Origin: Mesoflavibacter zeaxanthinifaciens DSM 18436
GTDB lineage: Bacteria > Bacteroidota > Bacteroidia > Flavobacteriales > Flavobacteriaceae
DNA: 64,000 bases
Assembly: GCF_000422365.1 (NCBI RefSeq)
Contig: NZ_AULQ01000008.1
Coordinates: 62,001 to 126,000 of the forward strand
Direction of reading: 5' to 3'
Below, piece by piece: positions 1 through 64,000 of the stretch (position 1 is its first letter; every line of letters starts with the position of its first letter). Under the pieces are notes generated by a model that had not been told where the DNA came from, did not search any database, and worked only from the letters and a program-made list of their open reading frames with translations. The translations under genes were made by a program, and so were the position numbers.

Positions 1-1
1 T

Positions 2-2341
2 AGACCTGGTGTAAACAGATTATTTACTCCAGAATCATATGCAGACGAATCGTTTGGTACTGGTATTAGAACTGAAGCTAACCTGAGAATGGGTGGTGGA
101 AGCGACAAATCAAGATACTATGTATCTTTAGGATACCTTAATGACGAAGGTTATATCATAAATTCTGATTACAAAAGATATACTGGTTTAATTAACTTAA
201 GTACAGATATCAAAGATTGGTTAAAAGTAGGAGCTAATGTAAACTATGCATACTCTGAAAGTACTAACAATGGTCAAACAGATGGATCTGAAAACATATT
301 TGAATTTGCTGATAAAATGGCGCCAATATATCCTGTTTATGCAAGATATCCTGGTACTGGAGAATTAATTCCAGACCCAATTTATGGAGGTGCTCAATTT
401 GATTTTGGTTCACCTACCGCTTTAGCTAATGGATTTGATAGAGCTCGTCCTAATGCAAACTTATTAAACCCTGTAGGATCAGCTATTTTAGATTTTAACG
501 GAGGTGATAATCACGCTTTAAATGGTAATTTCACTACTGATATAAACATAACTAAAGATTTAAAAGCTGAAATTAGATATGGTGCTCAGTACAGGTTCCA
601 AAGATTCTACAACGTAGGTAACAATAATTATACGATAGCAGCTAACTCTAACGGTACGTTAACGGTTACTGACTCTCAACTTTGGAACACAAGTTTCTTA
701 CAGTTATTAAGATATAACAAGACTTTTGGAAATCACTCTATAGAAGCTTTAGTAGCACACGAATCTAACGAGCAAAGATCTGATGTTTCTCAACAGTTTA
801 AGCAAAATGTATACCAACCAGGCATCTACAATCTGTCTAACTATGCAGAAAGTACTTCTCCTGCAATTGGTACCACAACTGGTTCGGCAATCGAATCTTA
901 CTTTGGTCAAGTTAACTATAACTACAATGGTAAGTACTATGTAACAGGTTCTTTAAGAACAGATGGATCTTCTCGATTTGTAAATGACAAATGGGGTGTA
1001 TTCGGTTCTATTGGTGGAGCATGGGTAATGAGTGCTGAAGACTTTATGGCAGATAGTTACATATCTTACTTAAAGCTTAAAGGTTCTTACGGTATTACTG
1101 GTGACCAAGATGGTGTTTCTAACGTATCTGGTTATACAATCTACAGTAGAGAATTTGTTGGTGGTGCAATTTCATTACCAGAAACTAGACCTGGAAATCC
1201 TGACTTAACTTGGGAAACTTCAAAAATGACTCAGTTTGGAATAGAATCTACAATTGGTAGATCTAGATTCTTAGATGTTAATATTGATTATTATAATAAG
1301 TATACAGATAACTTATTTTTCCCTCAAAGAAGAGGTCCTTCTATCGGGTTTGCTTCTATCTTAGTTAATGATGGAGAAATTTCTAACAGTGGTCTTGAAT
1401 TTGATGTAACTGCACACATAATCAAGAATAAAGATTTCCAATTAGACATTTCTGCTAATGGAGAAATTATCAGTAATGAATTTAAGAAAATGCCAATAGA
1501 TGTATCTACTGGTCAAGAAAAAATTCTTGATGTTCAAGGTTTATATGCTTGGTCTAAAGGAAGTTCTATCTATGATTTCTACATGAGAGAATGGGCTGGT
1601 GTTGATCCAGGAGATGGTTCTCCATTATGGTACCAATACTATGATGATTTAAATAACAATGGTGTCTTAGATGCAGGTGAACCTACATCAACTGATAACT
1701 TCTACATTGGAAATGGTACTGAAGAATCTTTAAATGGAACAGGATCTCTTTTTGAATATCAACAAAAAGTAGGTAATGCTAACATCAAAAGAACTGTTAC
1801 TAAAACATACGCTAATGCAACAGAAGTATATTTAGACAAATCTTTTATACCTGATTTAAGAGGTGCGTTTAGATTATCTGGAGCGTTCAAAAACTTTGAT
1901 TTCTCTGCACAATTCACTTATAGTTTAGGTGGTTATGCTTATGACTCTCAATATGCTGAATTAATGAGTGATCGTTTTGGTGCAGCTGGTAACAACTACC
2001 ACACAGATATCCTTAATAGATGGCAACAACCAGGAGACATAACTGATGTTCCTTTATTAGCTGACAATGCTGTTGTTAATGGTACTTCAACTTCATCAAG
2101 ATTTATCATTAGTACAGATTACATAGCACTTAACAATGCTAGAATAGGATATACTGTACCTAACAAATTAATATCAAAATCAGGTATTGATGCATTAAAC
2201 CTGTGGGTTTCTGGAGATAACTTAATGATTAAGACCAAGAGAGAAGGGTTTAATCCATCTATTAGAGAAAACGGAAACTCAGGAAGACAAATTTATGCAC
2301 CTGCAACAACTATAACTTTTGGTGCAAGAATTAAATTTTAA
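2..2341 (+). CDS. SusC/RagA-family TonB-dependent outer-membrane receptor, 5' partial
   Basis: The reading frame is open from the left edge, so the gene begins upstream; about 779 residues are visible. SusC proteins are usually near 1000 residues, so the signal peptide, the CarboxypepD_reg-like domain and most of the plug are missing. The visible part starts with a plug-to-barrel stretch (GGGSDKSRYYVSLGYLNDEG) characteristic of SusC/RagA, followed by Tyr/Asn-rich beta-barrel strands and ends in an aromatic C-terminus (ARIKF) typical of outer-membrane barrels. SusC forms the TonB-powered channel capped by the SusD lipoprotein encoded 17 bases downstream. The substrate cannot be told from the sequence; no glycoside hydrolase or peptidase gene follows. 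An internal ATG at 89 is not the true start. Confidence 0.93.
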   Translation, partial: RPGVNRLFTPESYADESFGTGIRTEANLRMGGGSDKSRYYVSLGYLNDEGYIINSDYKRYTGLINLSTDIKDWLKVGANVNYAYSESTNNGQTDGSENIFEFADKMAPIYPVYARYPGTGELIPDPIYGGAQFDFGSPTALANGFDRARPNANLLNPVGSAILDFNGGDNHALNGNFTTDINITKDLKAEIRYGAQYRFQRFYNVGNNNYTIAANSNGTLTVTDSQLWNTSFLQLLRYNKTFGNHSIEALVAHESNEQRSDVSQQFKQNVYQPGIYNLSNYAESTSPAIGTTTGSAIESYFGQVNYNYNGKYYVTGSLRTDGSSRFVNDKWGVFGSIGGAWVMSAEDFMADSYISYLKLKGSYGITGDQDGVSNVSGYTIYSREFVGGAISLPETRPGNPDLTWETSKMTQFGIESTIGRSRFLDVNIDYYNKYTDNLFFPQRRGPSIGFASILVNDGEISNSGLEFDVTAHIIKNKDFQLDISANGEIISNEFKKMPIDVSTGQEKILDVQGLYAWSKGSSIYDFYMREWAGVDPGDGSPLWYQYYDDLNNNGVLDAGEPTSTDNFYIGNGTEESLNGTGSLFEYQQKVGNANIKRTVTKTYANATEVYLDKSFIPDLRGAFRLSGAFKNFDFSAQFTYSLGGYAYDSQYAELMSDRFGAAGNNYHTDILNRWQQPGDITDVPLLADNAVVNGTSTSSRFIISTDYIALNNARIGYTVPNKLISKSGIDALNLWVSGDNLMIKTKREGFNPSIRENGNSGRQIYAPATTITFGARIKF

Positions 2342-2358
2342 ACAAAAAAAAAGAAATT

Positions 2359-3894
2359 ATGAAAAATTTATTTAAACAAACTTTAGCTATAGCAGTGATT
2401 GCTTTGTCTTTCAGCTGTAGTGAAGAGTTCTTAGACAACACAGGTGTTGCTGGTGAAAGCCAACCAACAGCATCTTTTACTTCTGCTGATGCAGAACAGG
2501 CTGCAGAAACAAACACAAATATACCTGCAGCATTCGTAAATGGTATTTACGCTCAAATGATCCAAACTGGATCAGGAGGAACAGATCTTAACCATGATGA
2601 CTTTGGTCAAAAAGGTTATGATGTATATGGTGATATGCTTTGTGGTGATATGGCACTTAGTGTTAGTACATATGGATGGTACAGAGCAGATATTACTGAA
2701 TTCCAAGCTCCTCAGGATTTCACAAGAGGTCGTAACAGAATGGTATGGAGATACTACTACAGAATTGTAAGATCTGCAAACAACGTAATTGCTTCTTTAG
2801 GAGGTAATGACGCAGTACCTGAGTTAGATGAGAACAAATATGCAATGGGACAAGCTAAGGCGTTAAGAGCTCATTCTTATTTTTACTTAACACAATATTT
2901 TCAAAAAGAGTATGTACCAAACGAAGCTATTTTACCTCTTTATATAGAGCCTGAAATTGAAAACTTACCAAAGTCTACAGCTGAGCAAGTTTACAACCAA
3001 ATGGAAGCGGACTTAATGGATGCAGTGACTCTTTTAGATGGTTTTAACAGAACAGCTAAAAACCAAGTTGACCAAAACGTAGCTAGAATGATTTATGCTT
3101 ACGTTTTAGGTGCAAAAGGTGGAAGATGGCAAGACGTAGCTGACTTGACAAATGATGTTATCACAACTACAAGTCACACAATGTTACAGCCTGCTCAAGT
3201 AACTGTTGTACCTGCAGATGGTACTAGTAATGCTTTTAATGATGTTAATTTTACAGACAACTGGATGTGGGGAATAGACATTACTGAAAACAATGGTTTA
3301 GATTTAGTATCTTGGTGGGGTCAGATTGATGCTTTCTCATATAGTTATGCATGGGCTGGAGATTACAAAGCTATAGACGCAAGTTTATTCGCTGCAATCC
3401 CTGCAAATGATGCACGTAAAGGTCAATTCTTAAACAATCCTGCTAACGGAAGACACTTACAACCTTTATTTAAGTTTGCTGCTTCTGGTACAATTGGAGG
3501 TGCTTCTCAAACTGTAACTGCAGATTACGTTTACATGAGAATTGAAGAAGCTTACCTATTAAATGCTGAGGCTAACGCTAGAATACCAAACGAAGCTGCT
3601 GCTAGAACAAGCTTAAAAGCTTTATTAGATTTAAGAGTACCTAGTTCTGCTTATGTAGATACTTTAACAGGTCAAGCACTTTTAGATGAAATTTACTTAC
3701 AAACTCGTATCGAGTTATGGGGTGAAGGTAAGAGTTATTTAGCTATGAAGCGTAACCAAGCTACTGTAACTAGAGGTTCTAACCATTTATCTTTTGTAGG
3801 ACAACCAATTCCTTATAATGACGAAAGAATGCAGTTCGAAATTCCACAAGATGAAATTCAGAACAATCCATTTTTAAGTAACCAAAATCAATAA
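2359..3894 (+). CDS. SusD/RagB-family nutrient-binding lipoprotein
   Basis: 511 residues. A lipoprotein signal peptide ends at Cys20 (LSFSC), followed by SEEFLD, acidic residues that fit the Bacteroidota surface-export signal. The N-terminal half has TPR-like helices with the family pattern AKALRAHSYFYL and the C-terminal part carries the RIELWGEGKSYLAMKR helix found in SusD proteins. SusD caps the SusC barrel at the cell surface and binds the ligand. The gene starts 17 bases after susC and is surely co-transcribed with it. Ligand unknown. Confidence 0.93.
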   Translation: MKNLFKQTLAIAVIALSFSCSEEFLDNTGVAGESQPTASFTSADAEQAAETNTNIPAAFVNGIYAQMIQTGSGGTDLNHDDFGQKGYDVYGDMLCGDMALSVSTYGWYRADITEFQAPQDFTRGRNRMVWRYYYRIVRSANNVIASLGGNDAVPELDENKYAMGQAKALRAHSYFYLTQYFQKEYVPNEAILPLYIEPEIENLPKSTAEQVYNQMEADLMDAVTLLDGFNRTAKNQVDQNVARMIYAYVLGAKGGRWQDVADLTNDVITTTSHTMLQPAQVTVVPADGTSNAFNDVNFTDNWMWGIDITENNGLDLVSWWGQIDAFSYSYAWAGDYKAIDASLFAAIPANDARKGQFLNNPANGRHLQPLFKFAASGTIGGASQTVTADYVYMRIEEAYLLNAEANARIPNEAAARTSLKALLDLRVPSSAYVDTLTGQALLDEIYLQTRIELWGEGKSYLAMKRNQATVTRGSNHLSFVGQPIPYNDERMQFEIPQDEIQNNPFLSNQNQ

Positions 3895-3902
3895 TATAAT
3901 TT

Positions 3903-3936
3903 CACACTTCTATGAAATATATTTCATAGAAGTGTG
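3903..3936. promoter_or_regulatory. 34-bp perfect palindrome between susD and the lipoprotein gene
   Basis: The left arm CACACTTCTATGAAAT (3903-3918), the two centre bases AT and the right arm ATTTCATAGAAGTGTG (3921-3936) form an uninterrupted palindrome. It is followed by TTAAAAATAC, not by a clear T-tract, so it is not a classical terminator. A 3' stabilising or processing hairpin that sets susC/susD levels above the downstream gene, or a protein-binding site, are both possible. Confidence 0.6.
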
Positions 3937-3951
3937 TTAAAAATACAAATC

Positions 3952-4695
3952 ATGAAAAAATTAAGATTATTTACATGTTTAGCTATTGGGGCAGCATTCT
4001 TTTTTTCAAGTTGTGAAAAAGAAGAAGTTGAAGCTCCAGGAACAAACTATGTAGCTTTCTCAGGACAAGCTATAGATTTAGAAGTTGAAATTAGCGGTTC
4101 TAGTACTCAAAATGTATCACTTTATTCAGCAAACGTAGCTGGTAATGACAGGACATATAATGTTGAAGTTATGTCTGCATCTACAATAGACCAAACTTAT
4201 ATTACAGTACCTTCAACTGTTACTATACCTGCAGGATCTAATAAAGGAGACTTAGCTGTTTCTATTAATGATTACGCTGGATTAGATGGAGAGCCTGTAA
4301 CTTTAGTATTAAACGTTACAGAACCTAATGGAGACGGATCATCAATTGGTGAGCCTGCTACTATTAACGTTTTTAGAGAGTGTTTAGAAAACAGATTATT
4401 CTATTACACTGTTTTTGACGATTACCCAGAAGAAGTTTACTGGAGAATTGTAGACCTTAATGCTGGTGTTATTGTTGCTTCAAACAATTCTTCTCCTGGT
4501 TTTGGTGGTTATGCTGGCAGAACAGGATTTACTAACTTACCTATTTGTTTAAGCGATGGAGACTATAGACTTCAAGTTTTTGATCAATATGGTGATGGTG
4601 CTGGAGAAATTTATTTACTAGATGGAAACAAATCAACACTATACTACTCTGATGGAGACTATGGTGCCGGTTTTGATTTTGATTTTTCTTTATAA
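3952..4695 (+). CDS. Surface lipoprotein of the SusCD cluster, unknown function
   Basis: 247 residues from the ATG at 3952. This start gives a clean lipoprotein signal (MKKLRLFTCLAIGAAFFFSS, then Cys21 and EKEE); a GTG at 3934 lies inside the palindrome and is unlikely. Residues about 30-140 look like a Calx-beta/DUF1735-type beta sandwich (TYITVPSTVTIPAGS). The C-terminal 95 residues hold a second beta domain with the phrases FDDYPEEVYWRI, LCLSDGDYRL-like spacing and FDQYGDGAGE, a pattern seen at the C-terminus of many secreted Bacteroidota proteins and plausibly calcium-binding. Third gene after susCD, so probably an accessory ligand-binding surface protein; the ligand is unknown. Confidence 0.8.
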   Translation: MKKLRLFTCLAIGAAFFFSSCEKEEVEAPGTNYVAFSGQAIDLEVEISGSSTQNVSLYSANVAGNDRTYNVEVMSASTIDQTYITVPSTVTIPAGSNKGDLAVSINDYAGLDGEPVTLVLNVTEPNGDGSSIGEPATINVFRECLENRLFYYTVFDDYPEEVYWRIVDLNAGVIVASNNSSPGFGGYAGRTGFTNLPICLSDGDYRLQVFDQYGDGAGEIYLLDGNKSTLYYSDGDYGAGFDFDFSL

Positions 4696-4712
4696 GAAAA
4701 ACAATTAAGAAT

Positions 4713-4747
4713 AAAAAAAACAGCCTGAGAAATCAGGCTGTTTTTTT
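4713..4747. terminator. Bidirectional Rho-independent terminator after the SusCD cluster
   Basis: An A8 run, stem CAGCCTGA (4721-4728), loop GAAA, stem TCAGGCTG (4733-4740) and T7. It closes the susC-susD-lipoprotein unit. The following gene has a TACCTTTA box at 4749-4756, immediately after the T-tract. Confidence 0.92.
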
Positions 4748-4760
4748 ATACCTTTACATC

Positions 4761-5495
4761 ATGCAAAGAACAACACAAATTTTTGGTTTAAGAGCTATTA
4801 TAGAAGCTATAAAAGCTGATAAAAACATTGATAAAGTCTTTTTACAAAAAGGTTTAAAAGGTGATTTATTTAAAGAATTAGAGTCTTTAATAAATCATAA
4901 TAAAATTAACGCTTCGTATGTACCTATTGAAAAACTAAATAAATTAACACAAAATAATCACCAAGGTGCAGTGGCACAAATATCTCCTATTAAGTTTTAT
5001 GATATTGAAGAGTTGCATGAGCAAGTTTTAGAAAAAACTTCTACTCCACTCTATTTACTACTTGATCAATTAAGTGATGTACGCAATTTTGGTGCTATTA
5101 TAAGAACAGCAGAATGTACTGGTGTTAATGGAATCATTATTCAATCTAAAGGTGCTGCTCCTGTTAACGGAGATACTATTAAAACAAGTGCTGGTGCTGT
5201 ATTTAAAGTACCTATTTGTAGAGTATCACACATTAAAGATGCTGTGTTTTTTTTACAAGCATCTGGTGTTAAAGTCATTGCTGCTACCGAAAAAACAGAA
5301 GACACGCTTTACGATATCAACTTTAAAGATGCTTGTGCCATTATTATGGGATCTGAAGGAAGAGGCATTAATCCTTCTGTTATTAAAGTTGCAGATTATA
5401 AAGCTAAACTACCCTTACTTGGTGAAATAGAATCGTTAAACGTTTCTGTTGCTTGTGGTGCATTTTTATATGAAGCTGTAAGACAAAGACGTTAA
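4761..5495 (+). CDS. rlmB: 23S rRNA (guanosine-2'-O-)-methyltransferase RlmB-like (SpoU/TrmH family)
   Basis: 244 residues, the usual RlmB length. An N-terminal L30e-like RNA-binding domain (about 1-75, beginning IFGLRAIIEAI) is followed by a SPOUT domain with all three motifs: NFGAIIRTAE (109-118), MGSEGRG (196-202) and the LPLLGEIESLNVSVACG stretch (217-233). RlmB methylates G2251 in the 23S rRNA peptidyl-transferase centre using S-adenosylmethionine. The ATG lies 13 bases after a terminator T-tract, so the leader must be very short. The 3' end overlaps the convergent rhomboid gene by 4 bases. Another TrmH-type rRNA or tRNA target is possible. Confidence 0.92.
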   Translation: MQRTTQIFGLRAIIEAIKADKNIDKVFLQKGLKGDLFKELESLINHNKINASYVPIEKLNKLTQNNHQGAVAQISPIKFYDIEELHEQVLEKTSTPLYLLLDQLSDVRNFGAIIRTAECTGVNGIIIQSKGAAPVNGDTIKTSAGAVFKVPICRVSHIKDAVFFLQASGVKVIAATEKTEDTLYDINFKDACAIIMGSEGRGINPSVIKVADYKAKLPLLGEIESLNVSVACGAFLYEAVRQRR

Positions 5496-6241
5496 TCGTC
5501 TTTATTTTCTCTGAAAGTATATTTTATTTGTATTGAATTTTGAGCTGAAGGCTTCTCTTCTTCCTCTATATCTTCTTCTTTACTTTCAATAAAATTACCG
5601 TTTTCATCAAAGTGTTTTAAAAACTCATCTTCTTCTTCGTTATAATTTGGTTTTTCCCAAACATATCGTTTTGGTTTTGCTATTTGCTTTCTAAAAACTA
5701 AAGCAAAAAACAAACCTGTTATTAAACCTGATAGATGTCCTTCCCAAGAAACACCTTCTTTTAATGGTAAGACATCCCAAACCATGCTTCCGTAAAGAAA
5801 AACAACAAGCATAGATAAAGCTACTAGTCTATAATGTTTTGCAAAAACACCTTTAAAAAAAATGAAACTAGCTAAAACATATATTAATCCGCTAGCTCCA
5901 ATATGGTAAGATGGTCGTCCAATACACCAAGTTAAAAAACCCGAAAGTAATATACCGTATCCTAAAACTTTAAATGCTATCGGTCTATAAAAATAGAATA
6001 ACGCTGCTGAAAGAATAAACAAAGGAATTGAATTATGATAAAGATGACTAATTCCGCCATGTATAAAAGGACTAAACAAAACACCTTTTAAACCTAAAAA
6101 TTTTTGAGGATAAATACCTAATTTATTTAAACTGAAACCAAAACGAATTTCGATAGCAAAGATAAGCCAAATTAGCATTACAAATCCTAGCGGATAAAGT
6201 AATACTTCTGGACTGTATTTAAATGGTTCTTTTTGTTTCAT
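5492..6241 (-). CDS. Rhomboid-family intramembrane serine protease
   Basis: 249 residues with about six membrane segments. The rhomboid signature is complete: His66-x3-Asn70 (HLYHN), the catalytic Ser117 in GASG (115-118) and His169 in GHLSG. The last 65 residues form a cytosolic, strongly acidic tail (EEEDEFLKHFDENGN and an EEDIEEEEK stretch), common in flavobacterial rhomboids. It cleaves transmembrane substrates in the inner membrane; the substrate is unknown. Convergent with rlmB, 4-base overlap. Confidence 0.9.
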   Translation of the reverse strand: MKQKEPFKYSPEVLLYPLGFVMLIWLIFAIEIRFGFSLNKLGIYPQKFLGLKGVLFSPFIHGGISHLYHNSIPLFILSAALFYFYRPIAFKVLGYGILLSGFLTWCIGRPSYHIGASGLIYVLASFIFFKGVFAKHYRLVALSMLVVFLYGSMVWDVLPLKEGVSWEGHLSGLITGLFFALVFRKQIAKPKRYVWEKPNYNEEEDEFLKHFDENGNFIESKEEDIEEEEKPSAQNSIQIKYTFRENKDD

Positions 6242-6302
6242 TATAGTGAATATAGCAAATAGTTAACCAACTTTGAAGTGATGTTAAATTGTCAGCTAGT
6301 AA

Positions 6303-6398
6303 GTGCGTGAGGGATTAAGCAATTGTTGGAGCACATCTTTGATTGCGACTTGCGAAAGCCCGACTTTTTTTTGAACTTTTCTCAAAAAAAGGCACGCC
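6303..6398 (+). repeat. Dispersed intergenic repeat, copy 1
   Basis: About 96 bases between the rhomboid and rarA genes. It runs from GTGCGTGAGGGATTAAG through TTGTTGGAGCACATCTTTG and CGAAAGCCCGAC to GGCACGCC, with a variable TTTTTTTGA/TCAAAAAAA hairpin before the right end. The same layout, in the opposite orientation, lies on the far side of rarA (7752-7849) and a third, more diverged copy is at 24269-24358. Confidence 0.75.
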
Positions 6399-6465
6399 AT
6401 AACAAAGTTAATAAGTTGTTTGGTTGTAATTATTGTTTTAAAAAAGTTTGATTTAATTTTACAAG

Positions 6466-7743
6466 ATGAATACGCCTTTAGCCGAAAGATTAAGACCACA
6501 AACGTTGGATGATTACATAAGTCAGCAACATTTAGTGGGCAAAAACGGAACGTTAACTAGACACATCCAACAAGGATTAATCCCGTCGATGATACTTTGG
6601 GGACCACCAGGAATTGGAAAAACTACATTAGCAAATATCATTGCAAACACATCCAATCGTCCGTTTTATCAATTAAGCGCAATTGCATCTGGAGTGAAAG
6701 ATGTTAGAGATGTAATTAATAAAGCGAAGGAAAGCGGCGGATTGTTTACGGCTAAAAACCCAATTTTATTTATTGATGAAATACATCGTTTTAGCAAATC
6801 ACAACAAGATAGTTTATTACAAGCTGTAGAAAAAGGTTGGGTAACTTTAATTGGTGCTACTACAGAAAACCCAAGTTTTGAAGTCATCTCGGCATTATTG
6901 TCACGTTGTCAGGTTTATATTTTAAAAGAGTTTGAAAAAACCGATTTAGAGGCGCTTTTAAACCGTGCAATTGAAAAAGATGAGATTTTATCCAAAAAAA
7001 ATATAAAGCTTAAAGAAACCAACGCTTTATTACGTCTTTCTGGTGGTGATGCTAGAAAACTACTTAATATTTTTGAACTCATTATTAACGCAGAAGATAG
7101 TGACAAGATTATTGTTACCGATAAAATGGTAATGGATAAAGTAGAAAGTAATACGGTACGTTACGATAAAACTGGCGAGCAGCATTATGATATTATTTCT
7201 GCATTCATAAAATCTATACGTGGTAGTGATCCCAACGCAGCAGTTTATTATTTAGCACGTATGGTTGAAGGCGGCGAAGATGTAAAATTTATAGCTAGAC
7301 GTATGTTAATTTTAGCTAGTGAAGATATTGGTAATGCTAATCCAACTGCTTTGGTTATTGCAAATAGTACATTTCAAGCAGTATCAACAATTGGTTATCC
7401 AGAATCTAGAATTATACTTAGCCAATGTGCTACATATTTAGCGTGTTCTCCAAAAAGTAATGCGGCATATATGGCAATAAATAATGCGCAACAATTAGTC
7501 AAACAAACAGGAGATTTAAGTATACCACTTAACATACGTAATGCGCCAACAAAACTTATGAAAGACATTGGTTATGGCGAAGACTACAAATACAGTCATA
7601 ATTACGCTAATAATTTTGCTGCACAAGAGTTTTTACCCAAAGAAATTGCAAATACACCATTATACCAACCTGGTAATAATGCTAGAGAAAACGCGCAACG
7701 TGAATTTTTAAAACAGCGCTGGAAAGATAAATATGGATATTAA
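6466..7743 (+). CDS. rarA: Replication-associated recombination protein A (RarA/MgsA), AAA+ ATPase
   Basis: 425 residues, the family length. Walker A GPPGIGKT at 46-53, Walker B ILFIDEIHRF near 100-109, sensor-1 region GATTENPSFEV (130-140) and the C-terminal tetramerisation domain with ASEDIGNANP and GYGEDYKYSHNY. RarA acts at stalled forks and interacts with SSB and the clamp-loader pathway. The ATG follows TAATTTTA (6454-6461), one base off the -7 consensus. The gene is flanked by inverted copies of a dispersed repeat. Confidence 0.95.
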   Translation: MNTPLAERLRPQTLDDYISQQHLVGKNGTLTRHIQQGLIPSMILWGPPGIGKTTLANIIANTSNRPFYQLSAIASGVKDVRDVINKAKESGGLFTAKNPILFIDEIHRFSKSQQDSLLQAVEKGWVTLIGATTENPSFEVISALLSRCQVYILKEFEKTDLEALLNRAIEKDEILSKKNIKLKETNALLRLSGGDARKLLNIFELIINAEDSDKIIVTDKMVMDKVESNTVRYDKTGEQHYDIISAFIKSIRGSDPNAAVYYLARMVEGGEDVKFIARRMLILASEDIGNANPTALVIANSTFQAVSTIGYPESRIILSQCATYLACSPKSNAAYMAINNAQQLVKQTGDLSIPLNIRNAPTKLMKDIGYGEDYKYSHNYANNFAAQEFLPKEIANTPLYQPGNNARENAQREFLKQRWKDKYGY

Positions 7744-7751
7744 AATATTTT

Positions 7752-7849
7752 GGGCGTTACCCACTTTTGATTTTAATAGCAAAAGTGCGTCGGGCTTTCG
7801 GTAGTCGCAATCAAAGATGTGCTCCAACAATACCTTAATCCCTAACGCG
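7752..7849 (-). repeat. Dispersed intergenic repeat, copy 2 (inverted relative to copy 1)
   Basis: It starts GGGCGTTACCC, contains the hairpin CACTTTTG/CAAAAGTG, then GTCGGGCTTTCG, AATCAAAGATGTGCTCCAAC and ends CTTAATCCCTAACGCG. Its reverse complement shares a 28-base identical core with copy 1, so rarA sits between inverted repeats about 1.35 kb apart. Confidence 0.78.
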
Positions 7850-7887
7850 AAATAAACTAAGTACTAATCAATTAAAAGATTAATACA

Positions 7888-8682
7888 TTAAAACTTAATA
7901 TCAATAGATTTAATCTGTAAAGTACCATTGTCGTTGGTTGCAATAACCCAACTACCATTTATTTTATAAATAACAGCATCTTTACCTTTTACAATGTAAA
8001 AGTCTTCTTTACCAGAATATAATATAGTGTATACCGTTTGACCTTGACTATTTTTTAATTTGTAATTAATAACTCCAAATGCTTCGGCGGTAAGCGCATT
8101 ATTTGAAGAGTTTTTATAACCTTCTTTTACTGGTATTTCAATTTCTTCATCTATTTCTTCTTCATCAACTTCTTCAACCAATGGTGCTTCTGTTACATTA
8201 GGTAATGGAGTAACAATAACTTCTTCTACTTTATTTTTAGTTTCTTTCACTTCATATTTATGAGTGAAATTTGACAAACTACTAAAAGCTTGTCTTACAG
8301 CTTCATTGTATGCAACTATATATTTTTTCTCCCTAGATTCGCCTTCTTCTGTGGTATAAACCACTTTACCTTGACAATCTTTAAACTGAAATTTTATTTT
8401 AGTTTTAAACATAGAAGAATCGTCTATTGCTGCAGTTTTTAAAACTAAACAGTTATTTTGTATCGCATCTTCTGGTAAGGTATCTTCTTCTAATAAAACG
8501 GTAAAATTTTGTTTTTCTAACAAAAACTTAGCTAAACCATTTACACGGTATTGACCTGGTTCTTTTTGAAATTTAAACTGGTTTGGAACAACAATATATT
8601 TATAGTTGTTTAGCTGATTTTGCGCTAATAATGTTGTACAAAATAAAAGAATAAAAACGCTTAATATTTTATGTAATTTCAT
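7888..8682 (-). CDS. Conserved flavobacterial secreted protein, unknown function
   Basis: 264 residues. A Sec signal peptide MKLHKILSVFILLFCTTLLAQ is followed by a folded N-terminal part (about 25-145), an acidic linker around 165-190 (EEVDEEEIDEEIEIPVKEGY) and a C-terminal beta-rich region (KEDFYIVKGKDAVIYKING). No catalytic motif seen. It starts 2 bases after the YjjG-type gene and is last in the minus-strand radC-deacetylase-yjjG run. Probably periplasmic or outer-membrane associated. Confidence 0.75.
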   Translation of the reverse strand: MKLHKILSVFILLFCTTLLAQNQLNNYKYIVVPNQFKFQKEPGQYRVNGLAKFLLEKQNFTVLLEEDTLPEDAIQNNCLVLKTAAIDDSSMFKTKIKFQFKDCQGKVVYTTEEGESREKKYIVAYNEAVRQAFSSLSNFTHKYEVKETKNKVEEVIVTPLPNVTEAPLVEEVDEEEIDEEIEIPVKEGYKNSSNNALTAEAFGVINYKLKNSQGQTVYTILYSGKEDFYIVKGKDAVIYKINGSWVIATNDNGTLQIKSIDIKF

Positions 8683-8684
8683 CT

Positions 8685-9371
8685 TTATAAATATTTTTTT
8701 AAGTCTAATAAATGATTGATAATTTTTATATCTGGAGCTATAGTTTCTTTATGATAATTAAAGCAAATAGCATCTAACCCAATATTTAATGCGCCTAAAA
8801 TATCGGCTTCATAATTATCGCCAATCATAATACTGTTTTTAGTTGTTGCATTGGCTAAATCTAAAGCGTGATTAAATATTTTAGGATTTGGCTTTTTTAC
8901 ACCAACCATTTCTGAATTTGTGATAGTTTCAAAAAAATGAAATATGTTTGATTTTTTCATCTTATGATACTGTACTGCTTCAAATCCATTGGTTATAATA
9001 TGTAATTGATATTTTGGTTTTAGATAATCTAAAATTTCAAAAGTACCATCAAATAAATGGTTTTGATTACTTAAGTTATCTATATAATCCTCTGACAGTT
9101 TATTAATTACTTCTGCCTCTACTTCTATATTTAAAGTATCAAAGGTATCTTTTAATCTATAAAATCTTAAATGTTCTTTGCTTACTTTTTCTTCTCTATA
9201 AAGCTTCCAATATTGCAAATTTAGCGGTTCGTAAACGCTCAAAAACTCAGGTAAACTAAGTTGTAGATTATTCTTTTTAAAAATAAAATCAAAAGTTAAT
9301 GCCGAGTTCTTATCAAAATCCCAAAGTGTGTGATCTAAATCAAAAAAAATATGCTCTATATTATTGTTCAT
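8685..9371 (-). CDS. HAD hydrolase, YjjG-type pyrimidine nucleotidase family
   Basis: 228 residues. HAD motif I is DLDHT (Asp11, Asp13), motif II is the ITNG around 126-129, motif III is KKPNP (159-163) and motif IV GDNYEAD (184-190). The C1 cap is alpha-helical (20-100). YjjG enzymes dephosphorylate noncanonical pyrimidine nucleoside monophosphates, a nucleotide clean-up role; this substrate is inferred from family resemblance. The start overlaps the upstream deacetylase gene by 11 bases, indicating coupled translation. Confidence 0.85.
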   Translation of the reverse strand: MNNNIEHIFFDLDHTLWDFDKNSALTFDFIFKKNNLQLSLPEFLSVYEPLNLQYWKLYREEKVSKEHLRFYRLKDTFDTLNIEVEAEVINKLSEDYIDNLSNQNHLFDGTFEILDYLKPKYQLHIITNGFEAVQYHKMKKSNIFHFFETITNSEMVGVKKPNPKIFNHALDLANATTKNSIMIGDNYEADILGALNIGLDAICFNYHKETIAPDIKIINHLLDLKKYL

Positions 9372-10662
9372 CTACTGAGTCTAAAATTGTATTAAATAGT
9401 GTTTTAAAATGTTGCCAACGTGGTATATTACTAAATGTATAATTATGAAAAACAGGTACAAAATTACCGTTTACAGCTTTAACTTGTTTAATTAATTTAT
9501 CTAAAGCTTCTTGTTTGTCTAATAACGAATTATACTTTAAAAATGCAAAATCTAAAGCATGATATGGTACTATTTTTAGTGGTGTTTGCACCTCGTAATC
9601 TAAATCATAAAACAAAAACGGAGTACAAGTTCCTGCTCTAAAGCCTAAATGATTAACGTAGCCCATTGTATAATCTTCAGGTATTTCTAATTCGACTAAA
9701 TTACGATAAGATTCTGGTAAATTTACTTTAGAAAAAGAATGTCTAGAACCTGCTATATTTGTATTAATGATAGCTTCCATTCTACTCTTTTCAATCTTTA
9801 ACAATTCAATATCATTTAGAGCAAAAAATGAAGATTTTATACCTACTTTACAATAATCTGCAACGTGTTTTATTAAAGATTTAAACTTTTGTTTTTGACT
9901 ATTTATGTTTTTATCGTATGTAGAAAAATCGCCAACTAAGAAGAAAAATATAAATTTAAAATTTCGTTTTTTTTGTCGATTAACAATGTATTTATATGTA
10001 TCAAACGGGTCTTTTCTTGCTCCTAATAATACGCCAAAACGCTCATAAACATCTTTAAATCTAAATGCAAAAAAATCTTTAAAGGTCCCGCCAAATGTAC
10101 GCATTACTCCTACCAATTTATACCTATAAGCTATAGGTACATCTATAACTGGTGTTACTGTATATTTTTTATCAGGAAATATATAATTAGGAAATTGTTC
10201 TTTTAATATGGTTTTAAACTTATATGCCCAAATATCTACTACTGGTTGTGTTAAAAACTGATTATTAAAGGCTAAACTTTCTTCTGCTGGAAAACGACCA
10301 TAATTGTCCTTTACATGTGGTAAATACTCTTCATATCTACTAATTAAATAAAATGTTGCCGCAAAAATATCGTAGGGCAAAGCACTTTTATCTCCTGCAG
10401 GAAAAAAGCATTTAGTCTCTTCCCAATCATAAATATTTATATCTATATCTGATAAGCCTTGCTCAAATAACAAATCGTTAGATCTAATAAAAACCTCGTT
10501 ACTTAAAGGTTGTTTTGCATAAGATATTTTAAGGCTATCGTGAGCAATAAAATCTTCTATAGTTGTTGTAAATTCTACAGGAATCCCAAGTATTCTAGTA
10601 CACACTTGTTTAAAAGTGTATTTAACACGTGGTGTAATTTTGTGTGTGTAAACTAGTAACAT
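9361..10662 (-). CDS. Polysaccharide deacetylase-like protein (NodB-type fold, flavobacterial family)
   Basis: 433 residues without a signal peptide. The N-terminal 150 residues form a family-specific domain (FFPAGDKSALPYDIFAATFY, LISRYEEYLPH) and the remainder resembles the (beta/alpha) NodB-like deacetylase fold, with the VTPVIDVPIAYRYK segment where the metal-binding aspartate motif is expected and GSRHSFSKVNLPES later. Substrate unknown. It overlaps the YjjG-type gene by 11 bases; radC lies 90 bases upstream. Confidence 0.78.
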   Translation of the reverse strand: MLLVYTHKITPRVKYTFKQVCTRILGIPVEFTTTIEDFIAHDSLKISYAKQPLSNEVFIRSNDLLFEQGLSDIDINIYDWEETKCFFPAGDKSALPYDIFAATFYLISRYEEYLPHVKDNYGRFPAEESLAFNNQFLTQPVVDIWAYKFKTILKEQFPNYIFPDKKYTVTPVIDVPIAYRYKLVGVMRTFGGTFKDFFAFRFKDVYERFGVLLGARKDPFDTYKYIVNRQKKRNFKFIFFFLVGDFSTYDKNINSQKQKFKSLIKHVADYCKVGIKSSFFALNDIELLKIEKSRMEAIINTNIAGSRHSFSKVNLPESYRNLVELEIPEDYTMGYVNHLGFRAGTCTPFLFYDLDYEVQTPLKIVPYHALDFAFLKYNSLLDKQEALDKLIKQVKAVNGNFVPVFHNYTFSNIPRWQHFKTLFNTILDSVDEQ

Positions 10663-10752
10663 TAACGATTGAAATTATAAGGTTTAAAAGTACCAAATTC
10701 CTGATTTAAAAGTGTATTTTTTAAGATCAGTTTTAAAGAAATTAACATCATA

Positions 10753-11451
10753 TTACAGCAAAGCCTCGTCTGCAAAACTGAAATAAGCCGATTCTGTAAT
10801 AATTAAATGATCTAAAACACGTATATCTAAACTTTGAGCAGCTAATTTTAATTTTTGGGTAATATCCTTATCGGCTTGACTAGGTTTTAAGGTGCCTGAA
10901 GGATGATTATGTGCCATAATTATTGCAACTGCACCTACTTGTAGCGCTTGTTTTAAGACTAAACGTGTATCTACTAAAGTGCCTGTAATTCCGCCTTTAC
11001 TAAGCTGTAATTTATCAATTACTTTGTTAGAATTATTAAGATAAATAATCCAAAACTCTTCATGAGGTAACTCACCAATCATGGGTTGCATTAACTCAAA
11101 AACCGATTTACTAGATGTAATTTTAAATTGTTGCAAAGCTTCTTCTGCTCGTCTGCGTCTTCCTAATTCTAATGCAGCCGCAATGCTTATAGCTTTAGCT
11201 TCGCCAATGCCTTTAAATTGCATTAACTGTTTGATGCTTAATTTTCCTAACTGGTTTAAATTATTGTCTACGCTAGATAAGATGCGTTTACACAAATCTA
11301 CAGCGCTTTCTTCGCGGTTTCCAGATCCAATTAAGATAGCAACTAGTTCTGCATCACTTAATGCTGCTTTTCCTTTTTTTAGAAGCTTTTCGCGTGGTTG
11401 ATCATCTTCCGACCAGTTTTTTATTGAAAAAGATGGCTTTTTTTCAGACAT
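10753..11451 (-). CDS. radC: RadC family protein (JAB/MPN domain)
   Basis: 232 residues. The N-terminal UPF0758 helical domain contains a helix-hairpin-helix (MQFKGIGEAKAISIAAALELG, within 78-98). The C-terminal JAMM/MPN+ metalloisopeptidase-like domain has HNHPSG at 181-186 and Asp194, so the zinc site is intact. Despite the name, a DNA-repair role is not established for the family. Start ATG 11451; TAGTTTTA just upstream resembles a -7 box. Confidence 0.92.
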   Translation of the reverse strand: MSEKKPSFSIKNWSEDDQPREKLLKKGKAALSDAELVAILIGSGNREESAVDLCKRILSSVDNNLNQLGKLSIKQLMQFKGIGEAKAISIAAALELGRRRRAEEALQQFKITSSKSVFELMQPMIGELPHEEFWIIYLNNSNKVIDKLQLSKGGITGTLVDTRLVLKQALQVGAVAIIMAHNHPSGTLKPSQADKDITQKLKLAAQSLDIRVLDHLIITESAYFSFADEALL

Positions 11452-11514
11452 TTGATAAAACTACACAATATTTTGTAATTTTTAAACTCCAAAAAACCAA
11501 CTAATTATCTAAAT

Positions 11515-11967
11515 ATGAAATCTATTTTTGAAACCGAAGCTAAAGCTGAACTATTAAACCGTTTAGAAAATCTTGATGCTGAATCGTCGGCTAAATGGGG
11601 AAAAATGAACGTAAATCAAATGCTGGTACACTGTACAAAACCTATTGAATTAGCTTTAGGCGAAAGCACTATTAAAAAACCTAATTTTTTAATAGGTATG
11701 ATGATGAAACTTGTTGCGTCAAGCCTTTACAACGATAAACCCTGGAAAGAAGGTTTGCCAACTGCTAAAGAATTTATAATTGTAAATAGTGACGGTTTTA
11801 ATACCGAAAAAGATAAATTAAAGTCTAAAATTGAAATCATGAGCACGTCTAAAAATTATTTTGAACCTAAAAAGAAACATCCTTATTTCGGGACGTTTAC
11901 CGCAGACCAATGGGGAAAAAGTGCTTATAAACATTTAGATCATCATTTTAGACAATTTGGTGTGTAG
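11515..11967 (+). CDS. DUF1569 (DinB-like) protein
   Basis: 150 residues. The C-terminal HPYFGTFTADQWGKSAYKH stretch and HLDHHFRQFGV ending are typical of DUF1569, a four-helix DinB-like family with a possible metal site formed by His35 (LVHC region), His and His near 137-141. Function unknown; DinB-like relatives are thiol-dependent transferases. A dispersed repeat follows the stop codon directly. Confidence 0.85.
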   Translation: MKSIFETEAKAELLNRLENLDAESSAKWGKMNVNQMLVHCTKPIELALGESTIKKPNFLIGMMMKLVASSLYNDKPWKEGLPTAKEFIIVNSDGFNTEKDKLKSKIEIMSTSKNYFEPKKKHPYFGTFTADQWGKSAYKHLDHHFRQFGV

Positions 11968-11988
11968 CTTCGACTACGCTCAGCTACC
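11964..11988. repeat. Fragment of the TTCGACTNCGCTCAG dispersed repeat
   Basis: AGCTTCGACTACGCTCAGC followed by TACC, bounded by GTAGCT and AGCTAC inverted arms, begins at the DUF1569 stop. It resembles the palindromic intergenic sequence common in Bacteroidota whose reverse complement reads CTGAGCGNAGTCGAA. A related fragment lies inside the macroglobulin gene at 22093-22119. Confidence 0.5.
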
Positions 11989-12074
11989 AAAAAAACTTCG
12001 CTAAACTACCAAACGAGTGTTATTAGCTTAAAACTTTAAATACTTTTCAATTCTAAATACTTTCAACTTAAAAA

Positions 12075-12674
12075 GTGTATCCTCCAAAAAAACATCAAGA
12101 TAATAACCAGCTTCATCATATTGAAGTGATAAAAACGTATCCGTTAGCTACATTAATTTCGGTAAAAGATAATCACCCTTTAATAACGCATTTGCCATTA
12201 ATTTATCGCGAAACCGATGGTAAACTTATTGGTCATATAGATATTTATAATCCGCAAACGGACTTGCTTCAGCATGAAAATGAAGTGACCATAATATTTT
12301 CTGGTCCACAATGTTACATTTCGCCAAGTATTTATACCACAACACAATTACCAACGTGGAATTACATTAAAGTACACCTTACCGGAACTGTTACCAGAAT
12401 TGAAGACAAAGCTGCTTTAAAACAGTCTTTAATTACGATGACCGAGTTTTTAGAAGCGCCAGAACACAACTACGTTTTAGAGCCTGACAACCCAAGATTA
12501 GATAAAAATTTAGACTATATTAAACTGTTTGAAATAGATATTAAAACTTGGGAAGGCAAGTTTAAACTCTCTCAAGACAAACTACCAAAAGACAAAGAAA
12601 ACGCCAGACAACAATTAATTAAAAGCAGTCAAGATAGTATTAAGGCTTTTTTAGACAAGGTATTTAAAAATTAA
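12075..12674 (+). CDS. PaiB-like FMN-binding protein
   Basis: 199 residues from a GTG start. The GTG was chosen because the family begins MYxP, here MYPPKKHQ, and no in-frame ATG precedes it. The flavin-reductase-like split barrel shows ATLISVKDNHPLITHLPL, GHIDIYNPQ, and the FSGPQCYISPSIY and PTWNYIKVHLTG motifs. Bacillus PaiB represses sporulation and protease genes; in other bacteria members are poorly known, so FMN/haem binding is a safer call than regulation. DUF1304 gene follows 4 bases later. Confidence 0.87.
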   Translation: MYPPKKHQDNNQLHHIEVIKTYPLATLISVKDNHPLITHLPLIYRETDGKLIGHIDIYNPQTDLLQHENEVTIIFSGPQCYISPSIYTTTQLPTWNYIKVHLTGTVTRIEDKAALKQSLITMTEFLEAPEHNYVLEPDNPRLDKNLDYIKLFEIDIKTWEGKFKLSQDKLPKDKENARQQLIKSSQDSIKAFLDKVFKN

Positions 12675-12678
12675 AATC

Positions 12679-13038
12679 ATGAATATACTAACCAACATTA
12701 TCATAGCCTTAGTAGCCTTGCTTCACCTCTATTTTTTATATTTTGAAATGTTTACTTGGGAAACCAAAGGACCAAAAATTTTTAGGCAGTTTCCTAAAGA
12801 TTTATTTACACCAACCAAAACGTTGGCAGCAAACCAAGGTTTATATAATGGTTTTTTAGCAGCTGGATTAATTTGGACGTTTTTTATCACTAACCCAACG
12901 TGGCAATCTAACATTGCATTATTCTTTTTAGGTTGCGTTGCTGTTGCTGGTATTTATGGCGGACTAACAGCATCTAAAAAGATATTTTTTGTTCAAGCCT
13001 TACCGGCTTTGATTGGGATTTTGTTGGTGTTAATATAG
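12679..13038 (+). CDS. DUF1304 family small membrane protein
   Basis: 119 residues, four membrane helices. The family pattern is clear: HLYFLYFEMFTWETKGPKIF, NQGLYNGFLAAGLIW and the GIYGGLTASKKIFFVQ loop, ending at ALPALIGILLVLI. Function unknown. It starts 4 bases after the PaiB-like gene and is probably co-transcribed with it. Confidence 0.88.
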   Translation: MNILTNIIIALVALLHLYFLYFEMFTWETKGPKIFRQFPKDLFTPTKTLAANQGLYNGFLAAGLIWTFFITNPTWQSNIALFFLGCVAVAGIYGGLTASKKIFFVQALPALIGILLVLI

Positions 13039-13062
13039 TTCAATAGAAAATCATTTATATCG

Positions 13063-13070
13063 TATCTTTG
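13063..13070 (+). promoter_or_regulatory. TAnnTTTG -7 box for ktrB
   Basis: TATCTTTG, 15 bases before the ktrB ATG. No clear -33 TTTG partner. This would give a very short leader. Confidence 0.5.
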
Positions 13071-13085
13071 TTTAAAATTTAAGCT

Positions 13086-14438
13086 ATGAGATCTAAATTA
13101 CTTAAACAAGTAAAAAATTGGTATAGAAAATTTCAAATTAGTAAATCACCTCAAATGAATTTAGTTTGGGGTTTCTTTTTATACACTATTATTGGATTTT
13201 TCTTATTGAGTATTCCATTTTTTCATAAAACTGATGTATCTCTTTTAGACAACTTATTTATTTCTACATCAGCCATTTCTACAACAGGTCTTGTTACTAT
13301 TAGTATTTTTGACTCATATAATTACTTAGGTCAATTTGTAATCATGTGTCTTATTCAAATTGGAGGAATAGGATATATGACACTAACTACTTATTATTTA
13401 ATTTTTACTACAAAAAGATTAACACGCTGGCATAGTAAATTAATTGGCGCAGAATTTACTTTACCTAATACAATTAAAATTAAAGATTTTATTAAAAGTG
13501 TAATTATATTCACACTAGTAATGGAAAGTATTGGAGCTGTATTGTTCTACATTGCTTTTACAAATTCTGGGATGGAAAACATTCAAGCAATTTGGTTTTC
13601 TATATTTCATAGTATTTCTTCTTTTTGCACAGCTGGCTTTGGGTTATTTAATGATGGTTTTGAAGGCTTTAAAGACAATGTTTTTATTAACACAATTATA
13701 TCTTGCTTAGCTATAGCTGGATCATTAGGTTTTATCGTTATTACAGATCTATGGTACAGAATGACAGGCAGATCAAAAGAAGTTTCTTTTACAACAAAAA
13801 TTATTATTTATGGGTTTATTGTTCTATTAGCAATAGGTACTTCTATTATTTACACCACAGAAAGCGCAACTATAACTGGTCATGATAGTCCTTTAATGAT
13901 ATCATTTTTCCAAGCCATGTCTGCAATGACAACAGTCGGTTTTAACACAGTACCTATTGGTGACTTTTCTCTACCGATTTTATTATTATTAACATTCTTA
14001 ATGTATATAGGAGCATCTCCTTCTGGTACTGCTGGTGGTATGAAAATAACAACTCTTACAGCGATGTTAGCTATATTAAAAAGTAGATTGCTAGGTCAGA
14101 AAAAAATCACTTTCTTAAATAGATTAATTCCTTTTGAGAGGATTTATGTAGCTACTTCTACTTTTATGCTTTATACAAGTTTGATTTTTTTATTTTCCTT
14201 TTTATTATCCTACACAGAAAATTTTTCATTTGATAAAATTTTATTCGAAGCAGCTTCTGCTTTAGGAACTGTTGGATTAAGTACAGGTATAACAGGTGAT
14301 CTCTCCAGCTTAGGGAAAATTTTAATAATAATGATTATGTTTATTGGTCGCGTAGGTGTTTTAACTTTTGGATTTGCTCTACTAAAACAGAAGCATAACT
14401 ATTTAAACAAAATAAAAGAAGATGATTTAGCTGTTTAA
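13086..14438 (+). CDS. ktrB: TrkH/KtrB-family potassium uptake membrane subunit
   Basis: 450 residues with the four M1-P-M2 repeats of the SKT superfamily. The four pore loops can be read: SAISTTGLVT, SSFCTAGFGLF, SAMTTVGFNT and ASALGTVGLSTG, each with the filter glycine, as in a K+ (or K+/Na+) pathway. It should form a dimer in the inner membrane and normally needs the cytosolic RCK subunit KtrA/TrkA, which is not encoded next to it. Convergent with mpl, 18 bases apart. Confidence 0.92.
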   Translation: MRSKLLKQVKNWYRKFQISKSPQMNLVWGFFLYTIIGFFLLSIPFFHKTDVSLLDNLFISTSAISTTGLVTISIFDSYNYLGQFVIMCLIQIGGIGYMTLTTYYLIFTTKRLTRWHSKLIGAEFTLPNTIKIKDFIKSVIIFTLVMESIGAVLFYIAFTNSGMENIQAIWFSIFHSISSFCTAGFGLFNDGFEGFKDNVFINTIISCLAIAGSLGFIVITDLWYRMTGRSKEVSFTTKIIIYGFIVLLAIGTSIIYTTESATITGHDSPLMISFFQAMSAMTTVGFNTVPIGDFSLPILLLLTFLMYIGASPSGTAGGMKITTLTAMLAILKSRLLGQKKITFLNRLIPFERIYVATSTFMLYTSLIFLFSFLLSYTENFSFDKILFEAASALGTVGLSTGITGDLSSLGKILIIMIMFIGRVGVLTFGFALLKQKHNYLNKIKEDDLAV

Positions 14439-14456
14439 TTCTTCTAAAAAAACAGT

Positions 14457-15812
14457 TTATTTTATCAATCCTTTCACCTCATCAAAATCCAGTCCGCCAT
14501 AATTACCGCTACTCATTAACAATAAGGCTTTGTTATCAAAATTTTGAGAAAAGAGATAATTTTTAAAATAGTCTGGATTGGTATAAATAATTAAATCATC
14601 ACGCTCAAAAGCATCTGCTATTTGTTGGTGTGTTACCGCGTCTAGTTTTTTAATTTCTACCGCATGCGGACTGTAAAACACTACTGCGACATTAGCTGCA
14701 TCTAAAGCGCCTTTATATTCTTTTAAAAATTCGGCATTTAAACTGCTATAGGTATGTAATTCTAAACACGCTACCAAAGTACGATCTGCATATTGTTCTT
14801 TAACAGCTTTTGTAGTTGCACTTACTTTACTTGGCGAATGTGCAAAATCTTTATAAGCAACGCTATTATTGGTTTCGGCAATTTTTTCTAAACGCTTGCT
14901 TGCACCTTTAAATGTTGAAATAGCTTCGTAAAAATCATCCTCATCTATTCCCATATGTTGACAAATCCATTTTGCACCAGCCAAATTATTTAAGTTGTGT
15001 TTACCAAACACTTCTATTGGCATTGGTCCTTCTGGAGTTTCTAACAATGTTTCGCCATCTTCAACAGTGTATTCTGGTGTGTGATATGGTAATTTTCTAA
15101 TTGGGTTTTCGCTAGCTTCTACAATGCGTTTAACCGCTTCGTCTTCTTCGTTATAATTTATACTTCCACCTCGTACAATACTATCTACAAAGATTTTAAA
15201 CTGCTCTTCATAATTTTCATAGGTTGGGAAGACATTAATATGATCCCAAGCAATACCACTTAACAATGCAATATTGGGTTTGTATAGATGGAATTTTGGT
15301 CGTCTGTCTATCGGACTACTTAAATACTCATCACCTTCTAAAACTATAAAATCATTATCCTTGGTTAATTTTACCATCACGTCAAAACCTTCTAATTGTG
15401 CGCCAACCATAAAATCTACATCGCGGTCATGGTAATGCATGACGTGTAAAATCATAGATGTTATTGTGGTTTTTCCATGACTACCGCCAATAACAACTCT
15501 AGTTTTATCTTTAGATTGCTCGTATAAAAACTCTGGATAACTGTATATTTTTAAGCCTAATTCTTGAGCTTTTAATAACTCCGGATTATCTGCTTTAGCG
15601 TGCATACCTAAAACGATAGCATCTAATTTATCAGTAATTTTCTCAGGAAACCATCCAAATTGTTCTGGCAATAATCCTTTAGCTTCAAGACGTGATTTTG
15701 AAGGTTCAAAAATCGTGTCGTCACTTCCTGTTACTTGATATCCTTTGTTATGTAATGCTAATGCAAGGTTGTGCATTGCGCTTCCGCCAATAGCTATAAA
15801 ATGTACGTTCAT
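14457..15812 (-). CDS. mpl: UDP-MurNAc:tripeptide ligase, Mpl-type Mur ligase
   Basis: 451 residues. It begins HFIAIGGSAMHNLALAL (Mur ligase N-domain), has the ATP loop GGSHGKTT at 109-116, and EGDEYLSS and AWDHINVFPTYENYEEQF in the central domain. Mpl reattaches the recycled tripeptide L-Ala-gamma-D-Glu-meso-Dap to UDP-MurNAc. SGxAMxxLA in place of the MurC GIGG.GMSG pattern favours Mpl over MurC. A TATCTTTG promoter box lies 22 bases upstream. Function in recycling rather than de novo synthesis is inferred from family. Confidence 0.88.
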   Translation of the reverse strand: MNVHFIAIGGSAMHNLALALHNKGYQVTGSDDTIFEPSKSRLEAKGLLPEQFGWFPEKITDKLDAIVLGMHAKADNPELLKAQELGLKIYSYPEFLYEQSKDKTRVVIGGSHGKTTITSMILHVMHYHDRDVDFMVGAQLEGFDVMVKLTKDNDFIVLEGDEYLSSPIDRRPKFHLYKPNIALLSGIAWDHINVFPTYENYEEQFKIFVDSIVRGGSINYNEEDEAVKRIVEASENPIRKLPYHTPEYTVEDGETLLETPEGPMPIEVFGKHNLNNLAGAKWICQHMGIDEDDFYEAISTFKGASKRLEKIAETNNSVAYKDFAHSPSKVSATTKAVKEQYADRTLVACLELHTYSSLNAEFLKEYKGALDAANVAVVFYSPHAVEIKKLDAVTHQQIADAFERDDLIIYTNPDYFKNYLFSQNFDNKALLLMSSGNYGGLDFDEVKGLIK

Positions 15813-15833
15813 GATTTATTTTTGAAGATGTTT

Positions 15834-15841
15834 CAAAGATA
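15834..15841 (-). promoter_or_regulatory. TAnnTTTG -7 box for mpl
   Basis: TATCTTTG on the minus strand, 21 bases before the mpl ATG. No convincing -33 element. Confidence 0.5.
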
Positions 15842-15857
15842 CATATTGGAATTTATT

Positions 15858-16123
15858 TTGACACTAATTTCACAAATTTTCACTAATTTATGTGCAGAGT
15901 TTATCTAGTTATTACACAGAGTTTCTCTGAGATACAGAGACTCGTAGAGATTTTTAGTTTTTGATGCTTTGTGACTTTGCGAGGTGTTGCTTGACACGAA
16001 TTTCACGAATGTTCACTAATTATTATTTAAATATTTTACAGAGTTTGCTTTGTTTCTGTGACTGTGACTAAAGACTGCTCACTGCCTACTACCTAATACC
16101 TACTGCTTACTGCTTACTGCAAA
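15858..16123. repeat. Mosaic of intergenic repeats in the 300-base mpl-TPR gap
   Basis: The 15813-16113 gap holds no gene. It contains two direct copies of a 31-base unit, TTGACACTAATTTCAC... at 15858-15888 and TTGACACGAATTTCAC... at 15991-16021, differing at a few positions and both ending TTCACTAATT. Between and after them are ACACAGAGTTTCTCTGAG and TACAGAGTTTGC phrases, and from 16074 to 16123 an imperfect tandem array of ACTGC every seven bases (at least six units). The array runs into the end of the TPR gene and supplies its final Gln codon and stop. Confidence 0.75.
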
Positions 16124-17061
16124 CTTTCCTTAAATTCTTTAAAGACTTCAATTTTTGGTAGTTCTTTTAAAGCTAGATCTATATGTGCTAAAGCTTGCTT
16201 AATGTCTTTTTTGTGTTTGTAGATTTGTGCTATACGGTAATTTGCCCAAGCTTTTGGCACACCATCTTTTGCTGAGTAGTTATGCAAATACACTTTTAAA
16301 CATGTTAGACCTTTATCTAATTGTACATTATAATCTGCACACACTTTCCCTATTTGATAGTGTAAAGCGTTTCTTTTATGTTTTACCTGTGATGCTTCAA
16401 TATTACTTATGGCTTTTTCTGGTAGGTTTTCCTTTTCATATAACGCTGTTAGCTTGTCGTAACAAGTAATAGAGCCACCAACTTTAATAGCTTTTAGGTA
16501 ATAATCTTCGGCAAGTTCTGGCTCGTCATCATATTCGTAAATATAACCTTTAGCTAAATAACCATCTACTTTAGAAAGTTTTTCAAGCTCGTTAGCATAT
16601 TTTAAAGATTTACTTTTACTACCACCAATAATACCTGGTAACTGCATGTATAACTCTACTAAAGCCCAACGTGTGTCTATATGATTTGGATCTAATTCGG
16701 CTGCTTTTAAAAACGCTGCTTTAACGTCATCTATAATGGTTAATGCTCTAATTTTACTTACAGACAAGGCTTTCATCCCTAAAGCGCCTCCATATTTGTA
16801 ATGGTAATTAGCTTCGGTTGGTTTGGCTTCGGTCAACTTTTTATATTGTTTTGCGGCTTCATCCCATTTTTTTTGATGTCCGTAAGCATCGCCTAATAAT
16901 TCTATTGCTTCTAAATCATTTTCATTATGATCAACAAAAGGTTTTAGCTCTGCTTCTGCTTTGCTAAACAATTTTTGTTGAATAAAAGCTTTTCCTTTTT
17001 CAATAGAGGTTTGCCCCATTAAAAAAAGCGGAAAGCAACATATAAAAATGATTAATCGCAT
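16114..17061 (-). CDS. Secreted/periplasmic TPR-repeat protein
   Basis: 315 residues from the ATG at 17061. That start gives the signal peptide MRLIIFICCFPLFLMGQ and lies just downstream of a TATTTTTG promoter box (17083-17090); the upstream ATG at 17094 would precede the promoter. TPR-type repeats cover most of the protein (for example AEAELKPFVDHNENDLEAIE, KKWDEAAKQYKKLTEAKP, KAAFLKAAELDPNHIDTR, KQALAHIDLALKELPKIE). It probably serves protein-protein interaction in the periplasm. Divergent from the macroglobulin gene, with a palindrome between them. Partner unknown. Confidence 0.85.
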   Translation of the reverse strand: MRLIIFICCFPLFLMGQTSIEKGKAFIQQKLFSKAEAELKPFVDHNENDLEAIELLGDAYGHQKKWDEAAKQYKKLTEAKPTEANYHYKYGGALGMKALSVSKIRALTIIDDVKAAFLKAAELDPNHIDTRWALVELYMQLPGIIGGSKSKSLKYANELEKLSKVDGYLAKGYIYEYDDEPELAEDYYLKAIKVGGSITCYDKLTALYEKENLPEKAISNIEASQVKHKRNALHYQIGKVCADYNVQLDKGLTCLKVYLHNYSAKDGVPKAWANYRIAQIYKHKKDIKQALAHIDLALKELPKIEVFKEFKESLQ

Positions 17062-17082
17062 ATTTAGTATTTTCAATTTATA

Positions 17083-17090
17083 CAAAAATA
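17083..17090 (-). promoter_or_regulatory. TAnnTTTG -7 box for the TPR gene
   Basis: TATTTTTG on the minus strand, 21 bases before the ATG at 17061. It decides against the more upstream ATG at 17094. Confidence 0.55.
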
Positions 17091-17147
17091 ACATTCTGTT
17101 GGTATTGTTTTTGATTCTGTTGCGTTAATAATTGTTAACTTTAAATT

Positions 17148-17176
17148 TCTATCGTTTTACTCAACAAAACGATAGA
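17148..17176. promoter_or_regulatory. 29-bp inverted repeat in the TPR-macroglobulin divergent region
   Basis: TCTATCGTTTT (17148-17158), seven-base spacer, AAAACGATAGA (17166-17176), perfect 11-bp arms. It is between two divergent starts and has no T-tract, so an operator or a leader hairpin of the macroglobulin mRNA is more likely than a terminator. Confidence 0.5.
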
Positions 17177-17238
17177 TTCACGTATTTTTAGTTTTAAGTC
17201 AAAATGTCTAAACTTATCTTGCTATTAAAAATAATTTT

Positions 17239-20200
17239 ATGAAACAAATTTCAACCTTAATAATGATTTTACTTTTTGCTACTACTTACGCTCAAGATGA
17301 CTATTCCAAGCTTTGGAAGCAAGTCAAAACCCATGAAAAAGATGGTTTGCCTAAAAGCGCTTTGGATGTTGTTAAGCAAATTGAAATATTAGCTAAAAAG
17401 GAGCAAAACAGTCCACAAGTTATTAAAACGCTTATTTTTAAAAGTAAGTATACACTAACCCTAGAAGAAGATGCGCAATTAAGCATTATCAGAGATTTTA
17501 AAACTGAAATAAACAACAGCCAATCGCCTACCAAAAACGTATTACAAAACTTGTTGGCTAACTTATATTGGCAGTATTTTAATCAAAATAGATATAAATT
17601 TTACAATCGTACAAAAACCGAAAGTAAAGTTGATGATGAAGATTTTAGAACTTGGGATTTAAACACTTTATTTACCGAAATACAAACGCTTTTTAATCAA
17701 TCTTTAGAAAATGAAAGCGTTTTAAAATCGACATCAATCCATCAATTTGATGCGATAATTAATAAGGCTAAAAATTCAGAAACATACAGACCAACGTTAT
17801 TTGATATTTTAAGTCACAATGCTTTAGACTTTTTTAAAACAGACGAAAACAGCATTACAAAGCCAGCATATAAATTTGAAATTGATAACGCAACCTATTT
17901 AAGTACTTCATCAAAATTTTCTACCCTAAAACTTGAAGCTAAAGACAGTACATCTTTACAACTACAGGCTTTAAAAGTGTATCAAAAACTGATTCAATTT
18001 CATCAACAAAACAAAAATTATAAAGCGTTAGTTGATGTTAATATTCAGCGTCTTGACTATGTCTTACAACATGCGACGTTTAATAATAAAGATGAAATTT
18101 ACCTTCAAACGTTAAAAGATGAAATTTTTAGTATAAAAACAGATGAAACAGCTGCGCTTTACGAGTTTGAAATTGCCGAAAAAACCTATCAAAATGGCTT
18201 ACAATACGATTCTAAAACCAGTACCGAAAATCGTTGGTTAATACAAGAAGCTTTAGCGATTGTAAACAATATTATCAAACGTTTTCCTGATAGTAAAGCC
18301 GCTAAAAACAGTACAATTTTAAAACAACAAATTTTAAATAAAGAACTACAAATTACTACCGAAACGTATATTCCAATTCAGCAAAATAGCAGATTTCTGG
18401 TACGTTATAAAAATGTAGAAAATCTTGAATTTACACTATACAACTTATCAAAAAATCAGTTAGAAACATACAACAAAACCTATCGTGAAGACGAGCGTTT
18501 AAAGTTCATAAAAACTTTAAAACAACACACGAATTGGAACAATAATTTAAAAAACGAAAACGACTACCAATCGCACACAACAGAAGTTGTTGTACCAAAA
18601 TTATCTAATGGAAGCTATCTAATTCTTGCTAGAGCCAATAGCGATTTGTACGCTACGCAAACCTTTCAAATTACCGATTTTGCGTTAACCGAAATGGAAA
18701 CCAATAACGAAGTTATTTTTCAATTAATAGACAGAAATAACGGGCAACCTATTCAAAATGCAACTTTAGATATTACGTACCGTAAAAATTACAAAAACAA
18801 ATACCATAACTCGACATTAAAAACCGACGTATTTGGTAAAGCTACCTTAAAAAAAGCGTCAACCTATCTTTCAGACGTTAGTGCAGAAGTTAATCACAAC
18901 AACCAAACTGCTTATTTTGGCAATTATTACGTTGGCAGAACATACGATAATACTAACAAAGAAGAAACACGTTACAACACATTTGTTTTTACAGACAGAA
19001 GTATTTACAGACCTAGCCAAACTGTTTATTTTAAGGCAATCGCCATTAAAACATTTAAACAAAAATCTGAAGTATTACAAAACGAAGCAGTTTACGCTAT
19101 TCTTTATAATGTAAACAATGAAGAAGTTGGTCGTTTAGAATTAAAAACCAATGATTTTGGATCGGTTGCTGGCGAGTTTATTTTACCAAATTCAGGTTTA
19201 AACGGACGATACAAAATTCAAATTTTAGGAAAAAATCACACCTTTGATAATGGTAGACATTATTTTTCAGTTGAAGAATACAAACGTCCAAAATTTGAAG
19301 CAAATTTTAATCCAATCACCGAAACCTTCAAAATTAACGATAGTATTACCATAAAAGGTAACGCAAAAGCCTACGCTGGTAGTAATATTAGCGATACTAA
19401 AGTCACTTACACCGTAAAACGCAAAGTACAATATCCAACTTGGTGGTACTGGCGCAGACCGTATTTTAACAGCGAACCTCAAGAAATAACTCACGGTGAA
19501 ACCACAACAAATGATAAAGGTGAATTTGATATTACATTTAAAGCCATACCAGACCAAAGTGTTGATCAAAAATCACAACCTATTTTTAATTACGAAGTCA
19601 CTGCAGACATCACCGATATTAATGGTGAAACTAGAAGTGCAACGACTATCGTCAACGTTGGCTATCATGCTTTAACAGCAACTATGTCTGTAAAAAGTGA
19701 ATTAGATAAAACCAATAAAGCGCATGCAATCCAAATCGATACTAAAAATTTAAATGGCGAATTTGTTTCTGCAAAAGGCACCATTAAAATTTACAAACTT
19801 AAAGCGCCAAATCAAGTATTAAGAAAACGTCCTTGGGATGCACCAGATTATCATAATTTAAGTGAAACTGAATTTAAAAACCTATTTCCACACGATGCTT
19901 ATAATAACGAAGATGATAGTCAATTTTGGGATAAAGGTAAAATTTTGCTTACTAAAGAATTCAATACTGAAAACACTAAAGACGTTAAACTTGGTAACAT
20001 CAGAAAATGGGATTCTGGTAAATACCTTATTGTTTTAGAAAGCAAAGATAAGTTTGGACAATTAGTGAAAGATGAAACCAGAACAACACTTTACAGTGAA
20101 AAAGATAACACTGTTTCAGACAACCAATTGTTTACCATTACCACAAACAAAGACAGTTACCAACCTAACGACACTGCAGTAATCACATTTGGTAGTGCAG

Positions 20201-23200
20201 CGACAAACCTTACTGTTTTTATTGATGTAGAAAAAGACAACCGTATTATCAATAGTAATAAATACGTAATAAACAACGAGAAAAAAACCATTCGTATTCC
20301 TGTTACAGATAAAGATCTTGGTGGTTTTGCAGTACATTATAGTTTTGCTGCTTTTAATAGCTATACCGCTAACACTTTAGCTATTTCTGTGCCATATCCA
20401 AAAACCGATTTAGAAATAGAAACCACAACCTTTAGAGACAAAATACAACCAGGAACAGATGAGACTTGGAGCTTCAAAATTAAAGGACCAAAAGGTGAAA
20501 AAATCTCAGCCGAATTATTAGCCAGCATGTATGATGCCTCTTTAGACCAATTTAAATCACATAGTTGGGAATTTAATCCGTTGTATCAACCTACATACAA
20601 TCCAAATCATAACAAAAACAACGGAAACAGTTTTGGACAACGCGGATTTAGAGTCATAAATAATAACAAGAATTACTATAACTATCCAACACAACAATAC
20701 GATCAAATTAATTGGTTTGGGTTGAGTTTTGGTAATAATTATAGATATGATGCTTTACAAGGAAGAGCTGCAGGCGTATCTGTTCCTGCTCCAGAATCTA
20801 TTGAAGTTGTTGAAGATGAAGAAGAAGTTATTGTGTCAGATATTTCTGTAGTTTCATCAAATGAAAGTGATTATAAAAATTCAAATCTAGATACAGCCTA
20901 TTATATACCTAATGAAGCTCTTAAACTAAAAGACAAAAAAGAATATTATTTCTTAATGAAAAAAGGAAAAATTATTGATAAACAAGAAATAGATTTCAGC
21001 ACTGTTACAATTCGTAAAAACTTACAAGAAACAGCGTTTTTCTTTCCGCAGTTACAAACAGATAAAGATGGTAACGTCAGTTTCAATTTCACAACACCAG
21101 AAACATTAACCAAATGGAAACTACAATTATTAGCACATACAAAAACTCTGAAAAGCTCAGTTTCAACTTTAGAAACGGTGACGCAAAAAGAGCTTATGGT
21201 TATACCAAACGCACCTCGTTTTTTACGTCAAGGTGACCAAATAACCATTAGCACTAAAATTGCCAACTTATCTGATAAAGCTTTATCAGGACAAGCTAAA
21301 TTAATATTGACTGATGCAGTTTCTGCTGAAGATATTACGTCTTTGCTTGTCAGCTCAAACTCAGTCGAGAATTTCACCATAGACAAAGACAACAATACAC
21401 AAGTCTCTTGGCAACTATCTATTACAGATACGGTAAATGCTGTTCAATATAAAATTGTGGCAAAAGCAGGAGATTTTAGTGATGGTGAACAAAATGCGTT
21501 ACCAGTTTTAACCAACAGAATGTTAGTTACCGAAACATTACCAATGTGGATTAGAAGTAACCAAACTAGAACATTTACACTAGATAAGCTTAAAAACACC
21601 TCATCAAGCACTTTAAAACATCATAAATTAACGTTAGAAATGACTAGCAATCCTGCTTGGTATGCGGTACAAGCTTTACCTTATTTAATGGAATATCCTT
21701 ACGATTGCAACGAGCAAACCTTTAGTAGATATTACGCTAATGCGTTGGCTAGTCATATTGCAAATAGTAATCCGCGAATTCAAGAGGTATTTAATCAATG
21801 GAAAAATACCGATGCGTTGATTAGTAATTTAGAGAAAAACCAAGAACTTAAATCTATTTTAATTCAAGAAACACCTTGGTTACGCGATGCGCAAAGCGAA
21901 ACCGAACAGAAAAAACGTATTGCATTGCTTTTCGATTTAAATAAAATGAATAACGAATTGCAAAACGCTAAAAACAAATTAAAACAAAACCAAATGTCTA
22001 ATGGCGCTTGGGCTTGGTTTAATGGCGGACGACCAAACCGTTTTATCACGCAACACATTATAACTGGTTTTGGACATTTAAAACAACTTAATGTCATTCA
22101 GAGCGACAGCGAAGAATCTATGATCAAAAAAGCAATCCAGTATTTAGATTCAGAATTTGTAGAAGAATACAACAACTTAACTAAATACAACAAAGATGTA
22201 GATTTAAGCAAAGACCATTTAAGTCATATGCAAATACATTATTTGTACATGCGTAGCTTTTTCCCAGAAATTAAAACGTCTAAAGAAGTAAAAACGATAA
22301 TGGATTATTATCAGTCTCAAATTCAAAACTATTGGTTAAACAGAAGTCTGTATAACAAAGGATTGATGGCATTAATTTCTTATAGAAATAATGACACTAA
22401 TACCACTTCTAAAATTTTAAATTCATTAAAAGAAACCAGTATAACTAGTGAAGAATTAGGTATGTATTGGAAATCTAACGAAAACTCTTGGTATTGGTAT
22501 CAAGCACCAATTGAAACACAAGCGTTACTAATTGAAACATTTTCTGAAGCTGGTAATGTCATTCAAAATGAAACGAAGAATCTTGAAACCATAGATAATC
22601 TTAAAATCTGGTTACTTAAAAACAAGCAAACCAACCGTTGGAAAACAACCAAAGCTACTACCGAAGCTGTGTACGCATTATTACTTCAAGGTAGCGATTG
22701 GTTAAGTGTAACGGATATGGTAGACATTGTTTTAGGTAATCAAAAAATAGATCCTAATACTATGGAAGACGTTAAAGTTGAAGCTGGAACTGGCTATTTT
22801 AAAACGTCTTGGTCTGCTAATGAAATTTCGTCTAAAATGGCAGAAGTAAAAATCTCTAAAAAAGGAGAAGGAATTGCTTGGGGAAGTTTATACTGGCAGT
22901 ACTTTGAAGACTTAGATAAAATTACCTCTGCGAAAACGCCACTTCAACTAAAGAAAAAATTATTCTTAAAAACTAATACAGATACTGGTGAAACACTTAC
23001 CGAAATTAATAAAGAAACCAAACTTAAAGTTGGCGATTTAGTAACCGTAAGAATCGAATTAAGAAGCGACAGAAACATGGAATTTATCCACATGAAAGAT
23101 ATGCGTGCAGCAGGTTTAGAGCCAACCAATGTGATTAGTCAATACAAATGGCAAGACGGTTTAGGCTTTTATCAAAGCACAAAAGACGCAAGTACAAACT

Positions 23201-23358
23201 TCTTTTTTGATTACCTACCAAAAGGTGTTTATGTGTTTGAATATGATTTACGCGTAAATAATGCTGGTAACATGAGTAATGGTATAACTACTATACAAAG
23301 CATGTATGCACCAGAATTTAGTAGTCACAGTGAAGGCGTAAGAATTGATGTTGAATAA
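17239..23358 (+). CDS. Bacterial alpha-2-macroglobulin family protein
   Basis: 2039 residues with a Sec signal peptide (MKQISTLIMILLFATTYAQ) and no lipobox. Order: an N-terminal helical region (20-370), macroglobulin beta domains including the MG2-type FTDRSIYRPSQTVYFK near 583, the A2M domain (FFFPQLQTDKDGNVSF, near 1264), a thioester-bearing alpha-toroid with YDCNEQTFSR, in which Cys1490 and Gln1493 keep the CxEQ thioester pair, and a C-terminal MG10-like domain ending MYAPEFSSHSEGVRI. Such proteins are periplasmic protease traps. The usual partner pbpC (PBP1C) is not adjacent. A fragment of a dispersed repeat is read in frame at 1619-1627. A palindromic terminator follows. Confidence 0.93.
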   Translation: MKQISTLIMILLFATTYAQDDYSKLWKQVKTHEKDGLPKSALDVVKQIEILAKKEQNSPQVIKTLIFKSKYTLTLEEDAQLSIIRDFKTEINNSQSPTKNVLQNLLANLYWQYFNQNRYKFYNRTKTESKVDDEDFRTWDLNTLFTEIQTLFNQSLENESVLKSTSIHQFDAIINKAKNSETYRPTLFDILSHNALDFFKTDENSITKPAYKFEIDNATYLSTSSKFSTLKLEAKDSTSLQLQALKVYQKLIQFHQQNKNYKALVDVNIQRLDYVLQHATFNNKDEIYLQTLKDEIFSIKTDETAALYEFEIAEKTYQNGLQYDSKTSTENRWLIQEALAIVNNIIKRFPDSKAAKNSTILKQQILNKELQITTETYIPIQQNSRFLVRYKNVENLEFTLYNLSKNQLETYNKTYREDERLKFIKTLKQHTNWNNNLKNENDYQSHTTEVVVPKLSNGSYLILARANSDLYATQTFQITDFALTEMETNNEVIFQLIDRNNGQPIQNATLDITYRKNYKNKYHNSTLKTDVFGKATLKKASTYLSDVSAEVNHNNQTAYFGNYYVGRTYDNTNKEETRYNTFVFTDRSIYRPSQTVYFKAIAIKTFKQKSEVLQNEAVYAILYNVNNEEVGRLELKTNDFGSVAGEFILPNSGLNGRYKIQILGKNHTFDNGRHYFSVEEYKRPKFEANFNPITETFKINDSITIKGNAKAYAGSNISDTKVTYTVKRKVQYPTWWYWRRPYFNSEPQEITHGETTTNDKGEFDITFKAIPDQSVDQKSQPIFNYEVTADITDINGETRSATTIVNVGYHALTATMSVKSELDKTNKAHAIQIDTKNLNGEFVSAKGTIKIYKLKAPNQVLRKRPWDAPDYHNLSETEFKNLFPHDAYNNEDDSQFWDKGKILLTKEFNTENTKDVKLGNIRKWDSGKYLIVLESKDKFGQLVKDETRTTLYSEKDNTVSDNQLFTITTNKDSYQPNDTAVITFGSAATNLTVFIDVEKDNRIINSNKYVINNEKKTIRIPVTDKDLGGFAVHYSFAAFNSYTANTLAISVPYPKTDLEIETTTFRDKIQPGTDETWSFKIKGPKGEKISAELLASMYDASLDQFKSHSWEFNPLYQPTYNPNHNKNNGNSFGQRGFRVINNNKNYYNYPTQQYDQINWFGLSFGNNYRYDALQGRAAGVSVPAPESIEVVEDEEEVIVSDISVVSSNESDYKNSNLDTAYYIPNEALKLKDKKEYYFLMKKGKIIDKQEIDFSTVTIRKNLQETAFFFPQLQTDKDGNVSFNFTTPETLTKWKLQLLAHTKTLKSSVSTLETVTQKELMVIPNAPRFLRQGDQITISTKIANLSDKALSGQAKLILTDAVSAEDITSLLVSSNSVENFTIDKDNNTQVSWQLSITDTVNAVQYKIVAKAGDFSDGEQNALPVLTNRMLVTETLPMWIRSNQTRTFTLDKLKNTSSSTLKHHKLTLEMTSNPAWYAVQALPYLMEYPYDCNEQTFSRYYANALASHIANSNPRIQEVFNQWKNTDALISNLEKNQELKSILIQETPWLRDAQSETEQKKRIALLFDLNKMNNELQNAKNKLKQNQMSNGAWAWFNGGRPNRFITQHIITGFGHLKQLNVIQSDSEESMIKKAIQYLDSEFVEEYNNLTKYNKDVDLSKDHLSHMQIHYLYMRSFFPEIKTSKEVKTIMDYYQSQIQNYWLNRSLYNKGLMALISYRNNDTNTTSKILNSLKETSITSEELGMYWKSNENSWYWYQAPIETQALLIETFSEAGNVIQNETKNLETIDNLKIWLLKNKQTNRWKTTKATTEAVYALLLQGSDWLSVTDMVDIVLGNQKIDPNTMEDVKVEAGTGYFKTSWSANEISSKMAEVKISKKGEGIAWGSLYWQYFEDLDKITSAKTPLQLKKKLFLKTNTDTGETLTEINKETKLKVGDLVTVRIELRSDRNMEFIHMKDMRAAGLEPTNVISQYKWQDGLGFYQSTKDASTNFFFDYLPKGVYVFEYDLRVNNAGNMSNGITTIQSMYAPEFSSHSEGVRIDVE
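22093..22119 (+). repeat. Dispersed-repeat-like segment inside the macroglobulin ORF
   Basis: GTCATTCAGAGCGACAGCG followed by AAGAATCT closely resembles the intergenic Bacteroidota repeat GTCATTCTGAGCGNAG(T)CGAAGAATCT. Here it is read in frame as VIQSDSEES (1619-1627) in the loop between two toroid helices. Confidence 0.5.
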
Positions 23359-23377
23359 TAATGTAATTATTGAATAC

Positions 23378-23409
23378 AAAAAAGGCTTCCAAATTTGGAA
23401 GCCTTTTTT
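23378..23409. terminator. Bidirectional terminator, macroglobulin/SDR convergence
   Basis: A perfect 32-bp palindrome of A6, GGCTTCCAAA, TTTGGAAGCC and T6. It serves the plus-strand macroglobulin gene (stop 23358) and the minus-strand SDR gene (stop 23420). Confidence 0.92.
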
Positions 23410-23419
23410 GTATCTATAG

Positions 23420-24142
23420 TTATTTACTTGGCGGCGTTGTTGGTCGTACTTCAATTTTACTTGGTAATGTACGTGGATGCATTTTTAATAAATCAACCAC
23501 TAACTCGCCAATATCTTCAATTTGTATTTTCCATGCGCCTTCATCACTTGGCTCGTTACCATTAAAGTAAGTCGAAACAGATCCTGGCATAATCGTACTT
23601 ACTTTTATACCATATTTACGTAAATCTAACATTACCGCTTGGGTAAATCCTGTAACACCAAATTTACTAGCATTGTAAGCAGATCCTCCAGCAAAAAAGT
23701 TAGTTCCTGCTAAACTAGAAATAGTAATATAATACCCTTTACTTACTTTAAGTGCATCTACACTTGCTTTAATCGAATTAAAAACGCCGGTTAGATTGGT
23801 ATCTATAACTTCGTTCCATTGTTGTGAAGTTAAATCTTCTATACTACCAAAATGTCCTAATCCTGCATTAGCAATAACAATGTCTAACTGTCCAAAGGTC
23901 TCAACAGTTGTTTTAACAGCTTGTTGCTGACTTTCTAATTGTCTTACATCTGCTTCTAGTCCGATTGCTTTTGCTGTAGATACATCTGCGTTTAGTTGTC
24001 CTGCTGCTTTTTGAGCAGATTCTGCACTTCTACTGGTTATAGCTACGTTAACACCTTGTTGCATTAATGCATAGGCAATACCATATCCAATGCCTTTTGA
24101 TCCGCCTGTTATTAAAGCGACTTTATTATTTAAATTGCTCAT
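23420..24142 (-). CDS. Short-chain dehydrogenase/reductase
   Basis: 240 residues, classical SDR. The cofactor loop is TGGSKGIGYG (12-21), NAG at about 92-94, the catalytic Ser in ISSLAG and YNASK (Tyr/Lys) in SAYNASKFG. Arg in TSRS after beta-2 suggests NADP(H). Resembles 3-ketoacyl-ACP reductase-like SDRs but the substrate is unknown. TAACTTTG box 27 bases upstream. Confidence 0.88.
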   Translation of the reverse strand: MSNLNNKVALITGGSKGIGYGIAYALMQQGVNVAITSRSAESAQKAAGQLNADVSTAKAIGLEADVRQLESQQQAVKTTVETFGQLDIVIANAGLGHFGSIEDLTSQQWNEVIDTNLTGVFNSIKASVDALKVSKGYYITISSLAGTNFFAGGSAYNASKFGVTGFTQAVMLDLRKYGIKVSTIMPGSVSTYFNGNEPSDEGAWKIQIEDIGELVVDLLKMHPRTLPSKIEVRPTTPPSK

Positions 24143-24168
24143 AGAATTTTATTTTTTTGGTTGAAACC

Positions 24169-24176
24169 CAAAGTTA
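24169..24176 (-). promoter_or_regulatory. TAnnTTTG -7 box for the SDR gene
   Basis: TAACTTTG on the minus strand, 26 bases before the SDR ATG. Confidence 0.45.
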
Positions 24177-24268
24177 CAAAACCTACAACGCAAGTCGAAT
24201 TTTAAAATGTTAGGATATTTATAAAATTGAAATAATCTCTGACTTGAACACTAGGACAGCAAACATAC

Positions 24269-24358
24269 CGCGTTAAGGATTGAATGGCATGTTTGAGCTC
24301 TCCCAACTTTTTAGTTGGGAAGCGAGTAATGAAAGCCTGACCCTTTTAGGGTAACGCC
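24269..24358 (+). repeat. Dispersed intergenic repeat, copy 3
   Basis: It begins CGCGTTAAGGATTGAATGGC, has GTTTGAGCTC, a variable hairpin TCCCAAC/GTTGGGA, GAAAGCCTGAC, and a CCCTTTTAGGG hairpin leading to GTAACGCC. Ends and the GAAAGCC(C/T)GAC box match copies 1 and 2; the middle is replaced. Lies between the SDR promoter and the obg 3' end. Confidence 0.7.
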
Positions 24359-24367
24359 AAAATAAAA

Positions 24368-25363
24368 TTAATTAAGCATGTCCCATAATTTATCTTTAAG
24401 CGTTGTAATGCCTTGTTGAGCTACACTTGAGATAAATTGATATGGAATTGGTAAGGTTTTGTCTAACTCTTGCTTTAATTCGGCTTTAAGCTCGTCATCC
24501 AACATATCACATTTTGAGATGGCTATCATACGGTCTTTATCCAACATTTCTGGATTGTAACGTCTAAGCTCGTCTAACAAAATCTCGTATTGTTTGTTAA
24601 TATCTGGCGCATCTGCTGGAATTAAAAATAGCAATACCGAATTACGCTCTATGTGACGTAAAAAGTAATAGCCTAATCCTTTACCTTCGGCAGCTCCTTC
24701 TATAATCCCTGGTATATCTGCCATCACAAAAGTTTGATAATCGCGATATTTTACGATACCTAGATTTGGCTTTAAAGTTGTAAACTCGTAATCTGCTATT
24801 TTTGGTTTTGCAGCGGTCATTACAGATAGTAAAGTAGATTTTCCTGCGTTAGGAAAACCTACTAAACCTACATCTGCTAAGACTTTAAGCTCTAATGTTA
24901 TGTCTTTTTCTTCTAACGGAATACCTGGTTGCGCGTAACGTGGTGTTTGGTTGGTACTGCTTTTAAAGTGCCAGTTACCTAATCCACCTTTTCCTCCTTC
25001 GGCAACAATTTTTTCTTCACCTTGTTCTGTAATCTCAAAAAGGATATCGTTAGTTTCTGTATCTCTTACTACGGTTCCTAATGGGACTTCGATAATGTAA
25101 TCTTCTCCATCAGATCCTGTACTACGATTACTACTACCATCGCCACCATGACCTGCACGGATATGACGTTGAAATTTTAAATGTAGTAACGTCCAAAGGT
25201 TTTCGTTACCTCTAATAATTACGTGTCCTCCACGTCCACCATCGCCTCCATCTGGTCCACCTTTTGCGTTATATTTTTCGCGGTTAAGATGCGCAGATCC
25301 TTTCCCTCCTTTTCCTGAAGAGACATGCATTTTTACGTAATCTACAAAGTTACCTTCGGTCAT
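24368..25363 (-). CDS. obg: GTPase Obg (ObgE/CgtA)
   Basis: 331 residues. The N-terminal Obg fold is Gly-rich ([28 protein letters not shown]), residues 1-160. The G domain has P-loop GFPNAGKS (169-176), [17 protein letters not shown] (G3/switch II) and SKCD near 285-288 in place of the usual NKxD. The protein stops after the G domain, without the C-terminal OCT domain. Obg is an essential GTPase of large ribosomal subunit assembly and stress signalling. About 85 bases downstream of the HPRT-Adk gene, same strand. Confidence 0.95.
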
Positions 25364-25448
25364 TTATTTAATTTATTTGCGAATTTATGAATTCGTTTTA
25401 TGAAGGTTTTAATTATTTCAAATTAACCAAAAAACGAATAAACTCATT

Positions 25449-26564
25449 TTAAAGTTTATCGATTACAGTACAAAGACGTTCTGTAATCTCTTCTATACTA
25501 CCAACACCATCTACTCCAAAGTATTTATCTTGAGCTGAGTAGTAATCTTTTAAGATAGCGGTTTTGTTGTAGTATTCTTTAATTCTATTTCTAATAATAG
25601 ACTCGTCTGCATCATCTGCTCTACCACTAGATTTACCACGTTCTAAAAGACGTTGTACTAACACTTCGTCGTCTACTTCTAAAGCGATCATCGCATTAAT
25701 TTGAGAATCTTTAGTATCCATTAATTTACTTAATGCTTCTGCTTGCGCGTTAGTACGCGGAAAACCATCAAATATAAATCCGTTAGCGTCTGCATTTTTT
25801 TCAACTTCTGCATTTAGCATGTCAATAGTTACTTGGTCTGGTACAAGCTCGCCTTTATCCATGTATGACTTAGCCAACATACCTAATGCTGTTTCGTTTT
25901 TGATATTAAATCTAAATACATCGCCAGTAGAAATATGTACTAAGTTATATTTTTCTTTTAAAAAGTTTGCTTGTGTGCCTTTACCTGCTCCTGGAGGACC
26001 AAATAATACTAAATTAGTCATGTGTTGTGTTGTTTTTAGTTGATATACTGCTGGCAAGTCTCTACCTAATCCATCATAGTCTAATCCATATCCTACAATA
26101 AATTTGTTAGGTATTTCTATACCAACATAATGAAGTTTAAAGTCTTTTTTATAAGCTTCTGGTTTATAAAACAGTGTAGCAATAACTAGTTGCTTTACAT
26201 TTTCGTTTTTAAAAATACGATGAATTTCATGTAATGTATTACCTGTATCTATTATGTCTTCTAAAATAACTACAGTTCTTCCTGTTAAATCTTGGGTTAA
26301 ACCAATTAACCTTTGAATATCTTCTGTAGATTTAACGCCTTCATAAGACGCTAATTTTATAAAGGTAACTTCACAAGGTTTTGGATATTTTTTTACAAAA
26401 TCACTTACTAACATAAACGATCCGTTTAATATCCCTATAAAAACAGGTACTTCGTCTCCTAAGTCATTTGCAACATCTTGTGCCATTTTTGTTACAGCAG
26501 CATCTATTTGTTGTTCAGAAATAAAAGGTTTAAATTCTTTGTCGTGAAGCTTTATAGTTTTCAT
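25449..26564 (-). CDS. Fused hypoxanthine phosphoribosyltransferase-adenylate kinase
   Basis: 371 residues in a single frame. Residues 1-177 are a purine phosphoribosyltransferase with the PRPP loop LEDIIDTGNT (101-110) and YGLDYDGLGRDLPAVYQL at its end. After a linker KTTQH comes a complete short-type adenylate kinase from Met182: P-loop GPPGAGKGT (189-197), GFIFDGFPRT, RLLERGKSSGRADD. The two enzymes link purine salvage (hypoxanthine/guanine to IMP/GMP) with AMP/ADP balance. Met182 (ATG at 26021) could also be an internal start giving free Adk. The TATATTTG box 18 bases before the first ATG shows where the mRNA starts. Divergent from purK. Confidence 0.93.
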   Translation of the reverse strand: MKTIKLHDKEFKPFISEQQIDAAVTKMAQDVANDLGDEVPVFIGILNGSFMLVSDFVKKYPKPCEVTFIKLASYEGVKSTEDIQRLIGLTQDLTGRTVVILEDIIDTGNTLHEIHRIFKNENVKQLVIATLFYKPEAYKKDFKLHYVGIEIPNKFIVGYGLDYDGLGRDLPAVYQLKTTQHMTNLVLFGPPGAGKGTQANFLKEKYNLVHISTGDVFRFNIKNETALGMLAKSYMDKGELVPDQVTIDMLNAEVEKNADANGFIFDGFPRTNAQAEALSKLMDTKDSQINAMIALEVDDEVLVQRLLERGKSSGRADDADESIIRNRIKEYYNKTAILKDYYSAQDKYFGVDGVGSIEEITERLCTVIDKL

Positions 26565-26581
26565 TGTAAAAAATTAAAAAG

Positions 26582-26589
26582 CAAATATA
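26582..26589 (-). promoter_or_regulatory. TAnnTTTG -7 box for the HPRT-Adk gene
   Basis: TATATTTG on the minus strand, 17 bases before the start codon. Confidence 0.5.
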
Positions 26590-26653
26590 AGGATTTGTAG
26601 CAGCTTAACGATATTTGATTTAGATTTTTAAAGGCTATTTTACATTTAAAATG

Positions 26654-26661
26654 TATTTTTG
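26654..26661 (+). promoter_or_regulatory. TAnnTTTG -7 box for purKE
   Basis: TATTTTTG, 22 bases before ATG 26684. It overlaps the possible upstream start at 26651 and so supports the later ATG. Confidence 0.55.
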
Positions 26662-26683
26662 TTGCACACAACTAATATTAAAA

Positions 26684-27838
26684 ATGAATTATTTTTCTTC
26701 AAACTTTAAATTAGGTATTCTTGGTGGCGGACAACTAGGTAAAATGCTACTTTACAATACCCGAAAATTTGATATTCAAACCTTTGTTTTAGATAATAGT
26801 GATCAAGCACCAAGTAAAATTGCTTGTGATAAATTTGTAAAAGGCGATTTGTTAGATTTTGATACGGTTTACAACTTTGGAAAACAAGTTGATGTACTAA
26901 CTATCGAAATTGAAAATGTAAATGTAGACGCTTTAGAACAACTAGAAAACGAAAACATAAAAGTATATCCGTCTTCAAAAACTTTGCGTCAAATACAAAA
27001 CAAAGCCAATCAAAAACTATTTTACGTAGACCATAACTTACCAACAGCACCTTTTAGCAGATTTGCTTATTTATCTGAAATAGAAGATGCTATTAAAAAT
27101 GGTGGTTTAGAATTACCTTTTGTTTGGAAAGCTGCTAGATTTGGATACGATGGTAATGGAGTAAAAATTGTAAGACAATTAAGTGATTTAGAAGGTTTAC
27201 CTGCTGGTGAATGCATTGCAGAAGAGATGATACCTTTTAAAAACGAACTTGCAGTAATTGTGGCAAGAAACGTTTCAGGAGACATTAAAACGTATCCCGT
27301 TGTAGAAATGGAATTTCATCCTGAAGCCAACCAAGTAGAATATGTAATATGTCCTGCGCGTATTCATGACGACGTTGCAAAAAAAGCACAAGATGTGGCT
27401 TTAAAAACAGCTGAGGCTTTTAATCATGTTGGATTATTAGCAGTAGAAATGTTTCAGACACAAGAGGACCAAATTTTAATAAATGAAGTTGCGCCAAGAC
27501 CTCATAATTCTGGACATCAAACCATAGAAGCTAGCTTTACTAGTCAGTTTGAACAGCATTTACGTGCCATTTTAGATTTACCTTTAGGTGAAACTAAAAG
27601 TAAAGTTGGTGGTATTATGGTAAATCTTGTCGGTGCAGAAGGACATACAGGAAATGTTTTATACAAAAACATAGAAAGCATAATGAATCTTGAAGGTGTT
27701 ACACCTCATATTTATGGCAAAAAACAAACACGTCCATTTAGAAAAATGGGACACGTAACCATAGTTAATGAAGATTTAAGCAAGGCAAGACAAATTGCCG
27801 AAAAAGTAAAAAACACAATACAAGTAATAAGCGAATAA
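26684..27838 (+). CDS. purK: N5-carboxyaminoimidazole ribonucleotide synthase
   Basis: 384 residues from ATG 26684, chosen because the -7 box TATTTTTG at 26654-26661 overlaps the upstream ATG. ATP-grasp fold: LGILGGGQLGKMLL at the N-terminus, PFVWKAARFGYDGNGV (ATP-binding lysine region), EEMIPFKNELAVIVAR, INEVAPRPHNSGH in the C-terminal half. It carboxylates AIR with bicarbonate and ATP in purine synthesis. Only one base separates its stop from the purE start, so the two consecutive pathway enzymes are an operon. Confidence 0.95.
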   Translation: MNYFSSNFKLGILGGGQLGKMLLYNTRKFDIQTFVLDNSDQAPSKIACDKFVKGDLLDFDTVYNFGKQVDVLTIEIENVNVDALEQLENENIKVYPSSKTLRQIQNKANQKLFYVDHNLPTAPFSRFAYLSEIEDAIKNGGLELPFVWKAARFGYDGNGVKIVRQLSDLEGLPAGECIAEEMIPFKNELAVIVARNVSGDIKTYPVVEMEFHPEANQVEYVICPARIHDDVAKKAQDVALKTAEAFNHVGLLAVEMFQTQEDQILINEVAPRPHNSGHQTIEASFTSQFEQHLRAILDLPLGETKSKVGGIMVNLVGAEGHTGNVLYKNIESIMNLEGVTPHIYGKKQTRPFRKMGHVTIVNEDLSKARQIAEKVKNTIQVISE

Positions 27839-27839
27839 G

Positions 27840-28325
27840 ATGAGTAAAGTTGCCATAGTAATGGGAAGTAATAGCGATATGCCAGTAATGCAAGACGCTA
27901 TTGATATTTTAAAAGGTTTTGACATAGAAATAGAAGTAGATATTGTATCTGCACATCGTACACCAGAAAAATTATTCGATTTTAGTAATAATGCACACAA
28001 AAGAGGAATTAATGTAATAATTGCAGGTGCTGGCGGAGCAGCTCATTTACCAGGTATGGTTGCGTCTATGAGCCCATTACCAGTAATTGGTGTACCTGTA
28101 AAAAGCAGTAACTCTATAGATGGTTGGGACTCGGTACTATCTATTTTACAAATGCCAGGTGGTGTACCTGTAGCTACTGTAGCCTTAAATGGCGCTAAAA
28201 ATGCTGGAATATTAGCAGCTCAAATTATAGGCGCTTCAGATCAATGTGTTCTAGATAAAATAATTACTTACAAAGAAGGCTTAAAACTAAAAGTAGAACA
28301 AGCTGCAAAAGATATTAAAGCTTAG
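27840..28325 (+). CDS. purE: N5-carboxyaminoimidazole ribonucleotide mutase
   Basis: 161 residues, class I PurE length. GSNSDMPVMQDA phosphate/substrate loop (about 9-20), SAHRTPEKLFDF with the catalytic His, IAGAGGAAHLPGM and GVPVKSSNSIDGWDSVLS are diagnostic. It converts N5-CAIR from PurK to CAIR. The stop codon touches the A-run of the tandem ncRNA-like element. Confidence 0.96.
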   Translation: MSKVAIVMGSNSDMPVMQDAIDILKGFDIEIEVDIVSAHRTPEKLFDFSNNAHKRGINVIIAGAGGAAHLPGMVASMSPLPVIGVPVKSSNSIDGWDSVLSILQMPGGVPVATVALNGAKNAGILAAQIIGASDQCVLDKIITYKEGLKLKVEQAAKDIKA

Positions 28326-28419
28326 AAAAAAAGCCTTGACTGAGAAGTCAAGGCTTTACATCGCTATTAATCTTTCTATATGAGTTTTACTCACATCAAA
28401 AAAACTTAAGTCAAAGGTC
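28325..28419 (-). ncRNA. Candidate small RNA, tandem element copy 1
   Basis: On the minus strand: GACCTTTGACTT, then a TGAGT/ACTCA hairpin (28381-28393), the conserved GATTAATAGCGAT (28360-28372) and a terminator hairpin with 11-bp stem AAGCCTTGACT/AGTCAAGGCTT (28331-28356) followed by T7. The T-run is on the minus side, so minus-strand transcription is favoured; as a plus-strand structure it would be the purE terminator with only three Ts. A second copy lies at 28522-28620. Confidence 0.45.
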
Positions 28420-28521
28420 TTAGTTTTGTTGAAAATGAAAGAATTGAGGCAAAAATTATTTTATTTTTAGATAAAATGCATTTTTTATCGTTCAAAAACA
28501 AACCTACTGAGTATAAGACAG

Positions 28522-28620
28522 AAAAAAAGCCTCAAAAATTAATTTGAGGCTTTTTATCGCTATTAATCAATAATTTTTATGTGAGTAACCAGCTCACGGG
28601 AAAAAATCGAGTCAAAGATA
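28522..28620 (-). ncRNA. Candidate small RNA, tandem element copy 2
   Basis: Minus strand: TATCTTTGACTC, whose TATCTTTG is a perfect TAnnTTTG box, a GTGAG/CTCAC hairpin (28581-28597), GATTAATAGCGAT (28556-28568, identical 13 bases to copy 1) and a terminator stem AAAGCCTCAAA/TTTGAGGCTTT (28526-28553) followed by T7. Stem sequences differ between copies while pairing is kept, which points to RNA structure. The 28326-28690 gap holds no protein gene. Confidence 0.5.
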
Positions 28621-28690
28621 AGAACAAAACTGTATCATTTAAAAAAAAAGTTATTTTTTTAATAAAAATTTCACCTAAAACGTTTTCGTA

Positions 28691-30721
28691 ATGAATGTAC
28701 TTCTAAATAAATTTAACACAAAATACAATTCGGCACCGTTTCAAGCCATTAAAAACGAACATTTTAAGCCTGCAATTGAAACATTGATTAAAGAAACTAA
28801 AGCAGAAATAGAATCAATAGCAGGATCTAAGAATATTCCTACATTCAAAAACACTATTGAAGCATTAGAATATGCTGGTCAGCAATTAGATAGAGTTACG
28901 AGTATATTCTTCAATTTAAATTCTGCAGAAACAAATGAAGAGATTCAAAAGATAGCTCAAGATATTTCCCCTCTTTTATCAGAGTTTAGCAACGATATAA
29001 CTTTAAATGAAAAACTCTTTGCTCGCATCAAGGAAGTTTACAATCAAAAAGATCAACTAGATCTTACCGAAGAACAAATAACCTTATTAGACAAAAAATA
29101 TAAAAGCTTTGCTAGAAATGGTGCCAATCTATCTGAAGACAAAAAAGAACAGTTAAGAGCTATTGATAAAAAATTAGCTTCACTTAAATTAAAATTTGGC
29201 GAAAATGTATTAGCAGAAACTAATGCTTTTGAAATGCATATTACCAATAAAGCAGATCTAGACGGTTTACCAGAAGGCGCAATTGAAGCAGCACAACAAT
29301 TAGCCGAAAGCAAAGGTAAGGATGGTTGGTTAATCACTTTAGACTACCCAAGCTACATTCCTTTTATGACCTATGCAAAAAACAGAGCATTACGCAAAAA
29401 ACTGTCCATTGCTTTTGGTAATAAAGGATTTAATAACAACAAATTAGATAATCAAAATAATGTTTTAGAAATTGCCAAACTAAGACACCAACGCGCCAAT
29501 TTATTAGGCTATAAAACACATGCTCATTTTGTTTTAGAAGAGCGTATGGCAGAAACACCAGCAAAAGTAGAGAGCTTTTTAAACGACTTATTAGACAAAG
29601 CCAAACCTGCTGCAGAACGTGAGTTTGCTAACCTACAAAATTTTGCAAAAGAACTAGACGGTATTGACCATCTTGAAAAATGGGATAGTGCTTATTATAG
29701 TGAAAAGCTAAAACAAAAGCTTTTCAATTTAGATGACGAAAAACTTAAACCATACTTCAAATTAGAAAACGTTATTGATGGCGCTTTTAAAGTAGCTAAT
29801 AAATTATTTGGATTGACTTTTAAAGAAATTGATACTATTGACAAGTATCATCCAGATGTATTGACTTACGAGGTTTTAGATGAAAATGGCGACTTAGTTT
29901 CAATCTTTTATGCAGACTTTTTCCCACGTTCAGGAAAACGTAATGGAGCTTGGATGACGTCTTACAAACCTCAATTTGTGCAAAACGACTCTAATGAAAG
30001 ACCACATGTATCTATTGTTTGCAACTTTACTAAACCTACTAAAACAAAACCGTCTTTACTAACTTTTAATGAAGTTACCACGTTGTTTCACGAGTTTGGT
30101 CATGCATTACACGGTATGCTAGCAAACACCACTTACCCTAGTCTTTCAGGAACAAGCGTATATTGGGATTTTGTAGAATTACCAAGTCAAGTGTTAGAAA
30201 ATTGGTGTTACGAAAAAGAAGCGTTAGAATTATTTGCAACTCACTACGAAACCGGCGAACTTATCCCAATGGATTTAGTAGAAAAAATTAAAGAAAGTGC
30301 CACTTTTAACGAAGGTATGCAAACCTTACGTCAAATAAGTTTTGGTTTATTAGACATGCATTGGCATGGTATTGACCCAACCGAAGTTACAGATGTAAAA
30401 GCACACGAAAATGAAGCTTTTAAAGACACACAATTATATCCTGATGTAGAAGAAAATTGTATGAGCACAGCATTTTCTCATATTTTTCAAGGCGGATATT
30501 CTTCTGGGTATTATAGCTATAAATGGGCAGAAGTTTTAGATGCAGATGCTTTTGATTATTTTAAACAAAACGGCATCTTTAATCGTGATATTGCTTTAAA
30601 ATTTAAAGACAATGTACTTACAAAAGGCGGTACAGAAAATCCACTAATTTTATACAAACGCTTTAGAGGTCAAGACCCAAAACCAGAAGCTTTATTAAAA
30701 CGTGCTGGGTTGATTAAGTAA
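28691..30721 (+). CDS. M3-family oligopeptidase (Dcp/PrlC type)
   Basis: 676 residues, cytosolic (no signal peptide). The zinc site is HEFGH (467-471) within TLFHEFGHALHGML, and the third ligand glutamate lies in the downstream SYWDFVELPSQVLENW-type segment. The large N-terminal helical domain (1-330) and the PYFKLENVIDGAFKVANKLFG-type region fit Dcp/oligopeptidase A. It degrades short peptides, including cleaved signal peptides. Neighbouring genes give no more specific hint. Followed by a long imperfect hairpin terminator. Confidence 0.93.
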   Translation: MNVLLNKFNTKYNSAPFQAIKNEHFKPAIETLIKETKAEIESIAGSKNIPTFKNTIEALEYAGQQLDRVTSIFFNLNSAETNEEIQKIAQDISPLLSEFSNDITLNEKLFARIKEVYNQKDQLDLTEEQITLLDKKYKSFARNGANLSEDKKEQLRAIDKKLASLKLKFGENVLAETNAFEMHITNKADLDGLPEGAIEAAQQLAESKGKDGWLITLDYPSYIPFMTYAKNRALRKKLSIAFGNKGFNNNKLDNQNNVLEIAKLRHQRANLLGYKTHAHFVLEERMAETPAKVESFLNDLLDKAKPAAEREFANLQNFAKELDGIDHLEKWDSAYYSEKLKQKLFNLDDEKLKPYFKLENVIDGAFKVANKLFGLTFKEIDTIDKYHPDVLTYEVLDENGDLVSIFYADFFPRSGKRNGAWMTSYKPQFVQNDSNERPHVSIVCNFTKPTKTKPSLLTFNEVTTLFHEFGHALHGMLANTTYPSLSGTSVYWDFVELPSQVLENWCYEKEALELFATHYETGELIPMDLVEKIKESATFNEGMQTLRQISFGLLDMHWHGIDPTEVTDVKAHENEAFKDTQLYPDVEENCMSTAFSHIFQGGYSSGYYSYKWAEVLDADAFDYFKQNGIFNRDIALKFKDNVLTKGGTENPLILYKRFRGQDPKPEALLKRAGLIK

Positions 30722-30730
30722 TATTTTATG

Positions 30731-30796
30731 TCATTCTGAAGGTAGTAAATAATTAAAACATTAATTGTATTACTTCTTCAGAATGATATTTTTTTC
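30731..30796 (+). terminator. Long imperfect hairpin after the M3 peptidase gene
   Basis: TCATTCTGAAG (30731-30741) pairs with CTTCAGAATGA (30775-30785), with further pairing inward, and T-rich TATTTTTTTC follows. The outer stem matches the start of the intergenic repeat GTCATTCTGA, so the terminator may derive from it. Confidence 0.7.
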
Positions 30797-30800
30797 AATA

Positions 30801-30824
30801 AACTTTCAAAATTTATTGAAAGTT
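30801..30824. promoter_or_regulatory. Operator-like inverted repeat, copy 1 (GbsR/MarR promoter)
   Basis: AACTTTCAA-n6-TTGAAAGTT, 24 bp, 9-bp perfect arms. It ends 13 bases before the TATATTTG box of the regulator gene, where a repressor would block RNA polymerase. The same AACTTTCA-n8-TGAAAGTT occurs before the next gene (31368-31391). Confidence 0.6.
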
Positions 30825-30837
30825 TTAAAATTATTAA

Positions 30838-30845
30838 TATATTTG
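30838..30845 (+). promoter_or_regulatory. TAnnTTTG -7 box, regulator gene
   Basis: TATATTTG ending 4 bases before the ATG at 30850, so the transcript would be leaderless or nearly so. Confidence 0.55.
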
Positions 30846-30849
30846 TGTC

Positions 30850-31353
30850 ATGGAATATCAAGAAGCAAAAGATAAATTTATAAACACTTGGGGAAGTTTA
30901 GGCACGCTTTGGGGAATTAACAAAGCTATGGCTCAAATACAGGCATTGCTTTTTATTTCGACAAAACCATTATCTATGGAAGAAATCATGGAAGAACTTC
31001 AGATTTCTAGAGGTAACACAAGCATGAATCTTAGACAATTAATGGATTGGGGAATTGTTACAAAAGAGCTTATTCCGGGTGAACGTAAAGACTTTTTCAC
31101 TACAGAAAAAGACGTTGAAGAATTAGCTAGAATTGTAGCTAAAGAACGTAGCCGACGTGAAATAAAACCAGTTATTAAAGTATTAAGCGATGTTTCTTCT
31201 ATTAAAGATGATGGCACAGAAAAAACTAAAGAATTAATTAAACAAACAAAAGCTTTAAAAGAACTTACTGATAATTTAGACGTTTTAATGAACAAACTTG
31301 TAGACCAAAAACAAAACTGGATTACTAAGTCGTTATTAAAATTAATCAAATAA
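30850..31353 (+). CDS. GbsR/MarR-type transcriptional regulator
   Basis: 167 residues. A winged helix-turn-helix occupies about 20-90 (KPLSMEEIMEELQISRGNTS, MNLRQLMDWGIVTKELIPGERKDFF), as in the GbsR subgroup of MarR proteins. The C-terminal 60 residues are helical and Lys-rich, probably a dimerisation coiled coil. GbsR proteins usually respond to small osmolyte ligands such as choline; the ligand here is unknown. A 24-bp inverted repeat precedes this gene and recurs before the following membrane-protein genes, which suggests autoregulation and control of that operon. Confidence 0.85.
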   Translation: MEYQEAKDKFINTWGSLGTLWGINKAMAQIQALLFISTKPLSMEEIMEELQISRGNTSMNLRQLMDWGIVTKELIPGERKDFFTTEKDVEELARIVAKERSRREIKPVIKVLSDVSSIKDDGTEKTKELIKQTKALKELTDNLDVLMNKLVDQKQNWITKSLLKLIK

Positions 31354-31367
31354 AAAAATTTAAACCA

Positions 31368-31391
31368 AACTTTCAATATTTTCTGAAAGTT
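31368..31391. promoter_or_regulatory. Operator-like inverted repeat, copy 2 (membrane-protein operon)
   Basis: AACTTTCA-n8-TGAAAGTT, same 24-bp span and arms as copy 1, in the 54-base gap between the regulator stop and the next ATG. Downstream bases (TTCAAAATAAT) also resemble those after copy 1. Confidence 0.6.
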
Positions 31392-31407
31392 TCAAAATAA
31401 TAAAATA

Positions 31408-31761
31408 ATGAAAAATACGTTTAATAAAATTCTATTTCTAATAAATCTAGTATTCTATCTCATCGTGTTAGTTATACCGATTTATGAAAAAAATATTATT
31501 AGTGGTCTATTTTATCAATTTTACCTGGGCATATTTCAATTAATTTTAGGTGTATATTTCTTATCACTTAAAAGACCTAAAAAAGTATCTAACAATTTAG
31601 GCTACTATTGGACAACTGTAATTACATATTTTATTACTCTACCAATATTTTCTTCACTATTAAATAATGAAAAAAACTTTATAAATGTATGTTTAGTAAT
31701 TATTCCAATGATTATAGGGTTATATCATATCTATATTAATTACCTAATCAAAAAGACATGA
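31408..31761 (+). CDS. Small four-helix membrane protein, unknown
   Basis: 117 residues, four predicted membrane helices (about 8-26, 31-50, 67-87, 90-110) separated by short Lys/Asn loops (SLKRPKKVSNN). No conserved family recognised. First gene of a three-gene membrane operon behind the GbsR/MarR regulator; its stop overlaps the next start by 4 bases (ATGA). Function unknown; membrane stress or transport are possibilities only from context. Confidence 0.7.
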   Translation: MKNTFNKILFLINLVFYLIVLVIPIYEKNIISGLFYQFYLGIFQLILGVYFLSLKRPKKVSNNLGYYWTTVITYFITLPIFSSLLNNEKNFINVCLVIIPMIIGLYHIYINYLIKKT

Positions 31762-32108
31762 ACTTAAACATTATCACATACTGCATTTACCTACCAGTAA
31801 TAATATTTATTACGGTAAGAATTGGATGGATATGCTATAAAAATGGAGAATTATTTTTAAAAAATTTATTCAAAGACAAAGCAATAGTAAAATCAATTAA
31901 TAACTTATTACTTTTAGGATATTACCTAACTAATATAGGCTATGCTATAATTACCATTTCTTATTGGGAAACTATACATAATGTAGTCGAAGTAATAAGC
32001 AGCCTAACCTTTACTTTAGGAAAAATCATACTAATACTTGCCGCATTACATTACAACAATATTTTTTTGCTTCAATTAACACATAAACATAAATTTTTAA
32101 AACAATAA
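31758..32108 (+). CDS. Small membrane protein, paralogue A
   Basis: 116 residues, three membrane helices. It shares an ordered set of matches with the next gene product: IYLPVII, KNGELF, LFKDK, NLLLLGYYLTNIGYA and a late LG before the last helix. The ATG overlaps the preceding stop (ATGA), so translation is coupled. No known domain recognised. Confidence 0.7.
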   Translation: MNLNIITYCIYLPVIIFITVRIGWICYKNGELFLKNLFKDKAIVKSINNLLLLGYYLTNIGYAIITISYWETIHNVVEVISSLTFTLGKIILILAALHYNNIFLLQLTHKHKFLKQ

Positions 32109-32111
32109 ATT

Positions 32112-32510
32112 ATGGAACATTCAAAAATCATTATCGGTTACTTTATTTACCTACCAATAGTTATTGCACTAACAATATTTGTTTCTAAAATGCTCTTTAA
32201 AAACGGAAAGCTTTTTATGATAGATATTTTTAAGGGAAAAGAGGATATCGCTTTAGCAACCAACAAACTATTTGAGATAGGTTTTTACCTTATTAATATT
32301 GGTTTTGCACTGTATACAATGAAGATTTTTCACTACGGGAATAATCCCATGAGTTCTCAAACACTAATAGAAATTTTAAGTAAAAAATTAGGCGGATTTA
32401 CCATCTATTTAGGCATCATGCTATTTTTTAATCTGTTCCTATTTTTTAGAGGAAGAAAAAAATCTAGAACTACTACTAAAACGGTTTATAATCCTCAAAT
32501 AAATAGTTAA
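32112..32510 (+). CDS. Small membrane protein, paralogue B
   Basis: 132 residues, three membrane helices, then a basic tail (FFRGRKKSRTTTKTVY). It matches paralogue A at IYLPIVI, KNGKLF, IFKGK, NKLFEIGFYLINIGFA. The pair arose by tandem duplication. It starts 3 bases after paralogue A and ends the operon, followed by a terminator. Function unknown. Confidence 0.72.
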   Translation: MEHSKIIIGYFIYLPIVIALTIFVSKMLFKNGKLFMIDIFKGKEDIALATNKLFEIGFYLINIGFALYTMKIFHYGNNPMSSQTLIEILSKKLGGFTIYLGIMLFFNLFLFFRGRKKSRTTTKTVYNPQINS

Positions 32511-32519
32511 AACAAATAA

Positions 32520-32553
32520 TAAGCGGAAAATATTTAATTTCCGCTTACTTTTT
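32520..32553 (+). terminator. Terminator of the GbsR-linked membrane-protein operon
   Basis: Stem TAAGCGGAAA (32520-32529) and TTTCCGCTTA (32538-32547) with an 8-base loop, followed by CTTTTTA. Confidence 0.8.
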
Positions 32554-32601
32554 AAACTCTTAGCATATTGTTAAATTAGCTAAAATCTTTTGTATTTTAG
32601 T

Positions 32602-32609
32602 TACTTTTG
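32602..32609 (+). promoter_or_regulatory. TAnnTTTG -7 box for the sigma-factor gene
   Basis: TACTTTTG, 25 bases before the ATG at 32635. No well-spaced -33 box; autoregulation by the ECF sigma itself is possible but not visible. Confidence 0.45.
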
Positions 32610-32634
32610 AAAATAGAAAAAGAAAAACCAACTA

Positions 32635-33186
32635 ATGCCAAAACACACTTTAAATCCTAACAATTGGGTTGATCTATATAGTGACTACCTATTTAATTAC
32701 ACAATAACGCGTGTAAATGATCGTGTTATTGCTCAAGATTTAGTGTCCGAAACTTTTTTGGCTGGGTTAAACGCTATGAAAAACTTTAAAGGTGAAGCAG
32801 CCGAACGTACTTGGCTTATTTCAATTTTAAAGCGAAAAATTATTGATTACTATCGTAAGATCAATTCTAATAAAGGAAAAGCCGAAGTTAGAATGACTTA
32901 CAATGATTCTGAATCTGAAGGCGATTGGTTAGAAGAGCGTATTGCAGATCCTTTTGACAAAACAGCAGAAGATAGCATTGAAAACGAAGAATTAGCAGAC
33001 GCAATACAAAGCTGTATTGCTAAACTACCTAAAAAACAAGCTGAAGTCTTTAAGAAGAAAACCATCTTAAATCAAGAAACAGAAACAATTAGTAAGGAAC
33101 TAAACATTACAGCGTCTAACCTATGGGTAATTGTTCACAGAGCTAGAGTTGCTCTTGCAAGTTGCTTAGAAAAAAATTGGTTTTAA
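32635..33186 (+). CDS. ECF-type RNA polymerase sigma factor
   Basis: 183 residues. Region 2 runs about 10-75 (DLVSETFLAGLNAMKNFKGE, RTWLISILKRKIIDYYRK) and region 4 about 125-180 (KLPKKQAEVFKKKTILNQET, ELNITASNLWVIVHRAR). A long linker with acidic residues (NDSESEGDWLEERIADPFDK) separates them. It resembles the sigma-70 group that travels with a small zinc-type anti-sigma, and the next gene, 3 bases downstream, encodes such a protein. Target genes unknown. Confidence 0.9.
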   Translation: MPKHTLNPNNWVDLYSDYLFNYTITRVNDRVIAQDLVSETFLAGLNAMKNFKGEAAERTWLISILKRKIIDYYRKINSNKGKAEVRMTYNDSESEGDWLEERIADPFDKTAEDSIENEELADAIQSCIAKLPKKQAEVFKKKTILNQETETISKELNITASNLWVIVHRARVALASCLEKNWF

Positions 33187-33189
33187 ATC

Positions 33190-33444
33190 ATGGGATTATT
33201 TTTTATTAAATGCAAAGAAGCTGGTCATGTTTGTGATAAATATCAATATGAAGAAGCTTCAATAACTGAAAAAATAAAACTTAAAATTCATTTAATGTAT
33301 TGTTCTGCTTGCAGAAAACACTCTGCATCAAACAAAAAATTAAGTCAGTTATTAAATAAAATTAAATTTCAGTTCTTATCTTCTGAAGAAAAAGATAATA
33401 TAAAAAAGTCTTTTGAAAAAGAATTAAAAAAGCATCAACAGTAG
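33190..33444 (+). CDS. Small zinc-binding anti-sigma candidate (ZAS-like)
   Basis: 84 residues, no membrane helix. His34-x3-Cys38-x2-Cys41 (HLMYCSAC) is the ZAS signature of zinc anti-sigma factors; Cys8 and Cys15 could supply the fourth ligand. The remainder is Lys-rich helix. It starts 3 bases after the ECF sigma gene. A redox- or metal-sensing cytosolic anti-sigma is inferred; binding is not shown. The 3' end overlaps the convergent UbiA-like gene by 21 bases. Confidence 0.72.
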   Translation: MGLFFIKCKEAGHVCDKYQYEEASITEKIKLKIHLMYCSACRKHSASNKKLSQLLNKIKFQFLSSEEKDNIKKSFEKELKKHQQ

Positions 33445-34254
33445 CCATAAAATAGGCAAAGCTTCAACCCAAAAAGAAGCGTAATATTTATTTCTGTGTT
33501 TTGTAGAAAACAAAATAAATAGCATTAAAACAAAAGCCACAATTACTTCTTTATAAAGAAAGTGAATTAGGATTTCTTCTTTAAAAACATTTAGACCTAA
33601 AAAAAATAAAAGTAGTAAAACACCAAGTATTTTGGTCTTTTTTACACCAATTTGTTGTGGGATTGTTGCTAGTTTTATACTATCATATTTTAGATCCCTT
33701 ATTTCAAAAGGAATCATTAAAGCTAACACAAATACAAAATTTTGTAATACAGTAATCCAGACTTTAGTTTCTAACTCTTGATTGTTGTTTAATATAGGTA
33801 AAACAACTGTAGTAAATGCCCAAACAGCTGCTATTATATACACCTTTAATCCACTTATTTGTCTTAAATTTTGGTGTTCATCCAAATACATTTGTTTTGG
33901 CCAAAAGGGTATAGCATATAAAAAAGTTATAAGCCCTAACCCTATTAAAACAAATATAACTTTAGGCTCTAATCTAAAAGCATAAAAAAGCATTAACAAA
34001 AAACTAAAAAACGAAAAGACCTGAATCACTTTTAACCATTTTGCCAAGCTACGATGATGCCACTTAGCAATACCAAAATACTTAACAAAATTATAACCTG
34101 TAATTGTAGCGTAAAAATTAAAATATAGGATGTTTTCGTCGTAAGGCAAGTTAAAAACAAGAAGCGTAATCCAACTTAAAGCATATACTGCTAAAGCCAC
34201 ATGTATACTGCTATTTATATAAAAATCTAAAAGCTGTTTGACTATCTTCATCAC
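33424..34254 (-). CDS. UbiA-like polytopic membrane protein
   Basis: 276 residues, about eight or nine membrane helices. The second Asp-rich prenyltransferase motif is recognisable (EIRDLKYDSIKLATIPQQIG), but the first NxxxDxxxD motif expected after helix 2 is not; that position has NFVKYFGIAKWHHR. It could be a diverged UbiA-type transferase or one that has lost catalysis. Convergent with the ZAS-like gene. Prenyl substrate unknown. Confidence 0.65.
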   Translation of the reverse strand: MMKIVKQLLDFYINSSIHVALAVYALSWITLLVFNLPYDENILYFNFYATITGYNFVKYFGIAKWHHRSLAKWLKVIQVFSFFSFLLMLFYAFRLEPKVIFVLIGLGLITFLYAIPFWPKQMYLDEHQNLRQISGLKVYIIAAVWAFTTVVLPILNNNQELETKVWITVLQNFVFVLALMIPFEIRDLKYDSIKLATIPQQIGVKKTKILGVLLLLFFLGLNVFKEEILIHFLYKEVIVAFVLMLFILFSTKHRNKYYASFWVEALPILWLLLMLF

Positions 34255-34337
34255 ACAAAAATAATCAATCTGTTAATAAAGCTATTAAATGGTTAAAAAC
34301 TTTCAAATTTTAACTAAAAAATGCTATAAGATTTCAT

Positions 34338-34345
34338 TAATTTTG
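34338..34345 (+). promoter_or_regulatory. TAnnTTTG -7 box for gcvP
   Basis: TAATTTTG, 80 bases before the gcvP ATG, leaving an unusually long structured leader. Confidence 0.5.
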
Positions 34346-34349
34346 CAAT

Positions 34350-34412
34350 CGCATAAAAATGCGTTTTAAAACGCTAAATTAATTTGTCATTCTCATGAAA
34401 ATGAGAGCCTAA
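34350..34412 (+). promoter_or_regulatory. Structured gcvP leader with overlapping hairpins
   Basis: Hairpin 1 CGCAT/ATGCG (34350-34363) and hairpin 2 GCGTTTTAAAACGC (34361-34374) share GCG, so they cannot form together. Hairpin 3 TCTCAT-GAAA-ATGAGA is at 34391-34406. Two tiny ORFs (MRFKTLN at 34359, MKMRA at 34395) are embedded. No known glycine riboswitch features were recognised. Confidence 0.35.
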
Positions 34413-34425
34413 CAACACAACACTA

Positions 34426-37275
34426 ATGAACACAAACGCTTTTGCTTTGCGCCATATTGGTCCAAGAGAAAATGACATTAAAGAAATGTTACAAACAATA
34501 GGTGCAGAAAGTATTGAACAACTAATTTACGAAACCATTCCTTCTAACATTCGTCTTGAAAAAGATTTAGGTTTAGATGAAGCTATGACGGAATATGAGT
34601 ATTCTACACACATTAATAATTTATCTAAACTTAACAAAACGTACAAGACTTACATTGGTTTAGGCTATCATCCAACAATTTTACCGGCTGTTATACAGCG
34701 TAATATTTTAGAAAATCCAGGTTGGTATACTGCTTACACACCTTACCAAGCAGAGATTGCACAAGGTCGTTTAGAAGCCTTATTAAACTTCCAAACCATG
34801 ATTACCGATCTTACCGGTATGGAACTTGCAAACGCCTCTTTACTTGACGAAAGTACTGCTGCTGCAGAAGCTATGAGTCTTTTATTTGCTGTTAGAGAAA
34901 GAGCACAAAAAAAAGAAAATGTAAATAAGTTTTTTGTTTCAGATGCTGTTTTACCTCAAACCATTTCGGTTTTAAAGACACGTGCGCTTCCTATCGGAAT
35001 TGATTTAGTAATCGGTGACGAAAACACATTTGATTTTTCATCAGAATACTTCGGTGCTATTGTTCAGTATCCTGGTAAAAACGGACAAATTACAGACATT
35101 AAAACATTTATTGCTAAAGCAAATGAAAACAATATAAAAGTTGCAGTAGCAGCAGATATTTTAAGCTTAATTAAGCTTGAAGCTCCAGGACAATTTGGTG
35201 CCGATGTTGTTGTTGGTACAACACAACGTTTTGGTATACCAATGGGTTACGGTGGTCCTCATGCTGCTTATTTTGCAACAAAAGAAGCTTATAAACGTGA
35301 TATTCCTGGTCGTATTATAGGCGTTACCAAAGACGCTAACGACAACCGTGCATTACGTATGGCGCTTCAAACAAGAGAGCAGCACATTAAGCGTGATAGA
35401 GCAACATCTAACATTTGCACAGCACAAGTTTTACTAGCGGTAATGGCAGGTATGTATGCTGTTTACCATGGTCCAAAAGGCTTAACTTTTATAGCAAATA
35501 AAGTTCATAATAGTGCTTCTACCTTAGCGTCTACCCTTTCAAAAATGGGATTAGAACAAACAAACACATCTTTCTTTGACACTTTACAAGTCAAAGCTAA
35601 TGCTGCTAAAGTAAAAGAAGTAGCAGAAAACAATGAAGTTAACTTCTACTATCAAGATGATAACACCGTTTTAATTTCTATTAACGAAACAACTTCAATT
35701 TCTGATTTAAATGAAATTGTTAAAATTTTCGCTGAAGCGGAAAACAAAAAAGCAATAGAAATTTCTGAATTATCAGAAACAAACAATATAGATACAACCT
35801 TAAACAGAACAAGTGATTTCTTAACACTTGACGTATTTAATAGCTACCATTCTGAAACCGAATTAATGCGTTACATCAAAAAATTAGAGCGCAAAGATTT
35901 AGCATTAAACCATTCTATGATTTCTTTAGGATCTTGTACAATGAAGTTAAATGCAGCTTCAGAAATGTTACCTTTAAGTCAAACCAATTGGGGAAGCATT
36001 CATCCATTTGCACCGATAGACCAAACAGAAGGTTATCAAAAAGTATTAAAAGCATTAGAAGATCAATTAACAGAAATTACTGGTTTTGCAGCAACATCTT
36101 TACAACCTAACTCTGGCGCGCAAGGTGAATATGCAGGATTAATGGTAATTAAAGCGTATCACGAATCTCGTGGTGATCATCACCGTAACATCTGTTTAAT
36201 TCCTAGTTCTGCTCACGGAACAAACCCTGCTAGTGCCGTAATGGCTGGTATGAAAGTGGTTGTTACAAAAGCAGACGATAATGGAAACATTGATGTAGAA
36301 GACTTACGTAATAAAGCTGAGTTGCACTCAGATAATCTTGCTGCTTTAATGGTAACTTACCCATCTACACACGGTGTGTATGAGTCTGCTATTAAAGACA
36401 TTACAAAAATTATCCATGATAATGGCGGACAAGTTTACATGGATGGTGCAAACATGAATGCCCAAGTAGGATTAACAAATCCTGGTAATATTGGCGCAGA
36501 TGTATGTCACTTAAACTTACATAAAACGTTTGCTATTCCTCATGGTGGTGGCGGACCTGGTGTTGGCCCAATTTGTGTAGCTAAGCAATTAGCTCCGTTT
36601 TTACCTGGTAATCCAATTATAAAAACTGGTGGTGATAATGCTATTACAGCAATATCTGCAGCTCCTTTTGGAAGTTCTTTAGTCTGTTTAATTTCTTATG
36701 GATATATTAAAATGTTAGGTACTGAAGGTTTAAGAGCATCTACAGAGATTGCTATCTTAAACGCTAATTACATCAAACATCGTTTACAAGGCGCTTTTGA
36801 AACTTTATATTCTGGTGAAAGAGGTCGCGCAGCTCACGAAATGATTATAGACTGTAGACCATTTAAAACTAACGGTATAGAAGTAACAGATATCGCAAAA
36901 CGTTTAATGGATTACGGTTTCCACTCGCCTACTGTATCATTCCCTGTTGCAGGAACAATGATGATTGAACCAACAGAAAGTGAAAGTAAAGCCGAAATGG
37001 ATCGTTTTTGTGACGCCATGATTTCTATTAGAAAAGAAATTGATGCTGTAACTAAAGAAGACGAAAATAACCCGCTAAAAAATGCACCTCATACTTTAGA
37101 TATGCTAACAAGTGACGAATGGTTACTACCATACTCTCGTGAAAAAGCAGCATATCCTTTAGAGTATGTTAAAGAAAATAAATTTTGGCCTTCTGTACGT
37201 CGTGTAAATGATGCTTATGGAGATCGTAATTTAATCTGTACTTGTGCGCCAATAGAAGAATATATGGAAGCATAA
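34426..37275 (+). CDS. gcvP: Glycine dehydrogenase (aminomethyl-transferring), P-protein
   Basis: 949 residues: the fused, homodimeric type with both N- and C-terminal halves. The N-half starts FALRHIGPRENDIKEML and contains TPYQAEIAQGRLEALLNFQT; the C-half holds the PLP lysine Lys700 in LNLHKTFAIPHGGGGPG. GcvP decarboxylates glycine and passes the aminomethyl group to lipoylated GcvH. gcvT and gcvH are not adjacent, but lipA lies 15 kb away in the window. Transcript end coincides with the hairpin preceding the KAS III gene. Confidence 0.97.
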   Translation: MNTNAFALRHIGPRENDIKEMLQTIGAESIEQLIYETIPSNIRLEKDLGLDEAMTEYEYSTHINNLSKLNKTYKTYIGLGYHPTILPAVIQRNILENPGWYTAYTPYQAEIAQGRLEALLNFQTMITDLTGMELANASLLDESTAAAEAMSLLFAVRERAQKKENVNKFFVSDAVLPQTISVLKTRALPIGIDLVIGDENTFDFSSEYFGAIVQYPGKNGQITDIKTFIAKANENNIKVAVAADILSLIKLEAPGQFGADVVVGTTQRFGIPMGYGGPHAAYFATKEAYKRDIPGRIIGVTKDANDNRALRMALQTREQHIKRDRATSNICTAQVLLAVMAGMYAVYHGPKGLTFIANKVHNSASTLASTLSKMGLEQTNTSFFDTLQVKANAAKVKEVAENNEVNFYYQDDNTVLISINETTSISDLNEIVKIFAEAENKKAIEISELSETNNIDTTLNRTSDFLTLDVFNSYHSETELMRYIKKLERKDLALNHSMISLGSCTMKLNAASEMLPLSQTNWGSIHPFAPIDQTEGYQKVLKALEDQLTEITGFAATSLQPNSGAQGEYAGLMVIKAYHESRGDHHRNICLIPSSAHGTNPASAVMAGMKVVVTKADDNGNIDVEDLRNKAELHSDNLAALMVTYPSTHGVYESAIKDITKIIHDNGGQVYMDGANMNAQVGLTNPGNIGADVCHLNLHKTFAIPHGGGGPGVGPICVAKQLAPFLPGNPIIKTGGDNAITAISAAPFGSSLVCLISYGYIKMLGTEGLRASTEIAILNANYIKHRLQGAFETLYSGERGRAAHEMIIDCRPFKTNGIEVTDIAKRLMDYGFHSPTVSFPVAGTMMIEPTESESKAEMDRFCDAMISIRKEIDAVTKEDENNPLKNAPHTLDMLTSDEWLLPYSREKAAYPLEYVKENKFWPSVRRVNDAYGDRNLICTCAPIEEYMEA

Positions 37276-37307
37276 TAGCTTTTGGGCATCGTATATAATA
37301 TAAATTC

Positions 37308-37377
37308 AAATCTGTCTTTTTATTTAGTAGCTAGTATATTTGTATATTAGTAAAAAATAAAAAGACAGATTTTTTTT
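37308..37377 (+). terminator. Long inverted-repeat terminator abutting the KAS III start codon
   Basis: AAATCTGTCTTTTTATTT (37308-37325) pairs perfectly with AAATAAAAAGACAGATTT (37355-37372); the 29-base interior also pairs (CTAGTATA/TATATTAG). T8 follows and ends at the base before ATG 37378. It should stop transcripts from gcvP. The TATATTTG promoter box lies in its loop. Confidence 0.75.
37335..37342 (+). promoter_or_regulatory. TAnnTTTG -7 box in the terminator loop (KAS III operon)
   Basis: TATATTTG sits in the hairpin loop. A start near 37348 would give a leader of about 30 bases that contains the right arm only and so cannot form the terminator. Confidence 0.5.
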
Positions 37378-38436
37378 ATGACTATAAAAATTACTGGAAC
37401 TGGAAGTTATATTCCAGAAAATATTGAAAAGAACGAAGACTTTCATAAACATGAGTTTTTAAATGTAGACGGTTCCCAAATCAATTCCCCGAACGAAGTT
37501 ATTGTTGAAAAATTTAAAGCAATAACAGGTATTGTTGAAAGACGCTACGCAGACGATAAGTTAATAGCTTCCGATTTAGGTTTTCTTGCTGCAGAAAAAG
37601 CTATAGAAGACGCTAAAATTGATAGGGAAGATATAGATTACATTATCGTAGCACACAATTTTGGAGACGTTAAAAAAGATGCGATCCAAAGTGATATTTT
37701 ACCTTGTTTAGCAACCAGAGTAAAACATAAACTCCGCATTAAAAACCCTAAATGTGTTGCTTATGACATATTATTTGGTTGTCCTGGTTGGATTGAAGGT
37801 ACCATCCAAGCACAAGCATTTATAAAAGCTGGAATGGCAAAAAAATGTTTAGTAATTGGCGCCGAAACATTATCTAGAGTGGTAGATAAACACGATCGTG
37901 ATAGCATGATTTACAGTGATGGCGCTGGCGCAACAATCATTGAAGCCACAGATGAAGAAGGTGGAATTTTAGCACACAATACCGCTAGTTTTACATACGA
38001 TGAAGCCTATTATTTATTCTTCGGAAATTCTAACAATCCAGAATTAGACAAAGATACTAGGTACATTAAAATGCACGGTCGTAAAATTTACGAATTTGCA
38101 TTAACAAACGTACCACTAGCTATGAAAGAATGCTTAGACGAAAGTGGTGTAGATATAAAAGACGTTAAAAAAATATTGATCCATCAAGCTAACGAAAAAA
38201 TGGACGAAGCTATCATAAAACGTTTTTACAGACTTTACAAAACTCCTGTTCCAGAAGGCATTATGCCAATGAGTATTCATAAACTTGGTAACAGTTCGGT
38301 TGCAACCGTACCAACACTTTTTGACTTAATTAGAAATAATAAATTAGAAAATCAGCAGATAGAAAAAGGAGATGTTATTATATTTGCTAGCGTTGGTGCA
38401 GGAATGCACATCAACGCTATTGTTTATAAATATTAA
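37378..38436 (+). CDS. 3-oxoacyl-ACP synthase III-like thiolase-fold enzyme
   Basis: 352 residues. The KAS III triad is present: Cys135 (FGCPGW), His269 (IHQAN) and Asn305 (LGNSS). It differs from housekeeping FabH, which has GCSGF at the active site, so the role may be starter-unit condensation in a dedicated lipid or secondary pathway. Start MTIKITGTGSYIPE fits the family N-terminus. It heads a three-gene operon with a methyltransferase (23 bases on) and a glycosyltransferase. Confidence 0.88.
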   Translation: MTIKITGTGSYIPENIEKNEDFHKHEFLNVDGSQINSPNEVIVEKFKAITGIVERRYADDKLIASDLGFLAAEKAIEDAKIDREDIDYIIVAHNFGDVKKDAIQSDILPCLATRVKHKLRIKNPKCVAYDILFGCPGWIEGTIQAQAFIKAGMAKKCLVIGAETLSRVVDKHDRDSMIYSDGAGATIIEATDEEGGILAHNTASFTYDEAYYLFFGNSNNPELDKDTRYIKMHGRKIYEFALTNVPLAMKECLDESGVDIKDVKKILIHQANEKMDEAIIKRFYRLYKTPVPEGIMPMSIHKLGNSSVATVPTLFDLIRNNKLENQQIEKGDVIIFASVGAGMHINAIVYKY

Positions 38437-38459
38437 TCCGCTGTTGCGGAAAATAACTA

Positions 38460-38987
38460 ATGTACGAAAACACATTTCCGCATAAAAGATATAAGCTTAC
38501 GTTTCAATTTTTAGAAAAACATATTTCTAAATCCGAAACCATTTTGGATTTAGGTGTAGAAAATCCGTTTACCAAAATACTAAAGGCTAACGGATTTTCT
38601 GTTAAAAACACTAAAGGTGAAGATTTAGATTTAGACACCTCAACTATAGAAAATTCTGATGCTACCGTAGTCACAGCTTTTGAAATTTTTGAACATCTAC
38701 TCTCCCCTTTTACCGTTTTAAAAAGTATAAAAGCCAATAAATTAGTAATTAGCGTACCATTGCGTTTATGGTTTTCTTCTGCTTACAGAAGTAAAACCGA
38801 TATGTGGGACAGACATTATCACGAGTTTGAAGATTGGCAATTAGACTGGCTACTAGAAAAAACTGGTTGGAAGATTATTGACCGACAAAAATGGACTAAT
38901 CCAACCAAAAAACTAGGTATTAGACCAATTTTAAGATGTTTTACGCCAAGATATTATATTGTTTATGCAGAACGAATTTCAAAATAA
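38460..38987 (+). CDS. Class I SAM-dependent methyltransferase
   Basis: 175 residues, small for the class. Motif I is ETILDLGVENPFTKILKANGF, the acidic motif II is near GEDLDLDT, and FEIFEHLLSP is the usual Ubie/UbiG-like post-motif. RHYHEFEDWQLDWLLEKTGW is the C-terminal lid. Substrate unknown. A TCCGC/GCGGA hairpin (38437-38450) lies in the gap after the KAS III gene; the glycosyltransferase starts 7 bases after the stop. Confidence 0.82.
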   Translation: MYENTFPHKRYKLTFQFLEKHISKSETILDLGVENPFTKILKANGFSVKNTKGEDLDLDTSTIENSDATVVTAFEIFEHLLSPFTVLKSIKANKLVISVPLRLWFSSAYRSKTDMWDRHYHEFEDWQLDWLLEKTGWKIIDRQKWTNPTKKLGIRPILRCFTPRYYIVYAERISK

Positions 38988-38994
38988 TTTAAAA

Positions 38995-39843
38995 ATGAAA
39001 TTCTGCATTATCATACCAGCGCATAACGAAGAAGACTCTATTGGATTAACGTTAGATTCTTTGGTTAAACAATCCTTACTTCCGCAGGAAATTATTGTGG
39101 TAAATGATAATTCTACAGATAAAACTAAAAAGATTGTTGAAGGTTTTCAGCAACAATTCAACTTTATAAAACTAGTTAATAATACCTCATCAAATCAACA
39201 TTTACCTGGTACAAAAATCATTAATGCTTTTTATAAAGGTTATGATATTGCAAACAAAGATTATGATGTGATTTGTAAGTTTGATGCCGATTTAATTTTT
39301 CCGCTTAATTATTTAGAACAGTTAGCATTTCATTTTAATAAAGATGTAACTATAGGAATGGTTGCCGGATATTGTTATATCGAAAAAAATAATCAATGGA
39401 TTTTAGAGTCTATTACTGGTAAAGATCATATAAGAGGTGCTTTAAAAACGTACACAAAATCATGTTTTGAAGCTATTGGGCAACTTAAAACATCTATGGG
39501 TTGGGATACTATCGATGAGTTATTAGCAAAGTATTTTGGTTACAAATTAGTTTTAGATGATAATCTTCATGTTAAACACTTAAAACCGACTGGCGCAAGC
39601 TACAATAAAGCTGCAAAACACCTACAAGGTGAAGCTATGTACAAAATGCGATATGGTATTACACTTACTCTTTTGACAGCTGTAAAAATGAGTTTAAAGA
39701 AAAAAAGTTGGCCTTACTTTTATAATTATTTAGTTGGTTATTTAAAAGCTACTTTTAATAAACCTGAGCGTTTAATTACTAAAGATCAAGGTAAATTTAT
39801 TAGAAACTTACGCTGGAAAGGCATTAAAGAAAAACTTTTTTAA
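38995..39843 (+). CDS. Family 2 glycosyltransferase
   Basis: 282 residues from ATG 38995, where the GT-A fold starts directly (MKFCIIIPAHNEEDSIGLTL). VVNDNSTDKT gives the nucleotide-sugar site and CKFDADLIF the DxD metal motif. No membrane helices of the polymerising type; a soluble or peripheral transferase. Last gene of the KAS III-methyltransferase-GT2 operon. Sugar donor and acceptor unknown. Overlaps the convergent nuclease gene by 4 bases. Confidence 0.88.
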   Translation: MKFCIIIPAHNEEDSIGLTLDSLVKQSLLPQEIIVVNDNSTDKTKKIVEGFQQQFNFIKLVNNTSSNQHLPGTKIINAFYKGYDIANKDYDVICKFDADLIFPLNYLEQLAFHFNKDVTIGMVAGYCYIEKNNQWILESITGKDHIRGALKTYTKSCFEAIGQLKTSMGWDTIDELLAKYFGYKLVLDDNLHVKHLKPTGASYNKAAKHLQGEAMYKMRYGITLTLLTAVKMSLKKKSWPYFYNYLVGYLKATFNKPERLITKDQGKFIRNLRWKGIKEKLF

Positions 39844-40652
39844 TCTCTTAAGCTCCAAATTTTATAATCACTTAAAGCTTCTATTTTATTTTCAACTTCA
39901 TCGTCTAATTCATGAAAGAAATCTATGCCAGTCAAAGACTCTATTTTATCTACTGAAGTTACAAATTTGTATAGAGGTTGATTAGATTCTTGATGTGGTA
40001 ATAAAAATGCAATTACTTTCGTTTTTCCTGTATTATTATCTAATATTATTTTATAAAACTGGTCAGGCACAGCAACATCTTCTTCACCAATAGTCTTAAG
40101 ATTATCTTTTAAAATTCCTCCTGTTACTACAAATACACCATCATATTTTTTTGCCCAATAACGTGTTTTTTGTTCTAAACGATTCCAGATTCCTGCATTA
40201 AAATCGTGATTTTGTGGTGAAATATTACTGGTTAAAAATGTTTCATCGTGTACTTGTTTACTATACCTTCTATCTCCTGCAGGACATAAGTGACCACGAT
40301 CGTAACCGGATTGCTTATAGTTGCGCCAATGTGCTGCGCCTGTTTTTACCGCTTTATCAATTTCAAAATATGGTCTTTTGTGTTGCTTGCTACTAAGATG
40401 AGATTTTTTAAGCTCGTAGGCAACCCATTCTGCTTGTTCATGTAATTCACTATAACTTAAACTGTAACCATTATGGTGGATTATTTGACCTGTCGTACTG
40501 CTTGGTAAAAAATATTCATTTGTATTATTTTTGACTTTCTTACCAATTTCAACTTTAGTATTCTTTTCTTGATTGTCTAAATAAAAATTATAAGAATATA
40601 TTGCTATTAAAGCAATTGCTGTTAGTAAAGAAACTTTGGTTTTATAAGTCAT
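39840..40652 (-). CDS. DNA/RNA non-specific endonuclease (beta-beta-alpha-Me, NUC family)
   Basis: 270 residues. A single N-terminal membrane anchor or uncleaved signal (about 7-23) puts the enzyme outside the cytosol. The catalytic motif is DRGH (118-121) in GYDRGHLCPAGDRRYS, followed by NISPQNHDFNAGIWNRLE with the metal-binding Asn. Nutritional degradation of extracellular DNA/RNA is likely. Promoter box TATTTTTG 22 bases before the start. Confidence 0.93.
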   Translation of the reverse strand: MTYKTKVSLLTAIALIAIYSYNFYLDNQEKNTKVEIGKKVKNNTNEYFLPSSTTGQIIHHNGYSLSYSELHEQAEWVAYELKKSHLSSKQHKRPYFEIDKAVKTGAAHWRNYKQSGYDRGHLCPAGDRRYSKQVHDETFLTSNISPQNHDFNAGIWNRLEQKTRYWAKKYDGVFVVTGGILKDNLKTIGEEDVAVPDQFYKIILDNNTGKTKVIAFLLPHQESNQPLYKFVTSVDKIESLTGIDFFHELDDEVENKIEALSDYKIWSLRD

Positions 40653-40674
40653 TTAAATCTACATTTAAAAAAAT

Positions 40675-40682
40675 CAAAAATA
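40675..40682 (-). promoter_or_regulatory. TAnnTTTG -7 box for the nuclease gene
   Basis: TATTTTTG on the minus strand, 22 bases before the ATG. Confidence 0.5.
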
Positions 40683-40691
40683 GTAATAAAT

Positions 40692-40724
40692 AAAAAAAAG
40701 ACCTTTTCGTTTTGAAAAGGTCTT
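40692..40724 (-). terminator. Terminator of the charged lipoprotein gene
   Basis: Stem AAGACCTTTTC/GAAAAGGTCTT with a GTTTT loop; the A8 run at 40692-40699 is a T8 tract on the minus strand. Confidence 0.85.
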
Positions 40725-40747
40725 CTAACTAACACAAATAGACAATA

Positions 40748-41452
40748 CTATTTCTCTTCTTCGTAATCTGCAATTTTATTCAGTTTTTCTATCTCTCTTT
40801 TATATTTTCTATTAGCCTTTTCGAAGTTTCCTTTTTCTATTTGTTTATTGTATTTTTTTATTGCTCTTTCATTAACTTTCATGTATTCTTCAACTGTTTC
40901 GGTTAACTCTTCTTGTAAATCGGCATACTTTTCAGAAACTTCCTCTATGTTTTCTTTATATTCTTTTTCTGAAACATTGGTCTCTGTCATTAACTCATTA
41001 TATTCTTTTTGAATATCTGCAACATCTTCCATAACCTCTTCTGTTTTTAACCAGTCGGGAATACTATTATCTAAAGTTGCTATGACTCCTCTTAAATTTC
41101 CTACACGTTCTTTAGTGTAAATATTGGCTTTTTTCATTTCTTCTAACTCATATGTTAGAATATTAAATTGTTGCCATCCGTCAAAACCTACAATTCCAGC
41201 TTCGGTAGTTTGGTAGTTAATATTTCTACCATCATTCATAGCATACTCTTTAGACATGACTTGATCTGATTGCATGATATAATCATTTTCTGATTTACTA
41301 TCTGAAGCGTTGTCCATTTCGTTTTCTAAATCTTCTACTTGTTCTTCTACAGTATCTACTTCTGTATCTTTTGTCTTATAATCATTTTTACAAGACATAA
41401 ATGCTAAACCAGATACTACTAATGTTGTTGTTACTAACTTAATTGATTTCAT
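40748..41452 (-). CDS. Charged coiled-coil lipoprotein, unknown function
   Basis: 234 residues from the ATG at 41452. It starts with a lipoprotein signal ending at Cys21 (GLAFMSC). An upstream ATG at 41485 lies within a TAGTTTTG promoter box (41483-41490) and is rejected. The mature protein is highly charged, with Glu/Lys heptads (EEYMKVNERAIKKYNKQIEK) and little hydrophobic core, likely an extended coiled coil in the periplasm. No family recognised. Confidence 0.75.
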   Translation of the reverse strand: MKSIKLVTTTLVVSGLAFMSCKNDYKTKDTEVDTVEEQVEDLENEMDNASDSKSENDYIMQSDQVMSKEYAMNDGRNINYQTTEAGIVGFDGWQQFNILTYELEEMKKANIYTKERVGNLRGVIATLDNSIPDWLKTEEVMEDVADIQKEYNELMTETNVSEKEYKENIEEVSEKYADLQEELTETVEEYMKVNERAIKKYNKQIEKGNFEKANRKYKREIEKLNKIADYEEEK

Positions 41453-41482
41453 AGTTTTTAGTTTTTTTGGTTTATATACCTC

Positions 41483-41490
41483 CAAAACTA
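41483..41490 (-). promoter_or_regulatory. TAnnTTTG -7 box for the charged lipoprotein
   Basis: TAGTTTTG on the minus strand, 30 bases before ATG 41452; it overlaps the alternative start. Confidence 0.45.
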
Positions 41491-41632
41491 ATGGTAACTT
41501 TTATGTAGTAGAAATTTTAAAACATAAACTAATCCTAAAAATTTATTGAAAATTAACAGAAACAAACTAACCTTTAACTTTTTCTGAAAATATTATGTTA
41601 ATACATAAATTATATTCAAATGTCAGTCAAAT

Positions 41633-41667
41633 AAAAAAGCTCTAAAAATTAACTTTTTAGAGCTTTT
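41633..41667 (-). terminator. valS terminator
   Basis: Perfect 14-bp stem AAAAGCTCTAAAAA/TTTTTAGAGCTTTT, 5-base loop, 21 bases past the valS stop; A/T flanks give a T-run on the minus strand. Confidence 0.85.
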
Positions 41668-41688
41668 AGTAAAGTATATTTATTAAGT

Positions 41689-44325
41689 CTATTGCATGCT
41701 AGCTAAACTTGCTTTAATTGTTTCAATCTTAGCTAACGCATCTGCTTCTTTCTTTTTCTCACTAGCTACAACTTGTTCTGGTGCATTATTTACAAAACGG
41801 TCGTTGGATAGTTTTTTCTGTACCGATTTTAAGAAACCTTCAGTATAATTTAACTCTTCGGTTAACTTTTTAATTTCGGCTTCAACGTCTATAGCACCAA
41901 CCATTGGTACAAAATATTCGTTAGATTTTACTCTAAAGGTTAAAGCACCTTCAACAGCTTCATCTACATACTCAATCGCTTCAAGATTACCCATTTTTTG
42001 GATAATCGCATCAAACGTAGTAGATGCTTTTTCGTTATTTATTACCGAAAATCCAATCGCATCCTTAAACGCAATGTTCTTTTCTTTTCTAATAGTACGA
42101 ATACCCGAAATCACTTCTGAAGCAAAATCAAATTCTGAAATCAAGGTTTCGTTTATTGCTTTTGTTGTTGGCCAACTCGCTACAATTAGAGCTTCTTCTG
42201 GCGTACGATCTTTTATGTAATGCCATAAATCTTCAGTTAAAAATGGCATAAACGGATGTACAATTTTTAAGTTATCTTCAAAAATCGAGATAATTGCATT
42301 ATACGTTTTAGCATCTATTGGTTGTTGGTATGCTGGTTTTACCATTTCTAGTAACCAACCGCAAAAATCGTCGTAAATTAACTTGTAAATAGCCATTAAC
42401 GCATCGCTTAAACGGTATTTACTAAAGTGATCTTCAATCTCGATTAATGCTTTTTGGAATTTAGATTCGTACCATTCTATTGCAATCTTACTTGCTTCTG
42501 GTTGCTCAATGCTTTCTGAAACTTCCCAACCATCAACTAAACGATAGGCATTCCAGATTTTGTTACCAAAACCTTTTCCTTGTTGGCACAATGATTCGTC
42601 AAACAATAAATCGTTTCCTGCTGCGCTGCTTAATAGTAAACCAACACGAACACCATCGGCGCTGTATTCTTCAATAAGTTTTAATGCGTCTGGTGAGTTT
42701 CCTAAAGATTTACTCATTTTACGACGTTGCTTATCACGTACCAATCCTGTTAAGTATACATTCTGAAAAGGTTTTTCATCTTTATACTCGTAACCAGCAA
42801 TTATCATACGTGCTACCCAAAAGAATAAAATATCTGGACCAGTTACTAAGTCGTTTGTTGGGTAATAGTATTTAATGTCTTTGTTTTCTGGATTGCGAAT
42901 ACCATCAAAAACCGACATTGGCCACAACCATGATGAGAACCAAGTATCTAATGCATCGGTTTCTTGACGTAAATCTTCAGCTTTAAGTGAAGAATTTCCT
43001 GTTTTATCTTGAGCAAGTTTTACTGCATCTTCAATAGTTTCAGCAACTACAAAATCTTCTTTTCCGTCACCATAATAAAACGCAGGAATTTGTTGTCCCC
43101 AAAGTAATTGACGCGAAATATTCCAATCGCGGATGTTTTCCATCCAGTGACGATAGGTGTTTTCGAACTTTTTTGGGAATAGTTTTATATCGGCATCTTC
43201 ACCTAAAACTGCTTCTATTGCTGGTTTTACCAAGTCTTCCATTTTTAAGAACCATTGGTCGCTTAACCTTGGCTCTATAACTGCTTTGGTACGTTCTGAC
43301 GTACCTACCTTGTTAATATGTGTTTCAGTTTTAACTAAAACACCATTTTCTTCTAACTCTTTAGCTATAGCTTTACGTACAGCAAAACGATCTTGACCTT
43401 CATAGTGTAAACCGTAGCTGTTTAAAGTTGCATCTTCATTAAAAATATCTACTACTTCAAGATTATGCTTATCTCCTAGCATCTTGTCGTTTTCGTCATG
43501 CGCTGGTGTTACTTTTAAACAACCTGTACCAAATTCTAAATCTACATAGTCATCTTCAATAATAGGGATTACACGGTTGCAGATTGGTACAATTGCTTTT
43601 TTTCCACGTAAGTGAACAAAACGCTCGTCATTAGGATTAATACAAATTGCTGTATCACCAAAAATGGTTTCAGGACGTGTTGTAGCAATAGTTAGCGTAT
43701 CGTCGCTACCTTCAATTTTATACTTTAAATAGTATAGATTTCCTTGCTTTTCTTCGTAGATAACTTCTTCATCCGAAAGTGTTGTTTTTGCTTCTGGATC
43801 CCAATTTACCATACGATAACCGCGATAAATTAAGCCTTTATTGTATAAATCTACAAAGACTTTAATTACGGCTTCGCTCATATCGTCATCCATAGTAAAC
43901 TTAGTACGATCCCAATCGCAAGAGCAACCTAGCTTTTTTAATTGCTCAAGGATTACGCCACCATATTCGTGCGTCCAATCCCAAGCATGTTTTAAAAACT
44001 CGTCTCTAGTTAAATCATTTTTATCTATTCCTTGTGCTTTTAATTTTGCTACAACTTTTGCTTCTGTAGCAATAGATGCATGATCTGTACCTGGTACCCA
44101 ACAGGCGTTTTTACCTTGTAAGCGCGCACGACGTATTAATACATCTTGAATGGTATTATTTAACATATGTCCCATATGTAATACTCCTGTTACGTTTGGA
44201 GGCGGAATAACTATGGTGTATGGTTCTCTTTCGTCAGGTTCTGAATGAAAATAATTATGTTTCATCCAATAGTCATACCACTTATTTTCTACGGATTTTG
44301 CATCATATTTTGATGGGATACTCAT
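41689..44325 (-). CDS. valS: Valine-tRNA ligase
   Basis: 878 residues. Class I signature [16 protein letters not shown] (HIGH region) and [13 protein letters not shown] (KMSKS region), a CP1 editing domain ([15 protein letters not shown]), and the C-terminal coiled-coil arm ([19 protein letters not shown]) typical of ValRS. Charges tRNA-Val and edits threonyl-tRNA-Val. TATTTTTG box 30 bases upstream. Confidence 0.97.
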
Positions 44326-44354
44326 CTTTGGAATAGTTTTTGAATTATAGTTGA

Positions 44355-44362
44355 CAAAAATA
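44355..44362 (-). promoter_or_regulatory. TAnnTTTG -7 box for valS
   Basis: TATTTTTG on the minus strand, 29 bases before the valS ATG. Confidence 0.5.
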
Positions 44363-44426
44363 CTTATTATTCTGTTTTTGTGAAATTATATAGCAGATTA
44401 ATGCACCGTTAAATTATTCAAAAGTA

Positions 44427-44458
44427 TTTGTTTGAGTGTATTACATCTAATATTTTTG
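44427..44458 (+). promoter_or_regulatory. Two-box promoter for the DUF1573 gene
   Basis: TTTG at 44427-44430 and TATTTTTG at 44451-44458, spaced 20 bases: the full Bacteroidota -33/-7 pattern. The leader would be about 45 bases. Confidence 0.7.
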
Positions 44459-44509
44459 CTAGAGGAGTAAAAAGTGATTAAATTTACAAATCATTAAAAT
44501 TTATATACA

Positions 44510-44935
44510 ATGAAAAAATTAATGACATTATTATTTGTTGGCTTGATTAGTTTAACAGTTAATGCTCAAGAAAAAGTAGCAAAAATTGAATTTAAAGAAA
44601 CTACAATTGACTACGGTACAATAGAAAAAGGAGCTAATGGTTTAAGAACTTTTGAATTTACTAATACAGGTGATGCTCCTTTAATTATATCTAAAGTAAG
44701 TTCTAGTTGCGGATGTACAGTCCCAAAAAAACCTGAAAAACCAATTATGCCTGGTGAAAAAGGTGAAATAGAGGTAAAATATGACACAAATAGAGTAATG
44801 CCAATTAGAAAAACAATTACTGTTTTATCTAATGCGGATACGCCAACAGTTTCTTTAAAAATTAAAGGAAACGTTATTGACCCTTCAAAGACAAGTGTGT
44901 TAGCTAAAAAAGAAAAGAGTGTTATGGAAAAATAA
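44510..44935 (+). CDS. DUF1573 family secreted protein
   Basis: 141 residues. Signal peptide MKKLMTLLFVGLISLTVNAQ, then one immunoglobulin-like domain with the DUF1573 core FEFTNTGDAPLIISKVSSSC, GCTVPKKPEKPIMPGEKG and IEVKYDTNRV. The SSCGCT Cys pair is typical. These single-domain proteins are abundant in Bacteroidota periplasm and resemble the ASH fold; function unknown. Strong two-box promoter. Shared bidirectional terminator with the aspartyl protease gene. Confidence 0.88.
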   Translation: MKKLMTLLFVGLISLTVNAQEKVAKIEFKETTIDYGTIEKGANGLRTFEFTNTGDAPLIISKVSSSCGCTVPKKPEKPIMPGEKGEIEVKYDTNRVMPIRKTITVLSNADTPTVSLKIKGNVIDPSKTSVLAKKEKSVMEK

Positions 44936-44954
44936 CATTTAAAAAAATTTTATT

Positions 44955-44986
44955 AAAGCCGAAAACTAATGTTTTCGGCTTTTTTT
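44955..44986. terminator. Bidirectional terminator, DUF1573/aspartyl protease
   Basis: Stem AAAGCCGAAAAC/GTTTTCGGCTTT with a TAAT loop, followed by more T. Serves both converging genes. Confidence 0.88.
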
Positions 44987-46322
44987 ATTCTAAAGGAGAT
45001 TTTAATGTAATAGCAAACTTACGCTCTATTCCGTTTCTGATCACAACAAACTTTAACTCTTCTCCTGAATCTTTATAGAAATATCCTGTTAGTTTTTCTA
45101 AAGTCATATCTTGAGTACTTCTATTATTTATGTAAACAATCTCATCACCTCTTAATAATCCTGCTTTTTCTGCTGGAGAATTAGGTAAAACTTCATAAAT
45201 AGTATAAACTGGCTTAAGATTATATTTATAATTAGGTTTTATAATGCTGTTAATGTTTATAGATTTTTCATCTCTAAAACTTACCGCTGAGTTTTGTTTT
45301 GCATTAAGTTCCATAACCATTCTAACGCCACTATTTTCAACTAAAATCCCGCTTTTATTATAACTAAACTTATCCTTATAATAGCTATTAGGTTTTAACA
45401 TTAACCGTGAATTTGAGTAATCAAACACAGAATTAAACCGTTTTAATATCTCTCCTCCTAAAGAGCCATTTCTACCCTCATAAGATCTCATAAAATTAAC
45501 AGATAAAGTATCAGGAAATGCAACTGTTGGTTGTTCTATATCAAACACTCCTAATGTTATTTTTTTAATTTTAGAGCGCCTACCATAAACACTACCATTA
45601 AGTCCCGTACCAAGATAATCTATAAATGACTTTTGTTTTAGTTGTATATTATTAACCTTGTCTTCAAATAACCAAAGTGCATCACTATTACCTGAATCTA
45701 ATAGTAAATTAACTGGTATATTTTTATTTGCACCAATATCTACATAAGACAAAACATAGGGTCTATTATTTTCTAAGTTTAAATCTAATACTTGGCACCT
45801 TCTACACATTCTTAATTTGTATTCTGATGGTCTTTTAATTTTAATAAACTTTCGATTATAATTAATTTCTATAATAAAATCTTTAAAAAAATCATAACCA
45901 ATAATGCCATCTATAGGTATTCCTATTTTTGGCGCAAAATTTAGTTCTGGATCAAAAACGGCATAAAAAGCTTGGTCGCTATTTACTGCTTCACCAATTT
46001 TAAAAGTATTATGACTAGAGCGTAAAGCTTCTAAATCATTTCCGTTACCTAATCCTCTTACTTTTATTTTTTCTGCATTTAAAATTTGTAAAGAATCTGC
46101 AGCTTTTAAAAAATTAAAAACTATAGGCTTACTAACACCTGTATCCAATAAAAAAGTTAATTCTAAGCCATTAACTTCAACAGGAATTAATATGACGTTA
46201 TTTATTAATTCAAATCTAATTTTATCAGACGTTTTACCTTCTGGAAGCTTATATATACTCTGTGAATAAAGACTTTGAAATAACGCAAATATTAATAATA
46301 ATGTGATTTTAGCACTTTGCAT
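44985..46322 (-). CDS. Secreted retropepsin-like aspartyl protease with PDZ domain
   Basis: 445 residues. Signal peptide MQSAKITLLLIFALFQSLYS. Two aspartyl-protease active-site-like motifs occur in one chain: LTFLLDTGVSK (Asp60) and NLLLDSGNSDALW (about 208), so the two lobes may form a pseudo-dimer. A C-terminal PDZ domain (about 370-440) has the NSPAEKAGLLRGDEIVYINN loop. Probably a periplasmic processing enzyme; substrate unknown. Confidence 0.85.
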   Translation of the reverse strand: MQSAKITLLLIFALFQSLYSQSIYKLPEGKTSDKIRFELINNVILIPVEVNGLELTFLLDTGVSKPIVFNFLKAADSLQILNAEKIKVRGLGNGNDLEALRSSHNTFKIGEAVNSDQAFYAVFDPELNFAPKIGIPIDGIIGYDFFKDFIIEINYNRKFIKIKRPSEYKLRMCRRCQVLDLNLENNRPYVLSYVDIGANKNIPVNLLLDSGNSDALWLFEDKVNNIQLKQKSFIDYLGTGLNGSVYGRRSKIKKITLGVFDIEQPTVAFPDTLSVNFMRSYEGRNGSLGGEILKRFNSVFDYSNSRLMLKPNSYYKDKFSYNKSGILVENSGVRMVMELNAKQNSAVSFRDEKSININSIIKPNYKYNLKPVYTIYEVLPNSPAEKAGLLRGDEIVYINNRSTQDMTLEKLTGYFYKDSGEELKFVVIRNGIERKFAITLKSPLE

Positions 46323-46449
46323 TAGTAAATAATAAAAAATATGTCCTCTTAAATTTACAAATCTTTAATTACTTGATACTTTTTAGTTGGTATTATTTGA
46401 ATTATTCTCTAATAATTTTTGCAAATTTGCAGGACAAATATTAATTAGT

Positions 46450-47640
46450 ATGCCAGTAATTTCAAAAAAGGGGCAATCAATGCCTCAATCACCTATAAGA
46501 AAGTTAGTTCCTTACGCAGAACAAGCCTATAAAGAAGGTAAAACGGTTTACCATTTAAACATAGGACAACCAGATATAAAAACTCCTCAAGTTGCTTTAG
46601 ACGCTGTTAAAGTTCACTCTTTAGACATTTTAGCTTACACAAGGTCTGAAGGCTCTGAAGGTTACCGTAAAAAAATAGCAGATTACTATGCTAAAAATGA
46701 TATCCATGTAAAGCATGATGACATAATTGTAACTACTGGTGGTAGTGAAGCTTTATTGTTTGCTTTTGGTAGTATTATGGATGTTGATGACGAGGTAATT
46801 ATACCAGAACCTTTTTATGCTAATTACAACGGATTTTCTACCGCTTCTGGTGTTAAAGTTGTACCTGTAATTTCAAAAATTGAAGACAACTTTGCTTTAC
46901 CTGCTATAGAAGAATTTGAAAAATTAATCACGCCAAAAACAAAAGCAATATTAATTTGTAACCCAGGTAATCCAACAGGTTATTTATATTCTAAAGAAGA
47001 AATTAAAAAGCTAGCAGAAATCGTTAAAAAACACGATCTATTTTTAATAGCTGATGAAGTATATCGCGAGTTTGCTTACGACGGTGCAAAACATTACTCA
47101 ATCTTACAAGAAGAAGGCTTAGAAGACTACGCTATAGTTATAGATTCTGTATCTAAAAGATATAGCATGTGTGGCGCACGTATTGGATGCTTAGTTTCTA
47201 AAAGTAAAGATGTTATAGCTACAGCATTAAAATTTGCTCAAGCGCGATTAAGTCCGCCAACATTAGCGCAAATTGCAAGTGAAGCCGCCTTACAAACACC
47301 ACAAAGTTACTTTGATGAAGTAAATAAAGAATATGTAGAGCGTCGTAACGTTTTAATAGAAGAATTAAGCAAAATTGAAGGTGTAAAAGTAGCAAAACCT
47401 AAAGGTGCTTTTTATTGTATTGCTGAGTTACCAATTAAAAATGCAGATAAATTTGCACAGTGGTTATTAGAGTCTTTTGATGTTGACAAAGAAACCATTA
47501 TGGTTGCTCCTGCAGCTGGCTTTTACAGCACACCAAATGTAGGTTTAAACCAAATAAGAATTGCTTACGTATTAAATAAAGAAAGTCTGGTAAAAGCCGT
47601 TAACATTTTAAAAGAAGCGCTTAAAGTTTACAAAGATTAG
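46450..47640 (+). CDS. Class I/II PLP-dependent aminotransferase (AspC-like)
   Basis: 396 residues from the ATG at 46450 (MPVISKKGQSMPQSP); a TTG at 46387 would add an unnatural 21-residue extension. Fold-type I markers: LNIGQPDIKTP, TRSEGSEGYRKKIA, NPGNPTGYLYS, and the PLP lysine in SVSKRYSMCGARIG. Aspartate-type aminotransferase is most likely; amino-acid specificity is not decidable. It overlaps murB by one base (TAGTG). Confidence 0.9.
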   Translation: MPVISKKGQSMPQSPIRKLVPYAEQAYKEGKTVYHLNIGQPDIKTPQVALDAVKVHSLDILAYTRSEGSEGYRKKIADYYAKNDIHVKHDDIIVTTGGSEALLFAFGSIMDVDDEVIIPEPFYANYNGFSTASGVKVVPVISKIEDNFALPAIEEFEKLITPKTKAILICNPGNPTGYLYSKEEIKKLAEIVKKHDLFLIADEVYREFAYDGAKHYSILQEEGLEDYAIVIDSVSKRYSMCGARIGCLVSKSKDVIATALKFAQARLSPPTLAQIASEAALQTPQSYFDEVNKEYVERRNVLIEELSKIEGVKVAKPKGAFYCIAELPIKNADKFAQWLLESFDVDKETIMVAPAAGFYSTPNVGLNQIRIAYVLNKESLVKAVNILKEALKVYKD

Positions 47641-48653
47641 TGCAAGTACAGCATAACATATCATTAAAACCCTACAATACTTTTGGTATTGATGTTAAGG
47701 CAAAGCATTTTATTTCAGTAGAAAATATAGACGATTTAAAAACTATATTTTCTACTGAAAAATTTCCTAATAAATTTATTATTGGTGGCGGCAGCAATAT
47801 GCTATTAACAAAAGATGTTGATGCACTTGTCATTCATTTAAATTTAAAAGGAAAGAAAACAGTTTCTACAAACGACAACCATGTTTTTATAAAAGCTGAA
47901 GCTGGAGAAAACTGGCACGATTTTGTACTTTGGACTTTAAAACAAAATTATGGCGGTTTAGAAAATATGTCTTTAATACCTGGTAATGTTGGTACATCGC
48001 CCATACAAAATATTGGTGCTTACGGTGTAGAACTTAAGGATGTTTTTGAGTCTTGCGAAGTCTTAAATTTAGACACTTTAACCATTGAAACCTTATCAAA
48101 AAAAGACTGTCAATTTGGGTACCGTAACTCGATTTTTAAAAACGAAGCTAAAGGCAAATACATTATTTTAAACGTAACTTTTAAGCTAACCAAAAACAAC
48201 CATAATTTACACACTAATTATGGTGCAATACTTTCTCAATTAGAAACAATGAATGTTACAAATCCAAGCATTCAAGATGTTTCTAAAGCTGTAATTGCTA
48301 TAAGACAAAGTAAATTACCAGATCCAAAAGAGATTGGTAATTCTGGTAGTTTTTTTAAAAATCCAATTATTTCAACTGAACAATTTAAAGAGCTACAACG
48401 TAATTTTCCTAATGCACCTCATTATGTAATTTCAGAAACTGAGGTAAAAGTACCTGCTGGTTGGCTAATAGAAACTGCTGGATTTAAAGGAAAAACTTTT
48501 GACAATTACGGCGTACATAAAAAACAAGCACTAGTGTTGGTTAATTATGGTGGCGCCAAAGGCGAAGACATTCTTCAACTTTCAAAATTGATACAAAAAA
48601 CAATTTATCGTATATTTAATATTTCTATTGAAGCCGAAGTAAATATTTTTTAA
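47640..48653 (+). CDS. murB: UDP-N-acetylenolpyruvoylglucosamine reductase
   Basis: 337 residues, type I MurB length as in E. coli. GTG start overlapping the previous stop by one base gives the family N-terminus MQVQHNISLKPYNTFGIDV. FAD site IIGGGSNMLLTKD, SLIPGNVGTSPIQNIGAYG, and the catalytic Ser in GNSGSFFKNPI are present, as is the AGWLIETAGFKG segment. It reduces UDP-GlcNAc-enolpyruvate to UDP-MurNAc. A sigma-factor gene follows after 46 bases. Confidence 0.95.
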   Translation: MQVQHNISLKPYNTFGIDVKAKHFISVENIDDLKTIFSTEKFPNKFIIGGGSNMLLTKDVDALVIHLNLKGKKTVSTNDNHVFIKAEAGENWHDFVLWTLKQNYGGLENMSLIPGNVGTSPIQNIGAYGVELKDVFESCEVLNLDTLTIETLSKKDCQFGYRNSIFKNEAKGKYIILNVTFKLTKNNHNLHTNYGAILSQLETMNVTNPSIQDVSKAVIAIRQSKLPDPKEIGNSGSFFKNPIISTEQFKELQRNFPNAPHYVISETEVKVPAGWLIETAGFKGKTFDNYGVHKKQALVLVNYGGAKGEDILQLSKLIQKTIYRIFNISIEAEVNIF

Positions 48654-48699
48654 TAATCACTTCAAAAGATAAAACTAACTAACTCTTAAAACTGCATAT

Positions 48700-49230
48700 T
48701 TGGACTTTTCGATTGAAGATAGTATAATAGAGCACCTAAAAAATGGCAACAAAAAAGCCATTACTCTTCTGTATGAAAACTATGCAGATGCGCTTTTTGG
48801 TGTTATAAAAAAAGTAATTAGTGACGACGATTTAGCACAAGATGTATTACAAATAACCTTAATTAAAGTCTGGAAAAAAGGCAAAAGCTATGACCCAGAA
48901 AAAGCCAAATTATTTACTTGGTTATACCGTATTGCATACAACTCTGCAATAGATAAAGTTAGATCTGTAAATAATAAAGCAACAAAGGAAATCCAAATTG
49001 AAAATTCAAACGTATATAAACTGACTACCAAAAGTTTAAACGAAGATGTGATGGATATAAAAAAACACATTCACACCTTAGAATTTAAATATCAAGAAGT
49101 CATTAACGCATTGTTTTTTGAAGGTATGACACAACAAGAAGCTAGTGAAGAGTTAAATATACCTTTAGGAACCATCAAATCTAGATTGAAAATTGCGTTA
49201 CGTGAATTGAAAAAAATTTACAACCCTTAA
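48700..49230 (+). CDS. ECF-type RNA polymerase sigma factor
   Basis: 176 residues from a TTG start; no in-frame ATG before region 2 exists. Region 2 has DDDLAQDVLQITLIKVWKKG and KLFTWLYRIAYNSAIDKVR, region 4 has FFEGMTQQEASEELNIPLG and TIKSRLKIALREL. The TTG overlaps CATATTTG (48695-48702), one base off the -7 consensus, so the real start or promoter is uncertain. The anti-sigma gene follows at 12 bases. Typical of SigK/RskA-type pairs in flavobacteria. Confidence 0.9.
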   Translation: MDFSIEDSIIEHLKNGNKKAITLLYENYADALFGVIKKVISDDDLAQDVLQITLIKVWKKGKSYDPEKAKLFTWLYRIAYNSAIDKVRSVNNKATKEIQIENSNVYKLTTKSLNEDVMDIKKHIHTLEFKYQEVINALFFEGMTQQEASEELNIPLGTIKSRLKIALRELKKIYNP

Positions 49231-49242
49231 TTGTAAAAAGTG

Positions 49243-50049
49243 ATGAATGTAAATGAACAAATAACTACTTTTTTAAAATCTAATTTATTAGATAAATACT
49301 TGATAGGTCAAACTACAGCTTCAGAAACTGAAGAGGTAGAACATTATATAAACACCTATCCAGAAGTTAAAAAAGTTTACGAAAAACTACAGGACAAGCT
49401 AGAACTTTCAGCTCAAATAAATGCTGTAAACGCCCCTAAAAATGCATTAGATAACATTTTAAATACATTAGAAGAAGACACACCTGTTGTACCAATGCAG
49501 CCTAATAAACCAAAAAGAAAATGGTTTAGTCTAGCAATTGCTGCAAGTGTAGCAGCTTTACTTTTTGCTGGTAGTTCTGCATATTTATTCGTACAAAACT
49601 CAAATCTATCTAACGAAAATCAAGTTATCGTAGACGAGATTTTTGACCTTAGAAGTGATATTGCAAAAAACAACAGTCGTTTAACTGATGTATTAGAGCA
49701 ATTTAAACAACTTAACAACCCAGAAACAGAAAAGTACGTATTAAAAGGTAACCGAAGTGCAAAAGACTTAAAAACCGTAGCTTACATCAATCCAAAAGAA
49801 AAAAAATCTATGATAGATGTAGTGTCTTTACCTCAATTACCGGATGATCAAGTCTATCAAATCTGGGCAGATATCCAAGGAAAAATGGTTAGTTTAGGTA
49901 TTTTAACAGAAGCCGATAGAAAACTTCAAGAAATACCTTATACAGAAGATGCTTTAGGTTTAAGCATATCTGTAGAACCAAAAGGCGGAAGCTTAGAACG
50001 ATCTAGCGATACACCTGTTGCAGAAATCTCTTTAAAGCTTAACGACTAA
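49243..50049 (+). CDS. RskA-type membrane anti-sigma factor
   Basis: 268 residues from the ATG (a GTG one codon earlier is possible). The cytosolic N-terminus (1-85) has the anti-sigma helical fold (LDKYLIGQTTASETEEVEHY) without a zinc motif. One membrane helix lies around 95-115 (LAIAASVAALLFAGSSAYLF), then a periplasmic coiled coil and the RskA C-terminal domain (VYQIWADIQGKMVSLG, LGLSISVEPKGGS). It holds the preceding ECF sigma at the membrane. Terminator follows. Confidence 0.9.
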   Translation: MNVNEQITTFLKSNLLDKYLIGQTTASETEEVEHYINTYPEVKKVYEKLQDKLELSAQINAVNAPKNALDNILNTLEEDTPVVPMQPNKPKRKWFSLAIAASVAALLFAGSSAYLFVQNSNLSNENQVIVDEIFDLRSDIAKNNSRLTDVLEQFKQLNNPETEKYVLKGNRSAKDLKTVAYINPKEKKSMIDVVSLPQLPDDQVYQIWADIQGKMVSLGILTEADRKLQEIPYTEDALGLSISVEPKGGSLERSSDTPVAEISLKLND

Positions 50050-50070
50050 AACATTTCAATTAATAAAAGT

Positions 50071-50105
50071 AAAAAGCCATACCAAAAAGTATGGCTTTCT
50101 TTTTG
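50071..50105 (+). terminator. Terminator of the murB-sigma-anti-sigma unit
   Basis: Stem AAAGCCATAC/GTATGGCTTT, 6-base loop, followed by CTTTTTGG. Confidence 0.85.
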
Positions 50106-50135
50106 GTTTAATTTGTATTAAAATTAATATCTTTG
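50102..50135 (+). promoter_or_regulatory. Promoter of the small Cys protein gene
   Basis: TTTG at 50102-50105 and TATCTTTG at 50128-50135, spacing 22. The -33 box lies in the terminator T-tract. Confidence 0.5.
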
Positions 50136-50158
50136 CAGTAACAAAAAGATACTTTATT

Positions 50159-50362
50159 TTGAAACTTTTATTAATAACATTATTACTTCTAGGATTAGGT
50201 ATTGCTGGTATTGCTATAAAAATTTGGGCAAAAAAAGATGGTAAATTTGCAGGCACTTGCGCTAGCCAAAACCCAATGCTTAACAAAGATGGTGATGCTT
50301 GTGGTTTTTGCGGAAAAACTCCAGATCAATTCGATTCGTGTAACGAGCCTCAACACTCTTAA
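50159..50362 (+). CDS. Small membrane-anchored cysteine-rich protein
   Basis: 67 residues from a TTG start, supported by the promoter 24 bases upstream and by the hydrophobic N-terminus (MKLLLITLLLLGLGIAGIAI). The exported part has GTCASQNPML, DGDACGFCGK with a CxxC pair and a final SCNEPQ; four Cys in about 45 residues could bind metal or form disulfides. The family is recurrent in flavobacteria but has no assigned role. The glycosyltransferase gene starts 6 bases later. Confidence 0.72.
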   Translation: MKLLLITLLLLGLGIAGIAIKIWAKKDGKFAGTCASQNPMLNKDGDACGFCGKTPDQFDSCNEPQHS

Positions 50363-50368
50363 TAAAAC

Positions 50369-51484
50369 ATGATAATACTTGATATACTGTTCTACAGTTT
50401 TATAATTGTAGTTATCATTCAAGTATTATACTATGCTGTACTTTTTGGTAGTTTTTCTTTTTCAAAAACAGAATCAAAAGCTACTAAAAGTAACTTACCT
50501 ATTTCGGTCATTATTTGTGCTAAAAATGAAGCCGAAAACATCAAACGTTTTTTACCTTCAATTTTAAATCAAGATTATCCAAACTTTGAAGTTGTTTTAA
50601 TTAACGATGCTTCTATTGATGATACTTTAGATGTTTTTGAAGCTTTCGCTGAAAAACATAATAACATAAAAATTGTAAACGTAGAAAATAACGAAGCGTT
50701 TTGGGGCAATAAAAAATATGCCCTTACATTAGGTATTAAAGCAGCAAAACACAAACATTTACTATTTACAGATGCAGATTGTAAACCTGTTTCTAATCAA
50801 TGGATTTTTGAAATCATTTCACATTTTACAGAACAAAAAACTATTGTTTTAGGTTATGGCGCTTATCAAAAAATTAAAAACTCATTTTTAAACAAACTTA
50901 TTAGATACGAAACCTTACTTACTGCAACACAATATTTTTCTTTTGCTAAAATAGGCATACCATATATGGGCGTAGGTAGAAACCTCGCTTATCATAGTGA
51001 TGAGTTTTTTAACGCTAACGGTTTTATAAACCATATAAAAATAAGATCTGGTGATGATGATTTATTTATTAATGAAGTCGCCACCGAAAAAAACACAACT
51101 ATTTGTGTAAATCCTCAAAGTTTTACCATATCTCTACCTAAAACTAATTTTAAAGATTGGTATAGACAAAAACGCAGACATGTGTCTACTGCAAATCTTT
51201 ATAAATTTAAACACAAATTTTTGTTAGCGCTATTTTATATTAGTCAGGTTTTGTTTTGGCTTTTAGGAATAGTACTTATTTCAACACTTTATTTATGGCC
51301 ATTTGTGTTAGGAATTATTATTTTAAGGTTTATCCTACAATTTTTAAGTATCGGATTTTCAGCAAAAAAATTAAAAGAATTTGACATAGTTTTTTTACTT
51401 CCTTTTTTAGAGACTTCTTTACTTGTCATACAATTCTGTATCTTTATAAATAATAAAATTTCAAAACCTAATTATTGGAAATAA
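50369..51484 (+). CDS. Membrane family 2 glycosyltransferase
   Basis: 371 residues. One N-terminal membrane helix (1-28), the GT-A domain (ISVIICAKNEAENIKRFLPS, VVLINDASIDDTLD, LLFTDADCKPV with DxD-type DAD), the QxxRW-like segment WYRQKRRHVST, and three C-terminal helices. Processive or semi-processive inner-membrane transferase, possibly exopolysaccharide. The sigma-factor gene overlaps its 3' end by 10 bases. Confidence 0.87.
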   Translation: MIILDILFYSFIIVVIIQVLYYAVLFGSFSFSKTESKATKSNLPISVIICAKNEAENIKRFLPSILNQDYPNFEVVLINDASIDDTLDVFEAFAEKHNNIKIVNVENNEAFWGNKKYALTLGIKAAKHKHLLFTDADCKPVSNQWIFEIISHFTEQKTIVLGYGAYQKIKNSFLNKLIRYETLLTATQYFSFAKIGIPYMGVGRNLAYHSDEFFNANGFINHIKIRSGDDDLFINEVATEKNTTICVNPQSFTISLPKTNFKDWYRQKRRHVSTANLYKFKHKFLLALFYISQVLFWLLGIVLISTLYLWPFVLGIIILRFILQFLSIGFSAKKLKEFDIVFLLPFLETSLLVIQFCIFINNKISKPNYWK

Positions 51485-52020
51485 AAGACGCTATAAAAAA
51501 AGCTAAAAACAACGACCAAAAAGCGTTTAAACAGTTACTAAACACTTATTGGGACCAAGTATATGGTTTTCAATTAAAACGTGTTGAAAACGAAAATGAC
51601 GCAGAAGATATAACCATACAAACCTTCTCTAAAGCATTTGATAAGATTGAGACTTTTGACGAAAAATATACATTTAGCACTTGGTTAATTACCATTTCTA
51701 AAAATATACATATTGACATTGTAAGAAAAGAAAAAAACTCGATCAAACATGCACTATCTAGGACAGATGAAGAAGTATATAATGTTTTAGACGAAACACC
51801 TTCTGTTGAAGACAAACTAATTACAGAACAAAACCTAGCTAAACTACTTAGAGATATAAAAAAGTTAAAGCCTCATTACCAAGAAGTAATTAACTTAAGA
51901 TATTTTCAAGAATACAGTTATAAAGAAATTTCTGAAGAGCTTAACGAACCTATAAACAACGTAAAAGTTAAATTATTACGAGCAAAAAAATTGCTTGCAG
52001 AGATTATTCAGAAAAAATAA
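51475..52020 (+). CDS. ECF-type RNA polymerase sigma factor
   Basis: 181 residues from a TTG start that overlaps the glycosyltransferase end by 10 bases. Region 2 NDAEDITIQTFSKAFDKIE and STWLITISKNIHIDIVRK, region 4 LRYFQEYSYKEISEELNEP and NNVKVKLLRAKKLL. No anti-sigma gene is adjacent; it is the third ECF sigma in the window. Regulon unknown. Confidence 0.88.
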   Translation: MEIKDAIKKAKNNDQKAFKQLLNTYWDQVYGFQLKRVENENDAEDITIQTFSKAFDKIETFDEKYTFSTWLITISKNIHIDIVRKEKNSIKHALSRTDEEVYNVLDETPSVEDKLITEQNLAKLLRDIKKLKPHYQEVINLRYFQEYSYKEISEELNEPINNVKVKLLRAKKLLAEIIQKK

Positions 52021-52097
52021 ATTTCACAATTAAATTCTCATACAATTTGCTAAAATTAGTTAACCAAGCTAAAGTTTTAAATCACACTTATAACTCG

Positions 52098-52105
52098 TAT
52101 CTTTG
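52098..52105 (+). promoter_or_regulatory. TAnnTTTG -7 box for lipA-gapdh
   Basis: TATCTTTG, 18 bases before the lipA ATG; TTTTA about 19 bases upstream may be a weak -33 box. Confidence 0.55.
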
Positions 52106-52123
52106 CAAGTAGAAAAATAAACT

Positions 52124-53002
52124 ATGAATACAGAGAACGTTTCAAATATATTACCAGAAAGAAAACCTAAACCAAAATGGTTACGAGTTAAATTACCAAC
52201 TGGTAAAAAGTATACCGAATTAAGAGGCTTAGTAGACAAGTACAATTTAAATACCATTTGTACTTCTGGAAGTTGTCCAAATATGGGCGAATGTTGGGGA
52301 GAAGGAACTGCTACTTTTATGATTTTAGGTAACGTTTGCACAAGATCTTGTGGTTTTTGTGGTGTAAAAACAGGTAGACCAGAAGATGTAGATTGGGACG
52401 AACCTGAAAAAGTTGCTCGTTCTATCAAAATAATGAAAATTAAACATGCCGTTTTAACTAGTGTTGATAGAGACGATTTAAAAGACATGGGAAGTATCAT
52501 GTGGGCAGAAACTGTTAAAGCTGTACGACGCATGAATCCTGAAACAACAATGGAGACTTTAATTCCAGACTTTCAAGGTATCGAAATGCATATTGATAGA
52601 CTTATTAATGTTGCTCCAGAAGTTATTTCGCACAACATAGAAACCGTAAGACGCTTAACTAGAGAAGTACGTATACAAGCAAAATACGACCGTAGTATGC
52701 AAGTTTTAAAATATTTAAAACAGCAAGGACAACGCCGTACAAAATCTGGTATAATGTTAGGTTTAGGCGAAACTAGAGAAGAAGTTATTGAAACACTTCA
52801 CGATCTTAAAGAAAACGACGTAGATGTTGTAACTATTGGACAATACCTACAACCAAGTAAAAAACACTTACCGGTAAAGCGTTTTATTATGCCTGATGAG
52901 TTTAAAGAATACGAAGAAATAGGACTTAAATTAGGTTTTAGACATGTAGAAAGTAGCGCTTTAGTTCGTTCATCTTACAAAGCTCAAAAACATATTAATT
53001 AA
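52124..53002 (+). CDS. lipA: Lipoyl synthase
   Basis: 292 residues. Both iron-sulfur sites are intact: auxiliary [12 protein letters not shown] (Cx4Cx5C) and radical-SAM CTRSCGFC (Cx3Cx2C). [27 protein letters not shown] and [16 protein letters not shown] are diagnostic. It inserts two sulfurs in octanoyl-lipoyl domains, including GcvH of the glycine cleavage system. Its stop overlaps the next ATG by one base. Confidence 0.97.
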
Positions 53003-53997
53003 TGATAACGGTTGCTATTAACGGTTTTGGTCGTATTGGTAGACGTGTTTTTAGATTATTACATAATCATCCATCCATAAAGGTTGTTGCTATAAACGAT
53101 TTGGCAGATGCTAAAACATTAGCTCATTTATTAAAATATGATAGTATACATGGTGTTTTTCCTGCTGAAATTTCTTCAACAGAAAATACAATAATAGTTA
53201 ATAATAAATCAATCCCATTATTTAACAAAAAGCACCCTAAAGAAACCGATTGGTCTTTAGTTAATCCTGATTTTGTAATTGAGTCTACAGGAAAATTTAA
53301 AACGTCTGAAGATTTAGAATTTCATTTAAAGAACGGAGCTAAACGAGTAATTTTAAGTGTTCCTCCAACCGAAGATGATATTAAAACCATTGTTTTAGGT
53401 GTTAATGAAAGCAGTATTAATGGCGAAGAAAAAATAATATCTAACGCCTCTTGTACTACTAACAACGCTGCACCAATGATTAACATCATTAATGATTTGT
53501 GTGGTATAGATCAAGCTTACATTACAACAGTACACTCTTATACTACAGATCAAAGTTTACACGACCAACCTCACAGAGATTTACGTCGTGCCAGAGCTGC
53601 TGGACAAAGCATTGTCCCAACCACAACTGGAGCAGCAAAAGCTTTAACTAAAATTTTTCCTGAATTATCAGATGTTATTGGTGGTTGTGGTATTAGAGTT
53701 CCAGTTGCTAACGGATCTTTAACAGATATTACTTTTAATGTTAAAAAGACAGTAACAATTGAAGAGGTTAATCAAGCTTTTAAAAATGCTTCAAAAAACC
53801 AATTTAAAGGCGTTTTAGAATATACAGAAGACCCTATAGTATCTATTGACATTGTTGGCAATACACATTCATGTATATTCGATTCTCAAATGACCTCTGT
53901 CATAGGTAATATGGTAAAAATTATAGGTTGGTACGATAACGAAACTGGTTACTCTAGCAGAATTATTGACTTAATTAACTATTTATCGAATAAATAG
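53002..53997 (+). CDS. gap: Glyceraldehyde-3-phosphate dehydrogenase, type I
   Basis: 331 residues. Rossmann start INGFGRIGRRVFRLL, NDL at the NAD adenosine position, catalytic Cys151 in SNASCTTNN, His in VHSYTTDQ, and the DLRRARAAG and GWYDNETGYS motifs. Glycolytic/gluconeogenic direction cannot be decided. The 1-base overlap with lipA implies coupled expression. A 14-bp AT-rich inverted repeat covers its stop codon. Confidence 0.95.
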   Translation: MITVAINGFGRIGRRVFRLLHNHPSIKVVAINDLADAKTLAHLLKYDSIHGVFPAEISSTENTIIVNNKSIPLFNKKHPKETDWSLVNPDFVIESTGKFKTSEDLEFHLKNGAKRVILSVPPTEDDIKTIVLGVNESSINGEEKIISNASCTTNNAAPMINIINDLCGIDQAYITTVHSYTTDQSLHDQPHRDLRRARAAGQSIVPTTTGAAKALTKIFPELSDVIGGCGIRVPVANGSLTDITFNVKKTVTIEEVNQAFKNASKNQFKGVLEYTEDPIVSIDIVGNTHSCIFDSQMTSVIGNMVKIIGWYDNETGYSSRIIDLINYLSNK

Positions 53998-54003
53998 TTA
54001 ATT
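53973..54003 (+). terminator. AT-rich inverted repeat over the gap stop codon
   Basis: AATTAACTATTTAT-CGA-ATAAATAGTTAATT, perfect 14-bp arms spanning the TAG stop, followed by TTATCTG. Weak terminator candidate. Confidence 0.45.
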
Positions 54004-54019
54004 TTATCTGATAAATATT

Positions 54020-54027
54020 TATATTTG
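54020..54027 (+). promoter_or_regulatory. TAnnTTTG -7 box for the hybrid kinase
   Basis: TATATTTG, 16 bases before ATG 54044. Confidence 0.5.
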
Positions 54028-54043
54028 TTTGATGTGTAATGCT

Positions 54044-56287
54044 ATGAGTACCCTAACCAAAACATACCTACTATACTTATTTATAGGCCTATTTGGTCTT
54101 AATCTATTTGCTCAAGAAGAGTTAACTCAAACTGAAATTGAGTCAATTCAAGAAAGTATAGATTTTGACATTAATTTTGCTCAAAAAAACATAGACAATA
54201 ACGAGTATTACAAAGCTCAAGACGACTTAGAACAAGCACTAGAATTAGCACAACAAATTAATGACAATAAAAGTATTGGCTTAATCTACTCAAAAATGGG
54301 TAAATTGTATTACATACAAGAAAACCCAGAAGAAGCCACCAAAATCCTTGTAAAAGCAATAGAAAAACAGCGCTTTGCTAAAGACAATATAAATATTGCA
54401 GAAACCTATAAAACCCTAGGATTAGTATATCTTAATCAAAAAAAGGAATACAATAACGCTATAGATTACTTTAATTCTGCAGAAGTGATTTTTGAAAACG
54501 AAGATTTACACTCCTTTGAAGCAGAAACTAAAATGTATAAAGCAGACGCTTACTACATTTTAAAAAACTATGAAATGGCAGATGAGTTATATGAAGATGC
54601 TATTAGCCTTTCAAAAAGATATCAACACAATCAATTATTAAGTATAAACTATTTAAAATCTGGACTAACAAAAGCTGCTTTAAACAACATTGAAGAGGCT
54701 GAAGAACTTGCTGATTTAGGATTTCAAATTGCAGAAAAAAATGGGTTTATAGATATTATAAGCACTGGTTATAAAATAAAAAGCGACATTAAAGAAGCAG
54801 CTGGCGACTATAAAATATCTAATTCTCTACTAAAAAAGCACCTTAAATTAAATGACTCTTTGCTTCAAGTAAAACGCTCTTATTTAGCAGAAGATAAAAA
54901 ACTAGATTTTTTATATGAAAACCCAATAGAGTATCAAAAAGAAAGAGAAGCAGATTTACAAAAAGAGGCAAACTCTTCATGGTTAGAAAAATTAACTACC
55001 ATATTAAGTATTGCTTTAATTACTATTCTTTCTCTATTAACATTATCGCTTTACAAAAACAATAATATTAGATTAAAATCTAACAACATTTTACATAAAA
55101 AAAATGCAGAGCTTACCGTTGCTATGGAAAAAGCAGAGCTTGCAACAAAAACTAAAGCAAACTTCTTATCTACAGTAACACATGAGCTAAGAACACCATT
55201 GTATGCCGTTACAGGACTTACAAATATGCTATTAGAAGAAGACCCAAAACCTGAACAAATACAGCATTTAAAATCTTTAAAATTTTCAGGAGATTATCTA
55301 CTAACTTTTATTAATGACATCCTTCAAATTAACAAAATTGAAGCTAATAAAGTAGATGTAGAACCTGAAGTTTTCAACCTAAAAAAGAAAGTAGAGAACG
55401 TTATTTCTGCATTAAACAATTCTGCGTTAGATAATAATATTAACATTCATTTTGAATACGACCGTAATCTACCAGAAAACTTTAATGCCGATCAATTAAA
55501 AATATCTCAAATTTTAATTAATCTAATTGGTAACTCTATAAAATTTACTAAAGACGGCGATATTTGGATTAGAATTATTCAGCAAAAAGTATCTGGAGAT
55601 AATCTTGAAGTTAGATTTGAAATTGAAGATAATGGTATTGGTATAAGTGAAGAGAAGCAACAAAATTTATTTGAAAGTTTCTCTCAAGGCTCTATTCAAA
55701 TAAACCGTAAATATGGCGGTACTGGTCTAGGACTTTCTATCGTAAAAGGATTAATAGACATTTTAAAAGGAAAGATTTATTTAAAAAGCGAACTTGGAAA
55801 AGGAACCACTTTTTATTTTGAATTACCTTTAAAAAGAAGTCACGAAGAAGTTAAAGTAGAAAAAACGACTTACTTTAAAGATGTAGACGAAATAGAATTA
55901 AGTAACATTAAGATTTTAGTTGTAGAAGACAACAAAATTAACCAAATGATTACACGTAAAATTCTAAATAAAATGAATTTATACTGTGACGTTGTAGATA
56001 ATGGTGAAGAAGCTGTAGACAAAGTTAAAACAGGCAGTTACGATGTTGTTTTAATGGATATACACATGCCTGGAATAAGCGGTATTGAAGCCACAAGAAT
56101 GATTAGAGCATTTGATAGAGAATTAACCATTTTTGCATTAACAGCAGTTACTATTGAAGATAAAATGCAAGAATTTGAAGAAGCTGGTTTTACAGACATC
56201 ATACCTAAACCTTTTAAACAAGAAGATTTTGAGCGTAAACTTTACAATGCTTTAATGTCTGATGGTTCTCAAATTAGCCAAGAGTAA
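54044..56287 (+). CDS. TPR hybrid sensor histidine kinase/response regulator
   Basis: 747 residues from ATG 54044, placed after the -7 box at 54020-54027; starts at 54029/54032 would precede or touch the transcript start. Signal sequence to about 24 (LFGLNLFAQ), periplasmic TPR repeats (about 45-290), one membrane helix near 320 (TILSIALITILSLLTLSLY), HisKA with His380 (THELRTP), HATPase_c (NLIGNSIKFTKDGD, GTGLGLSIVKGL) and a receiver domain with Asp672 (VLMDIHMPGISG) and the Lys of PKPF. The TPR sensor suggests protein or peptide sensing. The 3' end overlaps lpxK by 14 bases. Confidence 0.93.
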   Translation: MSTLTKTYLLYLFIGLFGLNLFAQEELTQTEIESIQESIDFDINFAQKNIDNNEYYKAQDDLEQALELAQQINDNKSIGLIYSKMGKLYYIQENPEEATKILVKAIEKQRFAKDNINIAETYKTLGLVYLNQKKEYNNAIDYFNSAEVIFENEDLHSFEAETKMYKADAYYILKNYEMADELYEDAISLSKRYQHNQLLSINYLKSGLTKAALNNIEEAEELADLGFQIAEKNGFIDIISTGYKIKSDIKEAAGDYKISNSLLKKHLKLNDSLLQVKRSYLAEDKKLDFLYENPIEYQKEREADLQKEANSSWLEKLTTILSIALITILSLLTLSLYKNNNIRLKSNNILHKKNAELTVAMEKAELATKTKANFLSTVTHELRTPLYAVTGLTNMLLEEDPKPEQIQHLKSLKFSGDYLLTFINDILQINKIEANKVDVEPEVFNLKKKVENVISALNNSALDNNINIHFEYDRNLPENFNADQLKISQILINLIGNSIKFTKDGDIWIRIIQQKVSGDNLEVRFEIEDNGIGISEEKQQNLFESFSQGSIQINRKYGGTGLGLSIVKGLIDILKGKIYLKSELGKGTTFYFELPLKRSHEEVKVEKTTYFKDVDEIELSNIKILVVEDNKINQMITRKILNKMNLYCDVVDNGEEAVDKVKTGSYDVVLMDIHMPGISGIEATRMIRAFDRELTIFALTAVTIEDKMQEFEEAGFTDIIPKPFKQEDFERKLYNALMSDGSQISQE

Positions 56288-57278
56288 ACGCTTTAACTAA
56301 AGCATCAAATTGTTCTGAATTATCAATAACTGTTTTAATTGGTAAAAAGTATAATTTACCTTTTAAAACAGCTTCATTTTTAAGACGCATATAATCTTTT
56401 TCTGTAGTCACAATCTTATCTAATTCTGAAAGCTTTTTAATATCGTTTTCAGTAAAATTATGATGATCTTTAAACTCGATATGATTAAAATCTAAGTATT
56501 GAGATTTTAGATAATTCACTAAAGGCTTTGCATTTGCAATACCAGTTACTAAAGTAAAAGATTCAAGTTTGTTTACACTAAACTTTTCTGTTTCATTTAA
56601 AACAGAATTACCATAACCAATATGACTAAAAAACACATGTTGATATACCTTTGGTTTCAACTTTAAAACAATAGCTTCTTTATCATTTTGACTCAAAAAT
56701 TCAGGACATTTAGTCACCACAATTATATTAGCTCTTTTTGCCCCTTTTTTTGGTTCGCGTAGATTTCCTGTTGGTAAAACAAAGTCATCTACATAAAGAT
56801 TATTATACGTTGTTAGTAAAACATTATAACCTGCTTTTACTTTTCTATGCTGAAACGCATCATCCAAAATAACAACTTCTGGTTTTGTTTTTAAAGCTCT
56901 TAATGTTGATATGCCATGTTGCCTATCTTCATCAACTGCAACTGTAATTTCATCTTTAAATTTATGATAAAATTGAAATGGCTCATCACCTAATTCCGTA
57001 GCTGTAATATTATCTTCTGCTAATAAAAATCCTTTTGTTTTTCTTCCGTAACCTCTACTTAAAGTAGCTAAATTTGTTTCTTCTTTTAGTAACCTAATTA
57101 AGTATTCAACCATTGGTGTTTTTCCTGTACCTCCTGCACTTAAATTACCAACACAGATTATAGGAAAATCATAGCTCGTGGACTTAAACCAACCTTTATC
57201 GTAAGCTAAATTTCTAAACCAAGTCACTAAAAAATAAATTGGCACAAAAGGAAAAAGTATGATTCTTATAAACTTCAT
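56274..57278 (-). CDS. lpxK: Tetraacyldisaccharide 4'-kinase
   Basis: 334 residues. N-terminal membrane helix (5-20), Walker A VGNLSAGGTGKTP (43-55), SRGYGRKTKGF, VILDDAFQHRKV and the catalytic-region DDAFQH, LVTGIANAKPLVNYL. LpxK phosphorylates the lipid A disaccharide at the inner membrane, so the cell makes phosphorylated lipid A precursors. Convergent with the hybrid kinase gene, 14-base overlap. Confidence 0.95.
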   Translation of the reverse strand: MKFIRIILFPFVPIYFLVTWFRNLAYDKGWFKSTSYDFPIICVGNLSAGGTGKTPMVEYLIRLLKEETNLATLSRGYGRKTKGFLLAEDNITATELGDEPFQFYHKFKDEITVAVDEDRQHGISTLRALKTKPEVVILDDAFQHRKVKAGYNVLLTTYNNLYVDDFVLPTGNLREPKKGAKRANIIVVTKCPEFLSQNDKEAIVLKLKPKVYQHVFFSHIGYGNSVLNETEKFSVNKLESFTLVTGIANAKPLVNYLKSQYLDFNHIEFKDHHNFTENDIKKLSELDKIVTTEKDYMRLKNEAVLKGKLYFLPIKTVIDNSEQFDALVKAFTLG

Positions 57279-57335
57279 TTTAAGATAAAATTTCTGTTTT
57301 ATTTTAACAGATTACAGTAACGAAAGTAAATATTT

Positions 57336-57343
57336 TATATTTG
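57336..57343 (+). promoter_or_regulatory. TAnnTTTG -7 box for the Nif3-coiled-coil operon
   Basis: TATATTTG, 26 bases before the ATG at 57370. Confidence 0.5.
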
Positions 57344-57369
57344 TTTTAAATTATTAAACCTAAAAAAGT

Positions 57370-58464
57370 ATGCTAATAAAAGACATTATTAACGCTTTAG
57401 AAGAAGATGCACCATTACACTATGCAGAAGATTTTGACAATGTTGGTCTTTTGGTTGGCAATAAAAATACCGAAGTAACTTCGGCTTTAATCACATTAGA
57501 CACAACTGAAGATGTTGTAGAAGAAGCTATTGCAAAAAATTGCAACTTAATAATCAGTTTTCATCCTATTATTTTTAAAGGTTTAAAAAGCTTAACAGGC
57601 AAAAATTATGTAGAGCGCACTGTGTTAAAAGCCATAAAAAACGATATTGCTATTTATGCCATCCATACCGCTTTAGACAATTACAAAAAAGGTGTAAACG
57701 CTATGCTTTGTGACCGATTAGGCTTGGTTAATCAACGCATTTTAATTCCGCAAAAACAAACCATAAAAAAACTAACAACATTTGTTCCTAAAGCAGAAGT
57801 AGAACAACTTCGTAATGCACTATTTAGCGCAGGAGCAGGAAGCATCGGTAATTATAACCATTGTAGTTTTAACGTAGAAGGTATTGGCACATTCAATCCT
57901 AACGAAGACGCAAATCCTACTATTGGTAATATTGGTGAAACACATTACGAAAACGAAACAAAAATTGGCATTACATTTCCTAAACACTTAGAAAACAAAG
58001 TTTTAGAAACATTATTTAAATCACATTCTTATGAAGAAGTTGCTTACGAGGTAACTACTTTAGAAAACACAAATCAAAATATAGGAATGGGAATGATTGC
58101 TGAATTTGAAACCGCTATGACAGAAGTTGATTTTTTAAATCATCTTAAGCAAAAAATGAAGGTTTCAAACATTAGACACACTCAATTTTTAGAAAAACCA
58201 ATCAAAAAAGTAGCGGTTTTAGGTGGTTCTGGTAGCTTTGCTATTGGTGCTGCAAAAGCATCAGGCGCAGACGCTTATGTCACTGCAGACCTTAAATATC
58301 ACGACTTTTTTCAAGCAGAAAACAACATCCTTTTAGCAGATATTGGACATTACGAGAGCGAACAGTACACAAAAAACGGTTTAGTAGCAATACTTACAAA
58401 AAAAATTCCTAATTTTGCATTCGTTTTATCAAACACAAATACCAATCCTGTTAAGTATTTTTAA
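57370..58464 (+). CDS. Nif3/YqfO-like dinuclear metal protein (GTP cyclohydrolase I type 2 family)
   Basis: 364 residues, the long form with an inserted PII/CutA1-like domain (about 125-225, VPKAEVEQLRNALFSAGAG). Metal ligands: SFHPIIFKG, IHTALDNY and the C-terminal GHYESEQY; YAEDFDNVGLLVGN is the family N-terminus. Hexameric toroid with two metals per subunit; cellular role unresolved. 3 bases before the coiled-coil gene, a linkage common in Bacteroidota. Confidence 0.9.
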   Translation: MLIKDIINALEEDAPLHYAEDFDNVGLLVGNKNTEVTSALITLDTTEDVVEEAIAKNCNLIISFHPIIFKGLKSLTGKNYVERTVLKAIKNDIAIYAIHTALDNYKKGVNAMLCDRLGLVNQRILIPQKQTIKKLTTFVPKAEVEQLRNALFSAGAGSIGNYNHCSFNVEGIGTFNPNEDANPTIGNIGETHYENETKIGITFPKHLENKVLETLFKSHSYEEVAYEVTTLENTNQNIGMGMIAEFETAMTEVDFLNHLKQKMKVSNIRHTQFLEKPIKKVAVLGGSGSFAIGAAKASGADAYVTADLKYHDFFQAENNILLADIGHYESEQYTKNGLVAILTKKIPNFAFVLSNTNTNPVKYF

Positions 58465-58467
58465 AAT

Positions 58468-59253
58468 ATGGCAAAGAAGAAAGAAGCAACAGTAGAAGAA
58501 CGTTTAAGAGCATTATACGATCTACAATTAATCGACTCTAGAATAGACGAGATAAGAAACGTTCGTGGAGAACTACCTTTAGAGGTTAGCGATTTAGAAG
58601 ATGAAGTTGCGGGATTAAAAACAAGACTAGAAAAATTAGAAGAAAGTCTTAATAATATTGATACTGAAATTTCTGATAGAAAAAATTTAATTGAAGAATC
58701 TAAAGCTTTAATTAAAAAGTACACAGAACAACAAAAAAATGTTAGAAATAACAGAGAATTTAACTCTTTAAGTAAAGAAATTGAATATCAAGAATTAGAA
58801 ATTCAATTAGCTGAAAAGCACATTAGAGAATTTAAAGCTCAAATCGAGCAAAAGAAAGAAGTAATTGCTAAAACTAAAGAGCATACTAAAGATCGTGAAA
58901 CACACCTTAAACACAAAAAAGGTGAATTAGACGCTATTTTAAAAGAAACTGAAAAAGAAGAAAAAGCTTTAATTGAAAAGTCTGAAGAGTCTAAAAATAA
59001 AATAGAAGATCGTTTAGTAAAAGCCTACGAGAGAATAAGAGCAAACGTAAAAAACGGTTTAGCTGTTGTACCGATTGAAAGAGGTGCATCTGGAGGATCT
59101 TACTTTACAATTCCGCCACAAGTACAAATGGAAATTGCATCACGTAAAAAAATTATTACAGACGAGCACAGTGGACGTATCTTAGTAGATTCAGCTTTAG
59201 CAGACGAAGAGCAAGAAAAAATGAACAAGTTATTTGCTAAGTTATCATCTTAA
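58468..59253 (+). CDS. Coiled-coil protein with degenerate zinc ribbon (CT398/FlgZ-like)
   Basis: 261 residues. Residues 10-190 form a long antiparallel coiled coil (Glu/Lys heptads, NNREFNSLSKEIEYQELEI turn). The C-terminus keeps the frame of the C4 zinc-ribbon (GASGGSYFTIPPQVQ, SRKKIITDEHSGRILVD), but positions that are Cys in related Bacteroidota proteins are Ser208, Ser211, Asp232 and Ser235, and the whole protein has no Cys. Binding of zinc is therefore unlikely. Homologues link RNA or flagellar partners; function here unknown. Cotranscribed with the Nif3 gene. Confidence 0.85.
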   Translation: MAKKKEATVEERLRALYDLQLIDSRIDEIRNVRGELPLEVSDLEDEVAGLKTRLEKLEESLNNIDTEISDRKNLIEESKALIKKYTEQQKNVRNNREFNSLSKEIEYQELEIQLAEKHIREFKAQIEQKKEVIAKTKEHTKDRETHLKHKKGELDAILKETEKEEKALIEKSEESKNKIEDRLVKAYERIRANVKNGLAVVPIERGASGGSYFTIPPQVQMEIASRKKIITDEHSGRILVDSALADEEQEKMNKLFAKLSS

Positions 59254-59280
59254 GCTATATAACAAAACAAATATTTTATC

Positions 59281-59313
59281 AGAGTCTTCAATAAATTGAA
59301 GACTCTTTTTTTT
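59281..59313 (+). terminator. Terminator of the Nif3-coiled-coil operon
   Basis: Perfect 11-bp stem AGAGTCTTCAA/TTGAAGACTCT, TAAA loop, T8. Confidence 0.93.
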
Positions 59314-59384
59314 AAGACAATTTTATAAAAAACAAATTAAGGCTTTAGTTACTTTTACGTCTAAAGATGAAAAAGAAACTTATT

Positions 59385-60041
59385 ATGAAACGATTACTAC
59401 CTATCCTATTACTTACGCTACTTTTTAGCTGTAATAATCAAGCACAAACAAACCCAAAACAAGAAGCAGTAAAAAACGCTAAACCTATTGAAGTACCTTT
59501 AAAAAACGGATTAGCTAAAGCATATTTTGCTAGTGGCTGTTTTTGGTGTGTAGAAGCTGTTTACGAAAGTGTTAAAGGTGTAGATGAAGCTATAAGTGGT
59601 TATTCTGGCGGATATACACAAAACCCAACTTACGAGAAAAGTAACACTGGATTAACGGGTCATGCCGAAGCTGTAGAGGTAATTTACGACCCTAAAGTTG
59701 TTAGTTTTTCAACCTTAGTAGATGTATATTTTGCATCACAAAATCCAACACAAGTTAATGGACAAGGACCAGATCGTGGATCTCAATACCGTTCTATTAT
59801 TTTTTATCAAAATGATGCACAAAAGAAAATTATAGAAGAGAAAAAAGCTGCTTTAGCTAAACAATTAAATGCTACAATTGCTGCTGAAGTCTATCCGTTT
59901 CAAAAATTTTGGAAAGCAGAAGATTATCACCAAAACTATGAGAAGCTACATCCTGAAAACCTATATATACAAAACGTTTCTATACCTCGTTTAAAAAAGT
60001 TTCAAGCTAAAATGCCTGAAGTTTTAAAGGAAAAACACTAA
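59385..60041 (+). CDS. msrA: Peptide-methionine (S)-S-oxide reductase, lipoprotein form
   Basis: 218 residues from ATG 59385; ATG 59367 would add six Lys-rich residues and sits 9 bases after a TACTTTTA box, so the later start is preferred but not certain. Lipoprotein signal to Cys16 (LLFSC). MsrA core: FASGCFWCVEAVYESVKGV (catalytic Cys in GCFWC), GYSGGYTQNPTYE, GHAEAVEV, and FWKAEDYHQNYE. The anchor puts the repair of oxidised Met outside the cytosol. No fused or adjacent msrB. Overlaps the methyltransferase gene by 4 bases. Confidence 0.93.
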   Translation: MKRLLPILLLTLLFSCNNQAQTNPKQEAVKNAKPIEVPLKNGLAKAYFASGCFWCVEAVYESVKGVDEAISGYSGGYTQNPTYEKSNTGLTGHAEAVEVIYDPKVVSFSTLVDVYFASQNPTQVNGQGPDRGSQYRSIIFYQNDAQKKIIEEKKAALAKQLNATIAAEVYPFQKFWKAEDYHQNYEKLHPENLYIQNVSIPRLKKFQAKMPEVLKEKH

Positions 60042-60838
60042 ACTTTCTTAGCCTTTATCTCAAAAATTAAAGGATACAATTTATCTTTAGTAACGTACAT
60101 TTCAGATTTAGTTTTTTCTAAATTTGGAAGTACGTTATAAGGACTTTCATCATACTCGTTTAAATAATCAATACGTAGACCAGCTTCGGTTAATGCGTTA
60201 ATGACTTCGCTTAAACCATGGTTCCAACCATATTCTTTACTTATCATTTTAGAATCAGTATCTGCGTAAGTCCCTTCGTATTCTTCATAAATAGCTTCAT
60301 CTTGCATGTAACCATATTTCATTTTTGGTTGTCCGTCTAAATAATCAAACATCCAAACTATTGGATGAAACTCGACCATATAAAATGTACCTCCGTCTTT
60401 TAAACGCTCTGCAATCATTTTTCCCCAAGGTTTTAAATCAGGTAACCAACCTATTACACCATAACTAGTAAAAACAATATCAAACTGCTCTTTTACATGT
60501 TGTGATGTATCCAAAATATTACAACATATAAAGTTGGCATCTAATTTTAGTTGATTGTTTAATTGTTGCGCAAGTTTTACACCTTCGTCACTTAAATCTA
60601 TTCCTGTACACTTTGCGCCTAACCTACTCCAACTTAAGGTGTCTTGACCAAAATGACATTGCAAATGCAATAACGACTTACCTTTTACATCTGGTATAGC
60701 TTTTAACTCGTATGTATTAAGAGAGTTTTCGCCATTTATAAATGCTTCTAATTTGTAAAAGTCACTATTGGCGTGCGCTTTTACTTTTTCATTCCAAGTG
60801 GCTTTGTTTGTGTTAAAGGCGTCGTTAAGGTCTTTCAT
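60038..60838 (-). CDS. Class I SAM-dependent methyltransferase
   Basis: 266 residues. KSLLHLQCHFGQDTLSWSRL is motif I with GKSLLHLQCHFG in place of GxGxG, then TGIDLSDEGV (acidic motif II), and FDIVFTSYGVIGWLP (motif IV). The LQCHFGQD variant is characteristic of a family seen across Bacteroidota and firmicutes. Substrate unknown. Convergent with msrA. Confidence 0.86.
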   Translation of the reverse strand: MKDLNDAFNTNKATWNEKVKAHANSDFYKLEAFINGENSLNTYELKAIPDVKGKSLLHLQCHFGQDTLSWSRLGAKCTGIDLSDEGVKLAQQLNNQLKLDANFICCNILDTSQHVKEQFDIVFTSYGVIGWLPDLKPWGKMIAERLKDGGTFYMVEFHPIVWMFDYLDGQPKMKYGYMQDEAIYEEYEGTYADTDSKMISKEYGWNHGLSEVINALTEAGLRIDYLNEYDESPYNVLPNLEKTKSEMYVTKDKLYPLIFEIKAKKV

Positions 60839-60886
60839 TTTTGTAAATTAATGATGATAAATTTCATCTAAAATTAAACTAAAAAA

Positions 60887-60916
60887 TTGATTCCGAATTT
60901 CTATTACGTATTTTTG
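60887..60916 (+). promoter_or_regulatory. Promoter of the 61-kb lipoprotein gene
   Basis: TTGA at 60887-60890 and TATTTTTG at 60909-60916, spacing about 19 bases; ATG 12 bases after the -7 box. Confidence 0.6.
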
Positions 60917-60927
60917 CAAAAAAACTT

Positions 60928-61602
60928 ATGAGATTACTTTATACAATTTCTATACTTTCAATTTTACTTTTTAGTTGTAAAAATGAAACTAAACAAGTCC
61001 AAAAAGAAGAATCAAAACCAACTACTACTGCCGAGATAATTGCTAACAACTATGGGTTTAAGCAGTTTAAAAACATTAAAGAAATAGCATTTACTTTTAA
61101 TGTAGATAGAGATAGTTCTCATTACCAACGCTCTTGGATATGGAAACCTAAAAGTAATGATGTAACTTTAATTACTGCTAAAGATACAATTACCTACAAC
61201 CGAAAATCTATTGATAGTACATCTATAAAAGCAGATCAAGGCTTTATTAATGATAAATTCTGGTTGTTAACTCCATTCCAATTAATGTGGGATAAAAGTG
61301 CTACAATATCAAAAGTTGTAAAAGCTAAAGCACCAATAAGTAAATTAGAAACTAATAAAATAACTATTACCTATCCTAATAATGGAGGATATACACCTGG
61401 TGACGCTTATGATTTTTATTTTAATGATAATTACCTTATTACCGAATGGGTTTATAGAGAAGGAAATAAAAAAGAGGCTTCATTAATTACAACTTTTGAA
61501 AACCACAAAGATTTTAATGGTATTAAAATTGCTTTAGAACATAAACAAGCAGATGTTAATTGGAATTTAAACTTTACTGATATAAAAGTTACCACAGAAT
61601 AA
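60928..61602 (+). CDS. Conserved flavobacterial lipoprotein, unknown function
   Basis: 224 residues. Signal ends at Cys17 (LLFSC) followed by KNETK. The mature part starts with TTAEIIANNYGFKQFKNIKEI and continues in long amphipathic beta strands (FTFNVDRDSSHYQRSWIWKP, GGYTPGDAYDFYFNDNYLI), suggesting a LolA/LolB-like or outer-membrane lipoprotein fold. No named family can be assigned. Single-gene unit with its own promoter and terminator. Confidence 0.78.
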   Translation: MRLLYTISILSILLFSCKNETKQVQKEESKPTTTAEIIANNYGFKQFKNIKEIAFTFNVDRDSSHYQRSWIWKPKSNDVTLITAKDTITYNRKSIDSTSIKADQGFINDKFWLLTPFQLMWDKSATISKVVKAKAPISKLETNKITITYPNNGGYTPGDAYDFYFNDNYLITEWVYREGNKKEASLITTFENHKDFNGIKIALEHKQADVNWNLNFTDIKVTTE

Positions 61603-61714
61603 ACCTTTCGGTTTTTTAATCTTAATTTTGTCTTATATAATGTAAGTTTCACGTGGGTTTAAAACTTAAAACGTATAGCTTACATTTTCCGCCATATGGC
61701 GTCTATATATATTT

Positions 61715-61743
61715 GCGCTTTGATTATATCAAGGCGCTTTTTT
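61715..61743 (+). terminator. Terminator overlapping the histidine-kinase 3' end
   Basis: Stem GCGCTTTGAT/ATCAAGGCGC (one mismatch), TAT loop, then a T6 run on the plus strand. It serves the lipoprotein gene; the right arm and T-tract include the last codons of the minus-strand kinase. Confidence 0.8.
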
Positions 61744-63114
61744 GTAGTCTTCTAGTGTAAAGTAGATCTGGGTACCATGTCCTAAGGCACTTTCTATTTT
61801 TATTTTTCCTCCTAAGATATTTATATAAGCATTAGCAATGGTTAACCCAAGTCCTGTACCATGTAAAGCAGACTCATTATCTAAATCTACTTTATAAAAA
61901 GGCAATCTTACTTTATCTAGATCTTTGTCGGCTATACCAATACCCGTATCTTGAATTTTAAACTCTACTTTTTTATTGTTTAAAATATTACAAATTACAT
62001 TTACTACTCCATAAGGTTTAGTAAATGTAATAGCATTTTTCACTAAGTGTTTAAGTGCTTCATAAAGCTTTTCTTGGTCACTCAATAGCCTATACCCTTG
62101 CTTTATTTCTACAGTAATCATTAGTTTAACTTTATGCGCTTTAGCTAAAGGGGAAAGATCTGTTTTTACGTTTTCTAAAAGACTTTCTATATTTATAGAC
62201 TCTGTATCAATAGTATATAAACCAGACTCTATTTTAGATACTTCTACAACATCATTAAATACTTTCAGTATTTTATTACTATTAGTTTCTATGATATTGA
62301 AGTATTCTTTATTTTTTTCATCAATATTTAAACTCGATTTTAATAACGCTGCACTACCTAAAACACTGTACATAGGTGTATTAATTTCATGACTCATGTT
62401 ACCCAAAAATGCTGTTTTTAACCTATCCGATTGCTCTGCTTCTTCTTTAGCTTTAATTGTTAATTTATTTTCTTCTATCAATCTATCCTGAAGCTCTGCT
62501 TCTTTAAGTAATGCTTTATTTAGCTGTTTAATTAAAAATGCCACACAAAACACAGTAAGTAAAGAGAATAATATATTATTAATAAACACAGTCATTAACC
62601 CTTCAAACGGACCTTCTACATAAAAATTAATTTCAATAATTTTAAAATACTTTATAACTAATACTAAAAAATAAAATAATGCTGTAAGTAAAACCGTATA
62701 AACACCTGCTTTTGTACCACTATAAAGTGTTACAAGTATGCTAACCATATAAAGTAAAATTGGTCCATTTCCTCCTAATCCTAAATCCAAAACCAGACAA
62801 AGTGAAAGCACAAAAAAGTTAACAGTAAAAATTTGTTTTCTATGTTTTAAACTAAGTGGCTTATAGAAAAAAGCAAAAAACAATAAAATTATAGCTAACG
62901 TATCTATGTATAAAATAAACAATTTATCTAAAACTATTGCTGCTGTAATACTTGGCACATAAGCTACAGAGCCTAGCAAAACGGTTAAAGTTATTATTGA
63001 AATAAAAAGTTTATCCCTGTAATAAGATAGACGATCTGTTTCATTTTTATGATTTTGCATATCTAGATAAGAGATATACCATCTTTGATATTTACGTAGA
63101 AAATCTCTTACCAT
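61729..63114 (-). CDS. Membrane sensor histidine kinase
   Basis: 461 residues. Six membrane helices (about 35-195) without a large periplasmic loop, a coiled-coil linker (200-235), HisKA with His242 in NMSHEINTPM and HATPase_c (HLVKNAITFTKPYG, DTGIGIADKDLDK, GTGLGLTIANAY). The H-box has Asn where most kinases have Arg (HExRTP). No response-regulator gene is adjacent. Sensed signal unknown, possibly membrane-linked. Confidence 0.9.
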   Translation of the reverse strand: MVRDFLRKYQRWYISYLDMQNHKNETDRLSYYRDKLFISIITLTVLLGSVAYVPSITAAIVLDKLFILYIDTLAIILLFFAFFYKPLSLKHRKQIFTVNFFVLSLCLVLDLGLGGNGPILLYMVSILVTLYSGTKAGVYTVLLTALFYFLVLVIKYFKIIEINFYVEGPFEGLMTVFINNILFSLLTVFCVAFLIKQLNKALLKEAELQDRLIEENKLTIKAKEEAEQSDRLKTAFLGNMSHEINTPMYSVLGSAALLKSSLNIDEKNKEYFNIIETNSNKILKVFNDVVEVSKIESGLYTIDTESINIESLLENVKTDLSPLAKAHKVKLMITVEIKQGYRLLSDQEKLYEALKHLVKNAITFTKPYGVVNVICNILNNKKVEFKIQDTGIGIADKDLDKVRLPFYKVDLDNESALHGTGLGLTIANAYINILGGKIKIESALGHGTQIYFTLEDYKKAP

Positions 63115-63221
63115 TTACGTTAAAGTTAGTTTCATAAAAAATCAATCAAAAAAATTAAACTACTAATGTAATTATAACAATTACAACGCTAGTAATCTTT
63201 AAGTACTTAATAAATTTATGT

Positions 63222-63229
63222 TATTTTTG
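63222..63229 (+). promoter_or_regulatory. TAnnTTTG -7 box for kynU
   Basis: TATTTTTG with TTTA at 63198-63201, spacing 20. It lies within the ORF from ATG 63218, so translation most likely starts at the TTG at 63254. Confidence 0.55.
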
Positions 63230-63253
63230 TTAGCAACGCAAAAAAATATACAA

Positions 63254-64000
63254 TTGACCAACTATAAAACCGGTCTTGATTACGCAAAAACACAAGACCA
63301 AAACGACACATTAGCGTATTACCGCAATCAATTTCATATTCCAAAAGACAAAGAAGGAAACGACTGGTTATACTTTACAGGAAACTCGCTAGGATTACAA
63401 CCAAAAAGTACACAAAATTACATTCAACAAGAATTAAACGATTGGGCAAACCTTGGTGTAGAAGGTCATTTTGAAGCTAAAAACCCATGGATGCCATATC
63501 ACGAATTCTTGACTGAAAGTATGGCAAAAATCGTAGGCGCAAAGCCTATTGAAGTTGTAGTGATGAACACGCTAACCACAAACCTACACTTGCTAATGGT
63601 TAGTTTTTACCAACCAACCAAAACCAAATACAAAATTGTTATAGAAAGTGATGCATTTCCATCAGATCGATATGCAGTACAAACACAATTAGATTTTCAT
63701 GGTTTTGATGCAAATGAAGGTTTAATTGAGTGGAAACCTCGAGAAGGCGAAGAATTATTAAATATTGAAGATTTAGAAACAATCCTAGATCAACAAGGTG
63801 ATGAAATCGCTTTACTTCTAATTGGTGGCGTTAATTATTACACAGGTCAATATTTAGATATAAAGCGTATCGCAGAGCTTGGTCACGCCAAAAACTGTAT
63901 GGTTGGTATCGATTTAGCACATGGTGTAGGAAACATTCAACCAGAATTACATAACTCAGGCGTAGATTTTGCAGCTTGGTGTACTTACAAATATTTAAAC
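63254..64000 (+). CDS. kynU: Kynureninase, 3' partial
   Basis: 249 residues to the right edge. TTG start at 63254 gives the family-like N-terminus MTNYKTGLDYAKTQD; ATG 63218 in frame is rejected because the promoter box follows it. Markers: YFTGNSLGLQPKS, GVEGHFEAKNPWMPYHE, MNTLTTNLHLLMVSFY, ESDAFPSDRYAVQTQ and GIDLAHGVGN (PLP pyridine-ring Asp). It cleaves kynurenine/3-hydroxykynurenine to anthranilates plus alanine. The PLP lysine region (AAWCTYKYLN) is at the very edge. Confidence 0.95.
   Translation, partial: MTNYKTGLDYAKTQDQNDTLAYYRNQFHIPKDKEGNDWLYFTGNSLGLQPKSTQNYIQQELNDWANLGVEGHFEAKNPWMPYHEFLTESMAKIVGAKPIEVVVMNTLTTNLHLLMVSFYQPTKTKYKIVIESDAFPSDRYAVQTQLDFHGFDANEGLIEWKPREGEELLNIEDLETILDQQGDEIALLLIGGVNYYTGQYLDIKRIAELGHAKNCMVGIDLAHGVGNIQPELHNSGVDFAAWCTYKYLN

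Follow-up and report, generated by a model that had tools for sequence, protein, structure and literature searches.

The window, a stretch of 64,000 nucleotides from Mesoflavibacter zeaxanthinifaciens DSM 18436, contains the gene of a MarR-type regulator with the same 24-bp inverted repeat on either side, the second copy standing before three small membrane protein genes. The two repeats are termed UP and DN in the following, and the genes behind DN are referred to as cargo. The locus comprises these features:

30801-30824, no strand assigned: UP, a putative operator before the regulator gene, perfect 24-bp inverted repeat AACTTTCA-N8-TGAAAGTT
30816-30818, forward: -33 element TTG of the regulator promoter, recognised from the sequence and located in the right arm of UP
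30838-30845, forward: -7 box TATATTTG of the TAnnTTTG type, followed after 4 bases by the ATG
30850-31353, forward: GbsR-type MarR regulator of 167 aa
31354-31361, forward: A/T tract AAAAATTT directly before DN, with TTT at -9 to -7 from the operator
31368-31391, no strand assigned: DN, the second putative operator, a 24-bp inverted repeat without mismatch whose end is 16 bases from the next ATG
31408-31761, forward: cargo gene 1, a 117-aa membrane protein (label TM7) that matches 18 members of cluster F7, with no Pfam family above cut-off
31758-32108, forward: cargo gene 2, a 116-aa membrane protein (label TMpair, first member) that matches cluster F6, with no Pfam match
32112-32510, forward: cargo gene 3, a 132-aa membrane protein (TMpair, second member) with three long predicted helices and a cluster match
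32520-32547, forward: hairpin resembling an intrinsic terminator, with T tail, at the operon end
32635-33444, forward: ECF sigma factor (32635-33186) and putative anti-sigma factor (33190-33444), neighbours and not part of the switch

Throughout the window, AACTTTCA-N8-TGAAAGTT occurs without mismatch at UP and DN and at no further position, and 100 dinucleotide shuffles of the window gave a mean of 0.00 exact matches. With up to three mismatches allowed, matches are no rarity (3 versus 1.93 expected), so the weight of the observation rests on exactness and conservation. The original prediction had described both repeats with the same span as well as the gap of 54 bases between the regulator stop and the following ATG, and both descriptions are correct. 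The distance from repeat to -7 box, given there as 14 bases, amounts to 13 intervening bases, and the alleged similarity of the flanks holds for the right side, where TAAAA after the site is conserved at UP and DN, but not for the left flanks, which differ. By eye, a further inverted repeat, ATTCTGAAG/CTTCAGAAT with a T run, is seen directly before UP (30733-30784); it is probably the terminator of the upstream peptidase-like gene (28691-30721).

The proposed search of the genome for the 24-bp pattern was carried out and yielded no third exact copy in 2.97 Mb. Two near copies were found, one with 1 mismatch inside a reading frame and one with 2 mismatches between two convergent frames. A relaxed search with the core TTTCA-N8-TGAAA returned three sites without mismatch, namely UP, DN and C1:85566. 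A wider regulon was rejected: the third site lies behind a short gene, presumably similar to that of ribosomal protein L31, forms a hairpin followed by a T tail and is read as a terminator. Core matches with one mismatch are mostly due to chance, since the reversed-pattern counts were 8 and 8 versus 10 and 14.

The assignment of the protein to the MarR fold was corroborated in three ways. It scores 36.1 bits against Pfam MarR_2 (cut-off 27), which identifies a winged helix-turn-helix of MarR type. By sequence, residues 3-152 align over both domains with Mj223 of Methanocaldococcus jannaschii (PDB 1ku9; E 3.1e-25), and the structural model (mean pLDDT 91) returns 1ku9 as first Foldseek match (E 3.0e-10), so that Mj223 is the closest solved structure by sequence and by fold. 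Chains of E. coli MarR match the model weakly (E 1.8e-3). The regulator is not an equivalog of the choline sensor CudC/GbsR, as the NCBIfam CudC model gives 54.3 bits against a cut-off of 218. Pfam families of osmolyte uptake or betaine metabolism were found neither among the operon genes of the window nor among the 10 representative cargo proteins scanned, which did not include TM13, a check limited by the fact that several cargo families carry no Pfam name. A defence label was discarded: the matches of the regulator in PADLOC were weak and of helix-turn-helix type (best 7e-7, Csa3), and five membrane proteins submitted to it had no match. The same genome encodes a second, distant GbsR-type protein (L212, G000:C4:302892-303206; 32.8 bits to the CudC model).

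Comparison with related genomes ties the repeats to the regulator. Among 149 genomes, our own included, 40 have a protein match to the regulator at E <= 0.001. In the family set of 90 genomes (G000-G089; counted by hand, a match better than 1e-30 defining a regulator-bearing genome), exact sites occur in 17 of the 20 genomes with the regulator, always at its gene, versus 0 of the 70 genomes without it (Fisher 1.2e-15, genome relatedness not corrected for). Two of the three exceptions have pairs with 1 mismatch at the gene, and in the third the contig starts inside the gene. Sites with 1 mismatch are also present in genomes without the regulator (e.g. G003, G040, G042), where they are scattered and hence attributed to chance. 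Outside the family, one exact site was found (G106), away from the regulator.

The gaps around the gene were further compared in 80 named loci, the best of at least 570 relatives, which belong to Flavobacteriaceae genera or unplaced bins. The core TTTCA-N8-TGAAA is present at UP in 79 and at DN likewise in 79 of these 80 orthologous loci; chance would produce about 0.26 cores in 80 stretches of 150 bp. The best UP match within 150 bp has no mismatch in 59 loci, 1 in 15, 2 in five and 7 in one, and the best DN match within 200 bp has no mismatch in 28, 1 in 25, 2 in 13, 3 in 13 and 7 in one. Altogether, 1.23 Mb of sequence from the 80 loci contain 185 cores (79 UP, 79 DN, 27 elsewhere), compared to 2-21 for each other spacer length from 0 to 15 and 6 for a rearranged core, which singles out the spacer of 8. 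The sole exception, L134 from Cellulophaga fucicola, lacks DN, and its UP-type site, complete with -7 box, is found 794 bp ahead of the regulator gene; something may have been inserted there between promoter and regulator.

In the wider class, 104 of 295 genomes (own included) match the regulator alignment, and the best 30 of these 104 loci include 27 new ones. The UP core was found within 250 bp upstream in 25 of the 27 distant loci and the DN core within 320 bp downstream in 20; L181 and L190 have no UP core, and L188 has UP only at 139 bp upstream. Near-variants of the core are visible by eye in L181 and L183, outside these counts. In most of the 27 loci the letters SRGN of the recognition helix and the arms TTTCA/TGAAA are fixed together, and the loci without UP core (2/27) or DN core (7/27) still keep SRGN in the protein. 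The original observation stands and is far better conserved than visible from one sequence, and the repeats probably do serve the MarR protein encoded between them as operators.

At UP, the geometry of the promoter is conserved together with the operator. Of 79 loci, 62 have TTG and 17 have CTG at the place of the -33 element in the right arm, a TAnnTTTG box follows 12-14 nt behind UP in 78 of 79, and in 71 of these 78 the ATG of the regulator begins 3-5 nt after the box. In Flavobacterium johnsoniae the G of the -7 box lies at -5 (PMC6847099, here and below in its accessible part), which places the regulator start at or beside the A of ATG; the regulator mRNA should be leaderless, judging from this spacing. 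Such an mRNA is unusual and not unprecedented, as 5.5% of the mRNAs of F. psychrophilum are leaderless (PMC9723704, accessible part). A dimer on UP, overlapping the -33 element, would exclude RNA polymerase.

DN is built differently. In 66 of 79 loci its end is separated by 13-17 nt from the first long reading frame, whichever gene this is, and the TTT at -9 to -7 is present in 74 of 79. Across 79 windows of 170 bp (-110 to +60) TAnnTTTG was matched once, versus 78 of 79 loci with the box in place at UP, and no conserved second promoter element was found near DN. The spacer of DN is conserved, yet asymmetric (about AATWTTTTC) and not palindromic, its four inner pairs being self-complementary in 16, 6, 40 and 22 of 79 loci. 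Since DN has no -7 box of the UP type, no promoter was duplicated, and the earlier suggestion of a duplicated promoter-operator unit was abandoned. The A-rich stretch behind DN is in keeping with the adenines at -12/-13, which promote initiation in F. johnsoniae (PMC6847099). L072, L105, L111, L114 and L151 contain extra DN copies, each 13-15 nt ahead of a second cargo gene. Looping between UP and DN was dismissed as well, for the distances of 565-573 in most loci reach 601-678 in others and show no helical phasing.

Autoregulation combined with control of the following operon, as proposed originally, appears to be the best reading, because the pair goes with the MarR/GbsR regulator and UP overlaps the regulator's own promoter. 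We estimate at about 0.8 the probability that UP and DN are operators of the adjacent GbsR-type regulator, which would act by occlusion at UP and by a block at DN. The regulator dimer would bind TTTCA-N8-TGAAA; at UP it would cover the -33 element and shut RNA polymerase out, giving negative autoregulation of a leaderless mRNA, and at DN, within the 5' leader of the operon behind the regulator gene, it would halt transcription into that operon. Most likely DN would be a roadblock to polymerase that has started either at UP or at the A/T tract, where a weak promoter of non-canonical type may lie. A ligand, perhaps a lipid or another membrane-active compound, would release both sites.

Occlusion at UP and a roadblock at DN are favoured because the closest published parallel combines these modes in two proteins of Bacillus subtilis (PMC7396694, here and below in its accessible part). 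GbsR, which controls gbsAB and opuB and belongs like our regulator to the Mj223-like subfamily of MarR proteins, has an A/T-rich inverted-repeat operator downstream of the transcription start that acts as a roadblock and is likened here to DN; gbsR is also auto-regulated. OpcR, which controls opuB and opuC, has an operator overlapping the -35 region, just as UP overlaps the -33 element (PMC7396694). The differences are equally clear. The half-sites of the GbsR operator are 4 bp apart versus 8 here, GbsR targets choline and betaine genes, none of which is named among the cargo, and operator and targets of OpcR differ from those of the UP/DN system (PMC7396694). Unlike OpcR, one regulator here seems to use both operator positions at its own locus. 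For the archaeal Mj223, the operator is termed unknown in the accessible part of PMC7396694.

A close rival of the roadblock, concerning DN only, is a weak, non-canonical promoter of its own at DN, composed of the A/T tract and the T-rich spacer, which the regulator would occlude; we consider this variant somewhat less probable than the roadblock, though a serious candidate. The conserved TTT speaks for it, the more so as the A/T tract with its TTT recurs before the extra internal DN copies, where no regulator end is near. In Aquimarina, Kordia and some other genera a terminator-like hairpin is seen by eye between regulator and DN, which in Aquimarina and Kordia ends with a T tract at the TTT position; read-through from UP would accordingly be weak there and a promoter near DN needed. 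The lack of TAnnTTTG and of a conserved second element argues against such a promoter, the alternative start motifs described for F. psychrophilum (PMC9723704) lying outside the scan.

That the regulator activates, replacing a weak -33 contact at UP and aiding a non-canonical promoter at DN, is improbable. CTG instead of TTG in 17 of 79 UP sites and a DN with no canonical box but with a conserved A/T tract at fixed distance would suit an activator, and some MarR proteins do activate, one of them being presented as an activator in the abstract of PMC6036246. Against this stand the near-consensus -7 box at UP in 78 of 79 loci, the position of DN in the leader and the fact that the studied GbsR and OpcR are repressors (PMC7396694).

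Very little favours DN acting as RNA, i.e. as a leader hairpin that controls translation or termination in place of a DNA operator. Its transcript folds into a stem of 8-9 bp (-6.0 to -7.5 kcal/mol) at a suggestive distance before the ATG (13-17 nt in 66 of 79), and pair 2/21, complementary in 59 of 79 loci and mostly C-G, is G-C in eight of the 79, both sides having changed. A symmetric protein dimer would explain this change equally well. Moreover, pairing is lost elsewhere (outer pairs retained in 48 and 64 of 79, inner ones as given above) while TTTCA/TGAAA is invariant; UP has the same letters but, located before the -7 box, should not be transcribed; and no T run follows DN, unlike the core-bearing terminator at C1:85566. 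That the repeats belong to another regulator and stand here by coincidence would be hardly credible, given 0 of 70 regulator-less family genomes with an exact site and the invariable position at the regulator in the 17 others.

Control of three small membrane proteins, the remaining part of the original prediction, applies to this genome and the congener at L144, whereas other loci carry different genes behind the same operators, among them those of methyltransferases, epimerases, a desaturase, DUF2071, DCC and DoxX-like proteins and others. Reading frames behind the regulator (ATG, at least 50 aa) were grouped by single-linkage clustering in 76 loci, i.e. the 80 minus L066, L078, L106 and L117, whose regulator escaped the simple caller. 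On the right, the cargo is bordered by the ECF sigma factor in 66 of these 76; the ten others have no downstream frame or sigma border, leaving 66 complete loci. The nearest NCBIfam model of the sigma factor, TIGR02943, stays below cut-off, and its small partner is zf-HC2-like.

The 66 complete loci display 46 distinct ordered gene lists of 1-7 genes, and yet 13 families account for 250 of the 251 same-strand genes, the remaining one being a fragment of a family; seven opposite-strand frames were left out of this count. Gaps in some loci suggested missed small genes, and same-strand frames were therefore recounted with family profiles, giving 46 lists and 44 sets in 70 loci; restricted to loci free of large gaps, of which there are 53, the number of sets is 36. 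This recount employs the same 13 families and hence is no test of whether the pool is closed. Gene order is nearly constant (TM7 before EPI 25 to 0, MT before EPI 22 to 1, TM8 before MT 18 to 3). Pfam names obtained for the cargo are methyltransferase, epimerase with DUF1731, DUF2071, DCC1-like, DoxX_3 and FA_desaturase; SRPBCC is our own label without Pfam support. In the class outside this family, the cargo profiles match genes behind the regulator in most loci, with no sigma factor seen beside the regulator in L191-L210; no cargo profile matched in L161 and L208, and the caller missed the regulator in L199 and L204.

Of the 70 loci of the recount, 22 contain both related membrane proteins of the TM pair (31758-32510) and none contains just one of them; single matches were observed in L162 and L207. 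The second member, with a mean column identity of 73%, has no Pfam family above cut-off and no solved relative by fold, and Foldseek gave no lead to the function of the pair (best E 0.71; mean pLDDT of the model 71.5). The cargo of L150 (G052) looks as if it were decaying: its TM-pair gene behind DN seems to have no ATG, and the genes of methyltransferase and epimerase are shortened or split. A light or photolyase regulon, prompted by methyltransferase, epimerase, desaturase and ECF sigma factor, was rejected: no photolyase was seen by eye among the unassigned neighbours from 13 loci, and the sigma factor neighbours only Flavobacteriaceae loci.

The presence of most cargo families is almost unrelated to the species tree. 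A quick tree built from GcvP for 48 loci, with 13 of 45 inner branches open, requires at least 16-17 presence changes for TM7, 14 for EPI, 13 for TM8 and 12 for MT, and 100 state shuffles gave means of 16.4, 16.0, 16.3 and 15.3, respectively. SRPBCC alone clearly tracks the tree (2 changes vs 5.8 shuffled); MT and TM8 perhaps do so, with 7 and 6 of 100 shuffles as low. The sister loci L102 and L103 (0.959 GcvP identity) have no cargo family in common, and identical sets are found in three Aquimarina pairs and in L073/L101. Mean set overlap is 0.68 above 0.95 GcvP identity (6 pairs), 0.34 at 0.92-0.95 (6 pairs), 0.29 at 0.88-0.92 (54 pairs) and 0.27 below 0.84 (977 pairs).

Protein distances were also correlated with those of GcvP. 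Spearman coefficients are high for SIGMA (0.84), UBIA (0.82) and REG (0.76); those of EPI (0.70), the TM pair (0.62 and 0.73) and TM8 (0.59) are about like that of the small ANTI (0.60). Low values were obtained for MT (0.40), DUF2071 (0.00) and TM7 (0.02), the last being short, divergent and a poor witness of descent. It follows that part of the cargo is inherited with the species and lost, and part may be exchanged, gain and loss not being told apart.

According to the literature, the GbsR osmostress group has an aromatic cage near the linker, and a survey of 2018 obtained 'no consistent picture' from the gene neighbourhoods of Bacteroidetes GbsR-type proteins (PMC6207618, accessible part). 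In that part, operators and a shared gene pool are not mentioned. The survey set presumably includes members of the regulator group found here, and a constant switch with changing cargo may explain the inconsistent neighbourhoods. Searches of the open-access literature found nothing on a combination of the cargo families, nor on GbsR operators in flavobacteria, those for MarR with Bacteroidetes and TIGR01777 returned unrelated papers only, and no open-access paper on a constant-switch, changing-cargo system was found. What is new is a constant putative switch with a changing cargo set drawn from one pool.

We tentatively suggest, at less than even odds, that across families of the class a fixed switch serves changing cargo drawn from about 13 families of membrane, lipid and redox genes, a closed pool under diversifying selection, with DN and its A/T tract as a portable unit. 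If so, the turnover of cargo would be rapid enough to leave sister species with no family in common, the selection could concern, for example, membrane remodelling against phages, toxins or host defence, and DN with its A/T tract could be copied before further cargo genes. The inconsistent neighbourhoods of Bacteroidetes GbsR-type genes could belong to one system with the DNA signature TTTCA-N8-TGAAA on both sides of the gene. A defined signature makes ligand and purpose testable and offers a handle on uncharacterised membrane families such as the second member of the TM pair, and the locus would exemplify a regulator that is retained while the genes of its operon are replaced.
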